Positions 1 to 64,000 of a stretch of 64,000 nucleotides of DNA are shown here, piece by piece. Position 1 is the first letter of the stretch. The number at the start of each line of letters is the position of its first letter. The translations under genes and the position numbers were made by a program. The DNA comes from Magnetococcales bacterium (GTDB taxonomy: Bacteria > Pseudomonadota > Magnetococcia > Magnetococcales > JADFWU01). The stretch lies in NCBI GenBank assembly GCA_015234045.1, contig JADFWU010000006.1:42376-106375 (forward strand), written 5' to 3'. The notes beneath the pieces were generated by a model. That model was not told the DNA's origin and searched no databases. It was given only the letters and a program-made list of their open reading frames with translations.

Positions 1-103
1 CCGCTTGTCCGGCAATGGCACAACCGATGATGGAACCAATAGCACCTAACGCCATGGGCGCATAAATGCCTAACCAACCCGATCCAATCTCAAAGCCGTT
101 CAT
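1..103 (-). CDS. atpK: V-type ATPase proteolipid subunit K, N-terminal part (cut by window edge)
   Basis: This is the start of the membrane rotor (c-ring) subunit of a V-type ATPase; about 34 residues are visible. The translation begins MNGFEIGSGWLGIYAPMALG and continues into a glycine-rich hydrophobic helix (GAIGSIIGCAIAGQA), as in proteolipid subunits. The ATG overlaps the TGA of the upstream subunit I gene as ATGA, so the two are translationally coupled. The rest of the gene lies outside the window. The ion-binding helix is not visible, so proton versus sodium use cannot be judged. Confidence 0.8.
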   Translation of the reverse strand, partial: MNGFEIGSGWLGIYAPMALGAIGSIIGCAIAGQA

Positions 104-1902
104 GGTTTTATCTCCTTTTTGGCAAAGGCCTGGAATGGGTAGCCTTCCTCGGTGATGGCCCAGTTGAAGAACTCAATAAAATTCAATCGCAAGCCATGAA
201 CAAACCCACTGATCAATCCCAAGCCCAGATTGACGCTATGACCCAAAAATAGAACCAGCAAACTCAATAACAGTCCTACACCAGGCATGGTTTGCTGAAT
301 CTGTCCTGCAATATCATTGAATGTCATGGCCAATGAGCCACTGGCCAAACCCAAAGCAAACAGACGTAAATAACTGAGAATATCGCCAAACAGTTTGGTC
401 GCGCCGGTCAGCACAATAAAACCATCAAAACCGCGCATTAAACCCGATTTAAGGTCATTCACAGGTCGTTGACTGCCGTACAACGTCACCGCCAACACGC
501 CCATGATCATCAACACACCACCCACATTTGAAAGCGTGTCACTCACCTGTCCCTGACTTAACCACCAGATCAAACCACCTACCGTAATGGAAATCCATCC
601 CAACGGCTGAATTTTATTGAACAATCCATTCGACTGCCATGCAACCATCGTGTTCGCTAAACCAACATGCAAACAGCCAATCATCACAGATAGCTGGATC
701 ATGGCATCATAGTCATTCAGATCAATTATTTTAAGATAAGCCAACGGATGCCCAGGCGATGGCATCAAACCAAAGTAACTGCCAACCATCACGCCATAGA
801 TCATGGACGCAATAAGAATGGCCTGAAACATCGACCGAAAGCGCAATCCTTTTTCACTTTTTCCGAGTTTATTCCAATACAGCACCATCACCCCAGTTAG
901 CAGCATGGCATAACCCGCATCAGCCAGAATCATGGCGAAAAAAATCGCAAACGAAAAAAACACCAATACCGAAGGATCCCAACAGTGATAGCACGGTGTT
1001 TCATAAAAACCGACCAAATCCTGACCACCTTCAAACACCGCCGGATTACGCAACAGTGTCGGCGGATTATCCTTGATACTCGGCACTTCGGCTGTGATGG
1101 CCAGCCCCCATTTTTCACCAAGTTTTTTTATCTTTTTCAGCTGATCACACGGCAACCAACCTTGCAGAATAAAAACACCCTGTCGCGCAATAACCTGCGC
1201 TTCTGCATATTTCAAGGCGGCTTGATCCTCAGCCTGAGCAAGGTTGGATGAGATCAGATAGATCCACCGACTCAGTGCCTGACGCTCCCAATCCAGGGCA
1301 TCCAGCTCCTGTGCCAATGATTCTGTCTCTGCCTCCATCTCCTTAATGGAAGACAATGGCATCGAAAGTGGACGAACCGGCAACATCTCCTGACTCGGTT
1401 TTTCAGGAGCCAAGACAACAATATGCATGCTCTGCGAATCCTGCCCCACTGCTTGCCATGGCCAACTAAGCGTATCAAGCATCTCTTTATGCCTGTTTTC
1501 AATACGATACAACCAAAGCTGGTAGCCTTGAAGCGTATCAGCATCCGGCAATGAAAATGAGCCCCACGGTGCCAATTGTTTCAGTTGATGTTGTAGATAT
1601 TCCAACTGATCACCCACTTCACGGCGGCGCTTTTGATTGATCAACACTGCATCGGTCACCTGACTGATATCAAAGCCAGAATCATTCACAATCTGTCGCC
1701 GACGCGGTGAGACTTGCAGCAAATAATGCAACGCCTTATAGGTATCCTCAGCCCGAAGCGAAAGAGTATTCTTCGCTGAACGCCGTTTCTGAGAAATAGG
1801 AATCAGATGCAAACTTCCAAGTTCCAACATCCCGGCCAGCACAGCTTCCTGATCCTGTCCCATGCCACATAGTGTCACTTTATAGAGAGGTACGATGCTC
1901 AT
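100..1902 (-). CDS. atpI: V-type ATPase subunit I (a-subunit, membrane stator)
   Basis: Subunit I is the stator and ion-channel subunit of V-type ATPases; it links the peripheral stalk to the membrane and carries the half-channels for the ion. The 600-residue length is normal. Residues 1 to about 300 are a soluble, helical, coiled-coil-rich arm; the second half has about seven hydrophobic segments, beginning near FFSFAIFFAMILADAGYAML and including the conserved region around LFGDILSYLRLFALGLASGS. The gene lies between subunits D and K and overlaps both by four bases (ATGA), so D, I and K form one tight transcription unit. Family assignment is firm; the coupling ion is unknown. Confidence 0.93.
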   Translation of the reverse strand: MSIVPLYKVTLCGMGQDQEAVLAGMLELGSLHLIPISQKRRSAKNTLSLRAEDTYKALHYLLQVSPRRRQIVNDSGFDISQVTDAVLINQKRRREVGDQLEYLQHQLKQLAPWGSFSLPDADTLQGYQLWLYRIENRHKEMLDTLSWPWQAVGQDSQSMHIVVLAPEKPSQEMLPVRPLSMPLSSIKEMEAETESLAQELDALDWERQALSRWIYLISSNLAQAEDQAALKYAEAQVIARQGVFILQGWLPCDQLKKIKKLGEKWGLAITAEVPSIKDNPPTLLRNPAVFEGGQDLVGFYETPCYHCWDPSVLVFFSFAIFFAMILADAGYAMLLTGVMVLYWNKLGKSEKGLRFRSMFQAILIASMIYGVMVGSYFGLMPSPGHPLAYLKIIDLNDYDAMIQLSVMIGCLHVGLANTMVAWQSNGLFNKIQPLGWISITVGGLIWWLSQGQVSDTLSNVGGVLMIMGVLAVTLYGSQRPVNDLKSGLMRGFDGFIVLTGATKLFGDILSYLRLFALGLASGSLAMTFNDIAGQIQQTMPGVGLLLSLLVLFLGHSVNLGLGLISGFVHGLRLNFIEFFNWAITEEGYPFQAFAKKEIKP

Positions 1903-2498
1903 GCCACTACCTCCCTTTTTCGTTTGGCAATTTTGGCTTGCACCACCTCAACCCGTTGTGCATCGGCCAGATAGATCTGTATACGGCGGATATTGTCCCG
2001 CGTGCGCGGAATCAGAACTTTTTCGAAAAGATTCACACGTTGAGTAATCACCCGAACCGCCTGCCTGATCAGTTTCTGACGTTGTTCGGCAACTCGAATA
2101 CGCAAACGCAGCGTTAGCGCTTGTTTCAGATAATGAATCAACGGTTCAATCCAATGCGGCGTAGCCAACAACGGATAATCAGCAATGGTAAAGGAGACGT
2201 TATGCAAAACAGGCAGGCGCAATCCAAGCAGGTTTTCTTCCTGCATCTCAACATCAGAAATAGTAACCAACTCAGTCATCACCATGCGCGGTGTGGTGAG
2301 CATAGGCAGTTCATTACAAACCGTTTGAAGCAAAACATGCTCTTCATTCTGGATGGCATTAAGCGCCTGACGCATTCGATTGCGCTCCATAATCAACTGC
2401 TTACGCTTCAAATCCAGAGCAGGAAGATACTCCTCAAACACTTTGAGCTGTTTATTCTGATCCGCCAGGGATGATTTATTCATCGCCAGCCGCGCCAT
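1899..2498 (-). CDS. atpD: V-type ATPase subunit D (central stalk)
   Basis: Subunit D is the central rotor shaft of V-type ATPases, inserted into the A3B3 head. The protein has 199 residues and is almost wholly helical. It opens with MARLAMNKSSLADQNKQLKV, like the family's usual NKxxLxxLKxxLxxA start, and ends in a basic tail. A strong GGGAGG ribosome binding site precedes the ATG. In proteobacterial clusters D normally follows the A and B catalytic subunits; here those genes are absent upstream and a transposase remnant lies there instead. D, I and K are therefore either cut off from A and B or expressed from a new promoter. The small-letter symbol follows V-ATPase naming and is not the F-type beta subunit. 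Confidence 0.9.
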   Translation of the reverse strand: MARLAMNKSSLADQNKQLKVFEEYLPALDLKRKQLIMERNRMRQALNAIQNEEHVLLQTVCNELPMLTTPRMVMTELVTISDVEMQEENLLGLRLPVLHNVSFTIADYPLLATPHWIEPLIHYLKQALTLRLRIRVAEQRQKLIRQAVRVITQRVNLFEKVLIPRTRDNIRRIQIYLADAQRVEVVQAKIAKRKREVVA

Positions 2499-2563
2499 GA
2501 TGGTAACCTCCCGATTATTGTTACTTGGTTGGTCGGGTTACCGAATACAGTCAATCTGAAATC

Positions 2564-2595
2564 ATTATAAATCAGCATGTTATAAAATCACAGTT
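2564..2595 (-). promoter_or_regulatory. possible promoter of the split V-ATPase genes
   Basis: Read on the minus strand, a perfect TATAAT stands at 2569-2564, about 66 bases before the subunit D start. A poor -35 (TGTGAT-like) sits about 17 bases upstream. The region is AT-rich. This could replace the promoter lost when D, I and K were separated from A and B. Support is only the -10 match. Confidence 0.3.
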
Positions 2596-2634
2596 CACAA
2601 AAGATGCAGATTGACTCTCTCTTACACCTATTGG

Positions 2635-2799
2635 AGTGACTTAACAGGAGGTTTGTTCAAAAAAAACCATGTCAATTTGAGTGCAGTGCCAACAACGACA
2701 ACCGCACTAGACAAAGCTATTGGAGAAGCACATAGAGGGTATTCACAGCGAATTAACTTTAGAAAAGGATGGCGCGGTCATCTCTGGCAAGGCCGTTTG
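2635..2799 (+). pseudogene. REP-associated tyrosine (Y1, HUH) transposase fragment
   Basis: One reading frame translates to NHVNLSAVP, then ALDKAIGEAHRGYSQRIN and FRKGWRGHLWQGR. This matches the central block of REP-associated tyrosine transposases (RAYT, IS200/IS605-like), whose usual form is NHVHLIAVP, GEAHRRYTRxINFREGWRGHLWQGRF. The HUH metal motif is damaged (HVN instead of HVH). The start of the gene and the region with the catalytic tyrosine are missing. The coding match stops exactly where a REP-like repeat begins at 2800. It is a dead remnant of the element that probably seeded the repeats in this island. Confidence 0.75.
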
Positions 2800-2825
2800 A
2801 AATCGGTAAGGTGCCCCCTGATTTT
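2800..2825 (+). repeat. REP-like repeat R1
   Basis: A 25-base unit reads AAATCGGTAAGGTG followed by CCCCCTGATTT. Its two ends are imperfectly complementary (AAATC...GATTT). It abuts the truncated RAYT remnant. Related units occur at 3658-3704, 3806-3830, 3845-3869 and 4785-4834. Confidence 0.8.
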
Positions 2826-2924
2826 GTACCGTTTTATTGACTATCAGGGCCGCATCAGGATACTATCCTGTTGTTGATAACTATTCAATTTTCAGTACAC
2901 ATCAGGAATAAACGAGATTTTCGA

Positions 2925-3134
2925 ATGGGTAAAAAACTAACCGCCAAAGAAGCAAAAGAGCTTGCGGAGTTGGAAGCACAACACGGCGCTGATATGTACA
3001 ATTCTGCTGTCGTTGCTGTGTCAGGTATGGTGTTCGGCAATACTGGTGACACTGCTGATGACGACGCTATTCTTAAACGTTACAAATCCAATTTATCCGA
3101 AAAAAGCGATGGATTTGGAATGTTAGATGGCTAA
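2925..3134 (+). CDS. small protein of unknown function, first of an overlapping pair
   Basis: I do not recognise this 69-residue protein. It has a lysine- and alanine-rich helical start (MGKKLTAKEAKELAELEAQ), a small-residue hydrophobic middle (NSAVVAVSGMVFG) and an acidic, glycine-containing tail (TGDTADDD, SDGFGMLDG). The start at 2925 was preferred over 2871 because the added residues look non-coding. Its stop overlaps the next gene's start by eight bases, so the two are co-translated. The pair is bracketed by REP-like repeats R1 and R2 in an accessory island. A small first gene overlapping a larger second one recalls toxin-antitoxin or defence modules, but no motif supports either. Confidence 0.55.
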   Translation: MGKKLTAKEAKELAELEAQHGADMYNSAVVAVSGMVFGNTGDTADDDAILKRYKSNLSEKSDGFGMLDG

Positions 3135-3627
3135 AAAACCCCATGACTGGATTAATGAGTGGCGTCACGATCCAAGTAAAAGGCTAAAAATTCTTCGCCG
3201 TAAAAACACACTGACCCACAAGTACAACGCCTTTGCTGAAAAGCATAAATGGAAAAAAACGGAGCTTAATGGGCAGATATTGGCGAACTGTGTCTATAGT
3301 TATTACTTGGAGGTACAGCGCCATAAGGAGTTTCATGGTATTGATAACGCTGATGGTATTAAGAAAGCGGCTTATTTAACCAAGTGGCTGCTGAAGACCA
3401 GGCCGATCCAGGTTCTTAATGACAATACGCGATCCGAGACGGCAAAGTATCCTTTACTTGCCAATGAAGGATTTGCTTTGAGCGTAGCGTTGACCTTTTT
3501 GGATATTAAATGGAACGCAGTGCCCAACGAGGTAATCACCAGGCTTTTGTACGATTTTCACTATCGCCCAGTCGTGGCAGAAACTTTGATTACAAAGTTT
3601 CTATTACTGAAAGAAACTTACAGTTGA
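3127..3627 (+). CDS. basic protein of unknown function, second of an overlapping pair
   Basis: This 166-residue protein is not one I recognise. It is rich in lysine, arginine and aromatic residues, begins MAKKPHDWINEWRHDPSKR, appears mostly helical, and has no signal peptide or membrane segment. Notable stretches are ANCVYSYYLEVQRHKEFHG and IKKAAYLTKWLLKTRPIQVL. The ATG lies inside the end of the preceding 69-residue gene (eight-base overlap), so expression is coupled. REP-like repeats lie about 30 bases after its stop and upstream of the pair, which suggests that the two genes moved as a unit. No catalytic motif is evident. Coding status is supported by length, the overlap and protein-like composition. 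Confidence 0.6.
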   Translation: MAKKPHDWINEWRHDPSKRLKILRRKNTLTHKYNAFAEKHKWKKTELNGQILANCVYSYYLEVQRHKEFHGIDNADGIKKAAYLTKWLLKTRPIQVLNDNTRSETAKYPLLANEGFALSVALTFLDIKWNAVPNEVITRLLYDFHYRPVVAETLITKFLLLKETYS

Positions 3628-3657
3628 AGGAAAATCAGGGGAAAATCAGGAACAGGA

Positions 3658-3704
3658 AATCAGGGAGCACCTTACCTATTTTATAAAAGATGTCCCCTGA
3701 TTTG
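3658..3704 (+). repeat. REP-like inverted pair R2
   Basis: A reversed unit (AAATCAGGGAGCACCTTACC then TATTT) is followed after a few bases by a forward half unit (AGATGTCCCCTGATTT). The two arms can pair as a hairpin, like a BIME of REP elements. Extra partial copies (AAAATCAGGGG and AAAATCAGGAA) lie just upstream at 3631-3651. Confidence 0.7.
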
Positions 3705-3805
3705 GTTATTGGAACGTTTGGATATTCAATTAACAAGGCCTCTCAAACCAAGGAGAGCAGGTAGAAAACCATCATCCAATCAATAATATTATGAATGACC
3801 AAGGG

Positions 3806-3869
3806 AAATCGGTAAGGTGTCCCCTGATTTACAATGACCAAGGGAAATCGGTAAGATGTTCCCTGATTT
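3806..3869 (+). repeat. REP-like direct pair R3 and R4
   Basis: Two forward copies, at 3806-3830 (AAATCGGTAAGGTG, TCCCCTGATTT) and 3845-3869 (AAATCGGTAAGATG, TTCCCTGATTT), sit in a 39-base tandem repeat that also includes AATGACCAAGGG. They end 15 bases before the start of the Mrr gene. Confidence 0.8.
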
Positions 3870-3884
3870 TGGAGAGTTTGAAAA

Positions 3885-4721
3885 ATGTCTAAATTCCCAC
3901 GAGTCGTAGATTTGGTCTGGCCAACCATGCAAGCCCTTCAGATCCTTGGGGGGTCTGGTTCCAATGAAGAGATTCTAACTACGGCTATTGAGGTCATGAA
4001 CCCTCCTGAGGAAATCCAGAATGTTCCTCACTCTGACGGAAGGCAGACAAGGCTTGCATACAGATTAGCCTGGGCAAGAACAGTGCTAAAAAAAATGGGA
4101 GCGATTACCAACAGTTCCCGCGCAGTGTGGAGCATCACGCCTTCAGGTGAGAGCATGACAGAGGAACAGGTTCTCAGAGAGGCACCTATCATCACGAAAA
4201 ACACCAGTAGTTTGGATTCCAGAACAGACACAGAGCTTGAAGACATTGATATTAATGCCGCTGGTGATTGGAAACAAAAGCTTTTAGAAATTCTCCGCGA
4301 CATTCCCCCAAATGCTTTTGAAAAACTGACACAACGCATTCTCAGGGAGAGCGGTTTCATCAAAGTTGAGGTTACCGGTCGTACAGGAGATGGGGGAATT
4401 GATGGTCAGGGCATCCTAAAAATGAACTTAATTTCATTTCAGATATTCTTTCAATGCAAAAGGTACAAAGGAACCGTTGGTGCTGGTGATGTCAGAGATT
4501 TTCGCGGGGCGATGCAAGGTCGAGGTGATAAGGGGCTGTTCGTAACTACCGGCGCTTTCAGTGGTTCAGCAAAGAATGAAGCCACACGCGATGGTGCGCC
4601 AGCTCTTGATCTCATTGATGGTGAAGCACTTTGCGATCTTCTCAAGGACCTCAATTTGGGTGTGCGTACTGAAATGGTAGAGCATGTCACAATAGATCCA
4701 GAAGTATTCGGGGTTGCGTGA
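3885..4721 (+). CDS. mrr: Mrr-type restriction endonuclease
   Basis: Mrr proteins are type IV-like endonucleases that cut modified DNA. The 278-residue protein has an Mrr_N winged-helix domain at about 1-95 and an Mrr catalytic PD-(D/E)xK domain at about 135-260. The catalytic block is seen as LTQRILRESGFIKVEVTGRTGDGGIDG, with the metal-binding Asp at 173, followed by FQCKRYKG with Gln190 and Lys192; the domain ends with the usual FVTTGAFSGSAKNEA. All expected active-site residues are present. The start has a GGAGAG site at an acceptable distance. No methylase or specificity gene is adjacent. REP-like repeats flank it on both sides, so it was probably acquired as a module. Confidence 0.9.
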   Translation: MSKFPRVVDLVWPTMQALQILGGSGSNEEILTTAIEVMNPPEEIQNVPHSDGRQTRLAYRLAWARTVLKKMGAITNSSRAVWSITPSGESMTEEQVLREAPIITKNTSSLDSRTDTELEDIDINAAGDWKQKLLEILRDIPPNAFEKLTQRILRESGFIKVEVTGRTGDGGIDGQGILKMNLISFQIFFQCKRYKGTVGAGDVRDFRGAMQGRGDKGLFVTTGAFSGSAKNEATRDGAPALDLIDGEALCDLLKDLNLGVRTEMVEHVTIDPEVFGVA

Positions 4722-4784
4722 CCAAAGAAAGAATACATGCCCTGATAAGATAGAGATGTTAGCTATTGAGGAAAATCGGGTCAA

Positions 4785-4834
4785 AATCAGGGGAAAACTT
4801 ACCTATTTTATTAGTAAGATGTCCCCTGATTTGG
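4785..4834 (+). repeat. REP-like inverted pair R5
   Basis: The reverse arm (AAATCAGGGGAAAACTTACC, then TATTT) and the forward arm (AGTAAGATGTCCCCTGATTT) face each other across a short AT spacer and form a long hairpin. It closes the Mrr module on its downstream side. The 4722-5028 gap contains only this pair and AT-rich sequence before the antitoxin. Confidence 0.8.
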
Positions 4835-5028
4835 AGTAGCAAAGGAAAAGGAAATCAGTGACCGTGTCAATCTGCTATATGAACATTTCTACATGATTAG
4901 ATTTTTGATGCGTTTGCCCTTGTCCCACCCTGCTGAATCCAATAACGATTATTAATGCTTATACGAGACTTGATTTGACCAAACGATCTATAAATAGCTC
5001 TAATAGCTACTTTGTAGGAGCGATTAAC

Positions 5029-5262
5029 ATGATTACCATTACCGCAAGAGAAGCAAAAAACCGCTTTGGGAATCTGATGGACCAAGCTCAACGGGAACCT
5101 GTGATCATTGAAAAAAACGGTCGTCCTGTGGCTGTTGTGCTCTCTATTGATGAGCATCAACGTACTGAACAACTTAAGCTTGAAAAGCTCCAACGGGATT
5201 TGGATAAAGGCATTGCCCAAGCAAACAGAGGTGAACTGTTGGATGGTGATTTCAGCGCATGA
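5029..5262 (+). CDS. Phd/YefM-family antitoxin, orphan
   Basis: Phd/YefM antitoxins bind operator DNA through their N-terminal domain and neutralise a RelE/ParE or Doc toxin with the C-terminal tail. This 77-residue protein has the full family pattern: ITAREAKNRFGNLMDQAQ, then EPVIIEKNGRPVAVVLS, then a helical charged tail ending LDGDFSA. The ATG at 5029 is set by TAGGAG eight bases upstream; in-frame codons before it lack such a site. No toxin gene follows: after 5262 comes AT-rich sequence and then a secreted beta-helix protein. It is either a solitary antitoxin or a remnant that lost its toxin. Confidence 0.85.
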   Translation: MITITAREAKNRFGNLMDQAQREPVIIEKNGRPVAVVLSIDEHQRTEQLKLEKLQRDLDKGIAQANRGELLDGDFSA

Positions 5263-5327
5263 TGGAAGAAAAGAAGCCATAATTTACGATTTTCAAACAT
5301 TTTTTTAATCCGTAGGCATTTCATTTC

Positions 5328-6353
5328 ATGATGATTTTTCGGTTACTCCTTCTTTGTTTACTGAGCACCCTCAGCGCCAATGCCACTGCTGCTGTGCTGC
5401 ATGTCGGGCCGGGTTCGGTTTATAGTGTGCCGAGTCAGGCGGCTAACGTGGCGAAGGATGGTGATATTATTACCATTCAGGCGGGTAGCTATAAAGATTG
5501 CGCGGTTTGGAAAGCGAATAAATTGATTATTCGTGGGATCGGTGGGATGCCGATTGTTAAGGATAAAATGTGCCACGGTAAAGCGATCTGGGTTGTTACT
5601 GGGGATCATATTATTGTTGATACCATCGCCTTTTCTGGTATGAAGGTGCGGGACCGCAATGGGGCTGGTGTTCGGATTGAAGGACGGGATTTGACCATTC
5701 GCAATGCGCTGTTTCAGGATGGTGAGTCCGGGGTTTTAGGCGGTGGTCAGCGTCCTGATGATCATATTGTTATCGAAAATAGTCGGTTTGTGCGGCTTGG
5801 TCGCAATGGTCAGGCACATCCGATCTATATTAATCACGCCAGCATGTTTACTCTGAGTAACAGCATTGTTCAGGATTGTCTGAACGAAGCAAACTGCGTA
5901 AAAAGCCGTGCCCATCAAAACATCATTGTCAATAACGTTATTGATAGCCGACTTGGCGATAGTTCTTGGGAAATTGACATACCAAACGGCGGAAAAACAG
6001 AGATTGAAGGAAATTTAATCATCCAAAGCGAAAAAAGTGTCAACCGTGGTTTACTTGGTTATGCCATGGAATACACGCCAGCTGATCGAAACCATACACT
6101 GATCATCCGCAATAACCTATTCATCAATGACCAGAGCAAAGGACGCTTTATTGATATTAATCGACACCTGAAACCAACGATCACAGCGCACAATAACGGG
6201 TTTGTCGGCCCAGGCAGGATAAGTGAAAAAGTACCTGCCCAGACCGATAACGATTTCTTTAATAGTCGTGCAGAAACCGTTAAGTTTCTCAATATTAATC
6301 GCACCGATCCACGTGCAAAATGGCGCGAATATCTATTAGGAATCAGCAAGTAA
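5328..6353 (+). CDS. secreted right-handed beta-helix protein
   Basis: A 341-residue exported protein. Residues 1-22 form a signal peptide (hydrophobic RLLLLCLLSTLSANATAA with an AxA-like cleavage site). The mature part has repeated short strands typical of parallel beta-helix (pectate lyase-like) folds: GDIITIQAGSYKDCAVWK, NKLIIRGIG, GDHIIVDTIAFSG, RDLTIRNALFQ, NTFSNSIV-like and HNNGF turns with stacked asparagines. Such folds bind or cleave polysaccharides, but catalytic residues of a known lyase family cannot be identified here. Its last codons lie in the first copy of a 123-bp tandem duplication. Confidence 0.75.
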   Translation: MMIFRLLLLCLLSTLSANATAAVLHVGPGSVYSVPSQAANVAKDGDIITIQAGSYKDCAVWKANKLIIRGIGGMPIVKDKMCHGKAIWVVTGDHIIVDTIAFSGMKVRDRNGAGVRIEGRDLTIRNALFQDGESGVLGGGQRPDDHIVIENSRFVRLGRNGQAHPIYINHASMFTLSNSIVQDCLNEANCVKSRAHQNIIVNNVIDSRLGDSSWEIDIPNGGKTEIEGNLIIQSEKSVNRGLLGYAMEYTPADRNHTLIIRNNLFINDQSKGRFIDINRHLKPTITAHNNGFVGPGRISEKVPAQTDNDFFNSRAETVKFLNINRTDPRAKWREYLLGISK

Positions 6354-6565
6354 CCCGTTCAACTGTTCATCCCATGCCGACAGATCGGCAACCGCTGGCA
6401 AACAGCGACCCGCCACACAAAGCGCTGCGCCATTCGCATCAAATGGCGCGAATATCTATTAGGAATCAGCAAGTAACCCGTTCAACTGTTCATCCCATGC
6501 CGACAGATCGGCAACCGCTGGCAAACAGCGACCCGCCACACAAAGCGCTGCGCCATTCGCATCAA
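6318..6565. repeat. perfect 123-bp tandem duplication at a convergent gene junction
   Basis: Copy 1 runs from about 6318 to 6440 and copy 2 from about 6441 to 6563, with two shared bases after. No mismatch was seen between them. The unit contains the last codons of the beta-helix gene (plus strand) and the last roughly 35 codons of yyaL (minus strand). Collapsing the repeat makes the two genes overlap by 18 bases at their 3' ends. The duplication separates them while leaving both intact. Confidence 0.95.
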
Positions 6566-8486
6566 TCCGCCCGTCCATTTCACTGGGTAGCTGTTCACCG
6601 TTCTCAACAGACCAGCAAACAGGATCAGGCAGATAATGTTTGCCCATTTTTTTGAGAAATGACTCACGCTCCGGCCCAACACAAACCACTTCAGCACCAC
6701 CCGATTCCAACAGATCATCAGCCAGTAGAAGTTGACCAAATCCGCCCACACCACGCTGATACCACGGCCCAAAAAAGGCCACTGTTTTACGAGCCAGATC
6801 GGCATAATGCGACTCTCCTGTCACTGCCGCCATTCGTGCCAACACATTGGCCGCTGTACCATTTCCAGAGGGCGTTGCATCATCGAATCCACTTTTGGGA
6901 CGAACAATGACATCCTGCTGGCCTTCCGGTGTCATGAAGAACCCTCCTGCCGGATCGGAAAAGCGTTGGATCATTTCATCCACGGTTTGTTTGGCGCGTT
7001 GTTGCCACTGTGCCGAATCATCAAACACCAATGCCGCTTCCAAAAACGCATCCGCCAATTGAGCATAATCGTTGAGAAAAGCTGGCGTGTGCCGTTGTCC
7101 ATTACGCCATACCGCATACCAAATCCCTTGTTGATCATCACGCATGGTTGTGGTGACGAACTCCAGGCAGTTTCGCGCCATATCAAGAGCGTGTTGATCG
7201 TCTGACAAAGCACTATGACGCAACAAACCACGCACCATCAAGGCGTTCCAACCCAATAACACTTTATCATCTCGACCCGGCTGTTCCCGCTTATGCCGAA
7301 CCTGTAACAGTTGGTCAGCGATAGTTGACAGTCGTTTCTCAGCATCAGCACCAAACCGTTTTTCCAATGCCTGCATCGATTCCGCACGCACCGGAATGGA
7401 TCGCCCTTCGAAGTTGCCACCCTTTTTAATGCCCCAAGCCGCCAAAGCCAGTTGTGCATCTTCAGCGGAAAGAACGGTATTGATCTCTTCCGGTGTCCAG
7501 ACTGCATAATCCCCTTCACCGCCGCTGGTATCGGCATCCAAAGAGGCAGCAATACCGCCCTCTTTCAACACCATTCTACGTTGAAGCCAATTGACAATCT
7601 GCTCACGTGCCCGCTTTCGTTCAGCGTCCACCCCCAACAGCGCGTCACACTCCGATAACACCAAAAGCAGTTGCGCGTTGTCATAGAGCATTTTTTCAAA
7701 GTGCGGCACAATCCAAGCATCATCCACACTATAGCGCGCAAATCCACCGCCAAGCTGATCATGAATTCCACCGGCAATCATACAATCCAAGGTAAAGGAA
7801 ACACCCTCCGCCGCCCGACCATCACCGGTACGAAAGGTATGACGCAACATCAAACGCAGATCCGGTATATGTGGAAATTTCGGCGCTGGACCAAACCCAC
7901 CCTGCATCCAATCCATCGCCTCTATCAACTGTGGTGCAATTTGTCTGGACCACCCGCTACTCTGTTCACCGCTTTCGGTTATCTGGCTATTTTGCCGTAA
8001 TGCTTGAACCAGTGTATTGCCCTGTGTTTCCACATCCGTGCGTTTTTGAGTCCAAGCACGCATCACACCTGCCAGAATCTGCCCAAAGGCAGGCATGCCC
8101 TGGCGCGGTTGCTTGGGAAAATAGGTGCCTGCGAAAATCGGTTTCAAATCCGGTGTTAAAAACATCGATAGAGGCCAGCCACCAGCCCGTTGTGCAATCA
8201 AATGGTGCGCGTTTTGATAAATCTGATCCAGATCAGGGCGCTCTTCTCTATCCAGTTTGATATTGATAAAGTCCCGGTTCAAAATCTCCGCTGTCTCCTT
8301 ATCCTCAAAGGATTCATGAGCCATCACATGACACCAGTGACACGCACTGTAGCCGATGGACAGGAAAATAGGCTTATCCTGAGCCTTGGCCGCCGCTAAC
8401 GCCTCTGAACACCAGGGATACCAATTCACTGGATTACTGGCATGCTGTTGGAGATAGGGACTGGTTGCCTGTTTCAGTCGATTCAT
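6459..8486 (-). CDS. yyaL: thioredoxin-domain protein YyaL (DUF255, SPATA20-like)
   Basis: YyaL-type proteins join an N-terminal thioredoxin-like domain to a C-terminal (alpha/alpha)6 barrel resembling N-acylglucosamine 2-epimerases; the cellular role is not settled. The N-terminus is the usual [20 protein letters not shown], followed by NWYPW and the redox motif CHWC at residues 49-52. [16 protein letters not shown] and GTYFPK follow, then the barrel with [12 protein letters not shown] and SLDADT. The start at 8486 is set by GAGGAG a few bases upstream; a longer frame from 8585 lacks such a site. Length is 675 residues, as usual. The gene converges on the beta-helix gene, and its last codons are duplicated. 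Confidence 0.92.
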
Positions 8487-8679
8487 CAAAACTCCTCGGA
8501 ATTGCTTTACATCGGCACGCGGACAACGTAGAAAACTAGTGAGTGATCCTCTGTTAATGGACACCAAGCTATTGGAACAGTTCATCCCATGCTTGCAAAC
8601 AAAGATCCACTAACCACTGTTATTTTCCTTATGAAACCATTCTTACTCTATATGGATCTCGATCTGTGCTCCATGAACT

Positions 8680-10503
8680 TTGACCGACAATACGAAAAAG
8701 CTGATGCCTGAATCACAGGCACTATCCATACTCTCCTCGATTTTTGGCTTCAACAGCTTCCGAGGTGCTCAGGAAGAGATTATCAATCACCTGATCCAAG
8801 GCCAAAGCGCTTTGGTATTGATGCCCACTGGTGGCGGTAAATCCCTCTGTTTCCAGATTCCCGCCTTGATCCGGCCTGGATTGGCGGTGGTAATTTCTCC
8901 GCTCATCGCCCTGATGCATGATCAAGTCACTTCCCTGCAACAACTGGGTGTTCGCGCCGCTACGCTTAACTCTTCCCAAAGCGCAGAACAGAACCGTAAC
9001 ACCTGGAGAGCCATAGCCTCAGGTGAAATAGACCTGCTCTACATGGCACCAGAGCGTCTCCTGAATGAACAAACTCTGGAGTTTCTGAAACAACGACAAA
9101 TAGCCCTACTCGCCATTGATGAAGCCCACTGTGTTTCCCAATGGGGTCATGATTTCAGACCAGATTATCTTGGACTTTCAATACTTTCAGAACATTTTCC
9201 CGATGTACCGATGTTGGCTCTCACCGCCACCGCTGATGCGCCTACCCAGTCCGAAATCATAAAACGACTGAATCTTGGCGATTCCCGCGTTTTTATCGCT
9301 GGATTTGATCGACCCAATATCCGCTACCGTATTACGGCAAAAAATCGGGCTAAAAATCAGTTGTTGGATCTATTACGCACCGAACATGCCGATGATGCCG
9401 GTATTGTCTACTGTATGTCGCGTCGAAAAACCGAGGATATCGCTGAATTTCTCAGAAACGAGGGATTCAACGCGCTGGCCTATCATGCCGGTCTACCCGA
9501 TGCCACACGCAAACGACATCAGGATAGATTTCTACTGGAAGAAGGCGTGATCGTGGTAGCAACCATTGCCTTTGGTATGGGCATCGACAAACCCAACGTC
9601 CGCTTCGTTGCCCACCTGGACCCACCAAAAAGCATCGAAGCCTACTACCAGGAAACCGGACGCGCCGGACGTGATGGCCTACCCGCTACCGCTTGGATGA
9701 GCTATGGCCTGGAAGATGTGGTCAAACTGCGCCAGATGATGGCCAACTCCGATGCAGAAGAGCGTTTTAAACGCATTGAAAATCAAAAACTCGATGCCCT
9801 GCTCGGACTGTGCGAAACCACCGAATGCCGCCGACAAGCCCTACTCCGCTACTTTGGCGAAGAACTGAAAGACCCCTGCGGCAACTGCGACACCTGCCTG
9901 ACACCGGTAGAGACTTGGGACGGCCTGGAAGCGGCTCAAAAAGCCCTCTCCTGCGTATTCAGAACCGGACAGCGCTTTGGCGTGAGCTACCTGTCCCAAG
10001 TGTTGCGCGGCAAATCCAGTGATCGTATGGAAAGTTTCGGCCATACCCGAGTGTCTACCTTTGGCATCGGTGAAGATCTGGATGATAAAACCTGGCGCTC
10101 GGTCTACCGTCAACTGGTGGCGATGGGTTTCCTATCCGTAGATATGGAAGGCTACGGCGGACTCAAACTCACCGAACGCAGTCGCCCGGTACTGCGTGGC
10201 GCAATGGCGGTAAAATTCCGTAAAGAACCAAAACGCCTGCCCCGCACCAAAACCAGATCCGCGAAAAAATCCCTGCCCGATAATGTCGATCCTATTTTAT
10301 GGGAAAAACTCCGCCAACTCCGCCTATCCATAGCCAAAGAACAGAGCATTCCGCCTTATATCGTGTTCCACGACACAACGCTCCAAGCCCTTATCCAAAT
10401 CCGCCCGCGCACCATGCTGGACATGCGTTCAGTGCCCGGAGTAGGTGATAAGAAATTAGAGAACTATGGCGAGATATTCTTAAAGGCGTTGTGGGAGGAG
10501 TGA
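8680..10503 (+). CDS. recQ: ATP-dependent DNA helicase RecQ
   Basis: RecQ is a 3'-5' helicase of recombination and fork repair. The 607-residue protein has Walker A TGGGKS at 50-55, the DEAH box at 147-150 followed by [13 protein letters not shown], and helicase motif VI as [10 protein letters not shown]. The zinc subdomain is seen as [11 protein letters not shown] and CGNCDTC, then a winged-helix RQC region, and a C-terminal HRDC domain ending [15 protein letters not shown]. The first possible codon after an in-frame stop is TTG at 8680; an ATG at 8704 would remove eight residues. Neither has a strong ribosome site, so the start is uncertain. A short unrelated frame begins at 8652 and ends over the start. 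Confidence 0.95.
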
Positions 10504-10520
10504 CCACCCACAGCACCACA

Positions 10521-11357
10521 TCAGAAAAGCAGATAAACGCCAACACCCGCCACCGCTAACCACAAGTTTGTGATATTGCTCACCACGATGTTGAGTACCG
10601 CTGCCACGGTCATATCCCTGCGTAGCAAGGTCAGGGCTGACTTGAATTCAGGCCAGCTTGTCAACGTTGCCAGCACCAGAAAACCAATCAGCCCTTTAGG
10701 TGCATGAGACGCGGCAGAAGCAACGTTAACAACCGGATCAAGAAAATACCCCGCCGCCGTGAGAATCAAAAGCGAAGGCACAAACCAGAGCTTATGTACT
10801 GCCAACGCTTCTTCTTCATCGGGCTCCTGCTCAGTTGGGCGTTTAAAAAACAGCGCCATGGAAACAACCAGAGCGACACCAGCCCAAAGCGCATAGTGCC
10901 CAGGATCAAGCAGGTAAAACACACCAGCCAAACTGGCAGTAATAATCACTGTGGAAAAAAAGTAGACCGGACTGACAGAAAGCACCGACTTCACATGACG
11001 CATCAATACCGCTGCCAACAGTAAAAGCAGTGGATTCATATAATTGGAACCAAGTGGTGTCGAAGAAGCAAATAGAATATCGCCGTTAATCAATCCAACA
11101 ATCACAACCAGCGCTTCTGGACCATTGGTCAAAAAACCGGTCAGCGTGCCAATACCGCGCACATTTTTCATGGTTTCGATGATCACCTCAATAGAAGTGC
11201 CCACCATGAACATAATCACAATAATGCCCGCAGCACCAAGAAAAGCCCCTTGCACATCACCATCAAACAGAAGCGCTGAACCGCAGAAAAACAACACGGT
11301 GAGCACCCAGGCACCGATGTCAACAAGACCAATTGATTCAAGAATAAATTTTTTCAT
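10521..11357 (-). CDS. CaCA-superfamily cation antiporter (Na+/Ca2+ exchanger-like)
   Basis: Members exchange Ca2+ or other cations for Na+ or H+ across the inner membrane. The 278-residue protein has about ten hydrophobic segments and both alpha repeats: the first around residues 66-110 (FLTNGPEALV, PLGSNYMNPL) and the second around 230-265 (SWPEFKSA, NIVVSNITNLW). The acidic Pro-Glu pairs expected in the ion path are present at 80-81 and 236-237. A cytoplasmic acidic loop (EQEPDEEEA) separates the halves. It is shorter than YrbG-type antiporters. Ion specificity cannot be read from the sequence. Confidence 0.75.
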   Translation of the reverse strand: MKKFILESIGLVDIGAWVLTVLFFCGSALLFDGDVQGAFLGAAGIIVIMFMVGTSIEVIIETMKNVRGIGTLTGFLTNGPEALVVIVGLINGDILFASSTPLGSNYMNPLLLLLAAVLMRHVKSVLSVSPVYFFSTVIITASLAGVFYLLDPGHYALWAGVALVVSMALFFKRPTEQEPDEEEALAVHKLWFVPSLLILTAAGYFLDPVVNVASAASHAPKGLIGFLVLATLTSWPEFKSALTLLRRDMTVAAVLNIVVSNITNLWLAVAGVGVYLLF

Positions 11358-11780
11358 CGCTGATTAACCATATTGTTACACTTGTGAGGTTGAAATGATT
11401 TATGAATACAAGATCAATTTGTTATCATGATGTTCCATAAAGCAGCATTATAGAACACTATGAGTATAGCAAATTATACGTCTCAGACGGGATATGGTAT
11501 AGAGAGAATAACTGGTCAATCTTTTTTGTTTTGTGACAGAGCAATTGCCCACACCCCTGCTATTCCCCCTTGACAACCAAAGCCTTTCCTTACTAATTCT
11601 CATTGATTTTACATATAAATTCACAAATAATTCATAGTAGGTTGCTCTATTGCACATGCTTAGTGTATTTTTTTGCTGTTGTTAGTTTCTTGTATGCGTT
11701 TTGCGCCTCCGGGAATCAGCAACCGGTTTGAGAGTCTCAACCGCTCTTGAACTTTCTCAAACTTTTGGTTTGGGACCCAT
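11358..11780. other. AT-rich intergenic region without a supported gene
   Basis: This roughly 420-base gap between the antiporter and the minE terminator has no convincing gene. A 69-residue open frame on the minus strand (11448-11657) has no ribosome site and an odd composition. A short inverted repeat, GGTTTGAGAG with TCTCAACC, lies at 11725-11742. Confidence 0.5.
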
Positions 11781-11824
11781 AAAAAAGCCACTTCAATCCT
11801 TTGGATTGAAGTGGCTTTTTTTTC
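11781..11824. terminator. bidirectional rho-independent terminator after minE
   Basis: A perfect stem AAAAGCCACTTCAATCC / GGATTGAAGTGGCTTTT with a tiny TTT loop is flanked by A- and T-runs, so it can act in both directions. It lies 20 bases beyond the minE stop and ends the minCDE unit. Confidence 0.93.
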
Positions 11825-11843
11825 TTATTTTATTCTTTCCAGG

Positions 11844-12146
11844 TTAGGCGCTTTGCGTCTGAGTTCGGATGGTATAACCGCCACCGGCTTCCAACTCAAC
11901 AATAGGCACGTTCAACTCCAGGAACTCACAGCCGTCTTGATGTTCCACCTGAACTTTGACTTGATCCCGCTCCACTGGGAAATATTTGGCCAACACCTGG
12001 AAGATATCTTCCTGAAGTTCGGTCAGATAATCCGGCATGCCTGCACGGCTGGAACGCTCCAAAGCAACCAACACCTGTAAACGCTCTTTCGCTACGGAAG
12101 CAGATTTTTTTCGATATGATTTGAAAATCGATCCGAGAAGAGACAT
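11844..12146 (-). CDS. minE: cell division topological specificity factor MinE
   Basis: MinE stimulates MinD ATPase activity and confines MinCD to the poles so that FtsZ rings form at midcell. The 100-residue protein has the amphipathic membrane-targeting start (MSLLGSIFKSYRKKSASVAKERLQ), the MinD-contact segment with RLQVLVALERS, and the dimerising beta domain (VKVQVEHQDGCEFLELNVPI). It lies six bases downstream of minD in the usual minC-minD-minE order and is followed by a strong terminator. Confidence 0.96.
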   Translation of the reverse strand: MSLLGSIFKSYRKKSASVAKERLQVLVALERSSRAGMPDYLTELQEDIFQVLAKYFPVERDQVKVQVEHQDGCEFLELNVPIVELEAGGGYTIRTQTQSA

Positions 12147-12152
12147 AGCTGC

Positions 12153-12965
12153 TTAACCTCCGCCAAAAATGCGTTGTAATAAGCTTGGCTTACGCTCCTG
12201 CAAAAAGCGCATTGGACGATTCTCACCAGCGATCCGACATACCGCATCTTCATAGGCCTGAGCAGCACTGGTTCCCGCTTCCAGAATCACCGGCAAACCG
12301 GCGTTTGAAGACTGAAGCACCTGGGTAGACTCAGGAATAACACCCAACAACGGTACATTGAGAATGTCGTTGATATCGTTCACGCCCAACATCTCACCCT
12401 TCTCCACCCGTGAAGGTACATAGCGGGTGACCAATAGATGTTGGCGCACTGGCTCGTCACCATTCTTGGCGCGAAAGGTCTTGGCATCCAACAGACCCAA
12501 AATCCGATCCGCATCACGCACTGAAGAGACCTCTGGATTGGTGACAATCAACGCTTCATCGGCAAAGTACATTGCCATAAACGCGCCTTTCTCAATCCCG
12601 GCCGGAGAGTCGCAAATAATGTAGTCGAAACTCTTTTTCAACTCCATGATGATGGATTCCACACCTTCCATGGTGAGGGCATCCTTATCCCGTGTTTGGG
12701 ATGCGGCCAGGATGTACAGGTTTTCGACCCGTTTATCCTTGATCAAGGCCTGGGACAGGTTTGCATCATCGTGAATCACGTTGATGAAGTCATAAACGAC
12801 TCGGCGTTCACACCCCATGATCAAATCAAGGTTGCGTAAACCAACATCAAAATCGATGACAACGGTCCTGAATCCCTTCTGGGCCAGACCTACCGCAAAA
12901 CTGGCACTGGTGGTGGTTTTACCCACGCCCCCTTTACCCGATGTGACGACAATGACTTTTGCCAA
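12153..12965 (-). CDS. minD: septum site-determining ATPase MinD
   Basis: MinD is the membrane-bound ATPase that recruits MinC and oscillates under MinE. From the chosen TTG start the protein begins MAKVIVVTSGKGGVGKTTTSA, the standard N-terminus with the deviant Walker A motif GKGGVGKTT. IDFDVGLRNLDLIMGCERRVVYDF and the switch region DSPAGIE follow. The C-terminus has a basic amphipathic helix (KPSLLQRIFGGG) for membrane binding. A strong AGAGAGGAA site lies just before the TTG; the GTG at 12986 would place that site inside the gene, so the 270-residue form is preferred. A 200-base gap separates it from minC. Confidence 0.96.
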   Translation of the reverse strand: MAKVIVVTSGKGGVGKTTTSASFAVGLAQKGFRTVVIDFDVGLRNLDLIMGCERRVVYDFINVIHDDANLSQALIKDKRVENLYILAASQTRDKDALTMEGVESIIMELKKSFDYIICDSPAGIEKGAFMAMYFADEALIVTNPEVSSVRDADRILGLLDAKTFRAKNGDEPVRQHLLVTRYVPSRVEKGEMLGVNDINDILNVPLLGVIPESTQVLQSSNAGLPVILEAGTSAAQAYEDAVCRIAGENRPMRFLQERKPSLLQRIFGGG

Positions 12966-13030
12966 TTGGGATTCCTCTCTTTTCACTCTTGAAATATTTC
13001 ATGGATGAGGAACACTGTCCGCCATCCTCC

Positions 13031-13062
13031 GACCATGCATTTCCAATTTGGAATGGTCATGG
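13031..13062. other. hairpin in the minC-minD intercistronic gap
   Basis: GACCAT and ATGGTC enclose an inner stem TTCCA/TGGAA. No T-run follows on the minus strand, so it is not an obvious terminator. It could mark mRNA processing between minC and minD, which are unusually far apart (about 200 bases). Confidence 0.35.
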
Positions 13063-13169
13063 TTAATTATATTCGCTAACGTTCATCACAAGGGGACAAA
13101 CCTCCCCCTTTCCAGACTCTGAAAGATCACCAGGTGACCTTCATCTCAGGTGTTGCCTATTCAATCTAT

Positions 13170-14000
13170 TCAAACCAGCGGAGCAAATTCCAACAGATCA
13201 TCCGCCAGCCATATCTGCGCTGGACTGCAATTGAATTCTCGAGGAATAAACTCACTCACTTGATAGATTCCAGCAATCGCCACCAACTGAGCATCCAGTT
13301 CATGACAAAAGATCCGTGCTTCAGTATCACCACCAGCACCCGCCAACGCCCGACCACGTAGCGGCCCGTAGACATGAATATTGCCGTCCGCCAACACCTC
13401 ACCGCCACCATTGACTGGACCCAACACAATCAAGTCGCCATTACGTGCATAAACCCGCTGACCACTACGCACTGGATGATCAATAATCCGCGTTGCCGTT
13501 TTTTCAACAGGGGCTTCACTGTCTTCAGGGATTTTAGGAAGAGGCGCTGTGGGAACAGGCTCGGGTTCGGGTTCGGGTTCCGGTTCAACTACCGGCTCTT
13601 TCGGAAGAACCATTGTCTCATCCGCAAAAACCCCCAGCCCCAATGAACGGGCTGAACGCTTGAGAGAGTCCGTGCCATAACGCACACCAACCGGCACCAA
13701 CCGACGGGCACGTAAGATGGTCACCACTCCACGGAGATCAAGAACCGGACTGAATTCCGATTTTGCCGCCTCGGAAAACATGCTCAGATCGAGCATCACA
13801 GGCGCATCACGAAAAAAGTCGCCAGATTTTTCCAAACTCAAGTCCAAATGGGCCTTAATCGCGTTGAGATCTGGACGCAATAGCCGCAAGCTGGTCAAAT
13901 TGATGGACGTACCACGAAAATCAATGGCATCCTTTTCAATAGGCGCTGGTTTTTCAGCGGGTTGCTCTGGATCAACCGGTTTTTCTTGCAACTGACTCAT
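13170..14000 (-). CDS. minC: septum site-determining protein MinC
   Basis: MinC, recruited by MinD, blocks FtsZ assembly away from midcell. The 276-residue protein has an N-terminal FtsZ-inhibiting domain (about 20-125, with IDFRGTSINLTSLRLL) and a C-terminal beta-helix domain binding MinD (about 175-276, with VRSGQRVYARNGDLIVLG and GNIHVYGPLRGRALAGAGGD). Between them is a rigid linker of alternating proline and glutamate (residues about 140-150), longer than in many MinC proteins. The ATG at 14000 is chosen; a TTG nine bases earlier sits too close to AGGA. It heads minCDE. Confidence 0.95.
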   Translation of the reverse strand: MSQLQEKPVDPEQPAEKPAPIEKDAIDFRGTSINLTSLRLLRPDLNAIKAHLDLSLEKSGDFFRDAPVMLDLSMFSEAAKSEFSPVLDLRGVVTILRARRLVPVGVRYGTDSLKRSARSLGLGVFADETMVLPKEPVVEPEPEPEPEPVPTAPLPKIPEDSEAPVEKTATRIIDHPVRSGQRVYARNGDLIVLGPVNGGGEVLADGNIHVYGPLRGRALAGAGGDTEARIFCHELDAQLVAIAGIYQVSEFIPREFNCSPAQIWLADDLLEFAPLV

Positions 14001-14516
14001 AATGCCCAACGGTCCTAAGTTCTTTCAAAATACGCAATCAAAACCATCAGCCATATTCATTACAGAAACATGACAAAAAGGCTGCTCCCTAAACACCGGA
14101 AACAGTCATGATGGCGATTTAATCAATCACTGCCTACTCATTGAGGTGAGAAAAACAGGTACGCCCGCTCGGCAACGGCTGGTCAAACCAACCCTGTCGA
14201 ATTTGTGTTTTTATGGATCTTCCCTCTGAAGGTAACCGAGTAGAAAAGATCCGTCAAGCATGCGTGTGATTCGCTCTGTCACCCGCATTCACTTTAACTC
14301 AAACATATCTACATTCCACACCCGGCATTATTTGCCCCTTTCATCATTATCGGCAAATAATACCATGAACGCCCCTCCTCTATCCTGACTCAGGATTTCA
14401 AATATTATATCACAAAATCAATTAATTAAACATATAAACTGAACTTGGCAAGCTTCTTGATTTCCCATTTAAGACAACGCATTAGTTCCAGTTTGCTCAA
14501 CACTTGGAGAACTGTC
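14001..14516. other. intergenic region between minC and the ankyrin gene
   Basis: About 515 bases between divergent genes. I see no gene or repeat. Promoters for minC (minus) and the ankyrin gene (plus) must lie here. A TTGGCAAGCTTCTTGA sequence at 14444 resembles a sigma-54 site but lacks the conserved GC at -12. Confidence 0.4.
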
Positions 14517-15017
14517 ATGTCATCACCGAATATCCGTCACACTCTGGCGGTTGCACAGGATCAGCTGGATGACACTCTGACCCATATCAAGACTCTATCT
14601 GAAAACCTACCCTTGCCCAGATCGTTTCGACTATCTGGCTTGGCCTTGATCGTGCCTGCCCTACTGCTTTCCAGCTTTGTGGATCGGCCCGGCACATCGC
14701 CCACGACCCTTGTCAGTCAAATCAAACCTGCGTTACACAGCCAAACCCAGATCACCCCGACTCAATGGGATGCATTTAACATTCATGTCATGCTTGATCG
14801 TGGAGAGTCATTTGATGTGGTTGACCTGCGTGGTCGTACTGTACTGATGTGGGCGGCTGAAAGTGGACAGTTTGAGATCGTCTCTCGACTGCTTGAACAT
14901 GGTGTTAACGTCAATGACACTGATCAGTGGGGTCGATCTGCCCTACATATGGCAATCGCAAATAATCATCGTGAAATCGTGAAATTATTGATGGACCATC
15001 AAGCAAACCTGACATGA
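14517..15017 (+). CDS. membrane-anchored ankyrin-repeat protein
   Basis: A 166-residue protein with a charged N-terminal helix, one hydrophobic segment (residues about 38-52, LSGLALIVPALLLSSFV) and two clear ankyrin repeats near the C-terminus: DLRGRTVLMWAAESGQFEIV with LLEHGVNVN, then DQWGRSALHMAIANNHREIV with LLMDHQANL. The repeats lie beyond the single membrane span, probably outside the cytoplasm. Ankyrin repeats bind protein partners; none can be named. The ATG at 14517 has GGAGA eight bases upstream. A terminator lies about 115 bases after the stop. Confidence 0.8.
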   Translation: MSSPNIRHTLAVAQDQLDDTLTHIKTLSENLPLPRSFRLSGLALIVPALLLSSFVDRPGTSPTTLVSQIKPALHSQTQITPTQWDAFNIHVMLDRGESFDVVDLRGRTVLMWAAESGQFEIVSRLLEHGVNVNDTDQWGRSALHMAIANNHREIVKLLMDHQANLT

Positions 15018-15028
15018 CAATCCTACAA

Positions 15029-15110
15029 ACCGAATGACACAGAAGTGTGTCATATAAAAAGTGTGTCGCCTCGTGAAACAGTTGTGACACACCGAATGAC
15101 ACAGAAGTGT
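15029..15110. repeat. 20-base direct repeats with internal hairpins
   Basis: ACCGAATGACACAGAAGTGT occurs perfectly at 15029-15048 and 15091-15110. Between and within the copies, TGACAC and GTGTCA-type inverted words recur (TGACACAGAAGTGTGTCA, GTGTGTC, GACACAC), giving several possible hairpins. They lie in the 3' untranslated region of the ankyrin gene, before its terminator. Confidence 0.8.
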
Positions 15111-15130
15111 TTCACACAGTGCACAAAAAA

Positions 15131-15157
15131 CAGCCGCTCATATGCGGCTTTTTTTAT
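15131..15157 (+). terminator. rho-independent terminator of the ankyrin gene
   Basis: Stem AGCCGC / GCGGCT with the loop TCATAT, followed by a run of T. Confidence 0.88.
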
Positions 15158-15199
15158 TTTATACTCTTAAATCATAGTGTTATGGCATGCCTGCAAAAC

Positions 15200-15215
15200 T
15201 GGCACGCCTCCTGCT
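15200..15215 (+). promoter_or_regulatory. sigma-54 (-24/-12) promoter
   Basis: TGGCACGCCTCCTGCT matches the consensus TGGCACG-N4-TTGCW except for one base, with the invariant GG and GC ten bases apart. It points at the sigma-54 activator downstream, so that gene is probably under RpoN control itself. The predicted start of transcription is near 15227. Confidence 0.8.
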
Positions 15216-15226
15216 AATATCAAGAT

Positions 15227-15619
15227 ACCATGAGCAAACTGTGACGTAACAAACTCAACCAACAGCAAGCCCTCAGCTGTGTTCATGGTAATTAAATTTT
15301 GGTTGACTACGTCACGAACGCCATGGGCGACTATACGCGATGTGTTTTCGGACCCCCCTCCCCACCCATCTCGTTAGTCGCCCTGGTTCTTTTTATTACT
15401 CTCCTTTGCTCCTTTTTGGGAGCAATACAAGACCCGTCAAGTCTGTCCGTTTTTTTCACTCTCATTTCTTTGAGATCCGTGGCAACCCTCCAGAAAAAAG
15501 AGTATTCTGACAGACTTGACGGAGTGTTAGAGTCACGGAAAAAATTAATCATTCCAGTCGCGCAGGATATTGGTTCGCCTTCCGTGTTGATTCCAGCTTT
15601 CTCAAGGGGGAGAGAAGCG
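15227..15619 (+). promoter_or_regulatory. long structured 5' leader of the sigma-54 regulator
   Basis: About 390 bases lie between the predicted transcription start and the chosen TTG. They contain a perfect 14-base inverted repeat (CCGTCAAGTCTGTC at 15434-15447, GACAGACTTGACGG at 15509-15522), with a T-run after the left arm, and a small hairpin GCTCC/GGAGC at about 15408-15422. The frame is open through the leader, but it starts with no ribosome site and encodes a hydrophobic stretch unlike the family. A leader or a small inserted element is more likely than coding sequence. Confidence 0.5.
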
Positions 15620-17404
15620 TTGGAAAACGCCATTCTACTTGTTGATGATGATAATAGCGTTCGTTCGGTATATGGTGCTTTTATCCAAAAGGCAGGCTTT
15701 CACGTGCATATGGCCGAAAGCTATACCGAAGCACTAAACATTATCAGTAGCGTCAATTTTGATTTAATTATCACAGATATCCATCTTGGTGATAACAACG
15801 GGCTCAATCTCGTCAAAGAAGTCCATGCCCGTGAGCTTGACACCTATATTCTGGTTATTACCGGATATCCCGACTTTCAAACCGTTCAAGAGGCACTGCG
15901 CTTTGGCGCGTTTGATTATCTATCCAAGCCCATTCGACGTGAAGACCTGATCCTGGCCATCCATCGTGCCATGGATCATAAGGCCATGCGCGATGAACGC
16001 ACGCGTTTGCGTCGTGATCTTCAGGCCATCTTTCGTTCGGTAAAAGATGCCATCATCACTGTTGACACCCAGCTGAACATTTTAGCAGTCAACCAGGCTG
16101 CTGACCGACTTTGCCAGCTGAACCATCAACAAGTCAGCCAACCCATGACTACTGAAAACAACAACAACTGCATCCATCACTGCCGTGAAGCCGTTTTAAA
16201 AGTACTCAAAACGAGTAACACTGTTGAACTGACCCGTATCAGCTGTGAACATGCAGACGGCTCACCGTTGATGATCAATGTAACCGTCTCACCGCTTGTG
16301 GATGAATCAGATCACACCATGGGTGCTGTTCTTGTCATACGAGATGAAACCCGAATTGCAGCGCTGGAAAGAGATCTTAACGCACGTCGCCAATTTCACC
16401 GAATTGTCGGTCAAAGCGCTACAATGCAGAGGATCTACGGTCTGATTGAGGATCTTAGCCGGGTTGAAAGCACGGTGTTAATCCATGGTGAGAGCGGCAC
16501 AGGCAAAGAGTTGGTCGCCGAAGCACTCCACTATGAAAGCGCACGCAGAGACAATCCATTGGTTAAGATCAACTGCGCCGCATTGACCGATACACTGCTC
16601 GAAAGCGAACTTTTTGGCCATGTGCGCGGTGCATTTACCGGTGCCCATCAGGATAAATTGGGTCGCTTTGAGTTGGCAGACAAAGGCACAATTTTTTTAG
16701 ATGAAATCGGTGATATCTCGCCACAAATGCAAACACGACTGCTCAGAGTCCTTCAAGAGCGTGAGTTCGAACGGGTTGGCGACACCCGCACACGACAGGT
16801 CGATGTACGCGTGGTTGCCGCGACCAATGTTAATCTCAAAGAACGAGTAGAACAGAAGAAATTTCGGGAAGATCTCTACTATCGACTGAAAGTCGTGGTC
16901 ATTCCGTTGCCACCTCTCAGACAACGCCGGGATGATATTCCACTACTGATCAATCATTTCATCAATCGATTCAACACCCTGTTCAACAAAGAGATCAATG
17001 GTGTCACTGAACAGGTACTCAAGACGTTCATGAATAATAACTGGCCGGGCAATATTCGTGAGATTCAACATGTAATTGAACATGCCTTTGTGGTCTGCCA
17101 TCAACCCGTTATTGATATGGATCACCTACCGCCAGAGTTTCGTGATAGCCCGATATTCCAACCCGTTCAGACAGCGCATAACCCGCTATCTACAACATAT
17201 GATCAAGACGCAAAGTTACCAAACTCAACCGATCAACAAAGCGGTCCAGCACATCAACTGAGCGAAAAAGAGCAAATTGTCATTGCACTGAATCAAACCG
17301 GATGGGTGAAAGCACGGGCAGCGCGTTTATTGGGATTTAGCCGCAGCACCATGTATCGTAAAATGCGGTCCTATAATCTGGAAGATGCTCCAGAATCGTG
17401 GTAA
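15620..17404 (+). CDS. sigma-54-dependent response regulator (REC-PAS-AAA+-HTH)
   Basis: An NtrC-class activator of 594 residues. The receiver domain (1-120) has the acidic pair DDD and the phosphoacceptor Asp53 in ITDIHLG. A PAS domain follows (about 140-265). The AAA+ domain has Walker A GESGTGKE from 290, the intact sigma-54 contact loop GAFTGA at 337-342, and the C-terminal part with NNWPGNIREIQHV. A Fis-type HTH ends the protein (ARAARLLGFSRSTMYRKM). Start choice: the TTG at 15620 with GGGGGAGA upstream gives the usual receiver N-terminus; the open frame continues 107 codons upstream but looks non-coding. The convergent gene downstream is a hybrid kinase and possible partner. Confidence 0.9.
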   Translation: MENAILLVDDDNSVRSVYGAFIQKAGFHVHMAESYTEALNIISSVNFDLIITDIHLGDNNGLNLVKEVHARELDTYILVITGYPDFQTVQEALRFGAFDYLSKPIRREDLILAIHRAMDHKAMRDERTRLRRDLQAIFRSVKDAIITVDTQLNILAVNQAADRLCQLNHQQVSQPMTTENNNNCIHHCREAVLKVLKTSNTVELTRISCEHADGSPLMINVTVSPLVDESDHTMGAVLVIRDETRIAALERDLNARRQFHRIVGQSATMQRIYGLIEDLSRVESTVLIHGESGTGKELVAEALHYESARRDNPLVKINCAALTDTLLESELFGHVRGAFTGAHQDKLGRFELADKGTIFLDEIGDISPQMQTRLLRVLQEREFERVGDTRTRQVDVRVVAATNVNLKERVEQKKFREDLYYRLKVVVIPLPPLRQRRDDIPLLINHFINRFNTLFNKEINGVTEQVLKTFMNNNWPGNIREIQHVIEHAFVVCHQPVIDMDHLPPEFRDSPIFQPVQTAHNPLSTTYDQDAKLPNSTDQQSGPAHQLSEKEQIVIALNQTGWVKARAARLLGFSRSTMYRKMRSYNLEDAPESW

Positions 17405-17422
17405 CACCTCACATCTATCCCG

Positions 17423-19321
17423 TTATTTAGCGAATAAAATTTCATGAACACGTTGCGCCAATATTTCACGGGAAACCGGTTTTTGCAGATAGCCAACAAA
17501 TCCCAACGCCTTCGCTTGATCAGCAGTTAACGCCTCGGAATAACCAGTACATACCAGCACCGGAAATACCGATACCAATCCCTTAACATGCGCTAGAAGA
17601 TCTACACCACTCAGACCAGGCATGGTCTGGTCAGTAATCATCAAATCCACCTCATCTGAATGACTGGTCAGATAGGTCAGAGCCTCCGTAGGATCAGTAA
17701 ACCCTTTTACCGAATATCCCAACCGCACCAATGTGGCAACAGTCATCCGCACCAATGCATCTTCATCATCAACAAACACAATTCGACCATGGCCCAGTGG
17801 CGCATGCGTTTGATCTGGTGTTGAATCCACCTCAACATCATGGGGTATTGCTGGAAAATATACCCGAAAGACGGTTCCGAAATCGGGCTTACTTTCAACA
17901 GTAATAACACCCTTGTGCGCCGCCACAATGCCATGCACCACCGACAAGCCCAATCCTGTTCCCTGACCTAACACCTTGGTAGTAAAAAAAGGATCAAAGA
18001 TTCGTTCCTGAATTTCAGGCCCCATACCAACACCGTTATCCCGCACTGTTAGCATGACAAATTCTGAATCGTTCAACTCATACTGATCCAAGAAGTGCTT
18101 ATCAGGGTGAACCATCTGTACAGACATCTCCAACACCCCGTTGCGCCCTTCAACCGAATGGGCAGCGTTGGTCATGAGATTGATCAATACCTGATGGATC
18201 TGGCTGGGATCAGCATTAATCGGTCGCAGTTGATTCGCCACACGGGATTCAATGGCAACCGAAGAGGGCAATGTTGCCCGCATGAACTTCACCACCTCTT
18301 TTGCAATTGGTCCCATATTCATGGGCTGATACCGCTTTTCATCCTGACGACTAAAAGTCAGCAGCTGTGCGACCAGATCCCGCGCCCGCACACCAGAACG
18401 AAATATCTCTTCCAGATAGCCCAATACCGGCTCTTCATCAACATAGTCTTGAGCCAGTTCGGAGTAACCCATAACCGCACCAAGGATGTTATTAAAATCA
18501 TGGGCAATGCCACCAGCCAAAGTCCCAATAGCCTCCAACTTTTGCGACTGACGCAACATACGCTCCAGCTGGTTTTCTCGTGTCATATCCCGATATACCG
18601 CGACAAAATTGCTGATCTCGCCCGTTGCATCACGAAGTGGCGAGATAATCGCATCCACTTCAAAAGTGGTGCCCATCTTGTGTCGATTTACAATACGTCC
18701 ATGCCAACTTTCACCTCGCAACAGCGTTTGCCAAAGATCTTGATAGAAGAGCGCATTATGGTGATTACTCTTCAGAAACCGCGTTGTTTTCCCTTCTATC
18801 TCTTTAGCCGAAAAGCCACTCACATGTTCAAAGGCCGGGTTGGTGTATTGGATATGACCATTGGCATCCGTAATCAACACCATTTCATTGGCTTGCTCCA
18901 CCACAGCTGCCAAACGATCCCTTTCCCAAGCTACATCCTGTTGCTGTGTCTGTTTTCCTACCGCCTCTATCAGTGCAATTTCCAAACGATCCAGATTTGA
19001 GAATGGAATCACATCGACAACACCGGCACGCATCAATGCAACCGCTTGCTGCGTCTCAATGTTATCTGAAATAACAAATACCGGTAGAACCAACTGTCTA
19101 TTGGAGAACAATTCAAGCATCTGAAAAGGCTCAACATGAGCAATATCATATCCAAACACAACCGCATCGAACTGATGGGTAGCCAAACTGGCAACCAGGG
19201 TGTTTGTATCAATCACTATTTTCCAGACAGGTTGGATGGTCCCGAATTCGTGCAGGTATAATGATTGACTCAGTGCCTTTTCAGGACCATCAACAACAAG
19301 AATCTGAATGGGTTTGACCAT
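17423..19321 (-). CDS. hybrid histidine kinase with N-terminal pseudo-receiver (REC-PAS-HisKA-HATPase-REC)
   Basis: A soluble 632-residue sensor kinase. Residues 1-120 have a receiver fold, but the phosphoacceptor region reads DAVVFGYDI, with Phe/Gly where Asp is expected, so it is a pseudo-receiver. A PAS domain (about 135-255) is followed by HisKA with GGIAHDFNNILG and the phospho-His at 274. The HATPase domain has NLMTNAAHS, DNGVGM and GQGTGLGLSVVHG. A canonical C-terminal receiver (FVDDEDALV, MITDQTMPG, GYLQKPVS) ends it. There are no membrane segments. It converges with the sigma-54 response regulator, 18 bases between stops, which suggests but does not prove a functional pair. Confidence 0.9.
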   Translation of the reverse strand: MVKPIQILVVDGPEKALSQSLYLHEFGTIQPVWKIVIDTNTLVASLATHQFDAVVFGYDIAHVEPFQMLELFSNRQLVLPVFVISDNIETQQAVALMRAGVVDVIPFSNLDRLEIALIEAVGKQTQQQDVAWERDRLAAVVEQANEMVLITDANGHIQYTNPAFEHVSGFSAKEIEGKTTRFLKSNHHNALFYQDLWQTLLRGESWHGRIVNRHKMGTTFEVDAIISPLRDATGEISNFVAVYRDMTRENQLERMLRQSQKLEAIGTLAGGIAHDFNNILGAVMGYSELAQDYVDEEPVLGYLEEIFRSGVRARDLVAQLLTFSRQDEKRYQPMNMGPIAKEVVKFMRATLPSSVAIESRVANQLRPINADPSQIHQVLINLMTNAAHSVEGRNGVLEMSVQMVHPDKHFLDQYELNDSEFVMLTVRDNGVGMGPEIQERIFDPFFTTKVLGQGTGLGLSVVHGIVAAHKGVITVESKPDFGTVFRVYFPAIPHDVEVDSTPDQTHAPLGHGRIVFVDDEDALVRMTVATLVRLGYSVKGFTDPTEALTYLTSHSDEVDLMITDQTMPGLSGVDLLAHVKGLVSVFPVLVCTGYSEALTADQAKALGFVGYLQKPVSREILAQRVHEILFAK

Positions 19322-19364
19322 CGGTATTATTCCAGAATAATTGGCATTATTGCGTCACAAGGCA

Positions 19365-21356
19365 TCACTCCTCCAAAGCCTGTCGTGCCTCTTGTGCTTC
19401 CTGCTCATGGGTTTCAATGGCAAGCGTTATCTCTTCCCACTGTTCCATTTTGACATTAAGACTTTGTTCAATAATTCTATTTTTATCTAACAATTCAGAC
19501 AGTTGAATCTTATTTTCTGACTCATACAAGGTTGTGTCTGCCAGCTGTTCATCCAGACTGTTTTTCTGCTCTTCCAGGCTGTTGATATCCGATTCCAATT
19601 TGGATAGCTTCTTACGCAATGAACGGGTTTGTTGATGCAGCTGATTACGAATTTTAGCTTCCTGGCGCTTGCGGTCTCGGCGATCAGTAGTATCACGCAT
19701 TTTAGCTGGCGCATTGGTTTCCGATGCAGTGTTTGATCGAACCGGATCCCGCTTACCTGCCACCTGTTCCAGGTAGTCATCCAACGTACCATCCATTTCA
19801 ACAATCTTTTTATCACCGATCAGCCAGTGTCCGGTACAAACATTTTCCTGTAATGCCCGATCATGGGAGACCAGTATCAACGTACCAGCATAGTCGGCCA
19901 GCCCCTCTTCCAATGCGGCCCGAGATGCCATATCCAGATGGTTTGTCGGCTCGTCCAACAGCAAGACATTGGCACCAGATAAAAACAAACGCGCCAAGGC
20001 CAAACGGGCTTTCTCACCACCTGAAAGCACTGAAACCTGTTTGAATACCGTTTCCCCTGAAAAAAGAAACCCGCCCAATACCGACCGCAATGCGGTTTCA
20101 TTGATACGACGATCCGCCAACTCTCCAGCGGACTCCAGAACAGTCTGCTCCGGCTTCAACGCTTCCAAAGCATGTTGGGCAAAGTAGGCCACCTTGACCC
20201 GGTCGCCACGGATAATCTGTCCTTCAGAGGGTTCCAACTGACCGGACAACAGTTTCAGAAGTGTCGTTTTACCGGCACCATTGGGACCGAGCAAACCGAT
20301 TTTCTGACCTCTTTCCATGCTCAAATGCACACCGCTGAATACGGTATGATCATCAAAAGCATGTCCCACTTGGCGCAACGCCATGGTTTCCCGTGCACAG
20401 GCTGGCGGTTCAGGCAGGCGAATTCGAGCAATCTCCTGACTGCTTTGCGGCATTTTGATTTGGTCGATCTTGGCCAATTGCTTGACCCGGCTTTGAACCT
20501 GACGCGCTTTAGTCGCTTTGGCTCGGAAGCGTCGAATAAATTGATCCAACGCTTCAATCCGTTTGGACTGCTTGACCGCCTCTTTTTCCAATCGGCTCAA
20601 CATATCGGCTTTTTGCACTACATAATCATCAAATGTTCCGACATAACGGGTCAACGCCCCCTGCTCCATCTCAACGGTAACCTGGGATACCCGATTTAAA
20701 AAATCCCGATCATGAGAAATGATAATCAGTGTGCCGGGCAGTCGGCCAATATAGTTTTCAAACCACTGAATGGATTCGATATCGAGATGGTTTGTCGGTT
20801 CATCCAACAACATCAGATCAGCACGGGAAAACAGCAATTGCGCTAAAGCAACCCGCATACGCCAACCACCAGAAAAATCACCCAATGGCCGATCAAGATC
20901 ACCATTTTCAAAGCCAAGTCCCAACAGCAACGCACCGGCACGCGACTCCGCTTCATAACCGCCAATCTCTTCCAAGCGGTGGTCCACAACACCCCACGCC
21001 TCTGCTAACTGGCTGGTCTCTGTACCTGCCACTGCATGGTTCATATTTGTTTGCAGTTGGTCACGCTGTTGGCGCAATGCGATGAGTTCTTCATCGCCAT
21101 GCAAAACGGTTTGTATCAACGAAAGATCAGAGGATGCCAACTCCTGACGCAGCACGCCAATTCTAGCCCGCTCCCTGACAATCAAATCCCCTTCGTCAAA
21201 TGGCTCACGCGCCTCAATCATACGAAAAAGGGTCGTTTTCCCGGTCCCATTTGGCCCGATCAGACTCACCTTCTCACCGGGATGGATCACCAGATTACTG
21301 TCCTCTAGAATGGTCTGAGGGCCAAAAGTTTTGGTCAGCCCCTTTATTCTCAGCAT
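19365..21356 (-). CDS. ABC-F family ribosome-associated ATPase (YheS/Uup-like)
   Basis: ABC-F proteins have two ATPase domains in one chain and no membrane part; they act on the ribosome in translation or antibiotic protection. The 663-residue protein has Walker A GPNGTGKTT near 34-42, signature DFSGGWRMRVALAQ and Walker B LMLLDEPTNHLD in the first half. An arm/linker rich in arginine follows, then the second domain with GPNGAGKTT, LSGGEKARLALARL and LLLDEPTNHLD. The C-terminal 120 residues are a charged coiled coil, as in YheS and Uup. GGAG precedes the ATG. Subfamily assignment is by layout only. Confidence 0.92.
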   Translation of the reverse strand: MLRIKGLTKTFGPQTILEDSNLVIHPGEKVSLIGPNGTGKTTLFRMIEAREPFDEGDLIVRERARIGVLRQELASSDLSLIQTVLHGDEELIALRQQRDQLQTNMNHAVAGTETSQLAEAWGVVDHRLEEIGGYEAESRAGALLLGLGFENGDLDRPLGDFSGGWRMRVALAQLLFSRADLMLLDEPTNHLDIESIQWFENYIGRLPGTLIIISHDRDFLNRVSQVTVEMEQGALTRYVGTFDDYVVQKADMLSRLEKEAVKQSKRIEALDQFIRRFRAKATKARQVQSRVKQLAKIDQIKMPQSSQEIARIRLPEPPACARETMALRQVGHAFDDHTVFSGVHLSMERGQKIGLLGPNGAGKTTLLKLLSGQLEPSEGQIIRGDRVKVAYFAQHALEALKPEQTVLESAGELADRRINETALRSVLGGFLFSGETVFKQVSVLSGGEKARLALARLFLSGANVLLLDEPTNHLDMASRAALEEGLADYAGTLILVSHDRALQENVCTGHWLIGDKKIVEMDGTLDDYLEQVAGKRDPVRSNTASETNAPAKMRDTTDRRDRKRQEAKIRNQLHQQTRSLRKKLSKLESDINSLEEQKNSLDEQLADTTLYESENKIQLSELLDKNRIIEQSLNVKMEQWEEITLAIETHEQEAQEARQALEE

Positions 21357-21449
21357 TGTCTATGCTCCGCAGTATTCATTGCTTTGTGTGGAAACCCCTT
21401 CTTTGCGTGGCCCATCAGATACTCTGTTCAGGTAATAATTGAATTTTCT

Positions 21450-21485
21450 ATTCAGATCTGGTCCAATTCAGATCTGGTCCAATTC
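21450..21485. repeat. two copies of a 16-base tandem repeat
   Basis: ATTCAGATCTGGTCCA occurs twice in a row in the gap between the divergent ABC-F and HNH genes. It may overlap their promoters. No regulator can be assigned. Confidence 0.7.
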
Positions 21486-21547
21486 AACAGGACCATGCAG
21501 ATTCGTTTGAATCCGTCCCCTTCTGCTCAGATAGGCATTGCAAAATC

Positions 21548-21967
21548 ATGAAAAGTCGTTCATTTGGACCATTAAAACCGAAACGCTCAACCAACAGCGA
21601 ATCCTCCCTGGATAAAATCGTCCAGTCTGCTCGCAATTTATCCGAAGAACGACAGGAAGGATACCGCCAACGCGCACTTAAACTTTATCCATGGGTATGC
21701 GGACGATGCGCACGTGTCTTTGATCGTGACAATCTTTACGAGTTGACGGTACACCATAGAGACCATAATCACGACAACAACCCCAATGATGGTAGCAACT
21801 GGGAATTGCTCTGTCTTTACTGCCATGATGACGAACATGCCCGCTATACCGACTTCCGTGCTGATGGCAGCAGCGACAGCACTGAGGACACAGACCCCCC
21901 TGCCACACATAATCCATTTGCCAACCTTCAAGCCCTCTTGAATGGATCTTCGAATAAATCAGATTAA
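21548..21967 (+). CDS. yajD: YajD-family HNH nuclease
   Basis: A 139-residue HNH protein of the YajD family, of unknown cellular role. The core is YPWVCGRCARVF (zinc cysteines CxxC), ELTVHHRDHNHDNNP with the HNH histidines, and NWELLCLYCHDDEHAR with a second CxxC and a final His. The N-terminus is basic; the C-terminus is acidic and low in complexity (DGSSDSTEDTDPP) and probably disordered. It is divergent from the ABC-F gene. Confidence 0.88.
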   Translation: MKSRSFGPLKPKRSTNSESSLDKIVQSARNLSEERQEGYRQRALKLYPWVCGRCARVFDRDNLYELTVHHRDHNHDNNPNDGSNWELLCLYCHDDEHARYTDFRADGSSDSTEDTDPPATHNPFANLQALLNGSSNKSD

Positions 21968-22104
21968 TCCTCTCAAGCTCGAACCATAAAGAGTGTTCAT
22001 TACTGGCACCCGATTTGCAATTTCTCGGCTATCGCTGAACAGTCTGACGACTTGTTGACAGCGAACATGATGGTTTCGTGAATGTATATGGGAGTACCTT
22101 AAAT

Positions 22105-22248
22105 ATGAGTATGGACGCTTGGATAATCCTCGGATCAGTACTGTTTGCTGTAGTGGTTGGTGGCGTATTGCGCAGTATCCTTTGGGAGATTGATGGCCAA
22201 CGCAGCAATCAAGCATTGGCTAACCATCTATTGGAAAAGAAGGTATAA
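22105..22248 (+). CDS. 47-residue single-span membrane protein
   Basis: A short gene encoding MSMDAWIILGSVLFAVVVGG, then VLRSILWEID and a polar helical tail ending NHLLEKKV. One membrane segment at residues about 5-24, N-terminus out by charge. GGGAGT lies about eleven bases before the ATG. No family is recognised. Coding status rests on the ribosome site and the clean membrane-plus-basic-tail design. Confidence 0.5.
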   Translation: MSMDAWIILGSVLFAVVVGGVLRSILWEIDGQRSNQALANHLLEKKV

Positions 22249-22562
22249 AATTGATTTCTCCGTAGCCCACTCAAATAAATTACAACAATAAATTGACAAA
22301 TATGGAACCTATTTACGAAAATGATTGTCAAATCTGGCTGAGAAGCTTATAAAACTGTATTGATGATTTACCAAGGGTCAGAGACATTATGGGGGCTTAG
22401 ACCAAAAATCAGGCGATTCGGTCTTGAGCGTTTCTCACCTTTAATCAATCACAGTTGTGTAGCGAATCTGATGATATCCATGAAAGACGCTCTTTTCTGG
22501 AGATCATTATTTCGTTTCATTCATCAGCCACTGAGCAATAACACACCACCCGGGGGAACGTC
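22249..22562 (+). promoter_or_regulatory. intergenic region with a sigma-70-type promoter
   Basis: The 314-base gap before the anti-sigma-like gene contains TTGTCA at 22325-22330 and TATAAA at 22348-22353, separated by 17 bases, a good promoter match. This would give a leader of about 200 bases. No other structure is apparent. Confidence 0.5.
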
Positions 22563-22892
22563 ATGGAGTGTAATCCTGAGCTATTATCAGCTTTTCTGGA
22601 TGACGAATTGGACCCGGAAACCAATGCCAAACTGATTGAACACCTGCTTGAATGTGAAGAGTGCCAACAACTTCTGGCTAAATTAAGCCAAGCCCGTGTT
22701 GCTCTGTCAGATTCCCCGACTCTCTTTGAGTGCGAACCGATGGTCAACCAAATCATGGGCCCCATTACCAACCAGATTGTTTCCGACATTCCGCTGGACC
22801 CTTCTCTTGATGATCTTGATGACGATGAACTCGAAGCGCTGTCCATAAATCGTTCCTCTATCCTTTTGGAAAAGTCCACAGCTTGTATGTAG
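22563..22892 (+). CDS. zinc-finger (zf-HC2) anti-sigma-factor-like protein
   Basis: Zf-HC2 domains occur in anti-sigma factors that hold ECF sigma factors. The 109-residue protein has the standard start MECNPELLSAFLDDELDPET and the zinc motif HLLECEEC (HxxxCxxC, residues 26-33). After it comes an acidic, probably disordered tail (DPSLDDLDDDELEAL) and no membrane segment. GGGGGAAC precedes the ATG. No sigma factor gene is adjacent, so the partner is unknown. A role in the glycan genes that follow is possible but unsupported. Confidence 0.75.
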   Translation: MECNPELLSAFLDDELDPETNAKLIEHLLECEECQQLLAKLSQARVALSDSPTLFECEPMVNQIMGPITNQIVSDIPLDPSLDDLDDDELEALSINRSSILLEKSTACM

Positions 22893-22963
22893 TTCCATAT
22901 AGTTCCGCTGTTTCTGACCCTTCCTTATATTTCTGAGTCACTGTTGAACCATTAGGTGTTCCG

Positions 22964-24136
22964 ATGACAGATAAGCATCCAATCCTGGTTCTGACGGAGA
23001 TGTTTCCGCCAATTCGAGGCGGCACTTCAACGTGGTTTGACCAAGTTTATCCACTTCTTGGTGAACGAGAAATCCATATTATAGCCCGCGCTGTTGAACA
23101 GAGTGGTAGTGTGGACGCGCATCATGCCAACACCATTCACCGTATCAACATGGCGCGTATTCCCTGGTTGCGACCTGAATCACTGGCTCTCTATATCCGC
23201 ATGATAGTCAAGGGCATCGGAATATTATTCAAAAATGATTTCAAGGTGATACATGCTGGACGTGTACTGCCGGAAGGGTTGGTTGGTGTGGTATTGGCGC
23301 GACTGTTTAACAAGCCGCTGGTGATCTATGCCCATGGTGAAGAGATTACTGTATGGCGGCAGCATGCCAACAAATTCAAAGCGCTGGTCAAAACTTTTCA
23401 AAAGGCTGATTGCATCATTGCCAACAGTAATTTCACCCGCGACCTTTTACTCAATGTAGTGGGTGTGGATGCCTCTCGTATTGAATTAATCTCACCGGGT
23501 GTCAATCCCGAAGAGTTTCGCCCTGGCCTACCCTGTGATGATCTGCGAGACAGCTTGGGCCTCACCAAACAGAAAAAACTAATCCTCAGCATCGGTCGCC
23601 TAACCCGCCGTAAGGGATTCGATCGGGTTATTGAGTCTTTACCCTTTCTGATTGAAAAAGGGGTCGATCCACACTATGCCGTTATCGGACCCGGCGAAGA
23701 TCGGGACTATCTGTTAGCACTGGCCAAAGAGAAAGGCGTTGCCGACCGTTTTCATCTTTTGGGTAACGTGCCACAGGCGGACATGCCGCGCTGGATGAAC
23801 GCGACAGATCTATTCGTGATGGCGAATCGAAAAACATCCGATCTGGATGCAGAGGGGTTTGGCATCGTCTTCATCGAAGCCGCTGCATGTGGAAAACCGG
23901 CCATTGCCGGTGATCATGGCGGCACAGGTGATGCGGTTATTCACAATGAAACCGGTTTGAGAATCAACGGAAATGATCTCAATACCGTTCAACAAAGCCT
24001 GCTCTCTCTTCTCACCGATGATGCACTAATCCAACGCCTGAGCAATAACGGCCTCCAACGCGCCCGCGCTGAATTGACATGGTCTGAGATTGCTAAAAAA
24101 ACAGCACTACTAAACCAAAAACTCGATCTGAGTTAA
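22964..24136 (+). CDS. GT4-family glycosyltransferase
   Basis: A 390-residue retaining glycosyltransferase with two Rossmann domains (GT-B fold). The N-terminal acceptor domain has TEMFPPIRGGTSTWF; the C-terminal donor domain has ILSIGRLTRRKGFDRVIESL, the GPGEDRDYL loop and the nucleotide-sugar motif DAEGFGIVFIEAAACGKPAI (the E-x7-E pair). There is no membrane segment. It precedes the UbiA-DprE genes by 220 bases on the same strand and probably builds the same glycan. Donor and acceptor cannot be inferred. Confidence 0.88.
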   Translation: MTDKHPILVLTEMFPPIRGGTSTWFDQVYPLLGEREIHIIARAVEQSGSVDAHHANTIHRINMARIPWLRPESLALYIRMIVKGIGILFKNDFKVIHAGRVLPEGLVGVVLARLFNKPLVIYAHGEEITVWRQHANKFKALVKTFQKADCIIANSNFTRDLLLNVVGVDASRIELISPGVNPEEFRPGLPCDDLRDSLGLTKQKKLILSIGRLTRRKGFDRVIESLPFLIEKGVDPHYAVIGPGEDRDYLLALAKEKGVADRFHLLGNVPQADMPRWMNATDLFVMANRKTSDLDAEGFGIVFIEAAACGKPAIAGDHGGTGDAVIHNETGLRINGNDLNTVQQSLLSLLTDDALIQRLSNNGLQRARAELTWSEIAKKTALLNQKLDLS

Positions 24137-24357
24137 TCCCGTCCAACATGTTTGAACATCTGGAAAATACTCTCACTGAACAACCACCGCCAAAGCGGGT
24201 GGGTTCGTATTGCGGACTGAAAGTCCAGATAGCGGCTAAAGCCGGTAATTTGAACCTTGCAGCATGGATAATCACTCTCGCATGTTGCCCAAGTGCTTCA
24301 GGATGGATAAGCTATACGCTATTTCCATGATATTCTTTTTAATGCCACGGACGACCG

Positions 24358-25815
24358 ATGACCTCAACCATCCTGGACTCAACGGAATCTGACCGTTCGG
24401 ATACACCACTTTGTGTGGATCTGGATGGTACGTTGATCCGTACTGATCTTTTGGTGGAAGGCGCTTTTCGACTTCTGCGAAAGAATCTGCTCTATCTTTT
24501 TCTATTGCCCTTTTGGCTGCTCAAAGGCAAAGCCAATCTGAAAGAGCAGATTGCCAACCGCGTCATACCGGAACCAACACGACTGCCCTTTCACCCCGAC
24601 TTTCTGGCCTTTCTCAAACAAGAGCATCAGCGTGGGCGTAAATTGATTCTGGCAACCGCTTCGGATCGCCGCTATGGGAATGCGATTGCCAATCATCTAG
24701 GTATATTCAATGAAGTCTTTGGTACGGAAAAAGGTATCAATCTGGCTGGCAACGGTAAGAAACGACTGCTTGTAGAACGGTTCGGTGATGGTGGATTTGC
24801 CTATGCCGGTGATGCGCGTGTTGATCATGCCATCTGGCAACATGCCAGTGAGATCATTGTGGTCAACCCAAGACCCGGCGTTCTCAAGATGCTTAAACAG
24901 GCCGGACACTCAATCCACCAACTATTCGATGAAAAACCCGGCAGTTTAAAACAGTGGATCAAAGCATTACGGCTACACCAATGGATGAAAAACATCCTTC
25001 TATTTGCACCGCTTGTTGCTGGACATCGTTTTCTGAATCCAGACGATCTACTCAATACCACCATCGGTTTTATCGCGTTCAGTTTTTGCGCCTCCAGCTG
25101 TTATCTGCTCAACGACCTCACCGACCTGGATGCAGACCGCTGCCATCCGCGCAAGAAGCACCGCCCGTTAGCAGCCGGTATGATTCCCATGGCAAAAGGA
25201 GTTGCACTGATTCCTATTCTGGTGATCATGGGATTTACGCTCTCATTGTTACTGCCTCGTGAATTTACTGAGGTTCTGTTTACCTATTATATTTTGACAC
25301 TGCTGTACTCCTTTCACCTCAAACGTATTGTGCTACTTGATGTCTTGATCCTGGCGATGTTGTTTACTCTACGTATCAATGCCGGTGGCGCGATTCTTGG
25401 TGTAGAACTAACTTTCTGGCTTCAGGCTTTCTCGATGTTTCTGTTTCTCAGTCTGGCATTGGTGAAACGCTACACCGAGCTACTGACCATGCAGAAACTG
25501 GAACAAAACAACACTCAACGGCGTGGCTATCAGCTACCGGACATCTCTATTTTATTGAGTTTAGGCAGTGCAAGCGGCTTGATGGCCGTTCTGGTTATGG
25601 CACTCTATATCAACAGCGCCCGGATTCTGGATCTCTATCAATACCCTAAAATGATCTGGCTACTCTGCCCATTAGCCGTCTACTGGATATCTCATGTCTG
25701 GTTGGTGGCTGGTCGGGATGAAATGCATGATGATCCAGTGCTGTTTGCCATTAAAGACCCGATCAGTCTTGGCATCGGCGCAACAGGCCTGCTTATTCTC
25801 TTTATGGCGACCTAA
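24358..25815 (+). CDS. HAD phosphatase-UbiA prenyltransferase fusion (polyprenyl-phosphate phosphoribosyltransferase-like)
   Basis: UbiA enzymes of this group (mycobacterial Rv3806c) attach phosphoribose from PRPP to a polyprenyl phosphate. Residues 1 to about 200 are a HAD domain (CVDLDGTLIRTDLL; later AYAGDARVDH) that could remove the 5-phosphate from the product. Residues about 205-485 are the UbiA membrane domain with LRLHQWMKNILLFAPL and the aspartate motif NDLTDLDADRCHPRKKHRPL, with about eight spans. Both steps are thus in one 485-residue chain. The DprE1-like gene starts three bases after its stop, which strongly supports a role in polyprenyl-phospho-pentose synthesis. Confidence 0.85.
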   Translation: MTSTILDSTESDRSDTPLCVDLDGTLIRTDLLVEGAFRLLRKNLLYLFLLPFWLLKGKANLKEQIANRVIPEPTRLPFHPDFLAFLKQEHQRGRKLILATASDRRYGNAIANHLGIFNEVFGTEKGINLAGNGKKRLLVERFGDGGFAYAGDARVDHAIWQHASEIIVVNPRPGVLKMLKQAGHSIHQLFDEKPGSLKQWIKALRLHQWMKNILLFAPLVAGHRFLNPDDLLNTTIGFIAFSFCASSCYLLNDLTDLDADRCHPRKKHRPLAAGMIPMAKGVALIPILVIMGFTLSLLLPREFTEVLFTYYILTLLYSFHLKRIVLLDVLILAMLFTLRINAGGAILGVELTFWLQAFSMFLFLSLALVKRYTELLTMQKLEQNNTQRRGYQLPDISILLSLGSASGLMAVLVMALYINSARILDLYQYPKMIWLLCPLAVYWISHVWLVAGRDEMHDDPVLFAIKDPISLGIGATGLLILFMAT

Positions 25816-25818
25816 TCC

Positions 25819-27144
25819 ATGACACAGCGCTATCAATCCTGGGGACGCTACCCAAAAGCCTCACACCAGATTCAGACCATTCAATGGCCTGAGGATCTAC
25901 CCAATGACCTCACTAAACAGATCCATGGTGCCCTACCGTTTGGCAATGGACGCAGCTATGGTGATTGCTGTTTGAATGATGGCGGTCTGTTGCTGGATGG
26001 CCGTTTTAGAAATCGTTTACTGGCGTTTGATGCACATAGTGGCATTCTGCGCTGTGAAGCAGGTGTTCTGCTGGCCGATATTTTGGAATTAATGACCCCG
26101 CGAGGCTGGTTTCCAGCGGTGACACCAGGCACAAAGCTTCTGACTGTTGGTGGTGCCATTGCCAACGATGTCCACGGTAAGAATCATCACCGAACCGGCA
26201 GCTTCGGCGATCATGTTCACCGTATTGGCCTATTGCGAAGCGATGGCCAACAGCTGATCTGCTCACCCGATGAAAATACCGACCTGTTTCGCGCCACTAT
26301 CGGTGGCATTGGACTGACCGGCTATATTCTCTGGGCAGAGTTCAGCCTACGCCCTATCTCCAATCCCTATTTCGATATGGAGACAATCCGCTATGGCAAT
26401 GTTGAGGACTTTTTTCAACTCTCTTCAGAGTCGGACCAGGATTATGAATACACTCTGGCCTGGTTGGATTGCCAAGGGCGCGGCAAAAACCTGGGGCGCG
26501 GTCTATTCATGCGCGGCAACCATGCGCCATTCATTCCACAAGCGCAGTGGCCGAAACACGCCTCTCGCCAGCTCAACATGCCGATTGATCCACCCTTTAC
26601 GCTTATCAATGGCCTGACGCTCAAAGCATTCAACACCCTCTACTATTATAAGCAAATCCGGCGGTCTCAGTGTGCATGCGTTCATTACGACAGCTTCTTC
26701 TATCCGCTGGATGCCATTGACAACTGGAACCGGATCTATGGTCCGAAAGGTTTTTTCCAATACCAGTGCGTACTGCCTCAGGAATCGGGACAGGATGGCA
26801 TTAAAGAGATTCTCAAGGGAATTGCCCGCTCTGGTCAGGGATCATTCCTGGGAGTTCTCAAAGTGTTTGGTGACCGTCAATCACCGGGATTACTCAGTTT
26901 TCCTCGGCCTGGTTCTACGCTGGCATTGGATTTTCCCAACCGTGGCAAAAAGACCCTGACACTGTTGGAACGTTTTGACACCATTGTCCGTGAAGCAGGC
27001 GGTGCGGTTTACATTGCCAAAGATGCCCGAATGAGTCCCAGCTCATTTCGTCATTTTTATCCTCAATGGCAAACCTTCAAATCATTTGTCGATCCGGGTT
27101 TCTCCTCCAGCTTCTGGAGACGGGTTACAGAGGAGTCATCATGA
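25819..27144 (+). CDS. DprE1-like FAD-dependent decaprenylphosphoryl-ribose 2-oxidase
   Basis: DprE1 oxidises the 2'-hydroxyl of polyprenylphosphoryl-ribose as the first half of its epimerisation to arabinose. The 441-residue protein has the FAD-binding block PFGNGRSYGDCCLNDGG and LLTVGGAIANDVHGKNHHRTGSFGDHV, which is characteristic of DprE1 within the vanillyl-alcohol oxidase superfamily, and a C-terminal substrate domain ending in KDARMSP and FRHFYPQ. It sits between the UbiA fusion (three-base gap) and the DprE2-like gene (ATGA overlap), the same functional trio as in mycobacteria. Confidence 0.87.
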   Translation: MTQRYQSWGRYPKASHQIQTIQWPEDLPNDLTKQIHGALPFGNGRSYGDCCLNDGGLLLDGRFRNRLLAFDAHSGILRCEAGVLLADILELMTPRGWFPAVTPGTKLLTVGGAIANDVHGKNHHRTGSFGDHVHRIGLLRSDGQQLICSPDENTDLFRATIGGIGLTGYILWAEFSLRPISNPYFDMETIRYGNVEDFFQLSSESDQDYEYTLAWLDCQGRGKNLGRGLFMRGNHAPFIPQAQWPKHASRQLNMPIDPPFTLINGLTLKAFNTLYYYKQIRRSQCACVHYDSFFYPLDAIDNWNRIYGPKGFFQYQCVLPQESGQDGIKEILKGIARSGQGSFLGVLKVFGDRQSPGLLSFPRPGSTLALDFPNRGKKTLTLLERFDTIVREAGGAVYIAKDARMSPSSFRHFYPQWQTFKSFVDPGFSSSFWRRVTEESS

Positions 27145-27881
27145 GAAAGATTCTGATTATCGGTGCCACATCCGCCATTGCTCAGGCGGTGGCCCATCGG
27201 TATGCACAACAAGGTCACGCCCTTTTTCTGACTGGCCGTGATCCTGAACGTGTTGCCACCATTGCAGCTGATTTGCGGGTGCGCGGTGCGGTTCAGGTGG
27301 AGAGTGCAACGCTGGACGCAAATCAGATTGAGACCCACCAAACGGTATTGGATCACGCCATCACTGCTATGGGTTCCATTGATACTGTTTTGATTGCCCA
27401 TGGTGTACTTAACGACCAACAAACCTGTCAAGCATCGGTTGAAGACACTTTGGACGCTTTTCAAACCAATGCGTTAAGTGCCATTGCCCTACTCACCTTG
27501 TTGGCCAATTACATGGAACACAACGCCATTAAGGGCACTTTAGCTGTGATCTCGTCCGTGGCTGGTGATCGCGGTCGGCAAAGCAATTATGTCTATGGTG
27601 CGGCTAAGGCGGCTAAGAGCACTTTTCTTGCTGGACTGCGCAATCGTCTTCATTCAGCGGGTATCCATGTACTCACCATTAAACCAGGCTTTGTTGATAC
27701 GCCCATGACGGCCCATCTTAAAAAGGGCCTGTTGTGGGCTCAGCCGGATGATGTGGCTGCGGGTATTGTCAAATCCATTGAGAAACGTCGCGATTGTGTC
27801 TATCTGCCTGGCTTCTGGTGGTTGATCATGACAATCATCCGCGCCATACCTGAATCCCTTTTCAAACGCCTTACACTCTGA
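27141..27881 (+). CDS. DprE2-like short-chain dehydrogenase (keto-sugar reductase)
   Basis: DprE2 reduces the 2-keto intermediate made by DprE1 to give polyprenylphosphoryl-arabinose. The 246-residue protein is a classical SDR: nucleotide motif GATSAIAQAVAHRYA at residues 8-22, NALS after the fourth strand, and active-site serine in SSVAGDRG with NYVYGAAKAAKSTF (YxxxK). A C-terminal hydrophobic stretch (WWLIMTIIRAIP) may tether it to the membrane. Its ATG overlaps the upstream stop, so it is translationally coupled to the DprE1-like gene. Confidence 0.85.
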   Translation: MRKILIIGATSAIAQAVAHRYAQQGHALFLTGRDPERVATIAADLRVRGAVQVESATLDANQIETHQTVLDHAITAMGSIDTVLIAHGVLNDQQTCQASVEDTLDAFQTNALSAIALLTLLANYMEHNAIKGTLAVISSVAGDRGRQSNYVYGAAKAAKSTFLAGLRNRLHSAGIHVLTIKPGFVDTPMTAHLKKGLLWAQPDDVAAGIVKSIEKRRDCVYLPGFWWLIMTIIRAIPESLFKRLTL

Positions 27882-28313
27882 TGCCTGTTTCATACTTTTA
27901 GATAATTATTACCGAAAACTTTCAACAAAACGGGAAATCATATAAAGTATTTACTGTATATATACACACAGAAAATATTATTTTTTTGTGTGTTATCATA
28001 GTAATGCAAACACATTATTGATCATACTGCACCCATCAAGAGCCTCTACTTTCCTGTAGAAACAGGTTCATTCTGCCTACCGAACCTCTGAATTCAACCC
28101 TATTTCCATTTCTATCTGTTTTCTAGAATATCCAATTAGCATATTGATTTTAAAATAAAATATAAAATTCAAACACCTCCCTTTAAATTTATCATCCCAT
28201 AGGATATCTTTAGTAGTGTACATTTAGCTTGAAGTAATTGTTGCATACCTCGAGTTATATGTGCTACATATCATGAAAGTAATAAAGACCATTCCTCAGA
28301 GGAAAGCATTAAG
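27882..28313. other. AT-rich intergenic region before the S24-type repressor
   Basis: About 430 very AT-rich bases without a gene. At 27953-27971 lies ACTGTATATATACACACAG, similar to a LexA-type box but with the CTG and CAG twelve rather than ten bases apart. It is more than 300 bases from the repressor start, so an operator role is doubtful. The composition differs from both neighbours and suggests acquired DNA. Confidence 0.4.
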
Positions 28314-28952
28314 ATGAAATCAAATGAGCATCTGGCAAAACGTGTTAAAGAGGCCCGCAGTAGAGCAGGACTGAAACAGGTTGAACTGGCCCAAGAAGCG
28401 GGCATCTCTTCTGCCACTGTCCAGAAACTGGAAAGCGGAGAGTCCGGCGGTTCTATCAGGACACTAAACGGTATTGCCAATGCCTGCGGCGTAGATGCGG
28501 CTTGGCTATCATCGGGCAGCGAATCCAATGCACCTTACACATCACCAGAGAACGCCTCTGTGCTGCGTATTGCTGTAACAAATGTCGAAAACATCGTAAA
28601 TTGGCAGGATTGGGCTGACTGGACAATGCCGCCCACAACCACAGAGTGGATTCGCATCTCTGTTCCGAAAGATGCTGGCAGCGTGGTGGCACTAACCATC
28701 AATAACGATATCATGTCACCAGAGTTGATTGAAGGCGATAAAGCAATTGTTGCGTTAGGGAAAAAACCTAAGCATGGTCAAATCGTTGTGGCCTACAAGA
28801 CTGGCAGTAAACGGGCTTTCTTACGTCAAATCATGTTGGACTCAGCGACCACATTCCTCAAACCCACAAACAATCGTTATCCAATAAAACCTATTAATTC
28901 AGAATATAAAGTTATTGGTGTTGTCGTGTCGAAATATCAAGAATACAACTAA
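28314..28952 (+). CDS. CI/LexA-like repressor (HTH plus inactive S24 domain)
   Basis: A 212-residue phage-type repressor. Residues 1-65 form an XRE helix-turn-helix (RVKEARSRAGLKQVELAQEAGISSATVQKLE). Residues about 110-210 align with the S24 peptidase fold of LexA and lambda CI. In the motif D-S-M-x-P-x4-G-D the serine is replaced: NDIMSPELIEGD has Ile133. In the stretch matching the lysine base (FKKL in lambda CI) it has LRQI, so the lysine is Arg171. Self-cleavage is therefore not expected. The end (VFLxP-like FLKPTNNRYP, VIGVVV) fits CI well. No phage genes surround it. Confidence 0.85.
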   Translation: MKSNEHLAKRVKEARSRAGLKQVELAQEAGISSATVQKLESGESGGSIRTLNGIANACGVDAAWLSSGSESNAPYTSPENASVLRIAVTNVENIVNWQDWADWTMPPTTTEWIRISVPKDAGSVVALTINNDIMSPELIEGDKAIVALGKKPKHGQIVVAYKTGSKRAFLRQIMLDSATTFLKPTNNRYPIKPINSEYKVIGVVVSKYQEYN

Positions 28953-29269
28953 GAGCTGTAAAATACGGAAAACGATTCGCCTGCGACCTGACATAATAAA
29001 ATCCAACTACAGTCAGAGCAGGAGTCTTGGTATACTCAACTGAATCAATATACAACTGGTGAATAAGGTTTCATCGCGAAACCTCTCACTGACAAAACCA
29101 CCATTATGCACAATTGACGCACAATCCTAAGATTTACCGTGCGATTTTCGCAATAAGACAGCAACTGATTGTGAACTATCCCCATCTGATTTATCCTGAA
29201 TGCTATTTATACGTCCCGAATCACCAATGAGCAGACCATCTCGGTCTGTTTTCCTGAAGGGGTCTTGTC
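28953..29269 (+). other. leader and intergenic region with two hairpins before the GT-C gene
   Basis: About 317 bases without a gene. One hairpin is AGGTTTC/GAAACCT at about 29066-29084. The second, CAGACC-ATCTC-GGTCTG followed by TTTTCC at 29232-29252, resembles a rho-independent terminator and sits only 18 bases before the GTG start, so it might attenuate the downstream gene or sequester its ribosome site. Confidence 0.45.
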
Positions 29270-31144
29270 GTGCAAACAGCCTTCCAACGCATCATGAATA
29301 TTCTGGTCATATCGGCACTTATCCTCTTCTCACTGACTTATCTGGTCAAAGCGGCGTATGTGGGTGATGGTTTTTTTGTGGATGACACCTACTATTATAT
29401 GGTTGCCGCCATGAACTTTGTGGAACATGGCTTTCTAAGTCTGGACTCAGTCACACACACCAACGGCTATCACCCGGTCTGGACCGGTGTCTGCATTGCC
29501 GTAGCCTGGGTGGTCAAACTGTTTGGCGGCACTCATAACCACATGGCCATGAGCATTGCCATGGTTGAGGCCATTTTCTATGTCTTGACGTTGGCTTCAT
29601 TGGGGTTCTTTTACAGTAAACTGAGCGATGAAAAACCCAACCGAGCGCTGACCTTCTTTACACTCGCCGCCATATTATCCTACCCGTTGGTCAACTGGAT
29701 GTTTCGATTGGGCATGGAGTCCACCCTGACGGCGCTGATCATGGTCTGGCTGGTCTATTTTCTGATCCGTGAGCGATGGTTTGCACTGTCGCTGATTATG
29801 GCCCTGCTGGTTATGACACGGCTGGACACACTGGTATTTCTGATCTTTCCAACCTTGATGCTGCTCTTGATCCGGCCTGACTTCTCTCTGTTACGACCTA
29901 TTGTTACCGGTTTTCCAACGGCTTTAGTCACCGCTGGGTATCTCTATTACAATCATCTCACCTTTGGTCACATCAAACCCATAAATGGTGTGCTACGCTC
30001 CTCGTTTCCCATACCCACACCGCACTGGACCTTTCCACTTGATCCGGTAGCCAATGTTCATGATATCTACGGTGCCATCAAACTATTTTTAATGCCCAAC
30101 ACGCTATTATTGGTGGTGTTAGCCGTTGTTGGCATTGGTCTGATGTTACTTGGACCAGTACGTGAACGTCTACGCAGCATTGATCGTCTGTTCCTGATTA
30201 CCGGCACCTTGTTGGTACTCAATTTAATCCTGTTTCAAAAGTGGTCCAAAGGCATTGAACAGTGGTATTTTGCAGCGCCTCTAATACTGCTCATTCTTGG
30301 CTATGGTGGCATGTTCCGCGCCCTGCTTAATATGGTTAATCCAACTTGGTTGCGGGCTCTACTGGTCACTGTACCACTCTCTGGACTGGCCTATGTCGCC
30401 TTTGGTATGAGCCTGAATACCACAGGCAATGCAGAAATCTCGTCAATAGTCTCACTTACTCTGGCAGGACTGATTCCACTTGTTGCCATTGTGTCCCTTC
30501 TGATTAAAGTAGAACCGATCAAACCGATCATTATGGCCATGGGATTTTCCGCCCTGCTGGTCTCTGCCACTGTGCACGCATTGACCCTTTCTCAGGATCA
30601 CCGAACTGACGCTGCACTATTGGATAAGTTCACACAATGCGTCACCGACAATGTTGCACCAGATGCCTTTGTTGCTGGAACTGACATCGGCGGAACAGCG
30701 TTCAAATCTCAGCGCCATTTCGTTAATCTTGACGGTGTGGTGAACAATTTTGTCTATCAGGAGTATTTGAGAGACAAACGTCTTGCTGATTATCTGACCA
30801 TGAAGAACGTCCAATACATCGCTGTCACACTGTCGGAAAATCCGACCTTCAGCCCATATCGTGACATTGAAAACATGTATAAATCACGCATCGCGCCCGA
30901 AGCTGTACGCAATGAACCCTATGAGTCTGTACCATTTTATGTCTACTCATACATGTACAATAACTTCAGCGATGAAATTCCACTGTTCCAACGCAATGAG
31001 GTGTGTCGTTCGGAGGTTTATATGGGTGGGAACAATCCATCAGTCGATATGCTGTTCCGCATTGAGGCATCGGTCTCTGACACACCTAAACCGGCCACCG
31101 ACAGTACCCATGAACCCGCTAACAACACTGAGCCAACAGGCTGA
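29270..31144 (+). CDS. large membrane glycosyltransferase-like protein (GT-C fold)
   Basis: A 624-residue inner-membrane protein with about eleven spans in residues 1-440 and a periplasmic C-terminal domain. The first loop has the acidic motif DDTYYYM after the first span and THTNGYHPVW, as in GT-C enzymes that use polyprenyl-phosphate sugars. The tail (residues about 595-624) is acidic and proline-rich. The GTG start has AAGGGG upstream; an ATG at 29294 is the alternative. A link to the upstream UbiA-DprE genes is inferred from position, with a repressor gene between. Donor and target are unknown. Confidence 0.7.
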   Translation: MQTAFQRIMNILVISALILFSLTYLVKAAYVGDGFFVDDTYYYMVAAMNFVEHGFLSLDSVTHTNGYHPVWTGVCIAVAWVVKLFGGTHNHMAMSIAMVEAIFYVLTLASLGFFYSKLSDEKPNRALTFFTLAAILSYPLVNWMFRLGMESTLTALIMVWLVYFLIRERWFALSLIMALLVMTRLDTLVFLIFPTLMLLLIRPDFSLLRPIVTGFPTALVTAGYLYYNHLTFGHIKPINGVLRSSFPIPTPHWTFPLDPVANVHDIYGAIKLFLMPNTLLLVVLAVVGIGLMLLGPVRERLRSIDRLFLITGTLLVLNLILFQKWSKGIEQWYFAAPLILLILGYGGMFRALLNMVNPTWLRALLVTVPLSGLAYVAFGMSLNTTGNAEISSIVSLTLAGLIPLVAIVSLLIKVEPIKPIIMAMGFSALLVSATVHALTLSQDHRTDAALLDKFTQCVTDNVAPDAFVAGTDIGGTAFKSQRHFVNLDGVVNNFVYQEYLRDKRLADYLTMKNVQYIAVTLSENPTFSPYRDIENMYKSRIAPEAVRNEPYESVPFYVYSYMYNNFSDEIPLFQRNEVCRSEVYMGGNNPSVDMLFRIEASVSDTPKPATDSTHEPANNTEPTG

Positions 31145-31251
31145 GTGGAAGCCCTGGTGATGTTTTTGCGCCGCTTTTGATATGTGAAGCAGATCATCGG
31201 GGCAAAAACATCGCCAGGGCTGGAACGGCTGCCTGTTCAAACTTTAGACGA
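31141..31251 (+). repeat. 111-nt structured repeat element, copy 1
   Basis: A near-perfect inverted repeat (AGCCCTGGTGATGTTTTTGC against GCAAAAACATCGCCAGGGCT) encloses an inner part with further pairing (CCG/CGG, TGAT/ATCA). It starts within the stop codon of the GT-C gene and is followed nine bases later by a terminator. Copy 2 at 61394-61504 is the same length with ten differences (about 91% identity). It should be transcribed as a 3' untranslated structure. Confidence 0.85.
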
Positions 31252-31258
31252 ATTCACG

Positions 31259-31301
31259 ATAAAAAAAGGCCCTGAATGGTCATAATTCAGGGCCTTTTTT
31301 T
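31259..31301. terminator. bidirectional terminator between the GT-C gene and the hemerythrin gene
   Basis: A long perfect stem, AAAAAAAGGCCCTGAAT / ATTCAGGGCCTTTTTTT, with A- and T-runs on both sides, serves the convergent genes. Confidence 0.95.
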
Positions 31302-31322
31302 ATGGATTGAATTCAATACCGA

Positions 31323-31757
31323 TTACACAATTCCTTCCTCACGGAGATACTCACCATACGCCATATCATCCCGCTTGACATGTTGAGAAAACCAGTCATG
31401 CATGAACGTCAATAGCGTTTTGACAAGCGCACGACGCTGTTCATCATCCTTGGCTTGTTCCAAACGTTTACTGAAATCGGTAAAATCTTCTTCAAGCTTG
31501 CGATGCGATTTCCGATGTTTATCCAGACCTGGGAAATTGTGTTGAGCCATCAACATCTCTTCAAAGCTAAAATGTGTTTTCACATAGCCGGAAACCTGCA
31601 TCATAAATAGCCCGAGCAACACATGCAGATGACCACCACTCACTTCAGGCTTGACTAATTTCTCAAGACCTTTCATGGCATCAACAAGCCCCTGATGCTG
31701 TTCATCCACTTCCGGGATACCAATACTTAATGAATCCGACCATTCAAAAACAGACAT
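31323..31757 (-). CDS. bacteriohemerythrin
   Basis: Hemerythrins bind O2 at a diiron site and serve in oxygen delivery or sensing. The 144-residue protein has the family start FEWSDSLSIGIPEVDEQHQGL (first histidine) and further ligands in HFSFEE, KHRKSH and HDWFSQHVKRDD. The ATG at 31757 has AAGGA eight bases upstream; an earlier TTG is weaker. It follows purB by four bases and is probably cotranscribed with it. A second hemerythrin gene occurs at 55838. Confidence 0.93.
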   Translation of the reverse strand: MSVFEWSDSLSIGIPEVDEQHQGLVDAMKGLEKLVKPEVSGGHLHVLLGLFMMQVSGYVKTHFSFEEMLMAQHNFPGLDKHRKSHRKLEEDFTDFSKRLEQAKDDEQRRALVKTLLTFMHDWFSQHVKRDDMAYGEYLREEGIV

Positions 31758-31761
31758 TACT

Positions 31762-33153
<1,392 letters not shown>

Positions 33154-33199
33154 TTAAGAACCCATTTAGAAATCCATGATGCAGCGCCTCAAGGCATCT

Positions 33200-33415
33200 C
33201 TAAACAGGATCAGACGATACGGGCGTAATTTGGATCACAGTCCCTGTGGATGACGGTATTTTAGCAGAAACAGCACATTTCGCCGCACCACAACCACATC
33301 CCGCTGGCGTTGATCCAAACAAACCCAGTGTCCGTTTTATATACCGTCCGACCAGGAAAAGACAAATCATTAGAATAACGGAGAGGATCACAGCCTCCAT
33401 TGGATCACTGCTCAT
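33200..33415 (-). CDS. FeoB-associated Cys-rich membrane protein
   Basis: A 71-residue protein with one membrane span (AVILSVILMICLFLVGRYI) and a short cysteine cluster (AGCGCGAAKCA), matching the small FeoB-associated family found after feoB in many bacteria. The start overlaps the feoB stop as ATGA. It probably aids Fe2+ uptake; the cysteines may bind iron. Its role is not proven in any family member I can name. Confidence 0.8.
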   Translation of the reverse strand: MSSDPMEAVILSVILMICLFLVGRYIKRTLGLFGSTPAGCGCGAAKCAVSAKIPSSTGTVIQITPVSSDPV

Positions 33416-35598
33416 GACACGATTACCTCACCAATAAAGTAGACAGCACTGGCCAATCCGTAAGCAATGACCAACGAAAAAGCCATCGAAAAAATAGTCC
33501 AACGCCATGAGCGTGTTTCACGTTTAATCACAGCGATCGTGGACAGACAGGGCATGTAGAGCAGACTGAACACCATAAAGGCCAACGCTGATGTGGGAGT
33601 CATGCCAGATCTCATGGCTTTACGCAATCCTTCAGACGCTTCATCCACCTCCTCGCCCATCTGATACATCACACCCATGGTAGAAACGATCACCTCTTTG
33701 GCCACCATGCCCGTCAACAGTGCCACCGAAGATTTCCAGTCCAGTCCAAGCGGTTCAAACAATACGCTGATCGACTGGCCAATTTGTCCTAGATAACGGG
33801 CTTTCTGTTCTTCTGCGGTACGCTCAAATTTCAATTCAGCCAGCGCATCATTACGTTGCTTGCTGGGCTGCATCAACTCGATTTTACTCTGCTCTGCCTC
33901 ATAATTCCGGCTCAACGGTACATCCATGGGATAGGATTGCAGAAACCAGATCACAATGGAGCCAACCAGAATCACACCACTGACTTTTTTGATGAACTCA
34001 ATAACCGGCTCGCCCATATGGGTGAGAATTGATTGAATGGTTGGACGGCGATACGGTGGCAACTCCATGATAAAGGTCTCTGCTTCACCGCGCAGGATGG
34101 TTTTTTTCAGCAAAAAAGCCGAAGAGAGCGCCACAACAATGCCCGCGATATACATGGAGAACACCACTGTACCAGCACGTTCAGCAAAGAAAGCACCAGC
34201 AAACAGCACAAATACCGGCAATCGGGCCGCACAGGAGATGAACGGATTGATCAAAATCGCCACCATTCGATCCCGATGATTGTTGATAGTCCGTGTAGCC
34301 ATAATGGCCGGCACATTACAGCCAAACCCCATCAACAACGGAATGAAGGTCTTGCCTTGCAGCCCCAATGACCGCATGATCCGATCTACCAGAAACGCCA
34401 CCCGTGCGATGTAACCGGTATCTTCAAACAGCGCGATAAAAAAGAACAGAAAAACAATATTGGGCAGAAAAACCAATACACTACCCATCCCATTGATCAC
34501 ACCATCAACCAATAAGCTCTTCAGCTGACCTTCTGACATCAAACCATCAACAAACCCTGAAAACCCCTCAACCAAGGACTCAATCCAACCCGCCGGAATA
34601 GCGCCCAACTCAAAGGTGCTTTGAAACATGGTCCACATTAACAAAAGAAAGATCGGCAGTCCGATGAGGCGATTCAGCAGAACATTATCCAGACGATCGG
34701 TAAGACTGGGTTTGTGGACCACTTTGCCCAGTTCAGCATCCGTTGCATAATCTGGAAAATCACCTTTACGAAACAGACGCATCAACCCCTGAATCAAACC
34801 ATAACGCGCATTTGCAAATAGAATCCCCGCATCACACCCATGTTGACGTGACAAATGCGCCCGCTCTTTTCGCGCCAATGCCAACATATCGTCAACATCC
34901 AACGCACCTTGAGCAACCTCTTCATCCCCTTCCAACAGTTTGATGGCTAACCAACGCGCCTGACTGTGGCTTGGACCATCATCCAACCCATCATCATGAG
35001 GCAAATGTTCATGGAGGCGTTCAATAGCTTCTTCAAGATGGGTGTCGTAGGGAATCAAAACCCGACGATCCCGCGCCCCTTGCTCCATTTCATCAACAAT
35101 GGCATCCAAAATACGGTTGGTCCCTTTACCGGTATGGGCAACCGTCTCTACCACAGGACCATCCAGAAACGCTGAAAAGGCTTCCAGATCAATCTCTATG
35201 CCTTTTTTACGCGCTTCATCCACCATATTAAGACAGTAGATTCGCCGCCGATCCATCTCGATCAACTGGGTGGTTAAAAAGAGATTGCGCTCCAGATTAC
35301 CTGCATCAATCACATTGAGAATGATATCCGGCTGCTCTTCAAGAATATGACGGCGGCTGGCAACCTCATATTTGGATGATGAAGAGAGCGAATAGATACC
35401 CGGCAGATCCACCAGACTAATCTCATAGCCCCGGTGGACAACCTTGCCTTCTGCCCGTGAGACAGTGACACCTGGAAAGTTGCCAACATGATGTTGGGAT
35501 CGTGTGAGTTTATTGAACAGTGTGGTTTTGCCACTGTTGGGATTGCCTGCCAGGGCAACGGTAATGGTTTTTCTGACAGCTGAAGCGGATTTAGACAT
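33412..35598 (-). CDS. feoB: ferrous iron transporter FeoB
   Basis: FeoB is the GTP-dependent inner-membrane Fe2+ permease. The 728-residue protein has an N-terminal G domain with G1 GNPNSGKTTLFN at 18-29, G2 GVTVSRAEGK, G3 DLPGIYSLSS and G4 NMVDEA, then the helical GDI-like domain. The membrane part contains two gate motifs, GFGCNVPAIMATRTI and a second near MPCLSTIAVIKRE. It lies between feoA and the FeoB-associated gene. Fur-box-like sites upstream of feoA predict iron repression of the whole unit. Confidence 0.97.
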   Translation of the reverse strand: MSKSASAVRKTITVALAGNPNSGKTTLFNKLTRSQHHVGNFPGVTVSRAEGKVVHRGYEISLVDLPGIYSLSSSSKYEVASRRHILEEQPDIILNVIDAGNLERNLFLTTQLIEMDRRRIYCLNMVDEARKKGIEIDLEAFSAFLDGPVVETVAHTGKGTNRILDAIVDEMEQGARDRRVLIPYDTHLEEAIERLHEHLPHDDGLDDGPSHSQARWLAIKLLEGDEEVAQGALDVDDMLALARKERAHLSRQHGCDAGILFANARYGLIQGLMRLFRKGDFPDYATDAELGKVVHKPSLTDRLDNVLLNRLIGLPIFLLLMWTMFQSTFELGAIPAGWIESLVEGFSGFVDGLMSEGQLKSLLVDGVINGMGSVLVFLPNIVFLFFFIALFEDTGYIARVAFLVDRIMRSLGLQGKTFIPLLMGFGCNVPAIMATRTINNHRDRMVAILINPFISCAARLPVFVLFAGAFFAERAGTVVFSMYIAGIVVALSSAFLLKKTILRGEAETFIMELPPYRRPTIQSILTHMGEPVIEFIKKVSGVILVGSIVIWFLQSYPMDVPLSRNYEAEQSKIELMQPSKQRNDALAELKFERTAEEQKARYLGQIGQSISVLFEPLGLDWKSSVALLTGMVAKEVIVSTMGVMYQMGEEVDEASEGLRKAMRSGMTPTSALAFMVFSLLYMPCLSTIAVIKRETRSWRWTIFSMAFSLVIAYGLASAVYFIGEVIVS

Positions 35599-35612
35599 TT
35601 AGTAGAAAGCCC

Positions 35613-35867
35613 TCAGGCCAATTTCTTACGCTTAACATCAAGCTCAATATTGCGTGCTTCGGTATTACGCAAACTGATCTGGAACCCATAGACAGTATAG
35701 GTACGCGGATCACCCAACGGTGCCACACGAGACACCTGAATATTGGCACCGTGGACCAACCCCATTTCGGACAAACGGCGTTGAAGCTGTTTATCTCCAT
35801 GAATATGATTGATTTTTGCACTCTGTCCGGGTTTCAGATCATAGAGTGTTGCTTTGTTTTTTCCCAT
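35613..35867 (-). CDS. feoA: ferrous iron transport protein FeoA
   Basis: FeoA is a small SH3-like cytoplasmic partner of FeoB. The 84-residue protein has the family elements LYDLKPGQSAKINHI, RRLSEMGLVHGANIQV and APLGDPRTYTVYGFQISLR. It precedes feoB by 14 bases. Two Fur-box-like sequences lie within 100 bases upstream. Confidence 0.94.
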   Translation of the reverse strand: MGKNKATLYDLKPGQSAKINHIHGDKQLQRRLSEMGLVHGANIQVSRVAPLGDPRTYTVYGFQISLRNTEARNIELDVKRKKLA

Positions 35868-35886
35868 GGCGTGAGGCGCTCCTGCA

Positions 35887-35966
35887 AATGAGAATGATTA
35901 TTGTTTGAGCGAAATTTACTCTCAATCAGAGAGATTGTCAAGCACTAATGATACAGATTCTCATTT
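35887..35966 (-). promoter_or_regulatory. two Fur-box-like operators upstream of feoA
   Basis: AAATGAGAATGATTATTG at 35887-35904 and AATGATACAGATTCTCATTT at 35947-35966 both resemble the Fur consensus GATAATGATAATCATTATC. Placed 20-100 bases before feoA, they would repress feoAB when iron is plentiful. The assignment is by similarity and context. The rest of the gap up to 36191 is AT-rich with no gene. Confidence 0.7.
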
Positions 35967-36191
35967 AAAAGTTCGTTCAACTGCGTAACGCCTGTTTATA
36001 TGTTTCCTTGGACCTGGAACCATTTATAATCTCGTAGTATTTTGTAAATTAGCTGATGAAAGTATAGAATAGGTTGGTTTTTTCTTTGATTGTCCATAGA
36101 GCAGAATTCCATAATATTTTCAATTGGTAATCATTAATTAACCTATTAAAATTGCACTGACTTCAAGTCATACTCCAAGGACTATCATCCC

Positions 36192-39100
36192 ATGCTGAGT
36201 TTCATTGACAGCGCAATTGATATCAACAGCCAACTGTCAGGCAACTATCATCCGATACTGTTACTACTTTCGGTTCTTGCGGCGTTCTTAGGCGCATTTA
36301 CCGCGATATCTGTTGTAGATCATCTCAGAAATACTGATCACAGTTCACATAGACTGAGTTGGTTGATATTTGGCGCTCTTTCTTTGGGTATCGGTACATT
36401 TGGCATGCACTTTCTCGGCATGCTGGCCTATCAATTACCACTGCCCGTTTACTACGATATAATCATTACCACCGGATCTGTCATTCCCGCCATACTATCC
36501 TCTGCTGTGGCGCTATATCTATTGAGCAAGAGGAGCACCTTGGGCACTGTTCAGGTTCTTCTTGGCGGCATAATCATTGGTGCCGGTATTGGTACGATGC
36601 ACTATATCGGCATGATGGCCATGCGCCTTGATGCCCTCATGTTGTATGACCCCTGGTTATTTGCACTCTCAATTATTGTTGCCTGTCTTGTCTCTATCAT
36701 TGCCATAAGCGCCCGCACGCTTACCCGACATTTTGGACTTGATCCATCAAAAAAAACCGGGCGTATTATCAGTGCGTTTATTCTCTCTCTAGCGATTTCT
36801 GCCATGCATTACACAGCAATGATGGCAACATTTTTTATCCAGAAAAGCAGCAATCCTATTAAATATGAATGGGTATTTAATCGGCTGGAATTAGGGGTTG
36901 GATTGACCGTATTGGCGCTTTTATTAATCATGTCTGTACTGTTCACCCTGTGGATAGAGTCGGGTTTTCATGACAGCCGAATTCTACAGTCAAAACAGAC
37001 TCGAAAAATGCTCATCAAGACTGTTTTAATTGTGATGGCTATCACCTTAACCGCTCTTTCGATCATGTTTATGATTACCGTATATATCCATGACAGCACA
37101 ACCCGTCAGGAAGAGATATTTATCGGTGAGGTGGAAGTGGAACGGGCAATGAAAAGTGCCTCTCAAGACTTTGATGCCATTGCTTCGGATTTGAACGTAT
37201 TACTGGGTGATAATGAGCTACTGGACTACCTGAGCGATCACTCTGAACGCAACAAAAAACGATTGGCCCATCAGTTCGCAACCATTGCCAAACAACGGCG
37301 TGCCTATGACCAGATTCGTCTGTTAGACGTTTCAGGTATGGAAGTGGTTCGCGTCAATTCTGATCGACAGGGATCTGTCTCCTTTGTCCCTCAAGAGGCA
37401 CTTCAGAATAAGTCCAGCAAACCCTATTTTCAGCACGCCATTAAGCTTGATCCTCAGCAATTCCACATCTCCCGTTTTGACCTCAACATGGAACACGGAG
37501 AGATCGAGGTACCTTTTAAGCCAGTGATCCGTTTTTCTGCACCAGTCTTTGATCAGTCAGGGCAACGACAAGGCATTATGGTTCTCAACTACCTGGGTTC
37601 AGTGCTTATTGATCATATTGCAACGGTGTTTTCTCCGGGGAATAGTCATATTTATCTGATTGATAGTGAGGGATATTTCATTAAATCCCCACGACCTGAG
37701 GATGAATGGGGGTTCATGCATGGCAACGATATCACTTTTAAATCAATGCACCCCCAAGCATGGCAATTGATTAATAACAATGAAAAGGGTGCCTTCACTG
37801 TCGGAGAAAGTGCTTTTATCTACGGCACCATATCCACCACCATGAGTAAAACACGCCCCTTACAGTTTGGTACACAAAAGAAAAGCTGGAAAGTAATCGT
37901 CCATTCCAAACCAGAATTCTGGACGTTTGAGGATATCCAAGATCACCTGGTCGCGGCGGTGGTTTTTATCTGTGGGCTGATTCTCACCCTCTTTATCTCC
38001 TGGTTGATTGCCACATCCATCATTTCGCGCAAACTGTCTGAAGAGTCCCAAAAGGAGATGCTTCAGGAGTTAAACTTTCAGAAATTTGCCTTGGATGAGC
38101 ATGCCATCGTCAGTGCAACTGATGTCAAAGGCAATATCACTTACATGAATGAACGTTTTGTGGATATCAGCGGCTATTCAACAAAAGAGCTATTGGGAAA
38201 AAATCACCGACTGATCAAATCGGATGCCCATACACCCGAATTTTACAAAGAGATGTGGCAAACCATTGCACACGGCAAAACATGGCATGGTGAGGTCAAA
38301 AACCTAGCCAAAGATGGTACACCCTATTGGGTGCGGGCCACGATCGTGCCCTTTATGAATAAGGCGGGCAAACCGTACCGCTATGTTTCTATCCGTACCG
38401 ACATCACAACCATGAAAAAGCTGGAAGATGACCTCACTCAGGCAAAAGAAACCGCTGAAGAAGCGGGACGCGCCAAAAGTGAATTTTTGGCCAATATGAG
38501 CCATGAAATCCGAACACCCATGAACGCTGTTATCGGCCTCAGCCATCTCTGTCTTCAGACTGAGTTAACCTCAAAACAGCGGGATTATCTGCAAAAGGTT
38601 CACAGCTCTGCTACCTCTCTATTACGCATTATCAACGATATCCTTGATTTCTCCAAGATTGAGGCTGGTCGCCTGGATATGGAGTTTATTCCTTTTACCT
38701 TGGAAGAGGTTTTAGGCAACCTTGCTTCACTGATCACATTAAAATCACAGGAGAAACAGCTTGAATTTTTGATGAACACAGCGATAGATGTGCCAGCCAG
38801 TCTGGTAGGCGACCCTTTACGGCTCGGTCAGATTCTGATCAACCTGACCAACAATGCATTGAAGTTTACCGAGTCCGGCGAGATCGTGGTCACCACCGAG
38901 ATAATTGAACGCGGTAAGTCCGATATCCGACTCCGCTTTACTGTCCGTGATACCGGCATCGGCATGACTGAGACACAATGCGCCAGACTTTTTCAAGCGT
39001 TCAGCCAGGCTGACAGCTCAACAACCCGGAAATATGGCGGCACTGGCTTGGGATTGATCATTTCAAAGAAACTGGTTGAGATGATGGATGGCTCAATCAG

Positions 39101-40730
39101 AGTAGAAAGCACGCCAGGCATAGGCTCCAGCTTTATTTTTGATGCGCATTTCGGTATTTCAGATCAAACGCCAAGTGTGAATCTAACACCTGCAAAAGAT
39201 CTTCGTAATCTCAATGTCTTGGCAGTGGATGACAATGATACTGCACTGAAAGTAATTACCGATTATCTCGCCTCGTTCACCTTCAAAGTAACCCAAGCCC
39301 ATGATGGCAAGCAGGCTCTGATAAAGGTTCAAGAAGCGGAGATGGCTGGCAAGCCGTATGATCTGGTTGTCATCGACTACATGATGCCGGAAATGGATGG
39401 TATCGAAGCCTCTGAACGCATAAAACAAAAACTTAATCTCCAACATGTGCCAAGAATTGTCATGGCCACAGCATATGGCGATGAAAGAGTGGTAAAAAGG
39501 GCCATTCAAGGCGCTGAAGTGGATGGTTTTCTGGTCAAACCCATCAGTCAGAACTTACTGTTTGAGACAATCATGGAGGTGTTTGGCCATATCGAAACAC
39601 CGGAACGGGAGATCAATTGCCAGGCAAGCGATGAAGCACACTTGTCCGCCCTATCCGGTGCTCAGCTATTATTGGTTGAAGATAATGAGATAAATCAACA
39701 GGTTGCCAGAGAACTTCTGGAACAAGCCGGTATCACCGTATCCCTTGCTGAAAATGGACAAAAAGCCATCTCAATGATCGCAGAGCACCATTTTGATGGC
39801 GTGCTGATGGACCTGCAAATGCCGGTGATGGATGGCATAACCGCTTGTAAAAAAATCCGCCAAAAATCAGAACATGCCATGCTGCCCATCCTCGCCATGA
39901 CAGCCAATGCCATGGCTGGAGATCGTGAACGCTGCCTTGAGGCTGGTATGCAAGATCATATCGCCAAGCCCATCAATCCAGAAAACATGTTTGCAACCCT
40001 GGCTCAATGGATCAGGCCGATCAATAAAAAACCAGTGGAAAAACAGACATCTGAATCCACTAAACCCACTCAATCAACTCAGCCCGACACTTCCACAAAT
40101 TCGGTCTTGGAGATTGAAGGAATCGACACCACAACCGGTGTCGCCCGTGTTGGTGGGAACAATGAGTTCTACCTTAGCCTTCTGAAGAAATTTCAAAATA
40201 ACCAGCACAATGCCATTGAAATTATTCTATCCGCTCTTTCCGATGGTGATGTCGAACTGGCTGAACGCACTGCACACTCCTTAAAAGGAGTCTCGGCAAC
40301 CATTGGCGCAACGACGCTTGCTGAACATGCGCAAGTCGTGGAAAACAATATTAATTCAGGGCAAAGCCTTGATGATCTCCGTCCCGATATAGAACAGTGT
40401 TCTGAAACCCTGCAAAGCGTGATGAAAGCACTTTCAGCATGCCTTTCATCGGAGAAAACAGCACCAATTAACACATCCAGTGATCAAAACTTTGATGAGT
40501 CCCTGTTTGACAAACAGCTTCAACATGCCGCCAAACAGTTGGAACTCTTTGATGCCGAAGTAGAGAATACACTCAAAACAATCAGTGCCATGTCACCTCC
40601 AGAAGAGGTGAATAGCTGGCTGGTGACGATGAATGAGTATGTTCAGCAATATGATTTCGAATCAGCACTCGAAACATTAACGCAGTTCGCACACAATCGC
40701 GGCATTAATATGGAAAACGCCGATGTCTGA
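36192..40730 (+). CDS. MHYT-domain giant hybrid histidine kinase (MHYT-sensor-PAS-HisKA-HATPase-REC-REC-Hpt)
   Basis: A 1512-residue membrane sensor. Residues 1 to about 260 form the seven-span MHYT domain with the copper-binding-type motifs [15 protein letters not shown] and [12 protein letters not shown] domains are proposed to sense O2, CO or NO. Two further spans (about 275-297 and 592-615) enclose a periplasmic Cache-like sensor. A PAS domain (about 635-750), HisKA with [11 protein letters not shown] (His771), HATPase, two receivers (Asp1062, Asp1207) and an Hpt domain (His1362) follow, giving a full phosphorelay in one chain. The gene overlaps the next hybrid kinase by eight bases. Confidence 0.92.
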
Positions 40731-43700
40731 GCAAAGTCAAAAATATTCCATTGTGATTGTCGATGATGCGCCAGAAAATCTGGATATTCTCAAAAACGTT
40801 CTGCGCGACGCCTATATGGTCAAGCCGGTCACCAATGGGCGTTTAGCGCTTCGACTGGCCAACATGGAACCACAACCGGATTTGATTCTGCTGGATGTCA
40901 TGATGCCGGATATGGATGGCTATGAAGTGTGTCGGCTTCTGAAATCGAACCCAAAAACCGCCGCTATTCCAATCATCTTTGTCACTGCCAAAAACAACCC
41001 GGATGATGAATTAAAAGGCCTGCAAATCGGTGCGGCTGACTATATTACAAAACCCATCAGCCCGGCTATCGTCAAAGCACGCGTGGGTACTCAACTTGCT
41101 TTAGCCCAAGCCAATCAGGAAATGCAGAACAAAAACCGGCGCGTCACAGAGATTAATGAACGATTGAGCGAAAGCATGGAGCAATTGGCTGCCTCTGAAG
41201 AGAGATTCCGCAGTTTGGTGCAAACTATTCCTGATATCGTTTACAAAATTGACGAGGAAGGACGATTCAATTTCCTCAATAAATCCATTGAACGGTTGGG
41301 CTATCATCAATCAGAATTAATCGGTCATCATTTTACTGAATTAATCCACAGTGCTGATATTCACGAAGCAAGCCTCTCAGAGGTGATCAACCGGATCGGC
41401 AAAGGCACAGCCAATCCCGAGCAAAAAGTGTTTGATGAACGGCGCAGCGGTGACCGAATGACCTCTGGCCTGGAGATTCGTTTACGTGCCAAATCAGGCA
41501 GTGCTTCTGAAGTATCGGAGATTCGAAATATCAGTCACAACATGGTCAGTGTTGAGGTCAACAGCACCGGTCTCTACGGCGAAGACAGCACAAATTCAAC
41601 AATAAAACAGTATATCGGCACTGTCGGTGTCATACGCGATGTCAGTGATCGCCTCACGGCTCAAAAAGCTCTGGATGATGAACGCAAGCTGTTGCGTGAA
41701 TTGATCAATACTGTTCCCATGCCCATCTTTTTTGCCACACAAAAAAACCGTTTGGTATTCACCAACCAAGCGTTACAAAATTTTGTGCCGCATGAGTTGA
41801 AGTCTGTTGAAGGTACTCCTCTGGAGGATCTGTTTGATCCCAAAGAGGCCTCACGCATTACCGGATTGATTTCCCTGCTGTTTGACGACCCAAACTGCCA
41901 ACAGATCAACCGTGAAATCACCCTGACCGCTCATACCGGTAAAACACATACTGTTCAAACCATTGTATCAAAATTCTACCGAATCGATGAAGACACCCCT
42001 TCCGTCATCGGTATCCTGGTTGATGTGACCGATCAAAAAGCATTTGAAAACGCATTGATTGCCGCACAAGCCAAAGCGGAACAGATGTCAGTGTTGGCAC
42101 AGGATGCCAATCGGGCAAAAGGTGACTTCCTTGCCAATATGAGCCATGAGATACGAACGCCGATGAATGCCATCATCGGACTCAGCCACCTCTGTCTCCA
42201 GACTGAACTGGACACCAAACAGCACGACTATCTCAATAAGGTGCATACCAGTGCCAATGCGCTATTGCGCTTGTTGAATGACATTCTGGACTTTTCAAAA
42301 ATTGAAGCCGGAAATCTTACTCTGGAGCAGGCACCATTCTCCTTAAATGATCTCTTCACCAATCTGGGTTCAGTTATCGGCATCAAAAGTCAGGAGAAAG
42401 GGATCGAATTCCTGATTGATACGCCACCAGATCTGCCAACACTCCTGATCGGTGATGGATTCAGGTTAGGCCAGATACTGACCAATCTGGCTGGCAATGC
42501 GGTTAAATTTACCGATGCTGGCGCGGTCTCAATTCACACTGAGAAGGTCGAACAACAGAATACGAACTTGGTTCTGAAATTTACTGTCAGTGATAGCGGA
42601 ATCGGCATGTCCAGTGATCAAATGGACCACCTCTTTGATAAATTCACCCAAGCCGATGCATCAATCTCGCGAAAATATGGCGGTACTGGCCTGGGTCTGG
42701 CCATCAGCAAACAACTTGTGGAACTGATGGGCGGCACCATTTGGGCGGAAAGCACGCCCGATGTGGGCAGTAAATTTATATTTACAACCCGATTAACTGT
42801 GGAAAACCAACAGAAAAAAGAGCTTCCCTACCCCTCTTTTAAAGGTAAAACAGCCCTTGTGGTCGATGACAATAACTTGGCCAGAGAGGTAAACGTCAAC
42901 CTGCTGAAACAATTGGATTTCACAATTGAAGCCGCAGAAAATGGTCCTACCGCCATTCAGAAAATCATCATCGCTGTTATGGAAGGCCGCACATATGATT
43001 TGATACTGCTTGATTGGAATATGCCAGAAATGGATGGCTTGGAACTGGCACACCGTATTCGCAATGATTTGACGTTGGAACGGACTCCAGCAATCATTAT
43101 GGTGACCAGTCATCCTATTGAAAAAATATCCGCCTTGGATGAACCTGTTTCACTTTTCGATACTCTGCTGGAGAAACCTCTCAATACGGCTACATTATGT
43201 CGCAGCATTTGCCATTTATTTGGGATGGAAACATCCGCTTGTGATGATCAAATAACAGATTCAGCCCCAAAAGAGGTACCGGATAACCAAAGCGCTCTGT
43301 CAAAAAGCCATATTCTGGTTGCTGATGACAATGATATCAATCAAATCATTGTCAAAGAGTTACTGGAAAAAGTCGGCGTTCGGGTATCCTGTGTCAATAA
43401 TGGTGAAGAAGCGCTCAATCTCGCCTCTAAAGAATCATTTGACGCTGTTTTGATGGATCTGAAAATGCCCATCATGGATGGATTGACCGCAACCCGAGAG
43501 ATTCGGCGACAACTGGGCAATAATCCACTGCCCATCATTGCCATGACCGCTAAAGTCATGTCCGATGACCGGAACGACTGCCTTCAGGCTGGCATGAATG
43601 ACTATGTCGATAAGCCCATTGAACCAGAGACTCTCTATCGTGTATTGGCTGAATGGTTGAATGCGCCACTGGATCGCATTATTTCTGATTCAACACAGGC

Positions 43701-44349
43701 AGATCAAACAGAAGAGCACTCTGTTATTGCGCTTCCAGAACTTCCTGGCATTGATGTTAAAGCCGGTCTACGCAATGTTGGCGGTGATGTCGAATTCTAT
43801 AAAAAAATCATAATGCGATTTGTTCAGAATCAAGCCGCAACCGGTCAACAGCTATACGCATATCTGAAAGACAAAGAGTTCGATTCACTGAGAAAACTGG
43901 CCCACACTCTTAAAGGTGTTTCCGGTTCAGTGGGGGCGCATTCCCTCCGTGAAAAAGCACTGGAGATTGAACAACTATCTAAATCAGACATGCCCTCGAA
44001 CACATTGGATCTGTTGATTGAATCCACTATCCAAGTATTGGACAGCACTCTGAAAACCATAAGTGCAGCATTTCCTGATGCATTGAACCAACAAACAGAA
44101 TCAACACAACAAGAGAATGCTCAAACGGATGACCTGGTTCAACTGGCCGAACTATTAAACAAAGCAGACGAACTGTTACAGCTATTTGATGTCTCAGTAG
44201 AACAAACCATTGAAAAACTCGATATGATTGTTCACTCTTCCGCTCGGAAAGAACGCATCATCAGCTTAAGAAAAAAGGTTCGAGAATATGATTTTGAAGC
44301 CTGCTCAACTGAGATCGAAGATTGGCAAAAAGCAGAAGGATTTGTGTAA
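40723..44349 (+). CDS. soluble hybrid histidine kinase (REC-PAS-PAS-HisKA-HATPase-REC-REC-Hpt)
   Basis: A 1208-residue cytoplasmic kinase. It opens with a receiver domain (Asp58 in [11 protein letters not shown]). Two PAS domains follow, the first starting [20 protein letters not shown], then HisKA (His475 in [11 protein letters not shown]), HATPase ([23 protein letters not shown]), two receivers (Asp764 in [11 protein letters not shown], Asp912 in [11 protein letters not shown]) and Hpt (His1061 in AHTLKGVSG). Its N-terminal receiver could take phosphate from the MHYT kinase, whose gene overlaps it by eight bases. Kinase core and Hpt resemble those of the upstream protein, suggesting gene duplication. 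Confidence 0.92.
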
Positions 44350-44403
44350 CTCCCATGCTGATTGAAAGCAACATGTTTATCAACAAATTCTCAGGGGTGG
44401 GAT

Positions 44404-45459
44404 ATGATGGATAATCAGGTCAGCAAAAAAACCGTATTAATCGTTGATGACACACCGGAAAATGTCGATGTGCTCCGAGGTATTCTTTCTCAGCATTACC
44501 GGATTCAGGTAGCAACCAACGGTCGCTTGGCATTGAAAATCGCCTTTTCTCCTGCACCTCCAGATCTGATTCTTCTGGATGTGATGATGCCGGAGTTGGA
44601 TGGTTATGAAACCTGTCGTTTACTTAAAAAAGATGACCGAACCAGCGATATTCCCGTTCTGTTTGTCACAGCCAAATCCGATGTTAAAGACGAAACGCAC
44701 GGACTCTCAATCGGTGCAGCCGATTATCTCGTCAAGCCAGTCAGTCCACCTATTGTGCTGGCACGTGTCAAGACCCACCTGGCCATCAATGACAAACGCA
44801 AACTGCTTCAAGATCAGGTAGAAGCCAGAACAGCCCAACTTCAGGAACGCTCCAAAGAGCTGTTCGAAACCCGTGTTGAAGTGATTCGCCAGCTGGGCCG
44901 TGCCGCTGAATATCGGGACAACGAAACCGGCATGCATGTCATCCGCATGAGCCGCTTTGTTCGCTTGCTGGCCCTTAAGTCCGGTTTAAGTCAACCAGAG
45001 GCCGACCAAATCATGTATGCCTCCATGATGCATGATATCGGTAAAATCGGCATTCCCGATACAATACTGTTAAAACCCGGAAAATTGACCAACGAAGAGT
45101 TCGACATCATCAAATCACACCCGGAAATCGGCCATAACATTATTGGAAAACAGCAGGCTAACCTGTTAAGCATGGGCGGTTTGATTGCCTTGAGCCATCA
45201 CGAAAAATGGAATGGTCGCGGCTATCCAAACGGCTTGGCAGGAGAAGAGATCCCGCTGGTGGGTCGGTTTTGCGCCATCGGTGATGTGTTTGATGCCCTG
45301 ACTTCTATCCGACCCTATAAAAAAGCCTGGAGTGTGGATGACGCACTGAAACTGATCATTGATGAAGCGGGTGAACATTTTGATCCAAAATTGGCACAGA
45401 TGTTTGTTGGTATGAAATCCCAAATCGTAGAAATCATGGAGAAGTATAAAGAGAATTAA
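44404..45459 (+). CDS. RpfG-like response regulator (REC-HD-GYP, cyclic-di-GMP phosphodiesterase)
   Basis: The output protein of the operon. It has 351 residues: a receiver (Asp59 in LLDVMMPELDG), a coiled linker (EARTAQLQERSKELFETR), and an HD-GYP domain with HDIGKIGIPD (His210-Asp211), KSHPEIG, HHEKWNGRGYP (GYP at 273-275) and IGDVFDALTS. HD-GYP domains hydrolyse cyclic-di-GMP; all listed metal ligands are present, so activity is likely. The ATG at 44404 has GGGGTGGG upstream. It follows the second hybrid kinase by 54 bases and ends at a terminator-like hairpin. Confidence 0.93.
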   Translation: MMDNQVSKKTVLIVDDTPENVDVLRGILSQHYRIQVATNGRLALKIAFSPAPPDLILLDVMMPELDGYETCRLLKKDDRTSDIPVLFVTAKSDVKDETHGLSIGAADYLVKPVSPPIVLARVKTHLAINDKRKLLQDQVEARTAQLQERSKELFETRVEVIRQLGRAAEYRDNETGMHVIRMSRFVRLLALKSGLSQPEADQIMYASMMHDIGKIGIPDTILLKPGKLTNEEFDIIKSHPEIGHNIIGKQQANLLSMGGLIALSHHEKWNGRGYPNGLAGEEIPLVGRFCAIGDVFDALTSIRPYKKAWSVDDALKLIIDEAGEHFDPKLAQMFVGMKSQIVEIMEKYKEN

Positions 45460-45509
45460 GGCGCGTTGAATAATTTTTAGGTTGAGAACATTCTGCGCCT
45501 TAATTTTTG
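45455..45509 (+). terminator. terminator-like hairpin after the signalling operon
   Basis: ATTAAGGCGC at 45455 pairs with GCGCCTTAAT at 45495, then comes TTTTT. The loop is about 30 bases, long for a terminator, and the left arm includes the stop codon. Confidence 0.6.
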
Positions 45510-45614
45510 GCAAAAGGGGTGTGCTTTAGATGCGTATTAGGATAAACTAATCAGCTTCCGTGAATTGGCACAATGCCAGATCACAAGGGGTCAAAAAGCC
45601 GGTTGCCTTATCTT

Positions 45615-48317
45615 ATGAGCGAAACCACAGAATCTAAACGTCACCAGATCAATATCGAAGACGAAATGCAGTCGTCCTACCTCGATTATGCCATGAGCGT
45701 AATCGTTGGGCGTGCTTTGCCGGATGTTCGTGACGGTCTAAAACCCGTTCACCGGCGCGTGCTCTATGCCATGCACGAATTGGGCAACGACTGGAACAAG
45801 GCGTATAAGAAATCCGCCCGCGTCGTCGGTGATGTGATCGGTAAATATCATCCCCATGGCGATGTTGCTGTCTATGACACCATCGTGCGTATGGCACAGG
45901 ATTTTTCCATGCGTCATCTACTGGTGGATGGCCAAGGCAACTTCGGCTCCGTAGACGGCGACTCCGCCGCTGCCATGCGTTATACCGAAGTACGCATGAC
46001 ACGCCTCGCTCATGAACTGCTGGCGGATCTGGAAAAAGATACCGTAGCTTTTGGACCGAACTATGACGGCTCACTCAAAGAGCCGCTGGTGATGCCCTGT
46101 AAGTTCCCGCATCTGCTGGTGAACGGCTCTTCTGGTATTGCCGTTGGTATGGCAACCAATATTCCGCCCCACAATCTCGGTGAAATTATCACCGCAACAT
46201 GTGAGCTGATTGACAATCCAGAGTTAACCATTCCCGAACTGATGGAGATCGTGCCCGGTCCAGATTTTCCCACCGGTGGCACAATCCATGGTCGCGCAGG
46301 CATCCACGCCGCCCAGCACACAGGACGCGGTTCAGTGGTCGTGCGCGCTAAAACACGCATTGAAACCCGTAAACGCGATGGCCGTGAAACGATCGTTGTC
46401 TATGAACTGCCCTATCAGGTCAACAAGGCAAAACTGGTGGAACGGATCGCACAATTGGTGCGTGAAAAACGTCTGACCGGTATTGCTGACCTACGTGATG
46501 AGTCCGACCGCGAGGGCATGCGCGTTGTTATTGATCTAAAACGGGATGCCCACTCGGATGTGGTGCTGAACCATCTGTTCAAACATACCCCCATGCAATC
46601 CACCTTTGGTGTGAATGCGTTGGCATTGGTGAATGGTCGTCCACAGGTGCTCAACCTGAAGGACTTCCTGGTTCATTTCATCAATCATCGCCGTGAAGTG
46701 GTCACCCGGCGTACCCAGTTTGAGTTACGCAAAGCACAGGCGCGTTCCCATATTTTGGAAGGGCTTGCTGTTGCACTGGCCAATATTGATCGGGTTATTC
46801 AACTGGTCAGAAGTGCGCCTAGTCCTGCCGTTGCTAAACAGTCTCTGCTGGACGAAAAGTGGGATCGTACCGAAGTCCAGGCCATGTTGATTAAAGCCAT
46901 GGACGACCCGAACGCTCTATCGCCACAGTTCGAAGAGAATCATTATCGTCTGAGCGATATTCAAGCCCAAGCCATTCTTGATATGCGTCTGCATCGCTTG
47001 ACCGGTCTGGAACAGGATAAGATCCGCGCTGAATTTGAGACAATTCTGCATGATATTGCCCGCCTGAAATCCATTTTGGCTTCTGATGATGTACTGCTCG
47101 GCGTGATCAAAGAAGAACTGTTTGGCATTCGTGAAATGTTTGCCAATCCGCGCCGTACCGATATCGCCGAAGATGTCGGTGATTTCAGCATTGCTGATCT
47201 CATCGAAGAAGAAGATATGGTCGTCACCATCAGTCAGGCCGGTTACGTCAAACGCCTGCCCAGTGAGACCTATCAAGCCCAACGCCGAGGTGGTAAAGGC
47301 AAAAGTGCTGCCAATATCCGCGAAGAGGACTTTATCATTCAACTATTCGTGGCCTCTACCCACGACATGATGCTCTGCTTCACCGATAAAGGCCGTGTTT
47401 TCAAACTGATGGTCTATGAATTACCATTGGTTGGTCGAACTGCGCGCGGCAAAGCCATCGTGAACATCCTCTCACTGGAAGAGGATGAAAAAGTGTGTCA
47501 GATCATGCCATTGACCATCGACAAAGACGAATGGGATCAATGGGATCTTCTATTTGCTACCCGACGTGGACTGATCAAGAAAACCTCTTTGGGTGATTAT
47601 GGCAATATCCGCGCAAACGGTATCCGTGCCATCAATCTGGTGGATGGTGATAACCTGATTGCCGTCACACTACTGGATGACTCCGATCCCATTGAAGCAC
47701 AAGAAGATAAGCCGGGTCGTGTGATGCTGTTTTCCAAAAAGGGTAAAGCGGTTCGCTTTAAATCCCGTTTGGTGCGTCGCTCCGGACGTGTGGCTCAAGG
47801 CGTGCGCGGCATGCGCTTGAAAGAAGGCGATGAAGTGATCTCGTTGAATGTCGTGGTGCCTGACTCCGGCTGCCAACTGCTTTCCATCACTGAAAATGGA
47901 TTCGGCAAACGCACCGATGAAGCCCTCTTCCCAACCAAGGGACGTGGTACACAAGGCGTAATCGGCATGGTCACCAACGACCGTAATGGGTCCCTGGTCG
48001 GCGCACTCACAGTGTGGCCGGAAGATGAGGTGATGCTGATCACTGATCAGGGCATGGTACTTAGAACCTATGTCGAAACCATCCGCCAAACCGGTCGTAG
48101 CGCGTTGGGCGTAACTGTACTCAACGTTCATTCAGATGAGCGCGTGGTATCCGTTGCCCGTATCGCAGAAAGCGATGAAAATGATGACGAGACCCCGGTT
48201 GATGAGGACGGTGACACTGCAACAGAAACGGTATCTACACCGTCTGATGGTGATAGCGAAGATACCGGTGATACCGTAGAACAAGACACCACGGCAACAC
48301 CTGAGGATGAGGATTGA
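45615..48317 (+). CDS. gyrA: DNA gyrase subunit A
   Basis: GyrA cuts and rejoins DNA in the gyrase tetramer. The 900-residue protein has [20 protein letters not shown] at the start, the catalytic Tyr123 in AMRYTEVR, and the GyrA-box QRRGGKGK that separates gyrase from topoisomerase IV. The quinolone-determining stretch reads [11 protein letters not shown]: Val84 stands where E. coli has Ser83. The C-terminal beta-pinwheel is complete and followed by a very acidic tail of about 45 residues. Start 45615 fits the family; an in-frame ATG at 45573 adds 14 unlikely residues. serS follows by three bases. Confidence 0.96.
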
Positions 48318-48320
48318 TCA

Positions 48321-49601
48321 GTGCTGGATATCAAACAGATTCGCAAGGAACCCGAACAGGTAGAATCCCGCCTCAAAACGCGAGGTGGTGCTCATAATCT
48401 GGACGCTTTCCGCGCTTTGGAACAGGAAAAACGTGACATCCAGGCTGAAACAGAGTCCTTACGCGCCGAGCGCAACAGCCTTTCCAAACAAGTTGGCCAG
48501 CGCAAAGCCCAAAAAGCGGACGCGCAGGATCTTTTTGATCGCATGAAAGAAGTTGGTCCACGTCTGAAGACATTGGAAGTCCAGCTACGCGAGAAAGAAG
48601 AGTCTGTTCTGGCCACGTTGTCGGTTTTACCTAATCTACCTCACGAATCCGTACCCGAAGGTAAGGATGAAAACGACAACCAGGAAGTCCACCGCTGGGG
48701 CACACCTCCGACATTTGATTTTGAGGTGAAAAATCACTGGGATGTTGGCGAAGATCTGAACATTATTGACTTCGAAGCCGGTGCTTTGATTGCTGGTGCG
48801 CGTTTTACGCTGTTTCGCCAGCATGGTGCCCGAATGATCCGTGCGCTCACCAATTTCATGTTGGATCTGCACACCACTGAGCATGGCTATATGGAGATGC
48901 TGCCGCCCTTCCTGGCCAACAGTGAGTCTCTATTTGGCACGGGACAACTACCCAAATTCGAAGAAGATCTCTTCCGCATGAAGGATGACCCGTTTTATCT
49001 CATCCCTACTGCTGAAGTACCACTGACCAACTTGGTACGCGGTCAGATTATTGATGAAGCCGAACTCCCTCTGAAAATGACCGCCTGGACATCCTGTTTC
49101 CGCCGTGAAGCCGGTGCATCAGGACAGGATACCCGTGGATTAATCCGTCAACATCAGTTTGACAAAGTGGAGTTGGTACAGGTAACCCGTCCGGAAGAGA
49201 GCTATGATGCTCTGGAGCAATTGACCAGCAATGCGGAAGAGGTACTAAAGCGCCTGGAACTCCCATTCAAAAGAATCAGTCTCTGTACGGGTGATTTGGG
49301 CTTCGGTGCTTCAAAAACCTATGACCTGGAAGTGTGGCTACCCGGCCAGAACAAATATCGAGAGATCTCTTCCTGTTCCAACTGCGAAGCCTTCCAGGCA
49401 AGGCGGATGAAATCCCGCCTGCGTCGGACGGAAAACGCTAAAAAGATCGAACCTGTCCACACATTGAACGGATCGGGCCTAGCAGTGGGTCGAACTTTCG
49501 TTGCAATTCTTGAGAATTTTCAACAAGCTGACGGCAGTGTTACAATTCCTGACGCTTTACGCCCTTTCATGGGTGGCATTTCTAAACTAACTACGGCATA
49601 A
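48321..49601 (+). CDS. serS: seryl-tRNA synthetase
   Basis: SerS charges tRNA-Ser. The 426-residue class II synthetase has the N-terminal antiparallel coiled coil that holds the long variable arm (residues about 25-110), then motif 2 ([20 protein letters not shown]) and motif 3 ([18 protein letters not shown]). The start is GTG, three bases after gyrA. A tRNA-Ser gene lies 54 bases downstream, so the enzyme and one substrate RNA are neighbours. Confidence 0.97.
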
Positions 49602-49654
49602 TCACGCTCCAAGATATTCTCCTGACCGGATACTCTATCCGGTCACACCCATGC

Positions 49655-49742
49655 GGATGGGTGGCTGAGTGGTCGAAAGCAACGGTCTTGAAAACCGTCG
49701 TATCGCAAGGTACCGTGGGTTCGAATCCCACCCCATCCGCCA
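49655..49742 (+). tRNA. tRNA-Ser (anticodon UGA)
   Basis: Acceptor GGATGGG pairs with CCCATCC, then discriminator G and encoded CCA. The anticodon stem is ACGGT/ACCGT with loop CTTGAAA, giving anticodon TGA. A long variable arm (CGTATCGCAAGGTACC) and T arm GTGGG-TTCGAAT-CCCAC are present. All features fit a bacterial tRNA-Ser. Phage-derived genes follow within a few hundred bases, as expected if the tRNA was an integration site. Confidence 0.97.
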
Positions 49743-49847
49743 TTTATTTACTGTTTTAAACACATTATTCTTTCCTGGAACTCTTCTCTGAATATGCGAA
49801 CGTGAAAAAACGTGACAACGATCTGTCACGCTGGGATTATTCTACAA

Positions 49848-50015
49848 ATGGGCCGACTGGAAGGCCAAATAGGCCGACTGGAAGGCCAAATGGGCCGACT
49901 GGAAGGACAAGTAAACGGAGTGGAAAAGGAAATGCTTTATCTTCGTTGGATGGTCGGCATCACCTTGTCCATTTCAATCGCTTCATTGGACCTGATGATT
50001 AAACTGGCCCTATGA
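49848..50015 (+). CDS. small coiled-coil membrane protein with 7-residue repeats
   Basis: A 55-residue protein. Three 21-base tandem repeats (49848-49910) encode MGRLEGQ, IGRLEGQ and MGRLEGQ, a heptad coiled coil, followed by VNGVEKEMLYLRW and a membrane segment (MVGITLSISIASLDLMIKLAL). Such small coiled-coil-plus-TM proteins are common in phages and near lysis genes, but no function can be assigned. A GTG at 49812 would add 12 residues. A terminator follows. Confidence 0.6.
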   Translation: MGRLEGQIGRLEGQMGRLEGQVNGVEKEMLYLRWMVGITLSISIASLDLMIKLAL

Positions 50016-50041
50016 TCTGAACCAATAAATAGAACACCCAA

Positions 50042-50066
50042 CCCGCCCACTGAGGCGGTTTTTTTA
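50042..50066 (+). terminator. rho-independent terminator
   Basis: CCGCC-CACTGA-GGCGG followed by seven T. It ends the small coiled-coil gene and lies in the left phage-derived duplicate. Confidence 0.85.
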
Positions 50067-50067
50067 T

Positions 50068-50126
50068 GGAAGATTGGAAAAAAGATGTGTCCATTAAAAT
50101 CCAAAATGCCCAGGCCGTTTGTTTAG
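50068..50126 (+). pseudogene. left duplicate of a phage gene start (truncated)
   Basis: From AGATTGGAAAAAAGATGTGT on, the sequence closely resembles the start of the phage gene at 51541-51600. It encodes only MCPLKSKMPRPFV before a stop, compared with MCLSKPKMPEMPEPPKEP in the right copy. It shows that the region around the phage gene start is duplicated on both sides of the cargo gene. Confidence 0.7.
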
Positions 50127-51454
50127 CTCATGCGGAATTTCTTGCGGAAGGCCATTAGGAATAGGGCTACTGTTGCCAGGGTTGCGACAGTTTGCAAAAA
50201 AATGAACGGTTGGAAAAGTATGGGAAAGGTTTCCAATGCACAAACCATCTCTTCTGGAATGAGGTTTGGTTTAGACCACATGGCAAATGGAGCAACCATT
50301 TGAAGCCCTGTGAATTTATGTAAATAGCGTTCGGATAAAATTGGATACAATGGAGATTGGGTTGGCAAGTCGGATGCTGCATAGACAAGCCAGGAATATA
50401 TAAAGCTCCAGACACACCAGATTCCAGCAAGAGTATATAGGGGGCGTGTCAGGCTTAGGCCAAAACCAGATACTGTTCTATAAGCATTTAGGAATAACCT
50501 ATCAATAGTTTTTGTGTCTTTTAGATTGCTTCGAGTTTCTAGTTCAAGAGCATGGAATTCGGCCTCTTGGGTGTGATCTTCAAGCTTGGACATAAAAGCA
50601 CGCAATAGACGAAAATTTTGAAGAGCTTCATGAGAATCTCTAATAAAAAATTCATTTCCAGAAAAGACAGTATTGTCAGGTAGATTTTCAGTATTTATAA
50701 ACAATCGACCTAGAAAATTATTTTTCATTATTTTTGGTGGATAAGTGAACTCTGGATTCATCATAACAAATCTGTAAATATTACATAATTGAATAGAGAA
50801 TGATTCAGATAAAATTCTGCTATGATTGATTGAAATATTAGTTGAATATGTATCGCTAATTACTATTTTTTTTGAGAAAAGTGATGTCTTTGGACTATTT
50901 TCATTGTTTTTAGGTGTGTATTTACCAATATTAATATCTTCACATTCTAAATATTGCAAATAAAGTTCAGATTTTTTTGAATAATGATTGATTGTATTTA
51001 TTTTGCACCTAGTCTCTTTATCACCTGAAACATTTACACAAGCACAGTTATCACCAATAAGTAAAATTTGTAATTGGCAGTGTTTAAGGGTATAGGAACA
51101 ATTATTTTGAAAGCTACAAGTAGGTTCAACAAATATGCAACTCTGAAACTGCATAGAACGGATGATTCTAGACGAATCATTCAGTCTTTCTTTCCCTGAA
51201 ACACTTAATGTTACATTTCTTGGAGGACTAAGGAAGCGACAGTCTTCAAAGCTTACAATTGAGTGGCCATGTCCAAGGAAGCAATCTGAAATAGCGTTCA
51301 TGCAAGCAAGCTTCTCTTTCTCATTTTCAAATGAAAATGTGAAATCAAGACAGGAAAACTTTATATCAGTTTCTCCTCTATATTTTTCGCGTTGTTTATT
51401 TATATATTCCTTTCCTGATGGACTCTGAAAATGAATACGCTCACCAGAACTCAT
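50123..51454 (-). CDS. AT-rich cargo gene: membrane protein with possible pentapeptide-like N-terminus
   Basis: A 443-residue protein. Residues 1 to about 280 are beta-strand-rich with recurring short strands and many Asn/Ser/Cys (SFEDCRFLS, FQSCIFVEP, YTLKHCQLQ), suggesting a pentapeptide-like or beta-helix fold. A helical segment follows (RLLRAFMSKLEDHTQEAEFHALELETRS), of a type seen before C-terminal membrane anchors in pentapeptide-repeat proteins. At least two spans end it (LAGIWCVWSFIYSWLVYAA, LQTVATLATVALFLMAF). Base composition is far more AT-rich than its neighbours, and it runs opposite to the phage genes. It lies between two diverged copies of a phage gene start. Function unknown; a phage-borne accessory or defence role is only a possibility. 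Confidence 0.7.
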   Translation of the reverse strand: MSSGERIHFQSPSGKEYINKQREKYRGETDIKFSCLDFTFSFENEKEKLACMNAISDCFLGHGHSIVSFEDCRFLSPPRNVTLSVSGKERLNDSSRIIRSMQFQSCIFVEPTCSFQNNCSYTLKHCQLQILLIGDNCACVNVSGDKETRCKINTINHYSKKSELYLQYLECEDINIGKYTPKNNENSPKTSLFSKKIVISDTYSTNISINHSRILSESFSIQLCNIYRFVMMNPEFTYPPKIMKNNFLGRLFINTENLPDNTVFSGNEFFIRDSHEALQNFRLLRAFMSKLEDHTQEAEFHALELETRSNLKDTKTIDRLFLNAYRTVSGFGLSLTRPLYTLAGIWCVWSFIYSWLVYAASDLPTQSPLYPILSERYLHKFTGLQMVAPFAMWSKPNLIPEEMVCALETFPILFQPFIFLQTVATLATVALFLMAFRKKFRMS

Positions 51455-51560
51455 AGCAACAATCCTTTAACCACCGAAAACAAATAGCAGCAACAAAACA
51501 AATCATAATACCCGACAACTCGCCCACCGTAACAGTTTTTTATGGGAGATTGGAAAAAAG

Positions 51561-51749
51561 ATGTGTCTATCAAAACCCAAGATGCCGGAAATGCCCGAGC
51601 CGCCCAAAGAGCCGGACCGCGCACAAGTAGTTCAACGCCGTAAACAGAAACAAGCCTCGGCAATGGGTCAAAAGGCCACGTTATTGACCGGTTCACGTGG
51701 GCTTTCTTCTGCGCCGGTGACTCAGCGTAAAACGCTGTTGGGGCCGTAA
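51561..51749 (+). CDS. podovirus-type small structural-region protein
   Basis: A 62-residue protein beginning MCLSKPKMPEMPEPPKEPDR and ending LTGSRGLSSAPVTQRKTLLG. This proline-rich start and GTxLTGxxG...TLLG tail are typical of the small protein encoded just before the portal gene in T7-like podoviruses. The portal fragment follows one base after its stop. It appears intact but sits in a broken prophage. Confidence 0.75.
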   Translation: MCLSKPKMPEMPEPPKEPDRAQVVQRRKQKQASAMGQKATLLTGSRGLSSAPVTQRKTLLGP

Positions 51750-51750
51750 T

Positions 51751-51939
51751 ATGAATGATCCGCGTAAGCCCTATATGGCCCGTCTGTCAGCGCTTAAGAG
51801 TGCGCGGCAGTCTTGGGAGTCTGGCTGGAAAGAGGTTGCTCGGTTTATTGATCCTGATCGTGGGCGGTTTTTGGTGTCGGATCGCAATGATGGTAAGCGC
51901 AGAGATGAGAATATACCTTGGACATTTGCTCGACAGTGA
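51751..51939 (+). pseudogene. head-tail connector (portal) protein, N-terminal fragment
   Basis: The 62 residues MNDPRKPYMARLSALKSARQ, SWESGWKEVARFIDPDRGRF and LVSDRNDGKRRDEN match the first part of T7-like head-tail connectors, which are normally over 500 residues long. The match ends near 51912, where the family would continue with a conserved Thr/Pro-rich turn; the remaining codons come from a different gene in the other direction. It is a truncated prophage relic. Confidence 0.8.
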
Positions 51940-52107
51940 TCCCACCGGGATGTTTCAACATGTCGATCAGCCGGGCTTGTTTGGGAATCCCTTGGTCTTG
52001 AGGCCATCGATTACCCGGTCAACAGCCCCACCCCGGATATTCTCGGATCCACCATATTCTTTATCAAATTCGTTAAAAGTTATGGGTTTGTGTGTCTGAA
52101 AAGACAT
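51915..52107 (-). pseudogene. frameshifted and truncated gene fragment, DUF3489-like
   Basis: On the minus strand an ATG at 52107 opens a frame (MSFQTHKPITFNEFDKEYGG...) that stops after KGFPNKPG. A one-base shift restores GIPKQARLIDMLKHPGGITVEQMSK, which resembles the QAxxIxMLxRPEGAT start of DUF3489 helix-turn-helix proteins. The similarity breaks off at the join with the portal fragment near 51915. It is a disrupted gene abutting the prophage remnant. The family call is from pattern memory and modest. Confidence 0.45.
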
Positions 52108-52113
52108 CACACT

Positions 52114-54468
52114 TCAGCCCAATGCATCACCAATAATCTGGGCAATCTCTTTAGAGTTTCTGGAAAATACCGCGTGGCGAATCTTCTCCAGGATATCGTT
52201 GAACGGTGTATCATACCCTTCACACTTCTGTAATAAACGGTCACAGGCCTCAACGATCTTGGCAGATTCATATAGAGGAATATTTTCAATCTCCAAGAGA
52301 CCCTGTTTAAGTTCAGCGTTCACCGCTTCTGACAGCGTCTCGTTCTGGGCATCCTCAGATTTCTGATCTGATTCACCCTGTAGATAATTATTCAACAAGA
52401 TCATAAATTTGTTTATATTGATCGGCTTGGTCAGAATCTCCAGAATACCCGCCTGTTTTGCCTCTTTGGCACGTTCCACCAGGGCATCGGCTGTCAATCC
52501 AATGATTGGAATCCCTGCGGTTTCCGGCTGGGCAAGAATTTTTTTTGTTGCAGTGAGTCCATCCATTATCGGCATATGTAGATCCATCAGAATAATATCC
52601 GGCATGATCTCCGCCACCATGGCTACTGCCTCTTGTCCGTTGTGCGCAACGGTAACATCCAAACCGGTATCTTCCAAAACCGATAGCATCACCTCTTGAT
52701 TCATTGGATTATCTTCTACCAAGAGCAGTTGGCCATGCCCTTTGAATGTGTGCTGTTTTGTTTCATCACTGCTCGCCTTACTGTGGCTCTGTTCTGTGGA
52801 AACTTCCAGCGGTAGCGTTACAATAAATTCAGAACCCACACCAACCTCACTGGTCACTGAAATATGACCACCCAACAGTTGACACAGATTCTGAGTGATG
52901 GCCAATCCCAAACCAGTACCACCATGATTGCGCGTTATACTGGTATCAGCCTGTTGAAATGCTTGAAAAATGGTTTCAACTTTCTGTTCTGGAATACCGA
53001 TTCCTTGATCAGATACCCGGAATACAATTTTATGATTTTCTCTTGCGACACCGATGGATATCTGTTTATCACGTGAGGTAAATTTAATGGCATTGTTGAG
53101 CAAATTAATCAAAATCTGATTGATTTTTGTCCGGTCTGAAATAATCCCACGCGGCAAGGTTGGATCAATGGCATAGCTGAATTTCACACCCTTCTCCAAA
53201 GCCCGTTGTTTGAAAATATGATACTGACTCTGTACCAATAGTTTCAGGTCAATAGGCTCCTTATCCACCACGCTCTTACCCGCTTCAATCTTGGATAGAT
53301 CCAAAACATTATTGATGATTTCAGACAGGTTCTCACCACTGGTACAGATATTTTTCAGATATCGAACAGATTCAGGTTGGCAATCAGCCTTTTTCCTCAA
53401 TAAAATCTGCGAAAAACCCAATATGGCGTTCAAAGGCGTGCGGATCTCATGGCTGATATTAGCCAAAAAGTAAGATTTGGCCCGATTGGCCTCTTCAGCA
53501 GCCTGCATCGCCGCATGCAAACGCCGTCCTGATCGCCTCTGTTGAGCAAAGAACCAAGCAAACAATACAGAAAAAGCAGCAACAAAAATGAAAGTCACCA
53601 AAGCGATTTCCAACAACGCTTGATCAACCACCTCATGTGAAAGGCTTTCCAGTTCTGCTTTTGGCGCAAAGAGAACCAACTGTAAAATCACTTCGGAATT
53701 ACCATAGTCAAAAAAGGCTTCCTTGCTCATTAGATAGCGCTCGGCAAACTGTGCCAAATCACCACCAATCGCAATCCGCTCCAGATCACTGCTTGCAATC
53801 ACCTTTCCTGTGGACGCATCCAGCAAACCAAACAGATCCGTTGCATTGAGCAACCCTTGAGAAGCCATCAGAAACGTATCATTCATCGGAGTGACGAGTA
53901 CCATCCGTTCCCATCGACGATCACCTTTGCCTTGTAAAGATTGTCCGGTTATTAAATAGAGTTCAGCACCAATGTGCTTGATCCAACTCTCTTTACGCAC
54001 CGAACGCAGATCGTGACGGCTTAAATAGTCCAGCAAACGCTGAGTAATCTGAACACCACCTCGGCTATATACTTCCCGTGGCTTATTATCCGAATCAAAC
54101 AGAACTGTATAATGGGACTTGATGAATGTACGATGGATGGAGCGATCAGGATACCAAGGCGGCGGCCTGTTATAGAATTTTATAGAACTGTCTTTTGGTG
54201 GTGGGTTGTTACTTATAAAGTTGAGAAAACGATTCTGAGAAAGAAACAACTCAGCAGAGTAATGATGATATTTGACATAGTTATCCAAACGCACCCTACT
54301 ACTGTTGGCTCGCTCATCCAGATCAGAAAAAAAGCGTTCGCGCAGGGTTTCACTCACCCCTTGGATATGAACATGTCCCCAAACGAGACCCAACACCGTA
54401 CCAAGCAGAATGATCAGTGGTAATACATGCCAAATGTTGGACTGTTTGGTATTCGAGGCTGATTGCAT
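52114..54468 (-). CDS. membrane hybrid histidine kinase (sensor-HisKA-HATPase-REC-Hpt-like tail)
   Basis: A 784-residue sensor kinase. A span at about 12-32 and another at about 283-305 enclose a periplasmic sensor domain of 250 residues. HisKA has NISHEIRTPLNAILGF with the phospho-His at 340; HATPase has NLLNNAIKFT, DQGIGI and [13 protein letters not shown]. The receiver has Asp629 in LMDLHMPIMDG. The last 90 residues are helical and lack a clear Hpt histidine motif. The ATG at 54468 has GGAGTG upstream. The gene lies 28 bases after a PstS-like binding protein, which probably presents a ligand to the sensor domain. Confidence 0.9.
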   Translation of the reverse strand: MQSASNTKQSNIWHVLPLIILLGTVLGLVWGHVHIQGVSETLRERFFSDLDERANSSRVRLDNYVKYHHYSAELFLSQNRFLNFISNNPPPKDSSIKFYNRPPPWYPDRSIHRTFIKSHYTVLFDSDNKPREVYSRGGVQITQRLLDYLSRHDLRSVRKESWIKHIGAELYLITGQSLQGKGDRRWERMVLVTPMNDTFLMASQGLLNATDLFGLLDASTGKVIASSDLERIAIGGDLAQFAERYLMSKEAFFDYGNSEVILQLVLFAPKAELESLSHEVVDQALLEIALVTFIFVAAFSVLFAWFFAQQRRSGRRLHAAMQAAEEANRAKSYFLANISHEIRTPLNAILGFSQILLRKKADCQPESVRYLKNICTSGENLSEIINNVLDLSKIEAGKSVVDKEPIDLKLLVQSQYHIFKQRALEKGVKFSYAIDPTLPRGIISDRTKINQILINLLNNAIKFTSRDKQISIGVARENHKIVFRVSDQGIGIPEQKVETIFQAFQQADTSITRNHGGTGLGLAITQNLCQLLGGHISVTSEVGVGSEFIVTLPLEVSTEQSHSKASSDETKQHTFKGHGQLLLVEDNPMNQEVMLSVLEDTGLDVTVAHNGQEAVAMVAEIMPDIILMDLHMPIMDGLTATKKILAQPETAGIPIIGLTADALVERAKEAKQAGILEILTKPININKFMILLNNYLQGESDQKSEDAQNETLSEAVNAELKQGLLEIENIPLYESAKIVEACDRLLQKCEGYDTPFNDILEKIRHAVFSRNSKEIAQIIGDALG

Positions 54469-54496
54469 GGTAAGCACTCCGTTGATAAACAGACTG

Positions 54497-55510
54497 TTAC
54501 CGATTGCTACCAATCAGCTCATCAGCTTGAAATTGCCAACCATTTGCACGAAGCATTGATGCCGACACCACACCATCTGCGTGATCCAGATGCGCCATCG
54601 CATGCAACATATGTGTCACTAAACGCATAGCATTTTTATTTTCGACATGAGGCCCATGCCATGTTGTCACCGAAAATGTTTTGTAAAATGGGTAACGCCC
54701 CTGAGCAACAGCGTTCACATCACTCGGATGAATACCATCCACCATCAGTACCTTTGTCTTACCCTTGTTACGATAATGCTTGGCAGCAAACCAGTAGGCC
54801 GCATGCCCAATAGCAGATTTTCCATGCGCTACCATGGAAATCATATCTGGAATCGTACCAACTTCCTGCAAATCAGGGCTGAACAGATCCTCATTATCCA
54901 AAATAAGACGCCAATGGCCCGGCCTTGGTTTGCAGTGCAAACGCCCTACCGGCAGAACGGGGCGGTTTGGTCCCTTGATACCTTCTGCCGTTTTCAATTG
55001 TGACCAACGACTGATATCGCCAGAAAAAATCTTTCTTGCCTCTTCAATGCTGATGTTGTCAATGGGATTATCAGGATGAACCAGCAGAGCAATAGGCGTA
55101 ATACCAAGGGTGTGAAACTCAAGCCCAGGCAGTCGATCCAAATCACGTGGTGGGCAACAAAAACCGCCAATATCCGTGCGTTTAGCAGCCAAAGCACCCG
55201 CTGAGTGACCGCAGGTTCCATCACCTTGTGCGATATTCAGATTATTCTGCTTGGCAAATGCTTGAATTGAAGGTTGCAGAAGTCGAAATATCTGTTGATC
55301 AAGTATTACTTTTAAATCAGTTTTCTTGGCAACGTCCGTTTGCACGGTCCGGTCAATAGGTTTAACGACCCACGATTCGGGCATTTGAACCCGATAATTC
55401 GGGTCTGAAAATTCCGGTGCCAATGCCGCATCCATTGACCACACAAAGGGTGCATGCAATACCGTCAATAGCAGTGCGACAATCCCCAACAAACAATAAT
55501 GACATTTCAT
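54497..55510 (-). CDS. PstS-like periplasmic substrate-binding protein
   Basis: A 337-residue exported protein of the phosphate-type periplasmic binding superfamily. A signal peptide covers residues 1-25 (LLGIVALLLTVLHAPFVWS). The mature part has GTCGHSAGALAAKRTDIGGF and FHTLGITPIALLVHPDNPID, then IEEARKIFSGDISRWSQL, as in PstS-like domains, but with cysteines (DGTCGHS, GFCCPP) in place of the usual ligand loop residues. No ABC permease genes are nearby; a hybrid kinase follows in the same operon, so a sensory role is more likely than transport. ATG 55510 has GGGGAGA upstream. Confidence 0.82.
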   Translation of the reverse strand: MKCHYCLLGIVALLLTVLHAPFVWSMDAALAPEFSDPNYRVQMPESWVVKPIDRTVQTDVAKKTDLKVILDQQIFRLLQPSIQAFAKQNNLNIAQGDGTCGHSAGALAAKRTDIGGFCCPPRDLDRLPGLEFHTLGITPIALLVHPDNPIDNISIEEARKIFSGDISRWSQLKTAEGIKGPNRPVLPVGRLHCKPRPGHWRLILDNEDLFSPDLQEVGTIPDMISMVAHGKSAIGHAAYWFAAKHYRNKGKTKVLMVDGIHPSDVNAVAQGRYPFYKTFSVTTWHGPHVENKNAMRLVTHMLHAMAHLDHADGVVSASMLRANGWQFQADELIGSNR

Positions 55511-55837
55511 GATCCATCTCCCCAAATGGCATGTAAATATAGTTTATTTTATCATCTAATATTTGATATGATTGACTGGACTGGTACATCATTAAAGTTA
55601 ATCGTCACCAGTCAATATTTTTCTCCCTGAACAGAACTATACCATTATCTATTCAGACATCAAAATATTTTGGCTGCCTACTTGAGCCGATACAAAATCC
55701 GTAATTTACTAATTTATTCATTATATTCACTGCCAAAAACAACGTACAAATTGTCAATCGTTGAACAATGACCAGGAATTGAGTAAATATAGAATATTGG
55801 ACATTCATTATTTACTTAAGATAGATAAAGGCTTGTG
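55511..55837. other. AT-rich intergenic region between divergent genes
   Basis: The 327 bases between the binding protein and hemerythrin genes hold no gene. They must carry both promoters. I see no repeat or operator I can name. Confidence 0.4.
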
Positions 55838-56248
55838 ATGACATTTCACTGGAAAAAACAATTTGAAGTAGGACGGCAAGAGATTGATCTGCAACACCAC
55901 TATTTTGTTGAGCTGATCAATCGTATTGAAACTACCCTCTCCACAACTGATGATCCTGATCGCCGCCAACGGTTGATGATGGAGCTCTACAAATACGCAG
56001 AGTTCCACTTTCTTTCCGAAGAAAATATCGCGCTCTCCTTGAATCTGCCCAATGTTGTCCAACATCATGAGCTACATAAAGAGCTGCTTGAGCAAATTGA
56101 ACACCATATCGCTGATGTTATGGCCGGGTTAATGAGCGCTGATGCTATGATCAACTTTCTGATGGAATGGTTCGCAGGCCACACTATCCACGAAGACAAA
56201 AGACTGTTTAGTCAATCCAGCATGACTCACGCACACCCACCTACCTGA
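55838..56248 (+). CDS. bacteriohemerythrin
   Basis: A second diiron O2-binding hemerythrin, 136 residues. The ligand pattern is present: WKKQFEVGRQEIDLQHHYFV, EFHFLSEENIAL, HHELHKEL and WFAGHTIHEDKRL. It ends with a histidine-rich tail (THAHPPT). An ATG with AAAGG upstream was chosen over the GTG one codon earlier. It diverges from the binding protein-kinase operon and may act in oxygen response beside it. Confidence 0.92.
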   Translation: MTFHWKKQFEVGRQEIDLQHHYFVELINRIETTLSTTDDPDRRQRLMMELYKYAEFHFLSEENIALSLNLPNVVQHHELHKELLEQIEHHIADVMAGLMSADAMINFLMEWFAGHTIHEDKRLFSQSSMTHAHPPT

Positions 56249-56433
56249 CCTGAGTGATCAATCAAAGCGCAGCTTTGCACTAACGAGAAAAACTTATCGA
56301 GAATTTTTGTCTAACCTCTGACAAATGCGCCTTTCACCTTTATCCCAGATAGCCAAAAGGGCTATTATAGTCTAATTTTGGATGGTGAACGCATACGGTT
56401 TTCACCGCCTGTGACAGTCCAACACTAGAGCTT

Positions 56434-57705
56434 ATGAATATCGTCGTTGTCGGTTTGAACCATAAATCGACGCCCATCGCCATCAGGGAACGCCTTTCCT
56501 ACTCTGCTGAAGACATCCCGTCTGCCCTTGCGGCCCTGACCGGGTTGGAGTCGATTGCCGAAGCGGTCATCCTCTCCACCTGTAACCGGGTTGAGATCTA
56601 TGTGGCCAGTCGAGATAGAGATCACGCCATTGGTGCTATCGCAACCTGGATGGCACAGAGTCGCGATATTGCCCTGGCAGAACTTGAGCCCCATCTCTAC
56701 CACTATAAGGAAGAGGCGGCGGTTGCCCATGGCTTTCGGGTTGCATCCAGTTTGGACTCCATGGTGGTTGGCGAACCCCAAATTCTCGGCCAAATGAAAG
56801 AGGCCTACCACTTTGCCAACTCAGCAAAAACCACTGGCCTACTCCTCAATAAATATTTCCATCGTGCATTCCGTGTTGCCAAACGTGTACGCACGGAAAC
56901 CGCTATTGCAGAAAATGTGGTTTCTGTTTCTACGGCAGCGGTGAATCTGGCCAAGAAAATCTTCGGTGATCTATCCAATCACAGTTGCTTACTGATTGGC
57001 GCTGGTGAAATGTGCGAACTGGCGGCTCAACATCTGATCGGTCAGGGTATCAGTAAAGTCTTAGTCACCAACCGCACCCTTTCTCGGGCGCGTCAACTGG
57101 CTGACCGTTTTCACGGCGAAGCGTTTGCCCTTGAGACATTGGAAAAGAATCTCCATCGTGCGGATATCATCATTTCGTCTACTGGATCACCACGCCCTAT
57201 TCTCTCTGCGGCAATGGTGCGTAATGCGCTGAAACAACGGCGACAACAGCCGATGTTTCTCATTGATATCGCAGTGCCCCGCGACATCGACCCAGCAATC
57301 AACAGTGTGGACAGCGCATTTCTATACGATATTGACGACTTGAATAAAATCGTTCAAGACAACATGGTAGGCCGGCATCAAGCCGCTGAGAATGCCCAGA
57401 ATATCGTTGATGAAGAGGTGCCGGAATTCATACACTGGCTCCAATCCCTGGATGTAGTACCCACGATTGTTGATCTGCGTAATCGATTGGAATCACTAAA
57501 GGATCGTGAATTGGAACGCACGTTCCAAAAGTGGCCCGGTTTGAGCGATGATGACCGCAAACGGGTGGAAGAGTTGGGACGTTTGCTGATCAATAAAGTA
57601 CTTCATGATCCCGTTAGCCGCCTGCGTACAATGGCTGGTGATGGTAATGGCGATGTTTATGTCGATGCCACACGCAAGCTGTTCGGGCTGGATTCCCAGC
57701 ATTAG
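56434..57705 (+). CDS. hemA: glutamyl-tRNA reductase
   Basis: HemA reduces glutamyl-tRNA to glutamate semialdehyde, the first step of tetrapyrrole synthesis by the C5 route. The 423-residue protein has MNIVVVGLNHKSTPIAIRER, the catalytic Cys50 in LSTCNRVEIYV, the NADPH motif LIGAGEMCELAAQHL, and FLIDIAVPRDIDP. prfA follows 62 bases later, a common hemA-prfA pairing. Use of the C5 route argues against a typical 5-aminolevulinate-synthase-based alphaproteobacterium. Confidence 0.97.
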   Translation: MNIVVVGLNHKSTPIAIRERLSYSAEDIPSALAALTGLESIAEAVILSTCNRVEIYVASRDRDHAIGAIATWMAQSRDIALAELEPHLYHYKEEAAVAHGFRVASSLDSMVVGEPQILGQMKEAYHFANSAKTTGLLLNKYFHRAFRVAKRVRTETAIAENVVSVSTAAVNLAKKIFGDLSNHSCLLIGAGEMCELAAQHLIGQGISKVLVTNRTLSRARQLADRFHGEAFALETLEKNLHRADIIISSTGSPRPILSAAMVRNALKQRRQQPMFLIDIAVPRDIDPAINSVDSAFLYDIDDLNKIVQDNMVGRHQAAENAQNIVDEEVPEFIHWLQSLDVVPTIVDLRNRLESLKDRELERTFQKWPGLSDDDRKRVEELGRLLINKVLHDPVSRLRTMAGDGNGDVYVDATRKLFGLDSQH

Positions 57706-57767
57706 CGAACCTCGCGCCGAACCCCTGCCTTTTTCCTTGATCACTCTATTTTAGTAACGGCTCTGTT

Positions 57768-58853
57768 ATGTCTTTGACTCATAAGCTTCACTCCATGTCC
57801 GCCCGCCATGCAGAAATTGCTTCTCTGATGAATGATCCGAACGTTATGTCGGATGTGTCACGATTTACTCGACTCAGTAAGGAGTATGCCGATCTTGATT
57901 CCATCGTTGCGGCTCATAAAGAGGCTGAACAGACGTTGGAAGAGATTGAAGAAGCCGAATTAATGCTGGCTGAAGCGGACTCTGATCCAGAAATGAAACA
58001 GATGGCCCGCGAAGAACTGGACGCACTGCGCGAAACCCGCGAAAAACAGGATCGCCAGCTTAAATTGATGCTGCTACCCAAAGATCCCAATGATGATAAA
58101 AACGTTATTTTAGAGATCCGGGCCGGTACCGGTGGCGAAGAAGCCGCACTGTTTTCAGCCGATCTTTTCAAAATGTATACCCGTTATGTAGAGTCCAGAA
58201 ACTGGAAAATAGAGATCCTATCCACCAACCATACCAACCTAGGCGGCTTCAAAGAGCTCATTGCCATGGTGCGTGGTAATGGTGTCTACTCAGCGTTGAA
58301 ATTTGAATCCGGTGTCCATCGCGTACAACGCGTACCAACCACCGAAGCCGGCGGACGCATTCACACCTCAGCCTGTACCGTGGCCATTCTGCCCGAAGCG
58401 ACTGAAGTGGACATTAAAATCGCTGACAAAGATCTGAGAATTGATGTCTACCGCTCCTCCGGTCCCGGCGGACAAAGCGTTAACACAACCGATTCAGCGG
58501 TACGCATCACCCACATTCCAACCGGCTTGGTTGTCACCTGTCAGGACGAAAAGTCCCAACATAAAAACAAAGCCAAGGCCATGACTGTACTACAAGCCCG
58601 TCTTCTGGATGCCGAACAACAAGCCGCTGATGACCAACGTTCAGAAGCCCGCCGATCTCAGGTAGGCAGTGGTGACCGTTCAGAACGCATCCGTACCTAT
58701 AATTTTCCACAAGGGCGCGTCACCGATCACCGAATCAATCTCACTCTGCACAAACTGGATCAAGTGCTTCAAGGTGATATCAGTGAAATCATCCACGCCT
58801 TGATCGCTGACCATCAAGCCTCTCTGCTTTCTCAACTTGGTGAAGAAGCATAA
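57768..58853 (+). CDS. prfA: peptide chain release factor 1
   Basis: RF1 ends translation at UAA and UAG. The 361-residue protein has the stop-codon-reading tripeptide in [15 protein letters not shown] (PTT, equivalent to E. coli PAT), and the GGQ motif at 234-236 in [19 protein letters not shown], whose glutamine is the usual PrmC methylation target. It follows hemA, in the same direction. Confidence 0.97.
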
Positions 58854-58941
58854 GGGTAGCGGAAAAAAACAGTGCACTTCTATCCTTTATAAAATCATGC
58901 TATAAATCAAAATTATTATTGATTGCGTCCAAACAAGGTGT

Positions 58942-59904
58942 ATGGAAATGTCCATAAAATTATTACTCTTTATATTCGGTCTTAGCCTGTTCACCGGCTG
59001 TGTTTCGGTAGAACAACGCAAACCCGTAGCCGCACCAGCCACCAAAGCGGAACAGGAAAAAGCCCAACAGGTTGCCATGCAGGCAGTGCCTGAAAAAAAA
59101 CGCTACAAACGCAAAGTCGCCTTGGGTCGATTTACCAATGAAACAAACTATGGTCGCTCTCTGCTGACCGATGATGATTTTAACCGTATTGGCAAACAAG
59201 CCGGCGATATGCTCTCGGCACGGTTGGTTCAATCGGAACAGTTTTTGGTGTTCGAACGACCAGATATCGCGGCTATCAAGCGTGAATCACACTATTTAAA
59301 AGAACAAAACCTCATTGGTGTGGATGCACTTATTGTTGGCGCAGTGACCGAATTTGGTCGTTCTGTTACAGGCAAATCGGGCTTTTTAAGCAGCACCAAG
59401 ATCCAAGTTGCCAAAGCCAAAGTGGATATCCGCTTGGTAGATACTCGGACTGGTCATGCCTTTTTCTCGGCAACCGGATCTGGTCAAGCCAGTTCTGAAG
59501 TGGGCGAAGTCATGGGCTTTGGTACAAAAGCCAACTATGATGCCACATTGAATGATCGCGCCATCGGTGCCGCCATTACCGATGTGGTCAGCCGTATCAT
59601 TGCCAAACTGAGCGAACGGCCTTGGCGTACCGATATCCTTGATGTTCAGGATCAACAAATTTTTATCAGCGGTGGCGCTTCTCAAGGCATCAAAGTCGGT
59701 GACACATTGCGAATAATGAAGCCTGGAAAAACAGTCAAAAGCCGTCAAACAGGCTTTGATATCGCCTTGCCCGCTTCTGAGGCCGGTCGAATCCAGGTTG
59801 CTGCACTGTTTGGCGACAATGAAACAAATCAAGGCGCTGTCTGCACACTGACCAGTGGCACCCTACCCTCAGAGTGGACAACCCTATTCGTCACGGAAGA
59901 GTGA
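58942..59904 (+). CDS. CsgG-family outer membrane lipoprotein
   Basis: CsgG-like proteins form or associate with outer-membrane secretion channels. The 320-residue protein has a lipoprotein signal (LLLFIFGLSLFTGC, lipid on Cys20) and the CsgG core with KVALGRFTNETNYGRSLL, LSARLVQSEQFLVFERPD and VDALIVGAVTEFG. Residues after about 235 form an extra C-terminal domain (GGASQGIKVGDTLRIMKPG), as in FlgT- or HfaB-like relatives. It heads four lipoprotein genes in tandem. No curlin genes are nearby. Confidence 0.88.
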   Translation: MEMSIKLLLFIFGLSLFTGCVSVEQRKPVAAPATKAEQEKAQQVAMQAVPEKKRYKRKVALGRFTNETNYGRSLLTDDDFNRIGKQAGDMLSARLVQSEQFLVFERPDIAAIKRESHYLKEQNLIGVDALIVGAVTEFGRSVTGKSGFLSSTKIQVAKAKVDIRLVDTRTGHAFFSATGSGQASSEVGEVMGFGTKANYDATLNDRAIGAAITDVVSRIIAKLSERPWRTDILDVQDQQIFISGGASQGIKVGDTLRIMKPGKTVKSRQTGFDIALPASEAGRIQVAALFGDNETNQGAVCTLTSGTLPSEWTTLFVTEE

Positions 59905-59905
59905 A

Positions 59906-60208
59906 ATGAAAATTCTCAGCTTAGGTCTTACTCTCCTACTGCTTTTGAGCAGTTGCAGCTATCCGCAATCTCACTCGGACACGGTGGACAACACACCGAT
60001 GGTTCAAGTGATGGATGCACCTAAAAACAGCCAACTCTCCGTAGATGGAATTCTGTTTGGTCCTGTGTATGACACATTCGAAGATCCGATCATCTACCGC
60101 GTTATTCCAGGCACACATACCATTAAAATCACTGATGCATCCGGCAACGTGATTCATCAGGAGAAACTATTTATTCAGGACGAACGACAACAGATTCGTA
60201 TCCACTGA
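59906..60208 (+). CDS. small lipoprotein with PEGA-like domain
   Basis: A 100-residue lipoprotein: signal KILSLGLTLLLLLSSC with Cys17 as the lipid site. The remaining part reads VQVMDAPKNSQLSVDGILFG and YRVIPGTHTIKITDASGNVI, a small beta-sandwich resembling PEGA domains. The start lies one base after the CsgG-like stop. It is probably another part of the same envelope complex. Confidence 0.8.
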   Translation: MKILSLGLTLLLLLSSCSYPQSHSDTVDNTPMVQVMDAPKNSQLSVDGILFGPVYDTFEDPIIYRVIPGTHTIKITDASGNVIHQEKLFIQDERQQIRIH

Positions 60209-60218
60209 GGATCGTTAC

Positions 60219-60674
60219 ATGATGAATCGAGCTTTCAAGCTGCTGCCTTTTTTACTCATTCTGCCCTTTATGACCAGCGGTTGTGTTGAGCATCAATACG
60301 CCTGGGGCAACTATAGCAGTTCCCTGTATGGCCACTATAATGCGCCGGAAAAGAAAGAAGATTTCATCGCCGAGCTACACACGATCATTTTGGAAGCAGA
60401 ACAGCTGAAAAAAGTACCGCCCGGACTATATGCCGAATATGGCTATGCTCTGTTGGAGAGCAACCAACTGGACAATGCCATCACCTATTTCAAGAAAGAA
60501 CAAGATGCCTGGCCAGAATCACAGCTGTTCATGACCAAAATGATCCGCAATGTTGAAAATCTGAAAAATCGACATAATACTCAGGAAGAACCTACTGACC
60601 CAGCGCTTTCAACACCTGACGCTGCGTCAGAAACAGGCACGCCAGAAACCGCCTCAGAAACAGGTTCAATCTAA
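60219..60674 (+). CDS. DUF4810 lipoprotein
   Basis: A 151-residue lipoprotein with the signal LLPFLLILPFMTSGC (Cys22). The core YAWGNYSSSLYGHYNAPEKK and PPGLYAEYGYALLESNQLDN-AITYFKKEQDAWPES matches DUF4810, a TPR-like helical protein. The C-terminal 35 residues are low-complexity Ser/Thr/Glu. Its place between CsgG-like and DUF799 genes is the same as in the Neisseria three-gene cluster with GNA1162. Confidence 0.88.
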   Translation: MMNRAFKLLPFLLILPFMTSGCVEHQYAWGNYSSSLYGHYNAPEKKEDFIAELHTIILEAEQLKKVPPGLYAEYGYALLESNQLDNAITYFKKEQDAWPESQLFMTKMIRNVENLKNRHNTQEEPTDPALSTPDAASETGTPETASETGSI

Positions 60675-60692
60675 GTGAATAGGATTTTTACA

Positions 60693-61361
60693 ATGAATTT
60701 TTCAATGCACAAACGGCCAGTCATGGCTTTCTTACTCGGCCTGTTAATTCTGTTATCCGGCTGCGCCATGAATCCACCACCGAAAGCGGATTACACTGCC
60801 TTCAATCAAGCGAAACCCCGCTCTATTCTGGTGGTTCCGGTCGTCAATCAAAGTGTAGAAGTAACTGCACAGGACTATTTTCTTTCGACCATTACGATTC
60901 CACTGGCAGAGCGTGGATATTATGTTTTTCCAGTCAACATGGTAAAACGCACGTTGGAGGATGACGGCCTCAATGATGCCAATCTCGTCCACAATGCGCC
61001 CACTGAGAAACTGGCCGCACTGTTTGGTGCGGATGCTGTTCTGTTCATCACCATCACCCGTTGGGATGCACAGTATATGCTACTGACCACACAGGTAACC
61101 GTTGAGATGGAGTATGTTCTCAAGAGCGCTGCATCCGGTGAGATCATCTGGAATAACAAAAAAACCATGATCTACCAACCACAGAACAATAACTCAGGCG
61201 GACACCCCATCGGCATGTTGATCGCCATGGCCATCTCTGCGGCGATAACCAAGGCCATGCCCAACTATATTCCGCTAGCCACGCAGGCCAATAATCAAGC
61301 CATCTATAACGAACATAACGGGCTGCCCATTGGACCATACAGCAAAGCAAAAACAGAGTAA
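60693..61361 (+). CDS. DUF799 (GNA1162-family) lipoprotein
   Basis: A 222-residue lipoprotein with signal FLLGLLILLSGC. The core has ADYTAFNQAKPRSILVVPVVNQSVEV, YFLSTITIPLAERGYYVFPVNMV and KLAALFGADAVLFITITRWD, the GNA1162/DUF799 pattern. The structure of this family is TolB-like, which suggests a role in an envelope export complex with the CsgG-like protein. ATG 60693 has AGGA eight bases upstream; the GTG at 60675 is less likely. A 111-nt repeat and a terminator follow. Confidence 0.88.
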   Translation: MNFSMHKRPVMAFLLGLLILLSGCAMNPPPKADYTAFNQAKPRSILVVPVVNQSVEVTAQDYFLSTITIPLAERGYYVFPVNMVKRTLEDDGLNDANLVHNAPTEKLAALFGADAVLFITITRWDAQYMLLTTQVTVEMEYVLKSAASGEIIWNNKKTMIYQPQNNNSGGHPIGMLIAMAISAAITKAMPNYIPLATQANNQAIYNEHNGLPIGPYSKAKTE

Positions 61362-61393
61362 TTTCGACTCAAAATCAGGCAATCATTCACAAC

Positions 61394-61504
61394 CTGAGTG
61401 GAAGCCCTGGTGACGTTTTTGCGCCGCTTTTGATATGCGAAGCAGATCATCAGCGCAAAAACATCACCAGAGCTGGAACGGTTGACTGTTCAAATTTTAG
61501 GCGA
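61394..61504 (+). repeat. 111-nt structured repeat element, copy 2
   Basis: Same length as the copy at 31141-31251, with ten base differences. The main stem (AGCCCTGGTGACGTTTTTGC against GCAAAAACATCACCAGAGCT) is kept: a G-T wobble in copy 1 becomes A-T here, while two new C-A mismatches appear. It lies 32 bases after the last lipoprotein gene and 9 bases before a terminator, the same position as copy 1. Confidence 0.85.
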
Positions 61505-61512
61505 AAGAACTA

Positions 61513-61560
61513 TAAAAAAAAGAGGCCACTTTGACACCTGTTCAAAGTGGCCTCTTTTTA
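61513..61560. terminator. bidirectional terminator between the lipoprotein operon and cysS
   Basis: Stem AAAAAGAGGCCACTTTGA / TTCAAAGTGGCCTCTTTTT with loop CACCTG, flanked by A- and T-runs. Confidence 0.95.
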
Positions 61561-61597
61561 TGAAACACAAAACGTTCAACGGCCTACGCCATCCAAC

Positions 61598-63136
61598 TTA
61601 TTTCCAACTCCACGCAGTCCCTTCAGGACCATCCTTAATCACCACACCGGCTTCCTGGAGCTGATCCCGAATGGCATCAGCACGGGCAAAGTCTCGGTCT
61701 TTACGTGCCTGTGTTCGTTCCTGAAGCAGTCCATTGACATCATCATCCGACAATCCCGCCTCTGCCGGGCGCAGTGTTAATTCCTCTGCGGTCATGGATA
61801 ACAGGCCAAGCCCAACCACCAGATCATACAGCGCAAGAACACGCAACATCTCATCAGGTTCAAGCCCTTCTTGCTGAACCAATTCAGAAAGTGCCGCCAG
61901 CACCATTGGCATATTCAGATCATTGGAAAGCGCCTCATCCAACCGATCAAGCCAACCCTGGGCAGTCTCAGACACCCCGTCCAACAGCTGACCCATGATA
62001 AACGTATAGGAACTGCCTCGGGAGTAGCGGATATCATCCAACAAGCCTGACCACTTGGTAGGCCATTGCCCGGCTTCTTTATGACGAGCGACACGCATCA
62101 ACAGACGACCATAGCCGGTTTGAGCGGCCTTGAGTGCGTCCCAGGAGAAATCCAAAGTGGAACGATAATCCGCAGTCAGAGCGAAATAGCGATAAACAAG
62201 TGGATGAAATCCTGCATCGACCAGAGTTTGCAGTCGCAGGAAGCCGCCTTTGGATTTGGACATCTTATCCTGGCCGGATACCAGGAATTCATTGTGCATC
62301 CAGTAGTTGACACCGCTGTCTTCATCGCCTCGATAGCCTTGATTCTGTGCGATCTCATTGCAATGATGCACCTGACGATGATCCACGCCACCGGTATGGA
62401 TATCAAACTTTCGACCCAGATACTTAATGCTCATCACCGAGCATTCAAGATGCCAACCCGGCGCGCCAGCGCCCCAAGGGCTTTGCCACTCCATCTGCCG
62501 TTTACCCGCCTCTTCAGAGGTGCGCCATATGGCAAAATCCGTGGGATTGCGTTTACCCTCTACAGAAGTGACCCGCGCCCCTTCCATCATGCCTTCATGG
62601 TCCATCAAAGCCAAACGCCCATAATCCGCCACTTTGGTGGTATCCAGATAGAGTCCACTATCCAAACCATAGGTAACCCCATTCTCTTCAAGCGTTGACG
62701 CAAAGGCGATCATCTCTTGAATATGATCGGTCGCTTTGGCCCACAAAGTTGGATCTTGAATATTGAGATGATTGAGATCAGCTTTAAAAGCATCGGTATA
62801 GTGCGCCGCCACCTCCCAAATGGTCTGCTTTGCCTTGGATGCAGCCAGCTCCATTTTATCATCACCTTCATCCGCATCGGATGTCAGGTGCCCCACATCG
62901 GTGATATTGATCACATGGACAACATCATACCCTTTCCACTGCAACACGCGCCGCAGCGTATCAGTAAAGATATAGGCACGCAGATTACCGATATGGGCGT
63001 AATTATAAACCGTTGGACCACAGCTATAGACACGCACCACTTTTGGATCAATGGGCGTGAATGCCTCCAACTTACGGCCAAGGCTATTGTATACTTTCAG
63101 AGGATGACCGGTAACACCGGTAGAAATGTGGCTCAT
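61598..63136 (-). CDS. cysS: cysteinyl-tRNA synthetase
   Basis: CysS charges tRNA-Cys. The 512-residue class I synthetase has YSCGPTVYNYAHIGNLRAY with the zinc ligand Cys39 and HIGN at 48-51, GWHLECSVMS and GGVDHRQVHHCNE with other zinc ligands, and the KMSKS loop in GQDKMSKSKGG. The C-terminal helical domain is somewhat longer than in E. coli (461 residues). GAGAGA precedes the ATG. Confidence 0.97.
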   Translation of the reverse strand: MSHISTGVTGHPLKVYNSLGRKLEAFTPIDPKVVRVYSCGPTVYNYAHIGNLRAYIFTDTLRRVLQWKGYDVVHVINITDVGHLTSDADEGDDKMELAASKAKQTIWEVAAHYTDAFKADLNHLNIQDPTLWAKATDHIQEMIAFASTLEENGVTYGLDSGLYLDTTKVADYGRLALMDHEGMMEGARVTSVEGKRNPTDFAIWRTSEEAGKRQMEWQSPWGAGAPGWHLECSVMSIKYLGRKFDIHTGGVDHRQVHHCNEIAQNQGYRGDEDSGVNYWMHNEFLVSGQDKMSKSKGGFLRLQTLVDAGFHPLVYRYFALTADYRSTLDFSWDALKAAQTGYGRLLMRVARHKEAGQWPTKWSGLLDDIRYSRGSSYTFIMGQLLDGVSETAQGWLDRLDEALSNDLNMPMVLAALSELVQQEGLEPDEMLRVLALYDLVVGLGLLSMTAEELTLRPAEAGLSDDDVNGLLQERTQARKDRDFARADAIRDQLQEAGVVIKDGPEGTAWSWK

Positions 63137-63250
63137 TTAGTCTCTCTCTATGACACAGCTTACTTATTTCACCAAGAGGATCTCTTAGTCAGAGGGAAGC
63201 ACCCCCTCTGTAGCAGTAAGCATTATACAATTAAAAGAGACTAAGATAAC

Positions 63251-63673
63251 TCAACGGAGGGCACGATTGGAAGACCAGGAGAGTTCTCCTACTGGCATTT
63301 CGCCGTCAAGAAGCTCTCTGATATGGTCACATTTGAAACCAAGGGCAAGATTGGAATGAATGCCAGGTAAGATGACGATGTCATACATCTCTTCCATAAC
63401 ACCATCAATCCAGAACCAATTGACCATATCGCCATCACGGAGATTGATCCGGGCCAGATTCACAGCTGGAAGATAGTTGGAAAATGCTTCTTGAATTTGA
63501 TTACGTACTTTTCCCCAATCCTCATGGGTTGCCAAAACCTCTGGATTGGTATAGATGGCTTCGCTCACAGCCTCCCAAAGGGTTTGGGCCTGAACAGGTC
63601 GGGATGGAAACAGGATCGTTAAACCCAGCATCATTCCCAGAATAACACGTATGGCGTTCTTTTTAAGAATCAA
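63251..63673 (-). CDS. truncated TolC-like N-terminus joined to unrelated sequence
   Basis: A 140-residue exported protein. Residues 1-29 are a signal peptide (VILGMMLGLTILFPSRPVQA). Residues 30 to about 73 match the first helix of TolC-type outer-membrane factors: TLWEAVSEAIYTNPEVLATH, then VRNQIQEAFSNYLPAVNL. After that the sequence (GDMVNWFWIDGVMEEMYDIV, ILPGIHSNLALGFKCDHIRE) bears no resemblance to TolC, which is normally over 400 residues. It looks like a fusion of a broken tolC-like gene with part of another gene. It might be expressed as a small periplasmic protein, or be dead. Confidence 0.6.
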   Translation of the reverse strand: MILKKNAIRVILGMMLGLTILFPSRPVQAQTLWEAVSEAIYTNPEVLATHEDWGKVRNQIQEAFSNYLPAVNLARINLRDGDMVNWFWIDGVMEEMYDIVILPGIHSNLALGFKCDHIRELLDGEMPVGELSWSSNRALR

Positions 63674-64000
63674 GGATCCAGTCCAGTAATTGATCGTGCA
63701 GACTAACGTTCCATCGTTATCACTGATTGCTGTTGTGTCTGCCTTTTTGCAACAAGTGTTCCAGATCCACCATTTTTTTATTCACATTTTTTTCAAAACG
63801 TTACAGACTTCACTTTTATAGTGTCGCATTGAGCAGGATTGACGGCTGTCAGAATTCAGGCATAAAAAAAGCCCCGACAGCGTAACCATCAGGGCTTTGA
63901 CTTCTATTGTGTCAGAATGCTTGTTACTCGATGTTCAAGTTTTTCGATCTTGACAGATCAGCTCAAACATTCCATAGCACGATATTTCAGAGCAGGAGTC
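63674..64000. other. intergenic end of the window
   Basis: No supported gene in the last 327 bases. A TATAAA-containing AT-rich stretch on the minus strand near 63820 could drive the TolC-like fragment. The final 100 bases may hold the end of a minus-strand gene, as the terminator at 63862-63899 suggests, but no frame is long enough to judge. Confidence 0.4.
63862..63899 (-). terminator. terminator of a gene beyond the right edge
   Basis: On the minus strand CAAAGCCCTG pairs imperfectly with CGGGGCTTT, followed by a seven-T run. It points leftwards and would end a gene lying to the right of about 63900. Confidence 0.7.

Follow-up and report, generated by a model that had tools for sequence, protein, structure and literature searches.

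A dispersed 161-bp repeat at gene 3′ ends: very likely a new bacterial MITE family, probably mobilised by IS630

Repeat copies in the window and their neighbouring genes

The window, that is, the whole 64,000-nucleotide stretch of DNA that was analysed, holds two copies of a structured repeat on the forward strand. Copy 1 is left-truncated and spans 31141–31261, equivalent to element positions 41–161 in the alignment of copies; it corresponds to the nhmmer match C84:73483-73637. It comprises the long core hairpin, a small hairpin (GAACGG-CTGC-CTGTTC) and a degenerate right terminal inverted repeat, ...GACGAATTCACGATA, with the end still recognisable at 31261. The 42 nt on its left were considered as a decayed left end and rejected as indistinguishable from chance, since 172 of 1000 shuffles reached an equally good alignment. 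Copy 2 (61354–61514) is complete, with a left terminal inverted repeat CAGAGTAATTTCGA, the core hairpin and a right terminal inverted repeat ...GGCGAAAGAACTATA. Its ends are decayed (CAGAGT...ACTATA), and its left end aligns with the consensus better than 1000 out of 1000 shuffles.

Both copies overlap the stop codon of the gene upstream. ORF 29270–31144 terminates at a TGA (31142–31144, forward strand) in the CTGAG of the element sequence CTGAGTGG, which makes the distance to the gene 3′ end negative at copy 1. The TAA (61359–61361, forward strand) of ORF 60675–61361, a GNA1162-like lipoprotein, is supplied by the left terminal repeat of copy 2. A bidirectional intrinsic terminator abuts the right end of each copy and lies outside the element: AAAAAAGGCCCTGAA...TTCAGGGCCTTTTTTT at 31262–31305, between convergent genes, and AAAAAAGAGGCCACTTTGA...TCAAAGTGGCCTCTTTTT at 61515–61564. 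Both have the order A-tract, GC-stem and T-tract, and the stem starts about 8 nt downstream of the copy. The next gene beyond each copy is on the opposite strand. The position after a gene stop and before a terminator, described in a first-pass annotation of the window, is confirmed for both copies.

The same annotation had delimited the repeat as a 111-nt inverted repeat with inner pairing, present in two copies of equal length and about 91% identity. The aligned segments at 31141 and 61394 are indeed equally long and 90.99% identical. Their RNA folds are far better than those of dinucleotide shuffles, with z-scores of −6.0 and −4.0 on the plus strand and −5.8 and −8.4 on the minus strand; none of 200 shuffles folded as well. 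An Rfam search of the whole window at the gathering score returned tRNA only and had no match at the element.

Unit, copies and mobility of the element

The alignment of all copies with their flanks corrected the size of the element. Similarity between copies extends on either side past the 111 nt, up to TATAGT...ACTATA; the true unit has 161 bp, of which the 111-nt segment is the inner part. The terminal inverted repeats are imperfect and about 28 bp long, TATAGTGATTTCG...CGAAACCACTATA, with TATAGTGATTTCG-TC-AAAATT facing TATAGTGGTTTCGTCTAAAATT. Among 71 full-length copies, the columns of the six left-terminal bases carry 1.0–2.0 bits of information and those of the terminal TAs about 1.3 bits; the value drops to 0–0.4 bits just outside. 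The right end is conserved like the left end, but its last six bases are more variable. The consensus folds end to end: the terminal inverted repeat is followed by a core stem of 20 bp, which includes an inner loop structure, and by the small hairpin. With 161 bp and no long ORF, the unit is too small for a transposase and lies within the size of short non-coding MITEs (below ~500 bp).

The own genome is a 3.65 Mb draft in 117 contigs. A first search returned about 45 forward core copies. The genome-wide covariance search suggested in the first-pass annotation gave at least 149 matches (best E 4e-42), some of them fragments of split copies. The 17-nt left end had 136 matches with up to 3 mismatches, compared to one match for the reversed control. 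A set of 102 copies, each scoring 100 bits or more, was examined closely; 76 of these are full length. Among the other copies, some break off where a contig ends, some have lost inner sequence down to about 90 bp, and some contain a partial tandem duplication. The copies are scattered singly over many contigs and do not form cassette arrays. Several contigs end inside a copy, and the family has probably caused some breaks in the assembly. One locus between convergent genes (C29:108821-109625) has five head-to-tail copies at a period of 161 bp.

Insertion is documented by the copies themselves. On contig C63, a full copy is nested in another copy, ...GAGCAAAAG-[TATAGTC...GCACTATA]-TCACCAGGG..., and the TA is duplicated; uninterrupted copies read GAGCAAAAATATCACCAGGG at the insertion point. 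This natural pair of a filled and an empty site is the sharpest evidence for transposition with an IS630/Tc1-type target choice. Duplication of a TA target is the habit of IS630/Tc1 transposons. Head-to-tail copies on contig C47 have a period of 159 bp, as expected if the TA of one copy had served as the target of the next insertion. The target-site duplication is thus seen in two arrangements, a nested pair and a tandem.

The own genome encodes one IS630 transposase remnant with a broken reading frame. It is the single match to PF13358 (66 bits) and scores 59 bits with NF033545, below the curated cut-off of 100 bits. Its TAG stop runs into ...AGAAATGACTATA. Read inwards, this end agrees with the left terminal repeat of the element at 22 of 28 positions, a likeness that none of 20,000 shuffles reached; the likeness to the right terminal repeat is weaker (32 of 20,000 shuffles as good). 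Only this right end of the remnant was recognised, the left end was not found, and the draft genome yielded no intact transposase. IS630 homologues are present in related genomes, where the surroundings of the match lack these ends. Because the sole PF13358 match is broken and only one of its ends is recognised, the mobilising enzyme is putative; an intact mobilising IS630 would be expected to have the ends TATAGTSATTTC.

More than one hundred dispersed copies, TA-ended terminal inverted repeats, the nested insertion with its duplicated TA and an IS630 remnant sharing an end bear out the 'mobile hairpin', one of several readings offered in the first-pass annotation. The 161-bp element very likely represents a new bacterial MITE family whose mobiliser was probably IS630. 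An IS630 transposase acting in trans would have recognised the terminal repeats and inserted the element at TA dinucleotides, before being lost or degraded itself. Copies landing in genes or promoters would have been purged by selection. The survivors, mostly between convergent genes or just past stop codons, would be tolerated there and sometimes supply a stop codon. Transcribed, the element would form a long hairpin in the 3′ UTR and may be an incidental substrate of RNase III. The family marks past IS630 activity of this lineage.

Placement relative to genes and tests of RNA function

Genes around the copies were called with a simple home-made coding-score caller. One of the 102 copies scored inside a gene, while a control sequence of 386 kb was about 88% coding. 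The genes that flank the 89 placed copies are convergent for 44 copies, codirectional for 38 and divergent for 7. With arrays collapsed, 39 of 83 sites are convergent, compared to 9–12 predicted by the length or the number of intergenic regions (p 2e-12 to 4e-16), a 3–4-fold enrichment. The 3′-end placement seen in the window holds genome-wide. The median distance to gene 3′ ends is 47.5 bp. Relative to codirectional neighbours, 15 copies have the same and 23 the opposite orientation. A possible preference of the element for terminators was also considered: a strict scan detected a terminator within 120 bp at only 19 of 93 sites, a raw count without background rate.

The element is a further case of a bacterial MITE concentrated between convergent genes. 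Pneumococcal RUP, SPRITE and IS elements have the same bias, which was read as tolerated insertion (PMC3049150), and QMITE2 of Coxiella is located mainly in 3′ UTRs (PMC10969869). The placement bias alone is no evidence of function.

A MITE-born element may nevertheless have been recruited as a functional 3′-end module, a hairpin that insulates convergent transcription or sets the 3′ ends of mRNAs, perhaps via RNase III. The strong enrichment between convergent genes, the nearness to stop codons and the long stable stem are in agreement with such a role, and RNase III cleaves or binds the transcripts of Correia elements (PMC2649163). The sequence comparison of copies argues against it. Stem pairs are conserved no better than loops, with a divergence of 0.055 in the core stem and 0.051 in unpaired core positions. 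Double changes over all stem pairs numbered 51, compared to 38 expected for independent columns, and several of them fall in the terminal repeats, a part in which the subfamilies are not alike. RNAalifold found no compensatory pairs in 42 copies. The element itself as a terminator was rejected, since a scan of its consensus detected no intrinsic terminator. The placement is shared with repeats for which tolerated insertion was the explanation. Core positions vary less than terminal-repeat positions (0.054 versus ~0.09–0.11), which could hint at a constraint on the core or simply reflect end degradation and subfamilies. Recruitment as a 3′-end module is unlikely. Its more specific form, a genome-wide co-option as a bidirectional 3′-end hairpin separating convergent units, would make the family a transposon-derived insulator in about 40 gene pairs and is less likely still. 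By analogy to the Correia elements, RNase III cutting or another incidental effect on neighbouring mRNAs is possible.

A family of small RNAs released from mRNA 3′ ends would also be structured, multi-copy and located at 3′ ends, and some MITEs do yield small RNAs, for example QMITE in Coxiella (PMC10969869). Against this stand the missing Rfam match at the element position, the occurrence of both orientations next to codirectional neighbours and the frequency of truncated and internally deleted copies, which render a small-RNA family very improbable.

Both the RNase- or protein-binding 3′ element and the released small RNA, which the first-pass annotation had listed, are left unsupported: stem and loop diverge equally, covariation is little, pair changes are near the independent expectation, and tolerated transposon insertions have the same placement elsewhere (PMC3049150). 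Equal divergence, few paired changes and the lack of a terminator lead us to regard the structure as a by-product of the inverted-repeat design of a transposon.

The palindromic, intergenic and sometimes tandem copies bear some resemblance to REP/BIME palindromes, which a RAYT moves, and to the attC sites of integron arrays. Judged by ends, target duplication and dispersal, either identity is very improbable: a REP is a short palindrome without target duplication, whereas this 161-bp unit has TA-ended TATAGTG terminal repeats with IS630-like character, a duplicated TA and a nested TA insertion, and its copies are dispersed singly rather than in cassette arrays. The first-pass annotation had set the repeat apart from an attC site, by its ends, and from the REP type at 2.8–4.8 kb, and the ends found agree with this.

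Related elements and distribution

The MITE family resembles the Correia elements (CREE/NEMIS) of Neisseria. Correia elements of 104–108 and 153–157 bp fall in the same length class as the 161-bp unit and its internally deleted forms of about 90 bp. Shared features are TATAGTG-type ends, a TA target duplication, an imperfect palindrome and more than one hundred mostly intergenic copies. The 26-bp Correia repeat, TATAG[CT]GGATTAA... (PMC2649163), differs from the element consensus TATAGTGATTTCGATCC; the ends, TATAGTGATTTCG in the element, diverge after TATAGTG, and the cores are unrelated by eye. The host is not Neisseria as far as relatives show, and, unlike Correia elements, the element is enriched between convergent genes.

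RUP of Streptococcus pneumoniae is a MITE whose terminal repeats resemble those of an IS630 element, its proposed mobiliser, and it inserts into other repeats (PMC3049150, PMC10969869). It shares with our element the proposed IS630 link, the over-representation between convergent genes and the insertion into other repeats. The comparison is by description, without sequence alignment: RUP has 107 bp, compared to 161 bp, and belongs to another organism. IS630-Spn1 is common in the genome of RUP, whereas the own genome has only the broken remnant. The MITE in the dsrA intron of Ca. Thiomargarita nelsonii has TATAG termini, a long hairpin, many mostly intergenic copies and a suspected IS630 origin (PMC4853749). 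Likened by description, it agrees with the element in these features and differs by its association with a group I intron.

Outside the own genome, a search of 100 genomes of the order and phylum, none of which belongs to the same family, did not find the element. A covariance search of 60 of these 100 relatives detected only a distant element in genome G027, from a different family of the same order. Searches of plasmids for the element and of viral contigs for the exact 20-base core pattern gave no match. The same pattern had two chance matches in genome contigs of 84,980 species, and the element was absent around both.

The G027 element (L216:1505-1671) is a different MITE. Its left end TATAGTGATTTCAATCC matches the left end of the 161-bp element (none of 20,000 shuffles as good), and its length of ~167 bp is close; the right end reads ...AAAGTCACTATA. 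The interior is another hairpin, CCCGCG..GCGGGAATCCAG, and the covariance match is weak (E 4e-4). The G027 draft genome contains six matches to the left end of its MITE.

A transposon family with exact ends explains the striking repeat, and its sites therefore need no annotation as a new regulatory RNA.

Other repeats were observed in the own genome. A second dispersed inverted-repeat family has the ends TAGGMGTTACGCAGTTG...CAACTGCGTAAC[GT]CCTA; 655 kb of sequence contained 36 matches to these ends. It has one end at window position 35979 and full copies at, for example, loci L022, L172, L210 and L214; it often adjoins the 161-bp MITE and is probably another MITE family. In the window, positions 6318–6563 hold an exact tandem duplication of 123 bp, a length of 41 codons, where ORFs 5328–6353 (forward strand) and 6459–8585 (reverse strand) meet. 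Several direct and inverted repeats of 36–37 nt (GGTAAGRTGTCCCCTGATTT) are located at 2788–4849 around ORF 3885–4721, which has Mrr-type restriction endonuclease domains. A 21-nt tandem repeat, seven codons if translated, lies at 49845–49928, just downstream of a tRNA (49655–49739).
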